Part shown: piece by piece, positions 1-31,378 of the stretch
Layout: every line of letters starts with the position of its first letter
Numbering within the stretch: the first letter of the stretch is position 1
Assembly (NCBI GenBank): GCA_020725805.1
Contig: DYEF01000008.1
Coordinates: forward strand, 1 to 31,378
Direction: 5' to 3'
Source: Bdellovibrio sp.
GTDB taxonomy: Bacteria; Myxococcota; SpSt-1050
DNA length: 31,378 nt
Notes under the pieces: generated by a model
Databases searched by the model: none
What the model saw: the letters and a program-made list of their open reading frames with translations, nothing else
What the model was told of the DNA's origin: nothing
Translations under genes and position numbers: made by a program

Positions 1-336
1 CAGATAAAACTCTTACGAAAAGACCAATAGCAATGCGTTGTTATTTCTTTATATCCCACTTGGTTCAGATAAAACTGAACCCAGCGAAAACACAGTGCTA
101 TTTCATCGCATACTTTATATCCCACTTGGTTCAGATAAAACGATTATTCAAAATTCGTGAGAGTGCAAAGACCCTACTTTATATCCCACTTGGTTCAGAT
201 AAAACGTTTTCAATAATATTTTCAGAAATATTTTCAGAAAACTTTATATCCCACTTGGTTCAGATAAAACTTCCTTTATCATATAATCTTGCCCTTCCTC
301 CACAAGTCTTTATATCCCACTTGGTTCAGATAAAAC
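1..336 (-). CRISPR. CRISPR array, type I-B, truncated at window edge
   Basis: Five complete, identical 29-nt repeats lie at 47-75, 113-141, 177-205, 242-270 and 308-336, and the last 10 nt of a sixth is at 1-10. On the plus strand the unit starts CTTTATATCCCACTTGG and ends TTCAGATAAAAC. Spacers are 35-37 nt (11-46, 76-112, 142-176, 206-241, 271-307). The cas genes and an AT-rich leader lie to the right, so the array is read on the minus strand. There the repeat begins GTTTTATC and ends ATATAAAG, which would give an 8-nt crRNA 5' handle. On that reading the newest spacer is 271-307. The array continues beyond the left edge. Confidence 0.98.
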
Positions 337-482
337 CCACTTCTATTTATATAAAAAAATTAGGATTTTTCAACCTTTTTGCTTCAGTTTTGCATCAAAC
401 CTCTAATAGAACAACCATCTCTCTGAAAAATTAGGTAGGTTCGATGCAGCCTCTCGTATTCAATTGTCAAAGAGCTATAGTT
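337..482 (-). promoter_or_regulatory. CRISPR leader with predicted pre-crRNA promoter
   Basis: This AT-rich stretch lies between the cas2 stop and the first repeat, where a leader is expected. On the minus strand it holds TTGAAA (368-373), a 16-nt spacer and TATAAA (346-351). A transcript from this promoter would start almost at the first repeat. A perfect TTGACA also occurs near the cas2 end but has no convincing -10 partner. The stretch contains a 12-bp imperfect inverted repeat, listed separately. The promoter call rests on consensus matching only. Confidence 0.75.
391..448. repeat. Imperfect inverted repeat in CRISPR leader
   Basis: TGCATCAAACCT (391-402) and AGGTTCGATGCA (437-448) are reverse complements except for one position, with 34 nt between them. 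The mismatch would be a G-U pair in RNA. No T-run follows on the minus strand, so this is not a typical intrinsic terminator. It could be a protein site used in spacer integration or a leader RNA hairpin. Confidence 0.7.
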
Positions 483-749
483 TTATATAATATTGCCCGA
501 CATATCCTTTTCTATTCCAAGCACCTTCTTTTCAAAATTGAACTTGTTTTCAATCCTGTAAAAATATATTGAGTCTACCTCCTGATTGATCTTTTTCTTT
601 AATTCTTCCATACACGCAAATACTTTTCCTTCAGATAATTCTCCTTCGAATACGGAGTTCTGAATCCAGTTTAGGTATTTCTTGAGAATCTTCCGGACTT
701 TATTTACCCTTTTCTCTTCAACATCATAAGTTACAATATAAAATGCCAT
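483..749 (-). CDS. cas2: CRISPR adaptation protein Cas2
   Basis: This 88-residue protein is of normal Cas2 length. It starts with the ferredoxin-like beta strand FYIVTYDV, and Asp9 is at the conserved position. In the known adaptation complex a Cas2 dimer bridges two Cas1 dimers and measures the prespacer. The ATG at 749 is preferred over the upstream in-frame start at 791 because it follows the cas1 stop by one base, has a GGTGG-type ribosome binding site at the cas1 end, and places the first beta strand at the N-terminus. It is the last cas gene before the leader. Confidence 0.96.
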   Translation of the reverse strand: MAFYIVTYDVEEKRVNKVRKILKKYLNWIQNSVFEGELSEGKVFACMEELKKKINQEVDSIYFYRIENKFNFEKKVLGIEKDMSGNII

Positions 750-750
750 A

Positions 751-1731
751 TTACCACCACGCCTTAAATGGTGAATATTTTTCCTCATCAAGCAGATGTT
801 TTATAAGTTTATAACATTCGTATCTGATTATACTTTTGTAACTCACATTTCTCTTGAGTTTTCTGTGTTTGATAGTTGTGCTCATCTTCTCATCAAAAGC
901 CTTTATAAATTTTTTACGCCCTTCCTCTTTCAGGTAGCAGTAATTAAGACTATTGTCAAAGTCCTCAGTACTCAGAACTCTATTGTTAATTAACTTGAAA
1001 ATTATAGTGTCACCAATAAGAGGCTTAAAAATCTCTGATAAATCAAGAGAGAGTGAGTGCCTCCTCTCAGATGGCTGATGTAAATAACTTATTGTTGAGT
1101 TTAGTTGTGTATGATAGATTTCATTTAATACCGTTGTATAAATTAGTGAATTTGAAAATGATATAAGGGCATTAAGCGGATTAGTGGGTGGATGCTTCTC
1201 TCTCTTTTCAATAGAAAATGGCTCATTCAAAAAGATATTGAATGCCTGATAATACTCATCTTTTGCCCTTCCTTCGCACCCCATAAGTGTACTTATATCT
1301 TTGCATTCCTGAATATTTGTCATTTCTTTTTCAATAAATTCAATGCTTTTTTCGGTTCCGCTATGTTCTCTCAGATTTCTAATCATATGAAACATAGCAC
1401 CCTCAACAAAAGACTTTGCAAGCCCAAGCCTCTGCTCAGAATTTAAGTAATGCTCAGCCTGCTTTACAACCACAAGCCCTGATAGATTCTGTTCTCTGGG
1501 CAAGAAAGAGCCCGAGTAAAATCCATAATAGTTGTAAATATGAACAGGTATCTTGTGTTGTGAGATAAAATTGAAGAATTTTGTATTAAGGTCAACCTCG
1601 CCGAAGATATGAATGCACTCAGTGTCTTCTACCGGAATTGCCTTTTTCTCCCCTTTATCATTCTCTATCAGGATTGTATTCTCATCTCGCTTTACTCTGC
1701 CATTTGAAAAGATATAGTAAGGTCTGCTCAT
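751..1731 (-). CDS. cas1: CRISPR integrase Cas1 (type I-B)
   Basis: This is the integrase that inserts spacers at the leader-repeat junction. The protein has 326 residues. The metal-binding triad of the family is visible as Glu153 (GCEGRAKDEYY), His218 (SYLHQPSERRHS) and Asp230 in SLDLSEIF, with Glu233 nearby. The N-terminal beta domain begins PYYIFSNGRV, typical of the I-B branch. The ATG at 1731 is preferred to an in-frame start 21 nt upstream: it sits 8 nt past the cas4 stop with a GTAAAG ribosome binding site. Composition is close to that of cas4 and cas2 and less AT-rich than the effector genes upstream. Confidence 0.98.
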   Translation of the reverse strand: MSRPYYIFSNGRVKRDENTILIENDKGEKKAIPVEDTECIHIFGEVDLNTKFFNFISQHKIPVHIYNYYGFYSGSFLPREQNLSGLVVVKQAEHYLNSEQRLGLAKSFVEGAMFHMIRNLREHSGTEKSIEFIEKEMTNIQECKDISTLMGCEGRAKDEYYQAFNIFLNEPFSIEKREKHPPTNPLNALISFSNSLIYTTVLNEIYHTQLNSTISYLHQPSERRHSLSLDLSEIFKPLIGDTIIFKLINNRVLSTEDFDNSLNYCYLKEEGRKKFIKAFDEKMSTTIKHRKLKRNVSYKSIIRYECYKLIKHLLDEEKYSPFKAWW

Positions 1732-1739
1732 TTCTTTAC

Positions 1740-2252
1740 CTAAACATAGCAAAATTCATAATAACTGCATTTTTTGCAGTATGACCTGGACTGGATGGCC
1801 GGGGGTTTATCGAGATTTACTATCTCTTTAACTCGTCTTAGTGCATTGATTACTTCATTCTCTGCTTCACTTGTAAGGACAATCTCTTCTCTCTTTCGCA
1901 TCTTTGGATAATTTATAACCCCTCGTTTTTCAATTCCAAGCTGTTTTAGGTAATATAAATAATAAAGTAATTGAATCCTGTCTGCATCAGGCAAACGATT
2001 GGAATATTTCACCTCTCTGATCTCATCATCACCTACAATATCAATATTAATCAGGTCATCAATAAGGACTTCTCTTGTCTTTTCTTTTGGATAAGAATGT
2101 TCTCCGAGTAACTTTCCCATTAGGACTTTATCGGACCTTGATTCCATCTGAATTCCTCTGTCAAAAAGCCAGAGCTTACGTTCACATACATAAAGGTAGT
2201 TTATTTTTACACCGTTTGTTTTAAGACTCTGAAAGTCAATCCTCTCTTCCAT
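1740..2252 (-). CDS. cas4: Cas4 RecB-like nuclease with Fe-S cysteines
   Basis: Cas4 trims prespacers and selects PAM-bearing ends together with Cas1-Cas2. This 170-residue protein has the expected order: Cys23 in YVCERKLWLF, His52, the RecB-nuclease core with Asp71 in INIDIVG and the E-x-K motif at Glu80-Lys82 (REVKYS), then Cys159, Cys162 and Cys168 in YCKKCSYYEFC. The four cysteines would hold a 4Fe-4S cluster. The gene lies 38 nt after the YecA-like gene and directly before cas1. No strong ribosome binding site precedes the ATG, so translation may depend on coupling or the start may differ slightly. Confidence 0.96.
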   Translation of the reverse strand: MEERIDFQSLKTNGVKINYLYVCERKLWLFDRGIQMESRSDKVLMGKLLGEHSYPKEKTREVLIDDLINIDIVGDDEIREVKYSNRLPDADRIQLLYYLYYLKQLGIEKRGVINYPKMRKREEIVLTSEAENEVINALRRVKEIVNLDKPPAIQSRSYCKKCSYYEFCYV

Positions 2253-2290
2253 AATACTAAAACAATAAAAACATATTAAAGAGTCCCAAT

Positions 2291-3037
2291 TTACTCTTTA
2301 CCACAACACCACTTATATTTCTTACCGCTTCCACAAGGACAGGGGTCGTTTCTGCCAACCTTTTCTTTTTTCTCTGTAATATCTGGCTCATATTTTCTCA
2401 TTGCTTCTACTTGCTCCTTCCATAATATTTTGCCATAATTAACAAAACGATAAATTATATAAGGTAAAAGTCTTAATATCTTTTTTATCTCAAATTCATC
2501 TAACATTTCTTTTGGCAACTTAACATTCTTACTTACCTCATCAAATTCCTCAGGCTTTGCTAATTTAATTAAAGCTAAAAAACCTAATATAAGTTCATTA
2601 CAAGCATAAGAGGCTCCTTCTAGACCCTTTGCATAATAATCAACGAACCAAATCTTATCCCTATGTGAAATTGCGAGTATGAATCCGTGTGTCCAGTATT
2701 TAATCTGATTTAAAATTTCCTCCGAAATTTCGCCTGATTCATCAATATCAAACGGAAATTCTAATAGATTATTAGTAAATGCATTGGAGTATTTATTATA
2801 AGCATCTATCAAGATATCAAAATAAAAGTATGCTTCTTTTTGGCTTTTAAATGCTGGTTCCTGACCACCAAACACAACAGGTAGCCACTCACTTGGTAAA
2901 ATTAAATCTGGTGTAATGGCGATACCAAATAGATAGCCTTCAAACTTTGTAATGTTCATAACTAATTCTTTTTTTGGGCAAAGAGAGAGGATTTTGGAGA
3001 TGCTCTCTCTTTGATTACGAGTAAGGATTTGATGCAT
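2291..3037 (-). CDS. YecA/UPF0149-like protein with SEC-C zinc motif, inside the cas operon
   Basis: The 248-residue protein has an N-terminal YecA/YgfB-like helical domain ([20 protein letters not shown], then [10 protein letters not shown]) and ends in a SEC-C zinc-binding motif, [19 protein letters not shown], with Cys233, Cys235, Cys244 and Cys245. The SEC-C motif is known from the SecA C-terminus and many stand-alone proteins, where it binds zinc and often contacts ribosomes or other proteins. A strong AAAGGAG site precedes the ATG. This is not a standard type I-B gene, yet it lies between cas3 and cas4 in the same direction and shares the low G+C of cas3 and cas8b. Its function is unknown. 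Possible roles are regulation, anti-phage accessory function, or passenger. Confidence 0.88.
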
Positions 3038-3047
3038 AACGGCTCCT

Positions 3048-3071
3048 TTATATCAATGAAATATCTAACAT
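3048..3071 (-). other. Possible leader peptide (7 codons) before the YecA-like gene
   Basis: An AAAGGA site is followed by ATG (3071-3069) and a 7-codon frame, MLDISLI, whose TAA stop overlaps the AAAGGAG ribosome binding site of the YecA-like gene. This layout would allow translational coupling. It could easily be chance in such AT-rich DNA. The rest of the 114-nt gap after cas3 shows nothing convincing. Confidence 0.25.
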
Positions 3072-3151
3072 TTTATCCTTTATTTTTTATAATACAAACA
3101 CTTTTTGATTTGGAGAGAATTTATTATGGATAAAATTTATAAAAAAAGAAG

Positions 3152-5326
3152 TCATATAATATTATCACCTCCTCTTACATCTGTACAGGTGCTAATAATT
3201 CCCTTTTGACTTGAGTATTTACACCCTTTTAATATTTTGATTCTATGTTTTTTGCAGAAGTTAGATTTGTCTATATCCATTAAAACGTTTTCTTTTATGT
3301 TATATAATTGAATGGGTACTGCATAATCTAATAACTCCGCCTGTTTTTTTATTCTCACTAATTTGTCATAACTTTTATTTTCAATAAAACTTATTAAAGT
3401 TCTAATTGTTTTTTCATTATCAAAAAAAACATTTTCAGGAATTACGATAATATTATTGGTGATTTGTCTAAAATCTTTTTGAGCTTCTATTTTAGTTAAA
3501 CTTCTATAGCCAATTTCAAGAAGATCTTTTTGTTTTTTGTACTCTTCAAAATATTTTGTTTGTGTAATATTTTCAAATACTTTATTTATCATTTCCTGTT
3601 TATCCTTCTCTGAAATATACTTTCCGTCATATTTATTAATTATCTCCCATGTTTTATTAAAAAGATAGCTATCATAGATACCATAAGACTGTGATTTAAA
3701 AATAAAAATATTTGGTTCGTCCTTATCATACGCTCTTTTCCTATAGCATCGACCAAATCTCTGTAATAGACTTTCTATAGAAGCATTTTCTGTTATCAAA
3801 AGATCAAAATCTATGTCAAGGGAGGCTTCTACTATCTGTGTAGATATCCATATGCAGAATGCATAGGCATTCATAATATGATTTTCTTTTTCTTTCCTAT
3901 CCCTACCAATAAATTGAGAGTGAATGAGATTAGGGTTAAAATTATTGGTTTTAAGTAAGTCAAATAATTCTTGTGATTTTCTTACAGTATTGCAAATGAT
4001 AAGTATTTTTTTATCAGTATTATTTTGTAATATCTCTAATAATTTACTAGACTGTATTTCTTCCTCAATAATCGCAATTTTATGCCTTTTAATATCAAAC
4101 AATTGAGATTCAAATATATAAAGATCTTCTAAATCTCTAAATTCATCTTTCAAAAATGGAGGTAATGTCGCCGTCATTAACATAAACCTACCACCAATTC
4201 TATGTATTTCTTTTAGGAAAACGACAATAGCAGCAATTGCTGTAGGAGAGTAACTCTGAATTTCATCTAAAATTACTTTACTATAACTACAAGTTAAATA
4301 AGTAAACTCAAATCCCGGATATTTAAATACACTTGTAACAATCTGATCAGCAGTTGCTACAGTCAATGGATAAGATAATTTTTTTGCTTTTTCTATTTTT
4401 ATTTCATGCTCATCTTCATCATTTTCTTGTTGAGCAAAAAGGTATGATGTTTCACTATGCAGAAGACTTACATTGTCTCCAAAAATAATCTTAAACCTTT
4501 TATACATTTCATTAACGGCTACTCTTATACCAAGTAAATAAAAAGCTTTTTGACCATTTATCCAATTCATAGCTGCCTCTGTCTTTCCCATTCCAGTAGA
4601 AGCAACCAAAATAATGCTTTTGTTTGAATTTGCTCCTGCTTGCTTTTGAAAGTTATTTAAGGTAATCTTTTTATTTCTCAAAAAGTTTTCAAAATCATTT
4701 TGATAGTTTCCTTCATATTTTTCCTCTGGTTCAATACCTGCAGAAGCACAATAATCGCATTTTAATAGAGAACCTAACCATTTTATTCTAAAAGGATAAA
4801 ATGTATTCCATAAATTTCGATCTTCTGAAGTATTATATGTACTTAATAAATTTTTGCAATTATAATAATATTCTATGTTCTGAAAGTTGTCGATATTATT
4901 TCTTATCCATTCAATCATATTTCTAATTAGAGTATCATCAGGCAATTGATTTTCTCGGTTATGGTGTGATAATATAGTAAAAATAAAGAAGTTAAAAAAT
5001 CGGTCTTTATCTAATCCTAACTGAGCCAGCTCACTTTTTATTTCATTTTCATCTTGTTGAGTAATAAAGGCTGGAGATAGCCATTCATGAAATATATAGC
5101 CATTACACCAATTAAAAAGAGTACTTATACCCAATTTTCTTCTCATTTTATTCTGGAATTCAGGATTTATCTTTCCAAGGTCATGGTAATATATTAATTT
5201 TTTTATTACCCACTTTTCATCTTCGCTTAATTTTAAGTACTTACATAAATTTTCAAAGGCATTTAGGGCATTACATATGTGTTCTTCTATTGTTTCTCCA
5301 TTGGATTTTGCATATAGTTGATACAC
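3152..5326 (-). CDS. cas3: Cas3 HD nuclease-helicase
   Basis: This nuclease-helicase is recruited by Cascade to degrade target DNA. The protein has 724 residues. The N-terminal HD nuclease has His16, His48-Asp49 (YYHDLGKINPEF), His80 and His121/His122. The SF2 helicase follows: Walker A at 244-249 (TGMGKT), DEIQ at 354-357, TAT at 385-387, motif V near TQIVEASLDID, and the arginine motif QRFGRCYR at 522-529. All motifs appear intact. The start is GTG at 5326, 16 nt after the cas5 stop, preceded by AAAGG. The gene is very AT-rich. Confidence 0.97.
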   Translation of the reverse strand: MYQLYAKSNGETIEEHICNALNAFENLCKYLKLSEDEKWVIKKLIYYHDLGKINPEFQNKMRRKLGISTLFNWCNGYIFHEWLSPAFITQQDENEIKSELAQLGLDKDRFFNFFIFTILSHHNRENQLPDDTLIRNMIEWIRNNIDNFQNIEYYYNCKNLLSTYNTSEDRNLWNTFYPFRIKWLGSLLKCDYCASAGIEPEEKYEGNYQNDFENFLRNKKITLNNFQKQAGANSNKSIILVASTGMGKTEAAMNWINGQKAFYLLGIRVAVNEMYKRFKIIFGDNVSLLHSETSYLFAQQENDEDEHEIKIEKAKKLSYPLTVATADQIVTSVFKYPGFEFTYLTCSYSKVILDEIQSYSPTAIAAIVVFLKEIHRIGGRFMLMTATLPPFLKDEFRDLEDLYIFESQLFDIKRHKIAIIEEEIQSSKLLEILQNNTDKKILIICNTVRKSQELFDLLKTNNFNPNLIHSQFIGRDRKEKENHIMNAYAFCIWISTQIVEASLDIDFDLLITENASIESLLQRFGRCYRKRAYDKDEPNIFIFKSQSYGIYDSYLFNKTWEIINKYDGKYISEKDKQEMINKVFENITQTKYFEEYKKQKDLLEIGYRSLTKIEAQKDFRQITNNIIVIPENVFFDNEKTIRTLISFIENKSYDKLVRIKKQAELLDYAVPIQLYNIKENVLMDIDKSNFCKKHRIKILKGCKYSSQKGIISTCTDVRGGDNII

Positions 5327-5342
5327 AATTGTACCTTTGTTA

Positions 5343-6062
5343 TTATCGTGGAGAAATCAAAAAGCAGACTATATCATTTTCATCATCTAAATAAATTGAA
5401 TTGTTTTTTAATGATGTACCTTCTGGGATATAATTGGCCTCTATAAAATGAAATATTCTGCTATCAGAAAATGAGTTGACTTGTTCATACCAAAAAGGAA
5501 GTCTATATTTTGTTCCAACATTTTCAACTAAGGCTTCCGGACCAACATACATTGGTAATCTTGACAATGCACTCCTCCCATTATATTTATGTACCTCTAA
5601 AATTTTTAAATCTTCAATCAATGCTAAATCTTCATTTCTACCAAGCACCGGTACTTTTTCTTGGATTTTTTGATACAACTGATTACATACATTATTACTA
5701 TCATTTTCGAGACAAATGTGAATTATAATCCTCATATTAACATGTAAATCTACGAATAAAATACCATATGTTGCCGTTTTTAAACTGTTTCTTACCTGAA
5801 CTATATATGGATTTTGAGGTCTACTCTTTGGGTCACGATCAAATTTATATACTCTTTGAACATTTGTTATTACAGCATCACTTTTACCCTGAATACTAAT
5901 TTTTAGAGGAATATATTCAGTAGCACCTAATACATCATGAACCATTCCCCTAATCATAGATGGTGTAGGAAGAGGGTATGTTTGTACATACCCAAAACTC
6001 CCCTCTTTTCTGTAGTTACACAAATTTTGATAGATCTTAATTTTCAATACCTTCATAATCAT
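5343..6062 (-). CDS. cas5: Cascade subunit Cas5 (type I-B)
   Basis: This RAMP-fold protein of 239 residues caps the crRNA 5' handle in Cascade. The N-terminus KVLKIKIYQNLCNYRK followed by YPLPTPSMIRGMVHDVLG is typical of Cas5: strand one, then a P-T-P-S-x-I-x-G helix that contacts Cas7. The gene lies between cas7 and cas3 with a 3-nt gap to cas7. Two ATG codons (6062 and 6056) are possible starts and neither has a strong ribosome binding site, so coupling to cas7 is likely. The annotated start is the outer one. Confidence 0.93.
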   Translation of the reverse strand: MIMKVLKIKIYQNLCNYRKEGSFGYVQTYPLPTPSMIRGMVHDVLGATEYIPLKISIQGKSDAVITNVQRVYKFDRDPKSRPQNPYIVQVRNSLKTATYGILFVDLHVNMRIIIHICLENDSNNVCNQLYQKIQEKVPVLGRNEDLALIEDLKILEVHKYNGRSALSRLPMYVGPEALVENVGTKYRLPFWYEQVNSFSDSRIFHFIEANYIPEGTSLKNNSIYLDDENDIVCFLISPR

Positions 6063-6065
6063 TTC

Positions 6066-6962
6066 TTATTGATAAATATTATTTAAGTTGGTTTTTATTT
6101 GATTAAAAAAGCCTTCAATATTGAGTTTTTTATCATCAGTGATATTAATTTCGTCAATGTTTGAAAATATCCCATTTAAATGCCCTAAATAGGTAGAATC
6201 CTTTATATTTTGATCATTGAAATTCCTATCTAAAATTTCATTTATTGGTTCTGGTCTTATCTTTATTGAATCTCTACCAAATATAAGTTCAATTTTATTG
6301 TAAAAGAATGGATTACCACTATTATATATACCACCTATCACAAATACTGGAGATAAATCTTCTCTTCTTCCTTTTATATCTCTATATAACATTTTTATAG
6401 AATCAAGTAATAAGCATATCCTCTTAATTTTATCTTGATTATCAAGTGTAATACTATCATTTTGATCAACACCAACCTTATCAAGATCAACAGTTAAAGT
6501 ATAAGTATAAAATGACCTATGTGTTTCTGTTTGAAAAATCATATTCTCCAAGTTACCTCCTCTCGCTGAAAGACCCATATTGTTTCCATAATCAATATCA
6601 TTGTTCCATGGTTCTAAACTTATTGCATCGCTTAACCTAACAATTGCTTTTCGTATTCTTCCTCGTGAACCCTCGCCGGCAGTTTTCATATAACCAAATA
6701 AGTCAATTTCAGGATAATCTCTTATTGTAGCACTAGCATCAAACTGAACAACTTTACCATCGCTACCTACCGGTGTTAAAGGCATTTTGAATTCTTCATT
6801 CATAATTCTTACTATATCATATCTTAATGCTTGCCTTGATATATAAGAATAGCTTCTACCTTGAAAGGAGAGTCTCTTAAGGCTTATAATATTTGCTGAG
6901 CTCTCACCGTAGTTTAAATTACCTGCTTTAAAAATTACTGTGCTAGTTAAATAATTAGCCAT
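6066..6962 (-). CDS. cas7: Cascade backbone subunit Cas7 (Cst2/DevR family)
   Basis: Several copies of this 298-residue RAMP protein form the crRNA-binding filament of Cascade. The sequence matches the DevR/Cst2 group: an N-terminal strand followed by GNLNYGESSANIISLKRL, a SYISRQALRYDI helix, then the DLFGYMKT region. The ATG at 6962 is chosen because an excellent GAGGAGG site sits 7 nt upstream, inside the last codons of cas8b. The cas8b stop is 1 nt before the ATG. A start 15 nt further upstream is less likely. Confidence 0.95.
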   Translation of the reverse strand: MANYLTSTVIFKAGNLNYGESSANIISLKRLSFQGRSYSYISRQALRYDIVRIMNEEFKMPLTPVGSDGKVVQFDASATIRDYPEIDLFGYMKTAGEGSRGRIRKAIVRLSDAISLEPWNNDIDYGNNMGLSARGGNLENMIFQTETHRSFYTYTLTVDLDKVGVDQNDSITLDNQDKIKRICLLLDSIKMLYRDIKGRREDLSPVFVIGGIYNSGNPFFYNKIELIFGRDSIKIRPEPINEILDRNFNDQNIKDSTYLGHLNGIFSNIDEINITDDKKLNIEGFFNQIKTNLNNIYQ

Positions 6963-6963
6963 T

Positions 6964-7263
6964 TTATACCTCCTCATTATTATTGTTTGTATTTATGTTA
7001 GACAAGAGGCCATTTACAAAAGCATATCCAAAGCTCATAAAATTATCAACATCTGCTAGCTCATTATTGCTTCCCAGTTTAACTTCAGAGCCATAGGATA
7101 TACATAATCTTAGATACTTATCCATAAAAGAATTTCTGTCACAAATTTTCAAATCATTTAAGAGTTGATAAGTAATACTTTTAATTTTATTCTCCTGCCC
7201 TATTTTTTGGGCAAGTGCTTTCCCGTTATAAAATGCTTTGTTGATAATTTGTTCTTGCGACAT
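6964..7263 (-). CDS. cas11b: Predicted Cas11b small subunit from an internal start in cas8b
   Basis: The last 99 codons of cas8b form a separate translation unit. The ATG at 7263 (codon 448 of cas8b) is preceded by AGGAGG at 7271-7276 with a 7-nt spacer, one of the strongest ribosome binding sites in the locus. The product begins MSQEQIINKAFYNGKALAQK and looks mainly helical, with a polar Asn-rich end. Independent translation of a Cascade small subunit from within the large-subunit gene is established for type I-B and related types. The sequence signal here is direct. The protein itself is inferred. Confidence 0.82.
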   Translation of the reverse strand: MSQEQIINKAFYNGKALAQKIGQENKIKSITYQLLNDLKICDRNSFMDKYLRLCISYGSEVKLGSNNELADVDNFMSFGYAFVNGLLSNINTNNNNEEV

Positions 7264-8604
7264 TATATTTCCTCCTTTAATTTGATTTACATATTTGAGA
7301 ATATATTTTACCGTTTTATCTATTGAAAAACGAACTATTGTTTTTGATTTTACATCAATTGATCGTATATAGTATTCAAGATATCTAGACAAGTCAGAAA
7401 AACATAGGGAATGTTCCAATGTTTTTTTCAAAATTTCTTCAGAAATATCTGAATAGAAATCTCTATCTTTATAATATCCTTTGGGGATATTTTCTATTCC
7501 ATTAGATTGAATAAATTTTGCCAATTCCTTAGTTATATTGTAATTATAAACATTATAGGATTTAGTTGATTGTCCTCCGAACTGATTTTCAGCTATCTCT
7601 ATGAAGTTAATATTTTCTAAAACGGACCGTGTTTGCTGATTTATTAATTCAAGAGTTACTTCTTGAATAATAGTATAAAATGGTTTATTTTGATTCTCTT
7701 TCTGATTTACTTTTTCTCTGAATATCCAATAAGAATTGTAAAGAGTTTGAATATTGGTATTTCTATTTAAAAAATATAGAAAAATTTTATATTCTCCATC
7801 AATATTTCTTTTTATATTAACCATTCCATGAAAAGCACAAGAATATATTAAGGCACATAATGGACATATTTTAATTTTGGAAGTTTCATAACCCCAAATC
7901 CAATTTGAATTGTCAGAATTAAAACCCAAAATCTGAGTAATAGCATTACTTAAATCGTATTTTTTTCTGTATTCCTCGCAAATATAACATTTTCTATTAT
8001 TATCATTTGGGATCTGAAGTTTATTATAAATATCTTTAATATAATTTTCTATGTTTGAATATGAACAAATTTTTTTTGATACTTCAATGTCAAGAAAATA
8101 ATCTATAAAACCTTGTCCATTGTTGCTTTTTAAGTAACTATATACTGCAATATTTGACTGAAATTGATTTAATAAATTTTGAACTCTTTGAACTTCACTT
8201 AAAATATTATCTCCTGAAAATATTTGATCCAGATCTATATTATTATTAATTGTTGATATAAACTTTTTAACTATTTTGCCATTAAGTGCTGTTTCCTGCA
8301 AAAGTTTTTTTGTTATTCTACCATTTTGTTGAGTAATCTTGTTTATCTTATTTACCAAAGAATTTAGTCTTTCTTTATAACTACCAATTTCAAAAAATGT
8401 AATAAAAGACATTTTTTCATATCTTTCTAGAAAACCATTTAAAATACTTGTTTCAAATTCAATGTAATTTTCCCGGATATTAATATTAGTTTGAAAATTC
8501 CTTGTTATTATATCTATATCCCTTTCTCCTTCACTAATTACACTTAAAAATCCAATAATTCCTGCATTATAGTACCAATCTTTTAAGTATACTCTATATT
8601 GCAT
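6964..8604 (-). CDS. cas8b: Cascade large subunit Cas8b (Cst1, CXXC-CXXC type)
   Basis: This large subunit, involved in PAM recognition, has 546 residues. It carries two CXXC pairs (Cys206/Cys209 in KCYICEE and Cys247/Cys250 in KICPLC), the mark of the Cst1 (Tneap-type I-B) family and probably a zinc finger. The C-terminal 99 residues are helical and have their own internal start. ATG 8604 is chosen because GAGGT lies 7 nt upstream and the cas6 stop is 16 nt before it. In-frame sequence further upstream overlaps cas6 and looks non-native. This is one of the most AT-rich genes in the window. Confidence 0.93.
   Translation of the reverse strand: MQYRVYLKDWYYNAGIIGFLSVISEGERDIDIITRNFQTNINIRENYIEFETSILNGFLERYEKMSFITFFEIGSYKERLNSLVNKINKITQQNGRITKKLLQETALNGKIVKKFISTINNNIDLDQIFSGDNILSEVQRVQNLLNQFQSNIAVYSYLKSNNGQGFIDYFLDIEVSKKICSYSNIENYIKDIYNKLQIPNDNNRKCYICEEYRKKYDLSNAITQILGFNSDNSNWIWGYETSKIKICPLCALIYSCAFHGMVNIKRNIDGEYKIFLYFLNRNTNIQTLYNSYWIFREKVNQKENQNKPFYTIIQEVTLELINQQTRSVLENINFIEIAENQFGGQSTKSYNVYNYNITKELAKFIQSNGIENIPKGYYKDRDFYSDISEEILKKTLEHSLCFSDLSRYLEYYIRSIDVKSKTIVRFSIDKTVKYILKYVNQIKGGNIMSQEQIINKAFYNGKALAQKIGQENKIKSITYQLLNDLKICDRNSFMDKYLRLCISYGSEVKLGSNNELADVDNFMSFGYAFVNGLLSNINTNNNNEEV
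7271..7276 (-). promoter_or_regulatory. Internal ribosome binding site in cas8b
   Basis: AGGAGG within the larger AAAGGAGG sits 7 nt before the internal ATG at 7263. It encodes part of KGG in the full-length protein, so the coding sequence accommodates a near-perfect Shine-Dalgarno sequence. It decides the start of the predicted Cas11b. Confidence 0.85.
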
Positions 8605-8620
8605 AATAGTACCTCGTGTT

Positions 8621-9358
8621 TTATGTAAATTCCACCATCCCAAATCCCTGTGAAGTTCTGAGCCCGATTCCGTTGTCGTATAGAAACTGTAAGTCCTCTT
8701 TATCCCCTTTTAGTTTGAAGACGCCTTCAAAGCAGGTAATCATCATCTTGTCTTTGCCTGTCTTACTTACAAATTCTGATACTTTATGTTTGACTACCTG
8801 TTTTTTTATCTTTATAGGTTCAAATTGGAATTTCTTTCTGGGCTTTCTGCCTATTAGGGATTTGAATATCCTTTGATGTATCTCATAAAACTCTTTGTTG
8901 AACTTTTGTAAGTCTTCATCGGGTAACAACGGCTTTCCGTCCCTGTCTTCAATTGATATTGGTGATAATGTCTTAAACACTACCTCATCCTCTCTTATCT
9001 CCCTCTTGGGCATTAGCCATATTTTGCCGATTCTGAAAGTGTTGCCCTTTTCAAAATCAAAAGTTCTGATATTTAATAATCCATTATACAAATACATCAA
9101 AAATTCGTAGTCAAATGTGCTGATAATAAGTGATAACTGTCTCTCTCTTTCATATACAAAGTGTTCATCTTTTAAGTTTCGTGGTGATGGAATGCTCAGA
9201 TGAAAACAGAAGGGTTTGGGCGTCTTTGTGTCTTTGTTGTATAGTTTCTCTTTGTACCTATTGTCAGAATTCCTGAGCCCCTCTTTTATAAGAGCCAAAA
9301 TCCTGTGCCTGTATAATATTGGGATGATTTTTGCATATAGATTTATCCTTAATCTCAT
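8621..9358 (-). CDS. cas6: crRNA-processing endoribonuclease Cas6
   Basis: Cas6 cleaves pre-crRNA within the repeat. This 245-residue protein has the paired RAMP ferredoxin folds and ends in the glycine-rich loop NGIGLRTSQGFGMVEF, diagnostic of Cas6. His18 in YRHRIL is a candidate catalytic residue, which I cannot confirm. An AGAGG site precedes the ATG. It is the first gene of the cas operon, about 40 nt downstream of the predicted transcription start. Its G+C (near 40% in the 60-base lines I counted) is higher than that of cas8b directly downstream and resembles cas4-cas1-cas2. Confidence 0.95.
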   Translation of the reverse strand: MRLRINLYAKIIPILYRHRILALIKEGLRNSDNRYKEKLYNKDTKTPKPFCFHLSIPSPRNLKDEHFVYERERQLSLIISTFDYEFLMYLYNGLLNIRTFDFEKGNTFRIGKIWLMPKREIREDEVVFKTLSPISIEDRDGKPLLPDEDLQKFNKEFYEIHQRIFKSLIGRKPRKKFQFEPIKIKKQVVKHKVSEFVSKTGKDKMMITCFEGVFKLKGDKEDLQFLYDNGIGLRTSQGFGMVEFT

Positions 9359-9405
9359 ATACTACCTCTGATATTGTTTTCTATTCTAATCATTTTCTAA
9401 TCTTT

Positions 9406-9434
9406 CTTATATCCATCTAAACAGATAAGTTCAA
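9406..9434 (-). promoter_or_regulatory. Predicted cas operon promoter
   Basis: On the minus strand TTGAAC (9434-9429) and TATAAG (9411-9406) are separated by 17 nt, a sigma-70-like arrangement. The start would fall about 40 nt before the cas6 ATG. The spacer contains a small ATCT/AGAT dyad. A second perfect TATAAT (9496-9491) lies further upstream without a good -35, near the CACAA-A-TTGTG palindrome at 9510-9520. Confidence 0.6.
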
Positions 9435-9451
9435 CAAAAAAATATAAACAA

Positions 9452-9483
9452 AAGAAAGCGGATTATGGATTTCCTCCTTTCTT
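9452..9483 (-). terminator. Possible weak terminator hairpin before the cas operon
   Basis: AAGAAAG and CTTTCTT (9452-9458 and 9477-9483) can pair around a 19-nt loop. On the minus strand a T-rich run follows. The stem is short and AT-rich, so termination of the upstream PEGA operon here would be inefficient at best. No other terminator candidate was seen between the two operons. Confidence 0.25.
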
Positions 9484-9509
9484 GCCGCTGATTATAAGTC
9501 AGAAATGTG

Positions 9510-9520
9510 CACAAATTGTG
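9510..9520. promoter_or_regulatory. Small palindrome, possible operator upstream of cas
   Basis: CACAA-A-TTGTG is an 11-nt odd palindrome just upstream of a TATAAT on the minus strand. It has the form of a dimeric repressor or activator site. Nothing else supports it. Confidence 0.3.
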
Positions 9521-9552
9521 TATAGTTTTTATTTTTTGAAATTTTTACGCTA

Positions 9553-9614
9553 AAACCGTTCAAACTGTTCAAACCGCTCAAACCGTTCAAACTGTTCAAA
9601 CCACTCAAACCGTT
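9553..9614. repeat. Seven-copy 9-bp tandem repeat with 27-bp super-period
   Basis: Units in order are AAACCGTTC, AAACTGTTC, AAACCGCTC, AAACCGTTC, AAACTGTTC, AAACCACTC and a final AAACCGTT. Units 1-3 and 4-6 repeat as a 27-bp block with one change. Most copies contain AACNGTT, a short odd palindrome. The array lies between the end of the PEGA operon and the cas promoter and is non-coding. It could be a slipped-strand minisatellite or a cluster of protein sites. Confidence 0.95.
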
Positions 9615-9628
9615 AAGATAATTATCTT
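9615..9628. repeat. 14-bp perfect palindrome over a stop codon
   Basis: AAGATAATTATCTT is its own reverse complement and spans the TAA stop of the last PEGA gene (9622-9624). It directly abuts the 9-bp tandem array. It is too AT-rich to be a convincing terminator stem. Confidence 0.85.
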
Positions 9629-10917
9629 CTCAGAAACGGGTCCAGATGGTCGTCGGGGTTCTTCTGGGAGGGGTCAGAGGTATTGATAAGTACTACAGGA
9701 ATGGTTACGAGTAATGCCGCCGTACCTACCAGTGTCAGCCAGAACCACCACTGTTTGTAAACGGGTGTCTGGTCTTCGGCCTTTTCAGGCTTCTTCTCCT
9801 TTGATGATACGGAGTAGTCATCCGTACCGAAAGGAAGAACGGATGGTGTTATTATTTTCCTGCCGTCTATTTCGAGATAGACCGAGGTAATGAAGCTGTC
9901 TATCTCCTTTGCCGAATCAGAGAGTGGTTTTGTAAGTTTTACAGAATAGGCATTGATTTTGTTCTTGCCGATATTGTCATAGAGTACGCCTGTCAGGATG
10001 GGTTTATCCCTTTGTCCTGTTGCATAGACAATTATTATCTGGTCGATATCGGAGAGAGATGAGAGAACAGACGGATATTCATCTGTATTTATTGTCTGCC
10101 TGACCGATGTCTGAATCTTCTCCACGAGGCTCAGATTGTCGGTAGCGCTCAGATTCTCGGAGATATCCTTTACTATCTTATCCTGTCTGACCGTAAATGT
10201 CCCGCTCAGGGGATGGTATCCCGCTGCAAGTAAATAGTAGTAATGGTTTCCGCAGATTATTCCGGTCCTGTCTGCAGGTGAAAATCCGATAATCTCACCA
10301 TCAAGGTATATCTGTGCCTTTTCGGGCTCAGTTCTGAATTTTACCACACACTTCGATGCGGAAAGAATCTCCTTTGCGACCTTGTTGAAGACCTCTGTAA
10401 TCTGTGGCGGAAAGACAGATGAATCGGGTTTGTATCTCGGGTTTATTGTGAGTATCTGTCTGAAGTAATTGTATGCAGAATCTATCTTGTTTGAGAGAAC
10501 GGCTATTGCGCCGAGGTACGTCAGTGTCTCGAGGTAGAGAGCCTGCTTGTTCACAAATAGATTGTTCTTTTCGAAAAGAGCTGCCGCCTTTGCAAAGGAT
10601 GAGGACGAACTTTCGAAATCCATATTTTCGTAGTGGAGCCTTCCCTCGGAGACGAATCTCAGTCCCTTTTTGAAGTCGGTAAAGAATGACGAAAATCCCT
10701 TTTTGTCCAGCAGTATTTCTAAAGGGATATATTCGAACCCTTTGTAGGAAGAGATGTTTTGCTGAGCTGTGTTTATGAATGTAATGATATCTGCATCGTT
10801 TCTTTCGGTCTCCGGCAGAAATATGAGTGATACCGTCGTCTTAATCGTGTTGCCGGCAGAAAAGGCGGTCATCTGAAGGCAGATTAGAATTATTGCGAGA
10901 TATGCCGTAAGTCTCAT
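9622..10917 (-). CDS. Exported PEGA-domain protein, paralogue 3
   Basis: The 431-residue protein has an N-terminal signal peptide (about 1-21), helical TPR-like repeats around residues 80-180, and one PEGA domain near 190-255 (FRTEPEKAQIYLDGEIIG, then GNHYYYLLAAGYHPLSG). A mixed alpha/beta region containing IIIVYATGQRDKPILTGVLYD follows, then a membrane segment preceded by YKQWWFW. PEGA domains usually sit on the outside of the membrane and are common in surface or envelope proteins. It is the last gene of the five-gene run, 15 nt after the previous stop, with an AGGAGC site. Unlike its sisters it ends in LDPFLRR. Function unknown. Confidence 0.85.
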   Translation of the reverse strand: MRLTAYLAIILICLQMTAFSAGNTIKTTVSLIFLPETERNDADIITFINTAQQNISSYKGFEYIPLEILLDKKGFSSFFTDFKKGLRFVSEGRLHYENMDFESSSSSFAKAAALFEKNNLFVNKQALYLETLTYLGAIAVLSNKIDSAYNYFRQILTINPRYKPDSSVFPPQITEVFNKVAKEILSASKCVVKFRTEPEKAQIYLDGEIIGFSPADRTGIICGNHYYYLLAAGYHPLSGTFTVRQDKIVKDISENLSATDNLSLVEKIQTSVRQTINTDEYPSVLSSLSDIDQIIIVYATGQRDKPILTGVLYDNIGKNKINAYSVKLTKPLSDSAKEIDSFITSVYLEIDGRKIITPSVLPFGTDDYSVSSKEKKPEKAEDQTPVYKQWWFWLTLVGTAALLVTIPVVLINTSDPSQKNPDDHLDPFLRR

Positions 10918-10932
10918 AAAGAGCTCCTGCTC

Positions 10933-12285
10933 CTAAAACCTGAAATTGATAGTACCTTCGGAGCCTGAGGCTTCATCGGAGGGCCAGAGAAGAATCGTCC
11001 CTCCGGTGAGCAGGAGGACAGCACCGCCTACGGCGGTATAGAACCACCACTGTTTGTAAAATTCCTTTGGCTCCTCTTTCTCTTCCTTTACACACTTTCC
11101 TTTACCGGAACAGACAAGACCTTCCCTGCAGTCAGAGCTGGTCTTGCACTCAGGTATCTCTCTCTCCACTGGTTTTATGGTCTTCTGGACCGATGTGACC
11201 GGCTGAATGTCCTTCGAGACAGACCTGCCGCTTATGAATTCGAGGATAAATGGTGTCAGTTCCGACTCGGGGTCCTTGATAGGGTACTGAAATCTCTTGG
11301 TCGTATTGAAGAGTCTGGATTTGGAGGCGATATCGAAGAGGTATGCATCCACGACTATCTCGGTCCCGTCCCTTCTTACAATATTGGCAAATATTATCTC
11401 GGCACCTGTAATTGCCGCAAGTGATTTGATACTGTCTCCTATCGGGTCGAGTCCGATATCGGTCTGGAGGGTCGAGAGAATCTGTGAGTAGTCCGCATAT
11501 CTCTTTGCCGGTATGAGCTGTGCCTGATACATCTCTTCGTCGTTTGGCTTTACATCGACCCTGCCGCCTTCATTTATATAGCCGTCCTTTTCGATACTGA
11601 TAAAGTGGTTGCCGGCTATCACTTCCTTCCTTGATACGGGTGAGATGCCCGCAAAGACCCCGTCAATAAAGACCTCGGCTCCCTGCGGTATGGTGGAGAT
11701 GCTCAGATAACCCTTTTTGGACGAGGAAAGCTCTGTTTTTACCTTTTCGAAGACATCCACTACATTGGGAGGAAAGAGGTCCTTGTTTATAGCCGTTTCG
11801 GGATTAAATATAAGTGCGCTCTTGAACATATTGCGTCCCATCTTCTCTTCGCCGTTCAGTATGTAGATTGCCCCTACCATCTTGAGGGTTTCGAGATACT
11901 CTGCACCGTTGCCTATATAGGCAGGGCATTTCCAGAAGTTTGCCAGTGCCTTGCTCATACTGTTCTGCGCTGCCTCGAGGTCCATATTCTCGAACTGCTT
12001 CTTTCCCGTGGTGTAATATGTGTTCGCCTCCGCGCAGAGTTTCTTGTTGGGAGTAATATTGCCGTTTTCGAGTGCGAGTTCGGTCTCGATTAGCTGATAC
12101 TCCGTTGAGGACTGAAGTACCCGTTTTGCGTGGTAGTGGTATATGCTCGAAGGTTTGACAGAGAAACTGTCCGTCGATGCGGTTATGACGAATATTCTCT
12201 TCTTGAGCTGCTGGCTGCTCTGTGAAAATGTGACTGCCGGCACCAGCAGGAGTAATAAAATCATCAGGGATTTCTTCATATTCAT
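10933..12285 (-). CDS. Exported PEGA-domain protein with Cys-rich motif, paralogue 2
   Basis: This protein has the same architecture as its two neighbours: signal peptide, helical repeats, a PEGA domain (ISTIPQGAEVFIDGVFAG, then GNHFISIEKDGY), an alpha/beta region with AEIIFANIVRRDGTEIVVDAYL, and a membrane segment after YKQWWFY. It adds a short disulfide-type motif before the membrane segment, CKTSSDCREGLVCSGKGKCV, of a kind frequent in Myxococcota-like surface proteins. It ends GTINFRF. The ATG at 12285 is preferred because AGAGG lies 9 nt upstream. An upstream GTG and another ATG in frame are also possible. The first gene of the trio stops 15 nt before it. Confidence 0.85.
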   Translation of the reverse strand: MNMKKSLMILLLLLVPAVTFSQSSQQLKKRIFVITASTDSFSVKPSSIYHYHAKRVLQSSTEYQLIETELALENGNITPNKKLCAEANTYYTTGKKQFENMDLEAAQNSMSKALANFWKCPAYIGNGAEYLETLKMVGAIYILNGEEKMGRNMFKSALIFNPETAINKDLFPPNVVDVFEKVKTELSSSKKGYLSISTIPQGAEVFIDGVFAGISPVSRKEVIAGNHFISIEKDGYINEGGRVDVKPNDEEMYQAQLIPAKRYADYSQILSTLQTDIGLDPIGDSIKSLAAITGAEIIFANIVRRDGTEIVVDAYLFDIASKSRLFNTTKRFQYPIKDPESELTPFILEFISGRSVSKDIQPVTSVQKTIKPVEREIPECKTSSDCREGLVCSGKGKCVKEEKEEPKEFYKQWWFYTAVGGAVLLLTGGTILLWPSDEASGSEGTINFRF

Positions 12286-12300
12286 AATCATCACCCTCTC

Positions 12301-13518
12301 TCAAAATGTGATAATCAGTGCTCCGCCGTTATCTTCCTTCGGCTCATTGCCGAGGAGGAAATAAGCGAGAGTACCTGCGCCGATAAGAACGCCCCCTATT
12401 ATACCGTAAAACCAGTATGAGGTATAGAATTTTTTATGGCTTATTTTATCAACCGGATTTAACGACTGAATGTTGTCCGGCAGAATGGTCTTCAGAAGTT
12501 CCTCTGTTTTGCTTCTAAGTGTCTTTCTTCTGGATTCGTCCCTTGAGAGTGAGACTGCTATGTCACTGTACGCTACAAGACGGCTATTATAGAACGTGTA
12601 GCCGCTCATCGTAAAATTCTCGTTTCCTCCCGAGAGAAAAACCACAACGGTTACAGGTGCATTTGCGTCCTTCTGGTAATTTTTGAGTGTAGGCATAAGT
12701 GTCGTGGATATATCGCTCTCCCTGAGTTCGGATATCTCCCTGTATCTCTCCGTTACCTCCTTGAACTCCACAAGTTCGGCTGTAACTATCTCCATAAGTT
12801 CGGACTGGACAGTAACTTTTCTTGTATAGGGAAGATATCCTCTCTTCCTGATGCCTACGAGATGTTCGCCTGAAGGCAGGTCCTCTACTTTGAGTGTTCC
12901 CGAACCGAGAAACGAGCCGTCGAGAAAGACCTGTGAGTCTTCGGGCTTCGGGATTATCTGCAGCGTCCCCCTTTTCAGTGACTTTATTTCTGACTTTGCC
13001 TTTTCGAATGTATCGATTATGTCCGGAGGGAAGTAACTTGTATCGGGTGTGTATTTGTTGTTGTAGGTCAGAAGTTTGATAAATGTCTCCCTCGCCGACC
13101 CTGTTTCCCCCTTGAGCTGGTATATGTTCCCCAGATACATCAGTGCGAGCTGGTAATCCTTCGATTTTTCGAATGCAGCCGACCCTTTCTCGAAATTACT
13201 GATTATTTTCTGGAATACGAAGAAACACTGGTCGAGCTTGAATTCCTCGTAGAGTCTCTTCCCTTCGGCAATGAGATTTGCGGCCTCCTGATTCTGACGG
13301 TTTATCTCGTCCTCAAAAACCGCAAGTTCACGGTTTGTTATCTCGGCGGGGACCATAATCTTCTTTTCGAGATATTTTTTGAGGTAATACTCAATTTCCT
13401 GAGATGTGTTGGCCAGCTTCTTGCTCTCCGGTATCACAAAATATGCTACACGTTCGGCACCCAGAGAATATCCGCAGATTGACAGGTTAAAAAGGATGAT
13501 ACAGATAAATGGCCGCAT
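12301..13518 (-). CDS. Exported PEGA-domain protein, paralogue 1
   Basis: This protein has about 405 residues with a signal peptide (MRPFICIILFNLSICG), helical repeats, a PEGA domain (IIPKPEDSQVFLDGSFLG, then GEHLVGIRKRGYLPY), an alpha/beta region and a C-terminal membrane segment after YTSYWFYGIIGGV. It ends GALIITF. The ATG at 13518 is used because it gives a clean signal peptide. An in-frame GTG at 13536 would overlap the coiled-coil gene by 11 nt. Neither start has a strong ribosome binding site. It is the first of three tandem paralogues, probably from duplication. Function unknown. Confidence 0.83.
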   Translation of the reverse strand: MRPFICIILFNLSICGYSLGAERVAYFVIPESKKLANTSQEIEYYLKKYLEKKIMVPAEITNRELAVFEDEINRQNQEAANLIAEGKRLYEEFKLDQCFFVFQKIISNFEKGSAAFEKSKDYQLALMYLGNIYQLKGETGSARETFIKLLTYNNKYTPDTSYFPPDIIDTFEKAKSEIKSLKRGTLQIIPKPEDSQVFLDGSFLGSGTLKVEDLPSGEHLVGIRKRGYLPYTRKVTVQSELMEIVTAELVEFKEVTERYREISELRESDISTTLMPTLKNYQKDANAPVTVVVFLSGGNENFTMSGYTFYNSRLVAYSDIAVSLSRDESRRKTLRSKTEELLKTILPDNIQSLNPVDKISHKKFYTSYWFYGIIGGVLIGAGTLAYFLLGNEPKEDNGGALIITF

Positions 13519-13525
13519 TATTGTC

Positions 13526-13963
13526 TCAGTCTTCACATTTATGTCTTACGGGTTCGTAGACCTTGTAAAACTCTATCCCCTCCTCCTCCAGTTTCTTCCT
13601 GTCGGATTTGAGTCTTGAGTTCTCCTCTTCCAGAATTTTTACATTCTCCTCCCGCACGTCCTTCTCTATCTCCTCCTCGGACATCTCCTTGAGTTTTTCG
13701 AGATTCTTGTCGTTCATCTTGAGCTTTGCATCTATCTCGCCGATCTTTCTCTGTATCTCAAGATATTTCGGGCGGAGTTCGGAATACTTCTTGTAGGTCT
13801 CCTCGTCGCAGCGGATATAATCTTCGGTATCATCTTTTGGTTGCACCTGTTTTGTCTTGGTCTCCTGAGGTTTCTTCGGTTTTTCCTTGGTCTGCGCAAA
13901 GGAATGCGGCAGAAAGAGAAGCAGACATATCGCGGTTAAAAGTGGCAGAAGTAGTCTTTTCAT
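13526..13963 (-). CDS. Exported coiled-coil protein
   Basis: This 145-residue protein has a signal peptide (MKRLLLPLLTAICLLLFLPHSFA), a Lys/Gln/Thr-rich linker, and a long charged coiled coil from about residue 60 to 130. Single cysteines (DYIRCDEE and VRHKCED) flank the coil and could form a disulfide. A GGAGGGGAGA site precedes the ATG. It lies between the HEAT-like gene and the first PEGA gene. No family was recognised; it is probably a periplasmic partner or spacer protein. Confidence 0.8.
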   Translation of the reverse strand: MKRLLLPLLTAICLLLFLPHSFAQTKEKPKKPQETKTKQVQPKDDTEDYIRCDEETYKKYSELRPKYLEIQRKIGEIDAKLKMNDKNLEKLKEMSEEEIEKDVREENVKILEEENSRLKSDRKKLEEEGIEFYKVYEPVRHKCED

Positions 13964-13981
13964 TCTCCCCTCCGTAAAATA

Positions 13982-14833
13982 TCAGTCCTCGAACTCTGTC
14001 TCGAGGGTCTTTTCCGGCATACCTTCCTTTATCCAGTTCTTCCATCTCTCGATGGCCTTCCTGTTCTTCTCGGGGCTTTCGCTCTCGGGGTCAAATCCCA
14101 TATCTGTCTTCGTGCGGTTTTTGAGCTGTGTGATAGCGTTGGAATAGACTTCTTTGGACGGGTCGTCGAGCGCCTTTACCAGTTCCTGCATAAGCTCCTT
14201 ATCCTTGCTGTACCCTTGGGCTTTTACATCGAATATGCGGCAGTATGCCGTTATTGCACGCTTTTTGATGTCAGGGTTTTTGCTTGCGAGCATCGGTTTT
14301 ACAATACCCTTCAGGGTTTCGATATTGTAGTCGTTGGACCTCAGGTATATCTCGCCCAGTCCTATATATTTTCCTATCTCGGATGAGGCCATGAGTTTCT
14401 TGAGAAGTTCGGTCTTCTTTGCCTTATTTTCCGATTTGTCGATCTCCATTAAGAGGGAGATTGTGGATTTATAACCTTTCAGTTCGTTCGGATTGAATGA
14501 TAGTTTTCCCTTCTCCTGACCGTAGAGAACTCCTATATTGTCGTGGACTTCGCCGATGAAGAGAATTGCCTTCTCCTTTACCTTAAAGAGATTGTTGTCT
14601 CCTTCGTTGAAGACGTCGCCGCCAAGTCTCTTTATATTCTTTACATTCTTGTCGCCCTTCAGGACCTCTCCCACCTTGATTAAAACCCCGCCTTCGATAA
14701 TCTTTGTTATCTCGGCGGTTATAATTGCGTCGGAGTTCCTTATGCGGTCCTCTATTCCTTCGAATCCGGCAGCATATAATGTGCCAAGAAAGAGAACTGA
14801 GAATAAGAGAGTAAAAATTGCTTTCTTCTTCAT
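13982..14833 (-). CDS. Exported HEAT-like repeat protein
   Basis: The 283-residue protein has a signal peptide ending near LYAAG, then a beta-rich domain (SDAIITAEITKIIEGGVLIKVGEVLKG) that could bind a ligand or partner. A helical C-terminal half (VKPMLASKNPDIKKRAITAYCRIF, then ALDDPSKEVYSNAITQLKN) matches HEAT repeats. It is the first gene of the PEGA operon, with a GGAGG site 10 nt from the ATG. The product is probably periplasmic. No specific function is assigned. Confidence 0.82.
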   Translation of the reverse strand: MKKKAIFTLLFSVLFLGTLYAAGFEGIEDRIRNSDAIITAEITKIIEGGVLIKVGEVLKGDKNVKNIKRLGGDVFNEGDNNLFKVKEKAILFIGEVHDNIGVLYGQEKGKLSFNPNELKGYKSTISLLMEIDKSENKAKKTELLKKLMASSEIGKYIGLGEIYLRSNDYNIETLKGIVKPMLASKNPDIKKRAITAYCRIFDVKAQGYSKDKELMQELVKALDDPSKEVYSNAITQLKNRTKTDMGFDPESESPEKNRKAIERWKNWIKEGMPEKTLETEFED

Positions 14834-15054
14834 AAATATCCAACCTCCTCTTCAGGTCAGAACCATATATCATATAAAGCCAGAATAGTAAATCAGTAAA
14901 AAACAATATACCGGTTTGTTGCTACGATAAAGTGTTAGTCTTTCTGCCTGATAATTTAACGTTTTTCAGGAAAAAATTTAGTGAAATTTTTATATTTACT
15001 AATGCCTTCTTTTTTTGCTATTATACTTTATTACGCTGTGAGGAGATAAGAGCC
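14834..15054. promoter_or_regulatory. Divergent promoter region between the PEGA and rel operons
   Basis: For the rightward rel operon, TTTACT (14995-15000), an 18-nt spacer and TATTAT (15019-15024) form a plausible promoter about 30 nt before the TTG start. Leftward, TTTACT followed by TATATG is a weaker candidate for the PEGA operon. AACAA and TTGTT flank TATACCGGT near 14903-14920. No RNA gene was seen. Confidence 0.45.
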
Positions 15055-17214
15055 TTGATAAGAGTTAACGATATACTTGATGCCGTGAGTGAATATAATC
15101 CGGATGCCGACCTGGATGTCATCAAGAAGGCTTATATTTATGCATATAACCAGCACGCCGGAGTCGAGAGGAAGGACGGAGAGCCGTATATTACCCACCC
15201 GCTTGAGGTTGCCGGAATCCTTGCCAAGCTCAAAATGGATGTGGCCTCTATTGCCGCGGCATTTCTGCACGACGTAATCGAGGATACAGATACCTCCAAG
15301 GAAGAGGTGGTCAAACTCTTTGGTCAGGAGATCGCCGATCTGGTTGACGGGGTTACCAAGATATCTGCAATTCAGCTTGTCAGCAAGGAGGTTCAGGCCT
15401 CCGAGAATTTCCGCAAGATGCTCATCGCAATGTCGAATGATATCAGGGTGATTCTTATCAAACTGGCAGACAGGCTCCACAATATGCGGACCCTCGATTC
15501 GATGGCGCCCGAGAAGAGGGCGAGGATAGCACAGGAGACGATGGAGATATACGCGCCTATTGCCAACAGGCTCGGTATAAGCTGGATAAAGACCGAACTG
15601 GAGGACCTCTCCTTCAAATATCTGCATCCGAAGGAATATCAGATGCTTATGGATAGTCTGGCGGCACGGCAGGCGGAGAGACAGAAATATATAGAAGAGG
15701 TAAAGAGTATCCTGAAAGAGAAGATATCTCAGGAGAAGATAAACTGCGAGGTCCACGGCAGGCTAAAGCACCTCTATTCCATATACAGGAAGATGAAGCT
15801 TCAGAATGTGGACCTGACCCAGATATACGATATTCTTGCCTTCAGGGTGCTGGTAAATACCGTTCAGGAGTGCTATGAGGTTCTGGGTGTAATTCATGCA
15901 AACTGGAAGCCGATTCCCGGCAGATTCAAGGATTTCATTGCCCTGCCGAAGGTAAACGGTTACAAATCACTTCACACAACTGTTCTGGGACCAAAAGGGG
16001 AGAGAATCGAGATACAGATAAGGACATACGAGATGCACCGCGTTGCGGAGTTCGGTATCGCTGCCCACTGGAAGTATAAGGAGGGGAAACTCGTTCAGGA
16101 CAAGGGTATTCTGAAGTTCGAGTGGCTAAGACAGCTTATGGAACTTCAGAAGGATGAGAAGGACCCCGACTACTTCATTGATAATGTAAAGCAGGCAATG
16201 TTTCAGGACGAGGTCTTTGTCTTTACTCCGAACGGAGATGTAAAGGAGTTGCCGGCAGGTTCGACGCCTGTGGACTTTGCCTATGCCGTTCATACCGATG
16301 TGGGTCACAGGTGTTCCGGGGCAAAGGTCAACAACCAGATTGTCCCGCTGAGATATCAGCTCAAAAACGGGGATGTCGTCGAGATCATTACCTCCAACGA
16401 ACCGAAGGTCAGCAGGGACTGGCTCAAGTTTGTAAAATCCTCGAGGGCAATTTCGAAGATAAATGCATATCTGAGGCAGGAGCAGAAAGAGAGGTTCAAG
16501 CAGATCGGCCGTCAGATTCTCGAAAAGGAACTCAGAAAGCACGGTATGTCTGTCGGCAGGTTTCTGAAGTCTCAGGATTTCGAGAAGATTCTCAGGGATT
16601 TCAAGCTGGCGGACGAGAACGAACTTTATTATGTAATCGGTTCGGGAAGGTACACGGCCCCGGCACTGCTCAAGACGATAATAAAGGAGGAACCGAAGGA
16701 GCCGGCTCAGGAGGAGGAGAAGGGTCTGTCGAAGATCATAAAGAAGATGATGGGGGGTTCGAATACAGGTATAGTTATAGACGGCATCAATGATGTTGTG
16801 GCTCATCTTGCAAAATGCTGCAATCCGATTCCGGGAGACAAGATAGTCGGCTATACGACCCCGAGAAGGGGTATTATGGTTCATGTGAAGGGTTGCCCGA
16901 GGGCGGCCGTTATCGACCAGGACAGAAAAGTAGAGGTCACATGGAGTGAAAAGGACCAGAATATCTATATGATAGGTCTGAAGATTCTGACAGATGACAG
17001 GCCCGGTATTCTTGCCTCGATAAGCAGGGCGCTCTCGGAACTCAAGGTTAATATAGCAGAGGCAAACTGCAAGACATTCGATAACGGAAGGGCTGTCTGT
17101 CTGTTCAGGATAGGTGTGAAAAACAAGACACAGCTCGACGGTATAATCAAGGAACTCTCTACAATTTCGGGGGTCAATAATGTGGAGAGAGATAACAGAC
17201 AGGAGGAGAAATGA
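15055..17214 (+). CDS. rel: Bifunctional (p)ppGpp synthetase/hydrolase (RelA/SpoT)
   Basis: The 719-residue enzyme makes and degrades the stringent-response alarmone. The HD hydrolase has His72-Asp73 in LHDVIEDTD and RLHNMRTL. The synthetase carries RFKD near residues 292-295 (the R-x-K-D signature of bifunctional enzymes) and YKSLHTT. A TGS domain ([19 protein letters not shown]), a zinc-finger-like domain ([22 protein letters not shown]) and a C-terminal ACT domain follow. The start is assigned to TTG 15055, with AGGAG 9 nt upstream, because the sequence before it (from an ATG at 14932) is Phe-rich and unlike the family. It heads a seven-gene operon. Confidence 0.96.
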
Positions 17215-17591
17215 AGAAGATTATCTCAACAGAGAATGCTCCGAAGGCTATAGGTCCCTATTCACAGGCGGTTCTTGCGGGAAATATGCTCTTTGTCTCG
17301 GGGCAGATACCGGTGGATCCGAATACCGGAAATGTCGTTAGCGGCGGGGCAAAGGCTCAGGCCGAACAGGTCCTGAAAAATGTAATGGCAGTTCTTAATG
17401 CGGCCGGATTCAGCTCTGACGACGTGGTGAAGACGACTATCTTTCTCAAGGATATGAACAGCTTTGCCGAGGTAAACGAGGTTTACAAGGGCTTTTTTAA
17501 GGAAGGAAACTATCCCGCGAGGGCAACCGTTGAGGTGGCAAGACTCCCCAAGGATGTACTTGTGGAGATCGAGGCTGTCGCAGTAAAATGA
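17211..17591 (+). CDS. ridA: RidA enamine/imine deaminase
   Basis: RidA hydrolyses reactive enamine/imine intermediates from PLP enzymes such as threonine dehydratase. The 126-residue protein is full length. It has [13 protein letters not shown] at the N-terminus, the catalytic-site Arg104 in [13 protein letters not shown], and Glu120. Its ATG overlaps the rel stop by 4 nt (ATGA), indicating translational coupling. Confidence 0.97.
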
Positions 17592-18142
17592 GCTGGGTCT
17601 TTATTCTGGTAGTTATTGCTGCCCTGGCCTTTCTCTTTTCGAAGAATATCTCCGCATTCTTTTACCAGAGGATGGACAAGAAGAATCCCTCACCGTTCTC
17701 TTCGTCGAATTTTCAGATTGCACAACGTTTCGAACTGAAGAAGGACTATGACAGGGCAATTACCGCATATACCCATCTGATTGAGGAATTTCCCGATTTC
17801 GAGGCGGCATATATATCGGTTGCCGAGATATATAAGAAGAGGAAGGAATACGACAAGGCCGTTTCATGGCTCGGGAAACTGTATGAGAGGAATCATAGTC
17901 CCGACACACTCTATCTGATATGCGAGATGTATATGGCTCAGGGGAATGACCAGAAGGCAGAAGAGATTCTCAACAATCATTATGACGAACTGAATGAATT
18001 TCAGCCGATAATAGATTCCTATCTGAAGGTCAGAAGGAATCAGGACAGGGAGGCCTATACTCATCTGAAGATTCTCGCCGGCTCCGAGGATGTAAAGGAT
18101 TACATAAGACTGAAAGCAAAGAGGGTACTTGGTTATCTATGA
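17588..18142 (+). CDS. Membrane-anchored TPR protein
   Basis: The 184-residue protein has an N-terminal transmembrane helix ([14 protein letters not shown]) and a cytoplasmic or periplasmic TPR solenoid ([61 protein letters not shown]). The layout recalls LapB-like proteins, but it is much shorter and lacks the C-terminal rubredoxin cysteines. It overlaps the genes on both sides by 4 nt. The partner is unknown. Confidence 0.85.
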
Positions 18143-19014
18143 ACTATGATATGCCCCTGTACAGACCGCCTTCTGAGGCGTATTCGATGATATTTCAGGT
18201 GACTCTCGGATGCTCGCATAACCGGTGTAAATTCTGCTATATGTACAAGACGAAGAGGTTCAGAATCAGGGGAATCGATGCAATCAGAAAAGAGATAGAG
18301 TATGTGGCAAAACAGGGGTATGAGTTTGATAAGGTCTTTCTCGCAGACGGGGATGCCCTCGTAATAAAGACAGATACGATGCTTCAGATTCTCAGGCTTA
18401 TCAGGGATAATTTCCCCTTCGTAAAGAGGGTAAGTGCCTATGCAAATCCTTCGAATATCCTTCTGAAATCGGAAGAGGAACTGAAATCTATCAGTGATGC
18501 TGGTCTCAGAATGCTCTATATCGGCATCGAATCGGGGGATGACGAGATACTGAAGCTGATAGACAAGGGTGCCGATTCGGCTGAAATTACGGAGAGTATT
18601 AAAAAGGCAAAAAGGACAGGATTCCAGACGTCCGCAACGGTTATTCTCGGGCTCGGGGGACGGGAAAGGACCGTTCAGCACTGCAGAAATACCGCAAGAC
18701 TCGTCAATGAGGCACATCCGGATTATCTCTCGCTGCTAACCCTTATGCTGGGTCCCTTTGAGGATGAATACAGAAAGTCACTCGGAGGCAGGTGGAGTCC
18801 GCTGGGCCCTGTCGAGACCCTTGTGGAGATTCGGGATATCATCAAGGATATCAGTGTAAAAGGAATAGTCTTCAGGACGAATCACGCCTCGAACTATCTT
18901 CCGCTTAAGGGGACTATTTCGGAGGATAAAAACAGGTTGATAAAAATTCTGAATAGTGCAATAGAAAGACCCGAAGATGCCCCGCTGAAACCGGAATTTC
19001 TGCGGGGTCTTTGA
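18139..19014 (+). CDS. Radical SAM protein (COG1032-like)
   Basis: This 291-residue protein has the 4Fe-4S/SAM site at Cys25, Cys30 and Cys33 (GCSHNRCKFCYMY). The spacing is C-x4-C-x2-C rather than the common C-x3-C-x2-C. GIESGDDEILKLIDKG and the VILGLGG strand are typical of radical SAM barrels. There is no B12-binding or TRAM domain. The reaction cannot be told from sequence. It overlaps the TPR gene by 4 nt. Confidence 0.9.
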   Translation: MNYDMPLYRPPSEAYSMIFQVTLGCSHNRCKFCYMYKTKRFRIRGIDAIRKEIEYVAKQGYEFDKVFLADGDALVIKTDTMLQILRLIRDNFPFVKRVSAYANPSNILLKSEEELKSISDAGLRMLYIGIESGDDEILKLIDKGADSAEITESIKKAKRTGFQTSATVILGLGGRERTVQHCRNTARLVNEAHPDYLSLLTLMLGPFEDEYRKSLGGRWSPLGPVETLVEIRDIIKDISVKGIVFRTNHASNYLPLKGTISEDKNRLIKILNSAIERPEDAPLKPEFLRGL

Positions 19015-19026
19015 GCCGGAGGTTTT

Positions 19027-20235
19027 ATGAGAGTTCTGCTTATATCGAGAGGTGATGTCTTTCCGCCCTTCCACGGAGCGGCATCAAGGATAGTCAATAC
19101 TGCAAAATATCTGAGCCGTGAATCGTGTGAGGTCTTCTTCCTGCCTTCGCAGTCGGACAGGTATTATATTTTCAGAAATGCACAGGTAGAGGAGGTCCAG
19201 TTCAGCCCCTTCCTCAGGGACCTGAGGTCGGATACCTCAAAAATAGACAGGATTCTCGAGCGGCTCGAGATACCGCCTGAGGACCACATACTCTACAGAC
19301 CTCTTCTGGCAAGGGATATAATTCTCAGGGCAGCCGCCCTTTCCTTCAACAACGACTTTGATATAGTGCAGGCAGAGTTCCCTGCCTTTGCAATCCCTGC
19401 AATGTTTGCAAGGAAGGCGAGAATCAGGAGAAAGATTAAGCAGGTACTTGTGGAGCACAATGTGGAGTTCGAGAGAATCGGAATATCCTCTCCGTCAATA
19501 AGCAAGAAGGGCATAAAGAATCTGAGGAGAATAGAACGTCTTGCCTGCAGGATATCTGATATGGTAGTAACGGTCTCGGAACACGACAGGGAGAAACTTG
19601 CCGGAATCGGAATAGGGAGGGAGAAGACTATAACTATTCCTCACGGCGTGGACCTCGAAAATTATGTCAATGTCAACGGTCATAGGATTCGTGAAAAACT
19701 CGGTATACCCTCTGATGCAGTAGTCCTCTTCTTTCACGGGGTTTATGACTATAAGCCGAACAGGGATGCACTTTTCAGGATAGTGAACAATATCTTTACT
19801 GCCCTGAGGCAGAAGGGAATCAATACTGTGGTGATTGCAACGGGTCAGAATCCGCCTCAGGAACTGAAAAGGGAGGGAGTCTATCTCACGGGTGCGGTAG
19901 AGAATCTGCCGGATTTCATCGATGCGTCCGATATCTGCCTTGTAACACTCACGGGCGGCGGCGGAACGAGACTTAAGATACTCGAATACTTTGCCGCAAA
20001 GAAACCGGTTTTATCGACTGCAAAGGGGATTGAGGGTATAGACGTAAAGGACGGCACGGAGTATATAAGGGCCGAGAGGGACGAGGATTTTGTGAGGTAT
20101 ATAGAGCAGTATCAGGTCTCGAAGGAGAAATTTCTTCAGATAGGCGAGAACGGATTCAGATTTGTCCAGAGATATGACTGGTCCAATATTGCACGGCAGT
20201 ATATGAAGATGTATCAGGGGCTCATTTCGAAATGA
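19027..20235 (+). CDS. GT4-type glycosyltransferase
   Basis: The 402-residue GT-B enzyme has an N-terminal acceptor domain (MRVLLISRGDVFPPFHGAAS, with the loop before the first helix) and a C-terminal nucleotide-sugar domain (FFHGVYDYKPNRDA, then LTGGGGTRLKILEYFAAKKPVLST). It is probably cytoplasmic and involved in envelope polysaccharide or lipid glycan synthesis. Donor and acceptor are unknown. A GGAGG site precedes the ATG; the radical SAM gene ends 12 nt before. Confidence 0.93.
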   Translation: MRVLLISRGDVFPPFHGAASRIVNTAKYLSRESCEVFFLPSQSDRYYIFRNAQVEEVQFSPFLRDLRSDTSKIDRILERLEIPPEDHILYRPLLARDIILRAAALSFNNDFDIVQAEFPAFAIPAMFARKARIRRKIKQVLVEHNVEFERIGISSPSISKKGIKNLRRIERLACRISDMVVTVSEHDREKLAGIGIGREKTITIPHGVDLENYVNVNGHRIREKLGIPSDAVVLFFHGVYDYKPNRDALFRIVNNIFTALRQKGINTVVIATGQNPPQELKREGVYLTGAVENLPDFIDASDICLVTLTGGGGTRLKILEYFAAKKPVLSTAKGIEGIDVKDGTEYIRAERDEDFVRYIEQYQVSKEKFLQIGENGFRFVQRYDWSNIARQYMKMYQGLISK

Positions 20236-21005
20236 ATATTACCGATACACATTGTCACCTGAATGACCCGTCCTTTGAGAAGAGGCTAAGCGATGTAATC
20301 GGGAGGGCAGCAAAGGCGGGGGTCAGTGATTTTATCGTCCCTGCATATAACGAAGATTCACTCGGAATAACGAGGGAACTGGCAAAAAGGTACAAAAACA
20401 TTCACCCTGCGTACGGAATTCACCCATGGTATATCCGTACAGACTTCGGTATCTCGTCTCTGAAAGAGTTTCTGGAAGACAGCCGTACGGTGGCTGTAGG
20501 TGAGATCGGTCTCGACTACGCAGAAGATGTCAGTACGTCAAGGGATATCCAGAAGAGAGTCCTTGTTGAACAGATTGAACTTGCTTTGTCCTTTGACCTT
20601 CCTGTTCTTTTACACTGCAGGAGGGCACATCAGGATATGCTGGAGATTCTCCGGAATTATGCGGGGAGGATAAGGGGGATTATGCATTCATACAGCGGAA
20701 GTCGTGAGATGATAGCGGATTTTATTAATACAGGTATGTATTTTTCGTTCTCAGGTGCGGTGACGAGAAGTCATGCAAAAAAATATCACAGGAATGCGGT
20801 TGCAGTTCCTCTGGACAGGATTCTCTTCGAGACTGATGCCCCTTCCATATCTACGCAGAGTGTCAATGCGGCAGATGTCGAGCCCTGTCACATAACCGAG
20901 ATTATCGGTTTCGTTGCACAGCTCAGAAAGACTGACAGGGACACTCTTGTAAAGGCAAGCATTGAGAATGTAAAAAGTCTTTTCGGAGATAGGCTTGGAG
21001 AATAG
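20232..21005 (+). CDS. tatD: TatD-family metal-dependent hydrolase
   Basis: The 257-residue TIM-barrel enzyme carries all the TatD ligands: HCH at the N-terminus (DTHCHLND), Glu91 in GEIGLDY, His128 (LLHCRR), His152 (MHSYSGS) and Asp202 (ETDAPS). Family members are DNases or related hydrolases. The ATG overlaps the glycosyltransferase stop by 4 nt. Whether this paralogue is TatD, YcfH or YjjV-like cannot be told from the sequence alone. Confidence 0.94.
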   Translation: MNITDTHCHLNDPSFEKRLSDVIGRAAKAGVSDFIVPAYNEDSLGITRELAKRYKNIHPAYGIHPWYIRTDFGISSLKEFLEDSRTVAVGEIGLDYAEDVSTSRDIQKRVLVEQIELALSFDLPVLLHCRRAHQDMLEILRNYAGRIRGIMHSYSGSREMIADFINTGMYFSFSGAVTRSHAKKYHRNAVAVPLDRILFETDAPSISTQSVNAADVEPCHITEIIGFVAQLRKTDRDTLVKASIENVKSLFGDRLGE

Positions 21006-21726
21006 ACGTTTTTTCCGCACAGAACTGCTCTTCGGAAGTGAGGGATTCAGAAGAATTCAGAAATCTTCGGTTGCAGTAGTCGGTCTGGGGGCAGTAGGTT
21101 ATACTGCCGCAGAGGCACTTGTCAGGACAGGTGTGGAAAATCTCACAATTGTCGACTGCGATATAATAGAGGAGTCGGATTTCAACAGACATCTTCTGGG
21201 GCTTGAGGAGAATATAGGAATCAGCAAGGTAATTGCGGCTGCAAAAAGGCTCAGGTCAATTAACAGCAATGTGGTCATTGATGTGAGGGAGGAATTCTTC
21301 CATCTGGATACGGCCGGCAAAATCTTTGGCAGAAAATTCGATTTTCTTATTGATGCAATCGACTCGCTTAATCCGAAGGCTGAGCTCATAAAATACTGCA
21401 TAGGGGAGAAACAGCCGTTTATTTCCACTATGGGGGCTGCCCGCAGAACCGACCCTTCACTGATAAGGGTATCCACTATAAATCAGGCAGGTGTATGTCC
21501 TCTGCTGAGGCAGATAAAGAGAAAACTCAGGAGGGAGGGGGTATATGAGGATTTTCCCGTTGTCTACTCTACTGAGGAAATAAAGGGCGAGGTCTTAAAG
21601 GGTGAAAGGATGTATTATACCCGTGGTCGTATCAGGGATGTGCTCCCCTCATCGGTGATAGGGACGGGTATCTTCGGACTCTATGCGGCCGCCTTTGCAA
21701 TCAGTTTTCTGACGAACAAGAGATAG
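20995..21726 (+). CDS. tcdA: TcdA-like E1 enzyme (tRNA ct6A dehydratase)
   Basis: The 243-residue ThiF/E1-superfamily protein has the nucleotide loop VGLGAVGYTAAEALVR, DCDIIEESDFNRHL and DAIDSLNPKAELI. This matches TcdA/CsdL, which cyclises t6A37 in tRNA with ATP. The start is TTG 20995, overlapping tatD by 11 nt, with GGAG about 8 nt upstream; no suitable ATG exists near the N-terminus. It is the last gene of the rel operon and converges on hemW with only 3 nt between stops. Confidence 0.9.
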   Translation: MENRRFFRTELLFGSEGFRRIQKSSVAVVGLGAVGYTAAEALVRTGVENLTIVDCDIIEESDFNRHLLGLEENIGISKVIAAAKRLRSINSNVVIDVREEFFHLDTAGKIFGRKFDFLIDAIDSLNPKAELIKYCIGEKQPFISTMGAARRTDPSLIRVSTINQAGVCPLLRQIKRKLRREGVYEDFPVVYSTEEIKGEVLKGERMYYTRGRIRDVLPSSVIGTGIFGLYAAAFAISFLTNKR

Positions 21727-21729
21727 GTT

Positions 21730-22878
21730 TTACAGCATAAGTTCACGGACAACGAGATTGTTGAAGATAAATCCTTTCAGTGTGGGGGAGATGAAACCAC
21801 GTCTTAGTTTCAGATAGCCGTCTCTCTCGAACTCCTCTGAACGTCTGATGATCTTTTCAAGCTCACCGGTATTCGTAATCTTTCTCAGTTCACTTGTCGG
21901 AACGCCCCTCAGGGTTCTGAGTCCGAGCATGATAAATTCGTTGATTCGGGTCTTTCTGTCTGTCTTTTCGAATTCATCGAAGGTGTGGTTGCCGGTATTA
22001 ATACCGGTTATGTATTCCTTTATACCGGAGATGTTTTTGTATCTGATTCTTTCTCCTCTCTGGTCTGTGTAGTGACCCGCGGCTGATGAGCCAAGTCCGA
22101 TATACTCCCCGTTTTTCCAGTAATTGATATTGTGTTTTGACTCGCAGCCCTTTTTTGCAAAATTGGAGATTTCGTAGTGGACGAATCCCGCATCTGTAAG
22201 AAAGTTGTGCAGTAATTCGTACTGGGTTGTTATTATCTGTTCGTCCAGACCTGTTATTGTTTGTGGAAGTTTTCTGATACTTTTCCTGTTGAGCGTAAGG
22301 ATGTATGCAGATATGTGTCTTACGGGGTATTGCAGTATATCTCCTGTGTCTTTGAGTAAATCCTCCGGATTTTTAGAAAGACCGATGAGAAAATCGGTGC
22401 TTACGTTTGCAAATCCCGACCCGAAAATTTTTTCGAGCGCATCAAAGACGGACTTTCTGCTGTGAACCCTGTTTAGGCTTTTCAGGGTAGTATCATTCAG
22501 ACTCTGCACGCCGAGGCTTATTCTGTTTACTCCGTATTCTCTGAGCAGGGCGAGATTCTCTCTGCTGACCGAATCGGGATTCATTTCGAAGGTAAATTCA
22601 TAACCTTCTGCAAAAGAGAGATTTTCGGAGATAAAACCCAGCAGGCTGTGAATCAGGTGCAGAGAGAGTGAGGAGGGTGTTCCTCCGCCGATATAGAGTG
22701 TACGGATATTGCCGGAGATATATCTTTTGTAATAAATAAACTCCTTTTTGAGTGCGTCAATATAGTCGTCTGTATAATATAATACCTCTCTTATCCGTTC
22801 TGAGTAGAAATCACAGTAAAGGCATCTGTCTTTGCAGAAAGGGATATGTATGTAGAGAGAGGTTACGGGTCTTGTCAC
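21730..22878 (-). CDS. hemW: HemW-like radical SAM heme chaperone
   Basis: The 382-residue protein starts with SLYIHIPFCKDRCLYCDF, the C-x3-C-x2-C site (Cys15, Cys19, Cys22) in the HemW form that lacks the fourth cysteine of HemN. IGGGTPSSL, the GVQSLND motif and HNINYWKNGEYIGLG are all HemW signatures. HemW is a heme-binding protein, often misnamed coproporphyrinogen oxidase. The GTG start overlaps the upstream lipoprotein stop (GTGA). Confidence 0.94.
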   Translation of the reverse strand: MTRPVTSLYIHIPFCKDRCLYCDFYSERIREVLYYTDDYIDALKKEFIYYKRYISGNIRTLYIGGGTPSSLSLHLIHSLLGFISENLSFAEGYEFTFEMNPDSVSRENLALLREYGVNRISLGVQSLNDTTLKSLNRVHSRKSVFDALEKIFGSGFANVSTDFLIGLSKNPEDLLKDTGDILQYPVRHISAYILTLNRKSIRKLPQTITGLDEQIITTQYELLHNFLTDAGFVHYEISNFAKKGCESKHNINYWKNGEYIGLGSSAAGHYTDQRGERIRYKNISGIKEYITGINTGNHTFDEFEKTDRKTRINEFIMLGLRTLRGVPTSELRKITNTGELEKIIRRSEEFERDGYLKLRRGFISPTLKGFIFNNLVVRELML

Positions 22879-23471
22879 TCTGACTGATTTCCTGCAGATG
22901 GGTCGAAGGAATAACCGAGCAGTTCGGCTCTGAGCACCGGCACGGTATTCTCCCCGTATATGGCAAACTGCTCTATAAGGACCGGTCCTACACCGTCTGC
23001 ATAATGTGTACGCAGAAGTATATTCTGTCCTTTTATGACCTCTTCGGTAATTATGCAGTTTCTGAATTCCTTGTCTCTGATTTTCAGTGAATCTATGTGG
23101 CCGGTAATGGTGATTCTGCCCTCTGCCGCTGATGTCTTGAACTCCCAGAGGCTCCCCTTTTTGAGAGGGAGTTTCAGGATATAGTATCCGGCGGATTTTT
23201 TCATTATTCCGTCGTCTTTTATAATGTAGTAGAATATGCTCCCGTTCGAATTTACCTTTATCTCACTGCCTGTTGTCTCTTCCACTTCGGTTTTGATCAG
23301 TGATGACTGGTTCTCCTGAACGGATATCAGCAGATAGCTCCACGCATAACCTTTTTTGAGCGGGAAGAATCTCTCTATTTCGCCAAGAGGTTCCTTTGAC
23401 ACCGGTACTGTTTTGGGACATGCCGGAAGGAAGAGCAGCAGGATAAGAAAAATAGCCGCAAAACGTTTCAT
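22875..23471 (-). CDS. Lipoprotein of unknown function
   Basis: This 198-residue protein has a lipoprotein signal MKRFAAIFLILLLFLPAC with Cys18 as the modified residue. The mature part is beta-rich (FFPLKKGYAWSYLLIS, then LPLKKGSLWEFKTS), two similar strand pairs that may reflect an internal duplication. It sits 2 nt after the TolC-like gene with GAGGGT as ribosome binding site. It is probably anchored in the outer membrane. No family recognised with confidence. Confidence 0.85.
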   Translation of the reverse strand: MKRFAAIFLILLLFLPACPKTVPVSKEPLGEIERFFPLKKGYAWSYLLISVQENQSSLIKTEVEETTGSEIKVNSNGSIFYYIIKDDGIMKKSAGYYILKLPLKKGSLWEFKTSAAEGRITITGHIDSLKIRDKEFRNCIITEEVIKGQNILLRTHYADGVGPVLIEQFAIYGENTVPVLRAELLGYSFDPSAGNQSE

Positions 23472-23473
23472 AC

Positions 23474-24844
23474 TTATTTACCCTCGAATGAATTGATCTC
23501 CCCTGTGTTCTTCAGAAGTTTGATATACTGAATCAGGCAGTCATTCTTCTCCTTTTCCAGAAGGAGTTCTGTGTTTGTTACAATAATCTCGGAATCGATC
23601 AGGTCGGACTGTGATATAATACCTACTTCATAACTCTTTGCCGAAAGCTCGTAGGATTTTTTTGCAAGTTCGAGCTGTTTTGACAGTGAGGTGACATTCT
23701 TTCTGCAGACATTGAGTTCGTCGACATTCTGAATAATCTGTGACCTTATGGAATCGGTCAGTTGCTTCGAGAGGATTTCATTCTCCTTTAGCCTCGATTT
23801 CTTTTCCTTCAGTTCGGCATATCTCATACCGCCGTCATACAGACTCAGGTTTGCCGAAAATATAATAAACCACTGGGTCTCATCTCCCAGAAAACTCGTC
23901 ATATCCGAATAACGGTAGGTGGCATTCAGGTTTAGGGTGGGCAGAAATTTTGCCTTTGAAATTTTTATGTCTCTGCTGATGATTGCATTGTTTTCACTGA
24001 TGATTTTCAGGTCTGTCCTGTTGCTGAGGGCTTTATTGAAGAGGACATCCGTATCATAAGTAATGTCTGTGTTTATCGGGACGGAATCCTCGACGTCAAA
24101 GTCCTTATCGGTATTCAGCAGCAGTGCGAGACTCTCTATAGCCATTCTGTATGCCTTCTGTGCCTTTTCGAAATCGTTTTGTGCCCTCTCGTTGTCGAGC
24201 TGAGCCTTGATGAGCGCAAGTTCATTTGCCTCTCCGTTTCTGAGTTTTGTCTCAACGACCTTCAGGTGAGCTCTGGCGAGTTCGGTCGAGTTCTTCGTTA
24301 TACCTATGCTCTTCTTTATGCTGATTGTATTCAGGTATGTAAGGGAGATATTGTATATCAGTTCTGCCTTCTGGTTCTCTCTGTTGAGTTCGGCAATCTT
24401 TGTGGAATCCTCTGCGTTTTTATAGGTGAGATATGAGGGTATATTTATCAGCGGGAGACTCAGATTTGCAAGCGCCCCGAAGGAGTTTTCCTTCTGTATT
24501 ACATAGTTCTGGTATTTACTGAACTGGATGTAGGGAGGGGTATTGATTATCTGGAGGGAGTCCAGCTCGGGAAATTTCATATTCACTTCCTTGTCGTATC
24601 TCGTATATGACCCCTGAACAATGAGTTGCGGCAGAAGGAGTGCAAGTGCCTTTCTCTGAAGTGATAGTGCCTGTTCTATCTTTTTGTTCTGAATCTCGAT
24701 GGAATATGAGTTTTTCAGTCCTGTCCTGATAGCTTCATTTAGAGAGATGATCTTTTGCTGTGTCTCTTTCTCCTCAGCCGGAAGCGGGGATTTCAAAAGG
24801 AGAAACAGGATGGTTACAGATAAGATTCTGAATAATAGGCTCAT
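23474..24844 (-). CDS. TolC-like outer membrane efflux protein
   Basis: The protein has about 456 residues with a signal peptide (MSLLFRILSVTILFLLLKSPLPAEE). The two-fold repeated TolC/OEP organisation is visible: a helix beginning ISLNEAIRTGLKNSYSIEI, ALLLPQLIVQGSYTRYD, and again KAFLPTLNLNATYRYSD after DLKIISENNAIISRD. It would form an outer-membrane channel for efflux or type I secretion. No inner-membrane pump or adaptor gene is in the window. The ATG at 24844 is chosen for the signal peptide; a GTG lies 18 nt upstream. No clear ribosome binding site is present. Confidence 0.9.
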   Translation of the reverse strand: MSLLFRILSVTILFLLLKSPLPAEEKETQQKIISLNEAIRTGLKNSYSIEIQNKKIEQALSLQRKALALLLPQLIVQGSYTRYDKEVNMKFPELDSLQIINTPPYIQFSKYQNYVIQKENSFGALANLSLPLINIPSYLTYKNAEDSTKIAELNRENQKAELIYNISLTYLNTISIKKSIGITKNSTELARAHLKVVETKLRNGEANELALIKAQLDNERAQNDFEKAQKAYRMAIESLALLLNTDKDFDVEDSVPINTDITYDTDVLFNKALSNRTDLKIISENNAIISRDIKISKAKFLPTLNLNATYRYSDMTSFLGDETQWFIIFSANLSLYDGGMRYAELKEKKSRLKENEILSKQLTDSIRSQIIQNVDELNVCRKNVTSLSKQLELAKKSYELSAKSYEVGIISQSDLIDSEIIVTNTELLLEKEKNDCLIQYIKLLKNTGEINSFEGK

Positions 24845-24852
24845 ATCCGGTT

Positions 24853-24881
24853 TATATATCACTCAAGTCATTTTTTAACAA
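24853..24881 (-). promoter_or_regulatory. Predicted promoter of the TolC-like operon
   Basis: TTGTTA (24881-24876) and TATATA (24858-24853) are 17 nt apart on the minus strand. The start would fall within a few bases of the ATG at 24844, giving a leaderless or nearly leaderless transcript. This fits the missing ribosome binding site. Consensus-based only. Confidence 0.4.
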
Positions 24882-24890
24882 GGCATAATT

Positions 24891-24942
24891 AACCGGTAAT
24901 TTCAAAACCGGCAACATATATGGTCTTTGCCGGATACCGGTT
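24891..24942. repeat. Nested inverted repeat in divergent promoter region
   Basis: Outer arms AACCGGTA (24891-24898) and TACCGGTT (24935-24942) are perfect 8-bp complements. Inner arms CCGGCAA (24908-24914) and TTGCCGG (24927-24933) are perfect 7-bp complements around a 12-nt loop. Together they make a 52-nt hairpin or a pair of operators, with a 9-nt bulge on one side and 1 nt on the other. No T-run follows on either strand. Confidence 0.85.
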
Positions 24943-25017
24943 CTGGTCGCACGGGTTGTCATATCCGTTTTATCGTAAAAGGGGTTCATTCGGTAATGCC
25001 TTTTGTTGAATTTTTGG

Positions 25018-25046
25018 TTGATTTAGGCAGATGCAGGGATTAATAT
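25018..25046 (+). promoter_or_regulatory. Predicted promoter of the permease-nagZ-dockerin operon
   Basis: TTGATT (25018-25023), a 17-nt spacer and TAATAT (25041-25046) precede the dppB-like ATG by 13 nt. The 5' leader would be only a few bases, consistent with the lack of a ribosome binding site there. Moderate consensus match. Confidence 0.45.
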
Positions 25047-25059
25047 CTCTTTACCTTTT

Positions 25060-25992
25060 ATGAGAGACTATATCTTAAGGAAAATATTCATCTCGTTCCT
25101 TACTGTGCTCGGTGCAGTGAGTCTCGTCTTTTTCATCATTCATATGATACCCGGTGACCCTGTTGAGAATATGCTCGGCGAGCAGGCATTGTCGGTAGAC
25201 AAGGAGAGGATAAGGGAGGCACTGGGGCTGAACAGACCTCTTATAGAGCAGTATCTCGTCTTTCTGAAAAATGCCGCAAAGGGAGACCTCGGGGAGTCGC
25301 TTTACAGAAAAGGGACGAAGGTCTCTGAGCTGATTGCAGAGAGATTTCCGAACACTTTCATACTTGCGGTCTCTGCTATGCTTGTTGCGATATCTGTTTC
25401 CCTTATTGCCGGCATTCTTTCGGCGATCAGGCGGGGTACCATAACGGATTCGCTGATAATGGCACTCTCCGGTTTCGGGATATCTGTTCCGGCATTCTTT
25501 CTCGGTCCGCTCCTTTTGCTCGTCTTCTGCAGGTACCTCAAATGGCTTCCGCCGCCCGCATCAGCAGAGGGGATTCTGAGTCTTGTCCTCCCGTCCGTAA
25601 CACTCGGCTTTGCCCTTGCAGCATTTCTCTCGCGTCTCATAAGGTCACAGATGCTCGAAGTCCTGTCGGAGGATTATATAAGAACGGCATACGCAAAGGG
25701 ACTATCCAAAAGGGTTGTTATACTGAAACACGCACTGTCGAATATACTTGTCGTTGTAATAACCATTGCAGGTATGCAGTTCGGTTCGCTTCTGACGGGC
25801 GCAATAATAACGGAGAGGGTATTTGCCTGGCAGGGGATAGGGACACTCCTGATAGAGGCAATTACAAAGAGGGATTATCCCGTTGTTCAGGGTACGATTA
25901 TTCTGGTCTCGTTTATGTATGTTGTTATCAATCTACTTACCGATATTTTTTATGCGGTAATAGACCCGAGAATAAGATATGCAAAGGATTAA
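25060..25992 (+). CDS. DppB-like peptide ABC transporter permease
   Basis: The 310-residue inner-membrane protein has the DppB/OppB pattern: MRDYILRKIFISFLTVLGAVSLVFFIIHMIPGDP, a periplasmic loop, several transmembrane helices, and the EAA loop YIRTAYAKGLSKRVVILKHALSN that contacts the ATPase. It ends FYAVIDPRIRYAKD as usual. It forms a heterodimer with the following permease. No substrate-binding protein or ATPase gene is in the window, so substrate is open. Its neighbour nagZ suggests murein peptides, an inference. Confidence 0.94.
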   Translation: MRDYILRKIFISFLTVLGAVSLVFFIIHMIPGDPVENMLGEQALSVDKERIREALGLNRPLIEQYLVFLKNAAKGDLGESLYRKGTKVSELIAERFPNTFILAVSAMLVAISVSLIAGILSAIRRGTITDSLIMALSGFGISVPAFFLGPLLLLVFCRYLKWLPPPASAEGILSLVLPSVTLGFALAAFLSRLIRSQMLEVLSEDYIRTAYAKGLSKRVVILKHALSNILVVVITIAGMQFGSLLTGAIITERVFAWQGIGTLLIEAITKRDYPVVQGTIILVSFMYVVINLLTDIFYAVIDPRIRYAKD

Positions 25993-26785
25993 CTATATAG
26001 CAGGTATTGTCATAATAACCGCTTTTGTTTTTGCCGGCATTTTTGGTCCGTTTATGCCCGGGGTGTCGGGTGAACAACCCTCAATAGAGAACCAGCTCAG
26101 ACCTCCGTCAGGTGAGGCTTTCTTCGGGTATGACGAGAGCGGATACAATCTTTTCCACAGGATTATTGCAGGGGCACGTATCGCGCTTGTTGTAGGGCTC
26201 TTTACCACACTCATATCGGCATTTACCGGAAGTCTTATAGGGGCCGTCTCGGGATATTTTGGCGGAATTACAGACGAGATTATTATGCGGATTGTAGATA
26301 TCCTGATGTCTTTTCCCGGGATTCTGCTCTCTATCTCCATTATCGCCGTAACACAGAATCCTTCGTATGCAATGATAATATTTGCTCTCTCTATAACCTC
26401 ATGGGTCCCTTATGCGCGGCTTGTCAGGTCCCAGACGCTCTCACTTGTCAACAGGGATTTTGTAGTCGCTGCAAGGGCAATGGGGGCAGGCGATTTTTAT
26501 ATTATCAGAAGACATATCCTTCCGAACTGCTTCAACTCAATAATCGTTCAGGCGACCTTCGGTGTGGCAGCTGCCATCATTGCGGAGTCGGCCCTCTCCT
26601 TTCTGGGTATCGGACCGCAGGATTCGTCCAGCTGGGGGGCGCTTATCGATTCAGGCACACAGTACCTGCTTATCAGGTGGCATCTGGCATTTTTCCCGGG
26701 TCTCTTTCTCTTTATTACCGTTATGGGTATGAATATGTTCGGTGACGGGTTGCGGGATAAACTTGACCCCAGACTTAAAATGTAG
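25979..26785 (+). CDS. DppC-like peptide ABC transporter permease
   Basis: The 268-residue permease shows FFGYDESGYNLFHRIIAGARIAL, the DppC hallmark, and the EAA loop FVVAARAMGAGDFYIIRRHILPNC, ending FGDGLRDKLDPRLKM. It overlaps the dppB-like gene by 14 nt and has a short N-terminal cytoplasmic part. It is the partner of the preceding permease. Confidence 0.94.
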   Translation: MQRINYIAGIVIITAFVFAGIFGPFMPGVSGEQPSIENQLRPPSGEAFFGYDESGYNLFHRIIAGARIALVVGLFTTLISAFTGSLIGAVSGYFGGITDEIIMRIVDILMSFPGILLSISIIAVTQNPSYAMIIFALSITSWVPYARLVRSQTLSLVNRDFVVAARAMGAGDFYIIRRHILPNCFNSIIVQATFGVAAAIIAESALSFLGIGPQDSSSWGALIDSGTQYLLIRWHLAFFPGLFLFITVMGMNMFGDGLRDKLDPRLKM

Positions 26786-26808
26786 CAGTATAAGATTCAG
26801 GGTTGTTT

Positions 26809-27864
26809 ATGAACAGTAGCGAAAGAGCAGCATCACTTTCAATGATTGTCGGGATATCCGGGACAAAACTTCTTGAAGAGGAGAAACTTCTTCTGTCCGG
26901 GATTAGCCCTCTGGGTGTAATACTTTTTAAGCGGAATTACGAAAATCCGCAGCAGCTGAGAGAACTTACCGCTCAGATAAAGGACTGCTGCAACAGGGAT
27001 GACGTTGTTATATGTGCGGATCAGGAGGGAGGAAGGGTTCAGAGATTCGGTGAACCGTTTACTATAATTCCCTCCGCAAGGGTCATAGGCAGTACCGAGA
27101 ATGAATACCTGGCACTTGAGGTCGGAAAGATTATTGCGGCCGAACTCCTTGCCTGTGGTGTCAATATGAATCTTGCGCCCGTATGTGACATAAATACCAA
27201 TCCGCAGAACAGGGTTATCTCGGACCGCGCCTACGGAGAGACCGCGGATATTGTTATGAGGATGTCAGAGAGTGTAATGAACGGACTTTCGGAAGCCGGT
27301 GTTCTGACCTGTGCCAAGCATTTCCCCGGGCACGGAGATACCCTTCTGGATAGTCACGAGGCACTTCCAGTCTCACAAAAGAGTCTAAGTGAACTTTACT
27401 CTCTGGAACTCCTCCCCTTTATCAACATAGCCGAAAAGGGTGTGGATGCCTTTATGATGGCACATATCCTGTTCGAGAATATCGACCCCGGACTTCCTGC
27501 CTCTATGTCCCGGAAATTTATGGACCTTTTGAGAAACGAGATCGCCTTCGAAGGGGTTATTATGACTGATGATATGGAAATGAAGGCCGTTTCGAAGTTG
27601 TACAGTGTCCCTGAGGCCTGCTCTGTATCAGTGGCAAACGGTGCCGACGTGGTGCTTCTCTGTCATACCCCTGAATTTCAGAAAGATACATTTGAACGTC
27701 TGAAGAGATATTATCTTGACAATCCGCAAAAAATAGAGACAAAATTGAACCGTATGGAGAAGTTTCTTTCGGGATTGAGTAAAGAATTGCCTGATATCTC
27801 TGTTGTCGGGTGCAATAAACATAAAGATATTGTCAGAGAAGTTATGGAACTTGCAAATATTTAA
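26809..27864 (+). CDS. nagZ: Beta-N-acetylhexosaminidase NagZ (GH3)
   Basis: NagZ removes GlcNAc from anhydro-muropeptides in cell-wall recycling. The 351-residue protein has ICADQEGGRVQRF, NMNLAPVCDIN, the KHFPGHGDTLLDSH loop with the Asp181-His183 catalytic dyad, and the nucleophile in MTDDMEM (Asp254). No signal peptide is seen, so it is cytoplasmic. ATG 26809 is preferred over an in-frame TTG two codons earlier. It lies 23 nt after the permease pair, which may import its substrate. Confidence 0.95.
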   Translation: MNSSERAASLSMIVGISGTKLLEEEKLLLSGISPLGVILFKRNYENPQQLRELTAQIKDCCNRDDVVICADQEGGRVQRFGEPFTIIPSARVIGSTENEYLALEVGKIIAAELLACGVNMNLAPVCDINTNPQNRVISDRAYGETADIVMRMSESVMNGLSEAGVLTCAKHFPGHGDTLLDSHEALPVSQKSLSELYSLELLPFINIAEKGVDAFMMAHILFENIDPGLPASMSRKFMDLLRNEIAFEGVIMTDDMEMKAVSKLYSVPEACSVSVANGADVVLLCHTPEFQKDTFERLKRYYLDNPQKIETKLNRMEKFLSGLSKELPDISVVGCNKHKDIVREVMELANI

Positions 27865-27878
27865 GCAAAGGAGTTTTT

Positions 27879-29885
27879 ATGAAGAAAATTTCCTTTTTGA
27901 TTCTTTTGTTGCTGCCGTCTGTTCTCTTTGCATCCGGTCTGCCTGAGAATGCGGATGAGATGGAGTATTTTTCAGGATTGCTCAAGAACGCCTATAAGAG
28001 AATCGGAGTATATAAAAACGAGAGGCTTCTAAACTATAACAGGGTAGTCCTTCCGGTTCCGCCCGCAGCAGTGGCACAGGGTGAGGATTTCAAGATTCTC
28101 AATATGAATCTTACAATCCTTCCGGTTGTCGGGAATTCCGAAAAAGAGTCAAAACTCACGGTAAATGACCAGATACTGATAAAGGTGACGGGCACATCTC
28201 CTCTGCAAAGTGCGCTTTTTTATACAAAGTCGTATGAGAAGATTACGGCAGATTCACCGGATACGGAGATTAAATATACGGTTGAGCCGTACTTTTATGA
28301 CGAGAGCATATCGATAATTAACATAGAGTTCAAGAACCCTGTTGTTAAGGATACTGTTTTAAGAATCAATATCACAACCGAGGGAACGCCGCTCTGTGAC
28401 CCGTCTCCCTTTCTGGGACTGGTAACTTGTCAGTACAACAAGGAACTTACTTATGACCTCTCTGTCCTGCATCCTTTGCGTGCAGACGGGAAGGAAGATG
28501 CCTTTTCGTTTGATATATCGGTGATAGTGCCCAATGATTATTTCACGACAGCCTCAGGAGAGTTTGCCGGCAGCGTGGAGAACGGGGATGGCACAAAGAC
28601 AGAACTCTGGCATAACGATGTGGCACAGTTTGTTGCATTCGGTATGGCGAAATTTGACAGATATTCGACCGAATACGAAGGGCAGAACAATATCAAATAT
28701 CCTATCAGCAGTTTTGTCCTTCCGGCAAGAGCCGACAAGGCAAAGGGATTTCATCCGCTCGTAGGAAAGGCGTTGAGCTGGTATTCAAGGAAGTTTTATC
28801 CGTATCAGTTCCCCGTTATTTCCTTTAATGAGATAAGTTCAACATCGGAGGCTGCATATGCAACGCCCATGGCTCAGTTTATGCCGGCTTCCCTTATAGA
28901 TGAAGGGGCAGAGGATTATCAGGCAATCGAGACATTCGCTCACGAAGTTGCACATCAGTGGTGGGCATTTATGGTAATGGGTTCGAATTATGAATACCCG
29001 TGGATCAATGAGGGTTTTGCTGAATTCAGTTCTATGGAATTTGCCACACAGGATAATCCCCTCGCAAGGGCTTTTATGTACGGGGTATATGCATTTCTGT
29101 ATTTTTACATTGTAGAGCCCAAAGACGATGTCCCGATATGTTCCGATGATGTATTCAAGAACGATTACAATTATGTGTTGCTGACGTATTACAAGGGAGC
29201 TCTCGTCCTTGCACAGCTGCTCAATATTATGGGAGAGGATATGTACAAGGTTCTCTCGCACTACGTCTCCAGAAATCTGTTTCAGTTTTCGGATGTTGTG
29301 AGACTCAAGGAGGCTTTTAAGGTCATAACAGGAGATGATTATTCGTGGTATTTCGACAAATGGCTTTATGAAGCAGGTTATCCTGTCTATTCGGTAAAAT
29401 ATGATATCAGAAGCGATAAGGGTAAGAATTATGCAGACCTTTTTATCAGTCAGACAGCCTCGACCTACAACGAGGAGACCGGAGAAAATGTTATCTTCGA
29501 TATGCCTCTGGATATCGCATTTTATGATGATAATAAGGCGGAGATAAAGAGAATTACAGAGAGGGTAAACGGAAAGACTTTTGAAAAGAGTTACGAATTT
29601 TCCGAGAATGTCAACAGTCTTACTGTTGACCCGTCTGTAAAGATTTATCTGAAGAGACTGAGGTCGGCTCTCAAGGGAGATATTAATCTGGATATGGAAG
29701 TAGACGGAAGGGACGTTCTGGTCACCGCATATTCCTACGGATTTAACTGGTACAGCTATTTCGAGAGGGAAGGTGCACGGTTTTTGCCGAATGCCGATAT
29801 TGATATGAACGGAGTTGTTGACGATGCGGATCTGACGGCAGTGGTGGAAAATTTCGGGAAGTGTCTTCTGAGCTCCTGTAAGTAA
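27879..29885 (+). CDS. Exported M1-type metallopeptidase with C-terminal dockerin
   Basis: The 668-residue protein has a signal peptide (MKKISFLILLLLPSVLFASG), a beta-rich N-terminal domain and a zinc peptidase domain with HEVAH at 355-359 and Glu378 in NEGFAEF (HExxH-x18-E, the M1 pattern). YYKGALVL follows, as in M1. The usual G-x-M-E-N exopeptidase motif is not evident. Residues 600-668 carry a type I dockerin-like pair of calcium loops: DINLDMEVDGRD (601-612) and DIDMNGVVDDAD (640-651), both with ligands at positions 1, 3, 5, 9 and 12. An AAAGGAG site precedes the ATG. The adjacent gene encodes a candidate cohesin. Confidence 0.92.
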   Translation: MKKISFLILLLLPSVLFASGLPENADEMEYFSGLLKNAYKRIGVYKNERLLNYNRVVLPVPPAAVAQGEDFKILNMNLTILPVVGNSEKESKLTVNDQILIKVTGTSPLQSALFYTKSYEKITADSPDTEIKYTVEPYFYDESISIINIEFKNPVVKDTVLRINITTEGTPLCDPSPFLGLVTCQYNKELTYDLSVLHPLRADGKEDAFSFDISVIVPNDYFTTASGEFAGSVENGDGTKTELWHNDVAQFVAFGMAKFDRYSTEYEGQNNIKYPISSFVLPARADKAKGFHPLVGKALSWYSRKFYPYQFPVISFNEISSTSEAAYATPMAQFMPASLIDEGAEDYQAIETFAHEVAHQWWAFMVMGSNYEYPWINEGFAEFSSMEFATQDNPLARAFMYGVYAFLYFYIVEPKDDVPICSDDVFKNDYNYVLLTYYKGALVLAQLLNIMGEDMYKVLSHYVSRNLFQFSDVVRLKEAFKVITGDDYSWYFDKWLYEAGYPVYSVKYDIRSDKGKNYADLFISQTASTYNEETGENVIFDMPLDIAFYDDNKAEIKRITERVNGKTFEKSYEFSENVNSLTVDPSVKIYLKRLRSALKGDINLDMEVDGRDVLVTAYSYGFNWYSYFEREGARFLPNADIDMNGVVDDADLTAVVENFGKCLLSSCK

Positions 29886-29896
29886 CGGAGGTTAAT

Positions 29897-30544
29897 ATGA
29901 ATAACAAGGTTATTGTGTTTGTAATACTGGCAGCATTAATTGCTGGTTGTGATGCAAGAAATATTCAGTCTGTTGAGAGTTTTGATATGAGGGATATACA
30001 GATACTGAAAGATAATGGCTCTGCAACGGATGATGTTGTTCAGTCAGATGTGTCCGGAGATACGTCAGATGTGTACGAACCGCCATTAAAACTGATATTC
30101 GAGGCGGACAATCAGAGACCGGTATTCGGAGAGGTAGCACTGGTTCCGTCAATGGCAGACGACAAGATTATGGTAGTCGATATGCTGCTCGGCGGCGATG
30201 ACAATATGAAACTCTCCTTTTACGGGTTTTATTACAGGCTGAGTTTCCCTGAGGATGTTCTTGAGGTCGAGACAATAAGTGTACACCCTGAAATACCGGT
30301 GGGGAAAATAAACAAATTCACAATCAGGAAGGGAGAGATTATTGGAGTAATTACCAATAAGGGTGAATCGGAGATGCTCTCGCTCGGGTGCAAGAAACCT
30401 CTTATTTCGGTCAGATTCAGAATCAAGATGATCAAGGCCGGAAGAATAGATATTATTACTTCAAAGACAGGTATTCTGGATGATAAACTAAAGCCTGTTG
30501 TAAATAACTATTTTGGCGGCAAACTGTCTATAATTCAGAAGTAG
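29897..30544 (+). CDS. Lipoprotein with cohesin-like domain
   Basis: The 215-residue protein has a lipoprotein signal (VILAALIAGC, Cys18), an acidic linker rich in Asp, Ser and Val (SDVSGDTSDVYEP), and a beta-sandwich domain from about residue 70. The domain shows features of cohesins: SFYGFYYRLSFPEDVLEVETISVHPE, a middle stretch ending GEIIGVIT, then PLISVRFRI and a final strand GGKLSII. Cohesins bind dockerins, and the gene directly before ends in one. A GGAGG site lies 5 nt from the ATG. The cohesin call is by pattern only; a related beta-sandwich of other function is possible. Confidence 0.75.
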   Translation: MNNKVIVFVILAALIAGCDARNIQSVESFDMRDIQILKDNGSATDDVVQSDVSGDTSDVYEPPLKLIFEADNQRPVFGEVALVPSMADDKIMVVDMLLGGDDNMKLSFYGFYYRLSFPEDVLEVETISVHPEIPVGKINKFTIRKGEIIGVITNKGESEMLSLGCKKPLISVRFRIKMIKAGRIDIITSKTGILDDKLKPVVNNYFGGKLSIIQK

Positions 30545-30556
30545 GGAGGATTTTTG

Positions 30557-31120
30557 ATGAAAAGGACACTGTGTTTTATTGTCATCTTTTCTGTGTTTAT
30601 CTTTTCCTGTCGCATCAGAAGTATAGAACCCGAAGATTATAAACCACAGATTGAAGGGCACTTAAGCCCGAAGGAAGTAAAGGAGATTATTGAATATAAA
30701 TTTTCGAAGGCAGGAATCAAGCTCGCTCCGTTTGTAACTCTCAATCTGAGAGGAATTAAAATAAGGACTGACGGATATGATTCCAATCTGAATGTAGGGT
30801 ATGTATATCTTATTGAACCACCGGAGAATATGAAATTTACTGAAGAGTATCAGAGACCTCTTACCAAGTCAGAAATGGATGAACTTGAAAGGCTCAGAAA
30901 GACAGAAGGATATTATATTCTTTTCATAAACGAGGGACCAAAAGAAAAAGTTGAGGCAGCTGCCGACGAGTTTCTGCAGTTGCTTTACAGTAAAAATGTT
31001 CTGCTAAAATATAAGGCTCCGGAACCCGAAAAGGAATCTGTTGAGAAAACAAAAGAGAAATCTGAGAATAAATCTGAAGATAAACCCGCGGATAGCAAAG
31101 AAGAAGATAAAGCAGAATGA
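30557..31120 (+). CDS. Lipoprotein with charged C-terminal tail
   Basis: The 187-residue protein has the lipobox signal MKRTLCFIVIFSVFIFSC (Cys18), a compact alpha/beta domain (HLSPKEVKEIIEYKFSKAGIKLAP, then YILFINEGPKEKVEAAADEFLQLLYSKN) and a Lys/Glu-rich disordered tail from about residue 150. ATG 30557 follows GGGAGG. It is the last gene of the envelope operon. No family recognised. Confidence 0.82.
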   Translation: MKRTLCFIVIFSVFIFSCRIRSIEPEDYKPQIEGHLSPKEVKEIIEYKFSKAGIKLAPFVTLNLRGIKIRTDGYDSNLNVGYVYLIEPPENMKFTEEYQRPLTKSEMDELERLRKTEGYYILFINEGPKEKVEAAADEFLQLLYSKNVLLKYKAPEPEKESVEKTKEKSENKSEDKPADSKEEDKAE

Positions 31121-31125
31121 CGAAG

Positions 31126-31199
31126 GGCACTTAAGTGCCAGGCATCATGTGGCTGGTGTTGTGTCTGGTGCCAGGCATAATGGGTAGTTATGGGTAGTT
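31126..31199. repeat. REP-like palindrome with direct repeats
   Basis: GGCACTTAAGTGCC (31126-31139) is a perfect 14-bp palindrome 5 nt after the last stop. It is followed by GTGCCAGGCAT twice (31135-31145 and 31168-31178) and by ATGGGTAGTT twice in tandem (31180-31199). Such clusters resemble REP elements moved by RAYT transposases. No T-run makes it a standard terminator. Confidence 0.7.
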
Positions 31200-31228
31200 T
31201 TGGTGTGTTTTCGGTCTTTTTCAGCCTC

Positions 31229-31376
31229 ATCCAATATAGGTTTTCCTGAATCCCGGCCTTAAGATTATCTCCTTATCACCTTTTATCCGGTCTTTTCTCT
31301 ATCCTGTATGAATTATTTTATACTTCTCCCCATAATATCCCGGAAATTTCCCTCTTCTGATTACACCTCCCCCCAA
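31229..31376 (-). pseudogene. Possible 3' end of a leftward gene entering at the right edge
   Basis: One minus-strand frame is open from 31376 to a TAG at 31301-31299, with a protein-like sequence (GGGVIRRGKFPGYYGEKYKI). The same frame then stays open for 23 more codons (GDKEIILRPGFRKTYIG) to a TGA at 31229-31227. This could be a gene end with an in-frame stop or chance. The rest of 31200-31378 shows nothing recognisable. Confidence 0.2.
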
Positions 31377-31378
31377 AG

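Follow-up and report, generated by a model that had tools for sequence, protein, structure and literature searches.

Two adjacent genes of the window, the whole stretch of 31,378 nucleotides that was analysed, encode an exported M1-type metallopeptidase with a dockerin at its C-terminus and a lipoprotein with a cohesin-like domain. According to their sequences, the two genes most probably form a private anchoring pair, one case of a general plan in Myxococcota for dockerin-tailed exported proteins. In the proposed mechanism, the peptidase would be exported via Sec, its C-terminal dockerin would fold around two calcium ions outside the cytoplasm, and the calcium-loaded dockerin would plug into the cohesin-like domain of the lipoprotein encoded alongside. 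The lipidated N-terminus of the lipoprotein, followed by a flexible linker, would tether it to a membrane, and the peptidase would be kept at the envelope instead of diffusing off. The same plan would apply to an M1-like peptidase, an M4 metallopeptidase or a VPS10/BNR-repeat protein, each with its own cohesin-lipoprotein. We infer that the two proteins would bind each other physically, that the binding would depend on calcium and be one-to-one specific, and that the tethering would be of benefit. The anatomy of the genes is displayed in Table 1.

Table 1. Position of the paired genes, their parts and their same-strand neighbours in the window.
Feature	Position	Strand	Evidence or remark
Two peptide-type (Opp/Dpp-type) ABC permease subunits	25060-26785	same strand as pair	
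GH3, NagZ-like signature	26803-27864	same strand as pair	directly upstream of peptidase; E 1.6e-69
M1-type metallopeptidase with Sec signal peptide and C-terminal dockerin, 668 aa	27879-29885	+	Pfam Peptidase_M1, E 3.3e-11
Sec-type signal peptide of peptidase, about 19 aa, MKKISFLILLLLPSVLFASG	27879-27935	+	read from sequence
Zinc motif HEVAH-x18-E (H355, E356, H359, E378)	28941-29012	+	intact in window, lost in G002 relative (HATSG)
Putative catalytic Tyr437 within TYYKG (Y-x-K-G motif)	29187-29189	+	
Dockerin module, residues 600-661	29676-29861	+	profile A6; A6 PDB search puts dockerins first
Calcium loop 1, D601-D612, DINLDMEVDGRD	29679-29714	+	ligand residues
Calcium loop 2, D640-D651, DIDMNGVVDDAD	29796-29831	+	ligand residues
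Lipoprotein with C-terminal cohesin-like domain, 215 aa	29897-30544	+	profile searches (A1, A11), profile-profile comparison
Lipoprotein signal peptide, lipobox LIAGC, lipidated Cys18, Asp at +2	29897-29950	+	read from sequence
Polar linker, predicted tether	29951-30112	+	composition; outside A11 match
Cohesin-like beta-sandwich domain, about 145 residues	30113-30541	+	A11 match; PDB cohesins; low-confidence model
Third small lipoprotein	30554-31120	same strand as pair	

The HExxHx18E zinc motif and the catalytic tyrosine, which we take to be Tyr437 from general knowledge of the family, are both present in the window peptidase and mark it as an M1 member. Its relatives in the PDB are aminopeptidase N, ERAP and similar enzymes, matched over the catalytic core. 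The GxMEN exopeptidase motif, reported as missing in an earlier note on this DNA, is indeed degenerate or absent, but its loss is common to all relatives examined; therefore, aminopeptidase activity is not to be assumed. Additionally, C173 and C184 of the window peptidase are invariant in six aligned dockerin peptidases and likely form a disulfide, which would fit an extracytoplasmic enzyme. In the G002 homologue (L038:7503-9530), HATSGQ replaces HExxHQ, and H359, E356 and the tyrosine (ASMKG) are gone. This homologue, a probable pseudoenzyme judging from these substitutions, still has the dockerin and the adjoining cohesin lipoprotein, which implies that anchoring can outlast catalysis.

The tail of the peptidase contains two calcium loops of 12 residues each within its last 69 residues, both with ligand residues at positions 1, 3, 5, 9 and 12. 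Two ligand-complete loops are kept in nearly all M1-like relatives. When profile A6, made from these tails, was compared with the PDB, the best six matches were all dockerins, C. thermocellum included (best E 1.9e-4), and the weaker matches included EF-hands. The window peptidase alone scores nothing with Pfam Dockerin (Dockerin_1); the tails of relatives reach 22.3 bits, just under the cut-off of 22.9, and one other dockerin passenger lies above it with 26.9 bits. The single-sequence AF2 model of the isolated tail (pLDDT 51) is uninformative on the helical fold. The earlier note had described an M1-type peptidase ending in two full dockerin calcium loops, and both the loop residues and the A6 matches agree with it. 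By loop pattern and profile match, the tail is a dockerin.

The next gene begins 11 nt after the peptidase gene and encodes a protein with the signal peptide, lipobox and cysteine of a bacterial lipoprotein (LIAGC at C18), so that its earlier description as a lipoprotein gene is borne out by both coordinates and lipobox. The window lipoprotein alone has no match to Pfam Cohesin or to the PDB, and a contig search with it as query gave no confirmed relatives. Pfam Dockerin and Cohesin are thus silent on both window proteins, single-sequence domain calls miss both, and the domain calls therefore rest on profiles of relatives. Profile A1 consists of five lipoproteins, that of the window and its relatives beside dockerin-tailed M1-like genes in G001, G002, G012 and G192. 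All 10 of its matches among all PDB sequences are cohesins (best E 2.4e-5). The G012 relative (P0005) passes Pfam Cohesin with 30.2 bits against a cut-off of 24.1, and the G002 relative matches it at E 0.007. After removal of the G012 row, the top PDB match of A1 is still a cohesin (E 0.14), and hhalign to cohesins gives E 2.9e-4. With the enlarged profile A11, 11 of 12 PDB matches are cohesins. The hhalign E-value of A11 is about 1e-6 against a cohesin set (five Pfam-positive cohesins and one PDB cohesin fragment), compared to 0.06-0.45 against four control sets (Ig, TIG, Big_7 and PKD-like).

The single-sequence AF2 model of the lipoprotein domain is mostly beta and of low confidence (pLDDT 60). 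Comparison of this predicted fold with cohesins agrees weakly with the earlier reading: the best Foldseek match of the low-confidence model is the cohesin 1g1k (E 5.6e-3), but VIA-align on the same model does not separate cohesins, the best Z of 7.4 being similar to that of other beta-sandwiches (7.1). That the mature domain is cohesin-like, as had been proposed, agrees with the PDB matches of A1 and A11 and with hhalign and its negative controls. Membership of the C-terminal domain in the cohesin superfamily is well supported by sequence, and profile comparison establishes this relationship for the M1-associated lipoprotein domains as a group.

The distribution of the pair was surveyed in a phylum set of 195 Myxococcota genomes; loci of this set and a Pyxidicoccus locus share 81-84% DNA identity. 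In the genomes of the four first relatives (G001, G002, G012 and G192), the lipoprotein adjoins the dockerin-tailed M1-like gene. A partly blind search of the 195 genomes, in which only the dockerin tail and no neighbour information was used, gave five more genomes with dockerin-tailed M1-like genes (G112, G157, G182, G183 and G194), and each of the five new loci adjoins a lipoprotein gene; the mature domains encoded there match the cohesin-like family, and hhalign relates this group to A1 at E 6.6e-7. The five lipoproteins of alignment A9 have no direct match to Pfam cohesins. It can be seen that every genome of the 195 with a dockerin-tailed M1-like gene, 10 of 10, has an adjacent cohesin-like lipoprotein, and the lipobox is present in the partners of all ten. 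The lipoprotein gene comes first in G012, G194, G112, G157, G182 and G183 and the peptidase gene in the other four genomes, and several pairs overlap by 4 nt. Conversely, 10 of the 11 places with strong A11 matches in the phylum lie beside a dockerin-tailed M1-like gene. The only exception is an orphan cohesin-lipoprotein (G012:C37), the second copy in a genome with two dockerin peptidases. Co-occurrence in relatives, which the earlier note had proposed as a check, thus holds in both directions, and a lipoprotein homologue lacking a dockerin partner is not a regular occurrence.

In G012, two tandem dockerin peptidases have a TIG-cohesin lipoprotein upstream (L037:4735-9194), and a second TIG-cohesin lipoprotein stands alone on another contig (L054:7068-7922), giving the genome two dockerins and two cohesins in total. 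When contigs were searched with the peptidase alignment, the matches were generic M1 peptidases; the double dockerin-loop pattern is seen in just one of them, L069 (Zixibacteria), whose neighbours have no cohesin profile match.

Apart from the M1-like peptidases, two other kinds of protein carry dockerins in the phylum: thermolysin-like M4 metallopeptidases, about 1430 aa long, and proteins with VPS10/BNR repeats, about 1000 aa long. Almost all of them adjoin a lipoprotein, in which Ig-like repeats usually precede a C-terminal domain. In the BNR group, these C-terminal domains (A7) match A11 at E 8e-8; in the M4 group, they (A8) match A7 at E 3.4e-10. The A8 domain is not directly linked to either A1 or Pfam cohesins, its link running via A7 and, weakly, via A11; A7 gave no matches in the PDB, and A7 and A8 tie to cohesins only via A11. 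By this chain of profiles, the domain of the M4-group lipoproteins is likely a cohesin. A7 alone finds 72 places in 46 genomes, including M4-type lipoproteins, which are not in the profile.

Adjacent pairs, counted by matching dockerin and cohesin profile hits, occur in 44 Myxococcota genomes. A cohesin-like hit lies within 8 kb on the same strand for 46 of 52 full-length dockerin hits, where about 0.1 would be expected, these adjacency counts taking in related genomes that are not phylogenetically independent. Under one lipobox rule, a lipoprotein is adjacent at 26 of 28 dockerin loci and at 4 of 67 M1 genes without dockerin; this rule was loosened after the first pass, and for this reason and because of the related genomes no p-value is quoted for the comparison; the effect size does not depend on it. 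Moreover, 18 cohesin-like lipoprotein ORFs had no accompanying dockerin hit above threshold, yet 16 of them come directly after a gene whose product has a divergent dockerin at its end; the two genes mostly overlap by 4 nt, and in many cases the first loop alone is canonical. The pairing is more than a chance event, as it is found repeatedly throughout the phylum. These findings suggest that, in Myxococcota, the gene of an exported protein is often accompanied by one for a membrane anchor reserved for that protein.

Two variants deserve mention. In the dockerins of the BNR-type passengers at L181-L191, L193, L197 and L198, one calcium loop is canonical and the second half is degenerate, and the passenger genes overlap the cohesin-like lipoprotein gene by 4 nt; from the loop pattern, such single-canonical-loop dockerins may have a single binding mode. 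In G171 (L055:3055-6983), three lipoprotein-like genes stand in a row, the third with a Pfam-positive cohesin, and no obvious dockerin gene is nearby.

The genome to which the window belongs (3.29 Mb, 97.9% complete) encodes two Omp85 proteins, and its envelope is therefore taken to be diderm. Its one dockerin match (A6, E<=0.05) is on the peptidase; Pfam Cohesin finds nothing, and A11 finds one place, so that dockerin and cohesin stand one to one. No multi-cohesin scaffoldin was found in this 97.9% complete genome with Pfam Cohesin and A11, and the A6 search did not find several dockerin-bearing glycoside hydrolases. The earlier statement that neither a scaffoldin nor a glycoside hydrolase was in view stands for the scaffoldin and is wrong for the glycoside hydrolase, since a GH3 gene lies directly upstream of the peptidase gene. 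The GH3 protein lacks both a signal peptide and a dockerin.

Two permease subunits, the GH3 protein, the peptidase, the cohesin lipoprotein and the third small lipoprotein, for which Pfam and NCBIfam gave no match, are encoded in a tight same-strand run. A sister genome (L007) keeps the order of the run, with the third lipoprotein at 6391-6945 of L007. The distant genomes that were read keep only the peptidase-lipoprotein pair, and the permease and GH3 genes are absent beside it. The permease and NagZ-like GH3 genes upstream of the pair indicate a possible link to peptide or muropeptide uptake. Just 3' of the operon, at 31124-31177, lie a palindrome, GGCACTTAAGTGCC, and two exact copies of GTGCCAGGCA; with at most one mismatch, GTGCCAGGCA has five copies in the window against 0.6 expected and resembles a REP-like element.

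On which membrane the pair would sit is the point where a variant of anchoring competes best. The pair may be periplasmic or at the inner membrane instead of at the cell surface, with the peptidase near the Opp/Dpp-type permease for peptide uptake or recycling of murein peptides. Such a location is possible but doubtful. The compact gene run of this genus, which includes a NagZ-like GH3 and two subunits of a peptide-type permease, agrees with it, as does the Asp at +2, a residue that retains lipoproteins in the inner membrane of E. coli (cited in PMC3222651); however, the permease and GH3 genes are absent beside the pair in the other lineages read, and none of the ten M1-associated lipoproteins read has the Lys at +2 that inner-membrane lipoproteins of M. 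xanthus prefer (PMC3222651). Matrix lipoproteins of Myxococcus prefer Ala at +7 (PMC3222651). The window lipoprotein has Asp at +2 and Gln at +7, and by Myxococcus rules it would therefore belong to the outer membrane; these rules are those of a distant relative and are silent on the face. The residues thus point to an outer-membrane lipoprotein, for which either face, surface or periplasmic, is possible.

Strict one-to-one adjacency and translational overlap would fit equally well if the lipoprotein were a dedicated chaperone, inhibitor or regulator that binds the dockerin or the catalytic domain, with anchoring only incidental, in the manner of proteases encoded beside their inhibitor or foldase. 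This is unlikely: the conserved part of the lipoprotein is cohesin-like, its partners share a dockerin tail on unrelated M1, M4 and VPS10/BNR proteins, and the G002 peptidase without catalytic residues keeps both dockerin and partner. An inhibitor of the active site would not track passengers of three unrelated families. Least likely of all is that an ordinary EF-hand-like, calcium-stabilising extension merely neighbours a generic beta-sandwich lipoprotein without mutual binding, since the Pfam scores of the single window sequences under the cut-off, the AF2 tail model with pLDDT 51 and the EF-hands among the weaker A6 matches are outweighed by co-location far above chance, by dockerins as all six best PDB matches of the tail, and by relatives that score above or just below the Pfam cut-offs for Dockerin and Cohesin.

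The private anchoring pair is therefore the preferred reading, and in it the two halves are adjacent, translationally coupled genes, with the lipid anchor on one and the enzyme or exported protein on the other. It is moderately probable that the pairs represent a widespread modular display system, in which unrelated exported proteins would each have their own lipid-anchored, mostly unannotated cohesin with one-to-one specificity, a diderm functional analogue of sortase or of type IX C-terminal anchoring. Because most of the lipoprotein domains are unrecognised by Pfam, the system was probably overlooked. To our knowledge, cohesins and dockerins outside cellulosomes have long been listed without being given a definite function. 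The natural pairs make the role of non-cellulosomal cohesins, and the question of which dockerin fits which cohesin, directly testable. They could further serve as orthogonal docking modules in protein display.

A literature search on dockerins and Myxococcus, which was not exhaustive, found no description of such pairs. As far as the literature was searched, the lipoprotein-cohesin as a dedicated adjacent partner is new, and so are the spread through Myxococcota with three passenger families and the escape of most partner domains from Pfam. The kind of system is already known from other cases. In Archaeoglobus fulgidus, a cohesin and a dockerin occur outside cellulosomes, likewise in an organism without multi-cohesin scaffoldins; their binding has been shown and put to use in surface display, with proteins docked on E. 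coli (PMC9705933; PMC9012536). That pair is archaeal, whereas the window pairs a diderm lipoprotein bearing the cohesin with an M1-type peptidase as passenger. In ANME archaea and syntrophic sulfate reducers, non-cellulosomal cohesins and dockerins have been inferred and read as consortium adhesins or scaffolds; they are similarly envelope-related, and some of their genes are adjacent (PMC9012536, PMC10553843). Up to five cohesins occur per ANME protein, in contrast to one cohesin per lipoprotein, with one partner, in the window system. As for the enzyme itself, the window peptidase resembles the M1 metallopeptidases aminopeptidase N and ERAP in the HExxHx18E and catalytic tyrosine motifs and in the match of the catalytic core, and differs from them in its C-terminal dockerin and missing GxMEN. 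Also comparable are dockerin peptidases of clostridia, the S8 protease of C. thermocellum with a double dockerin and the cysteine peptidase of R. flavefaciens directed to ScaE, for which anchoring at the surface by a cohesin has been proposed (PMC12484212). Those peptidases are Gram-positive and cellulosomal, while the pair of the window has no cellulosome, carries a lipid anchor, and has its partner gene directly adjacent.
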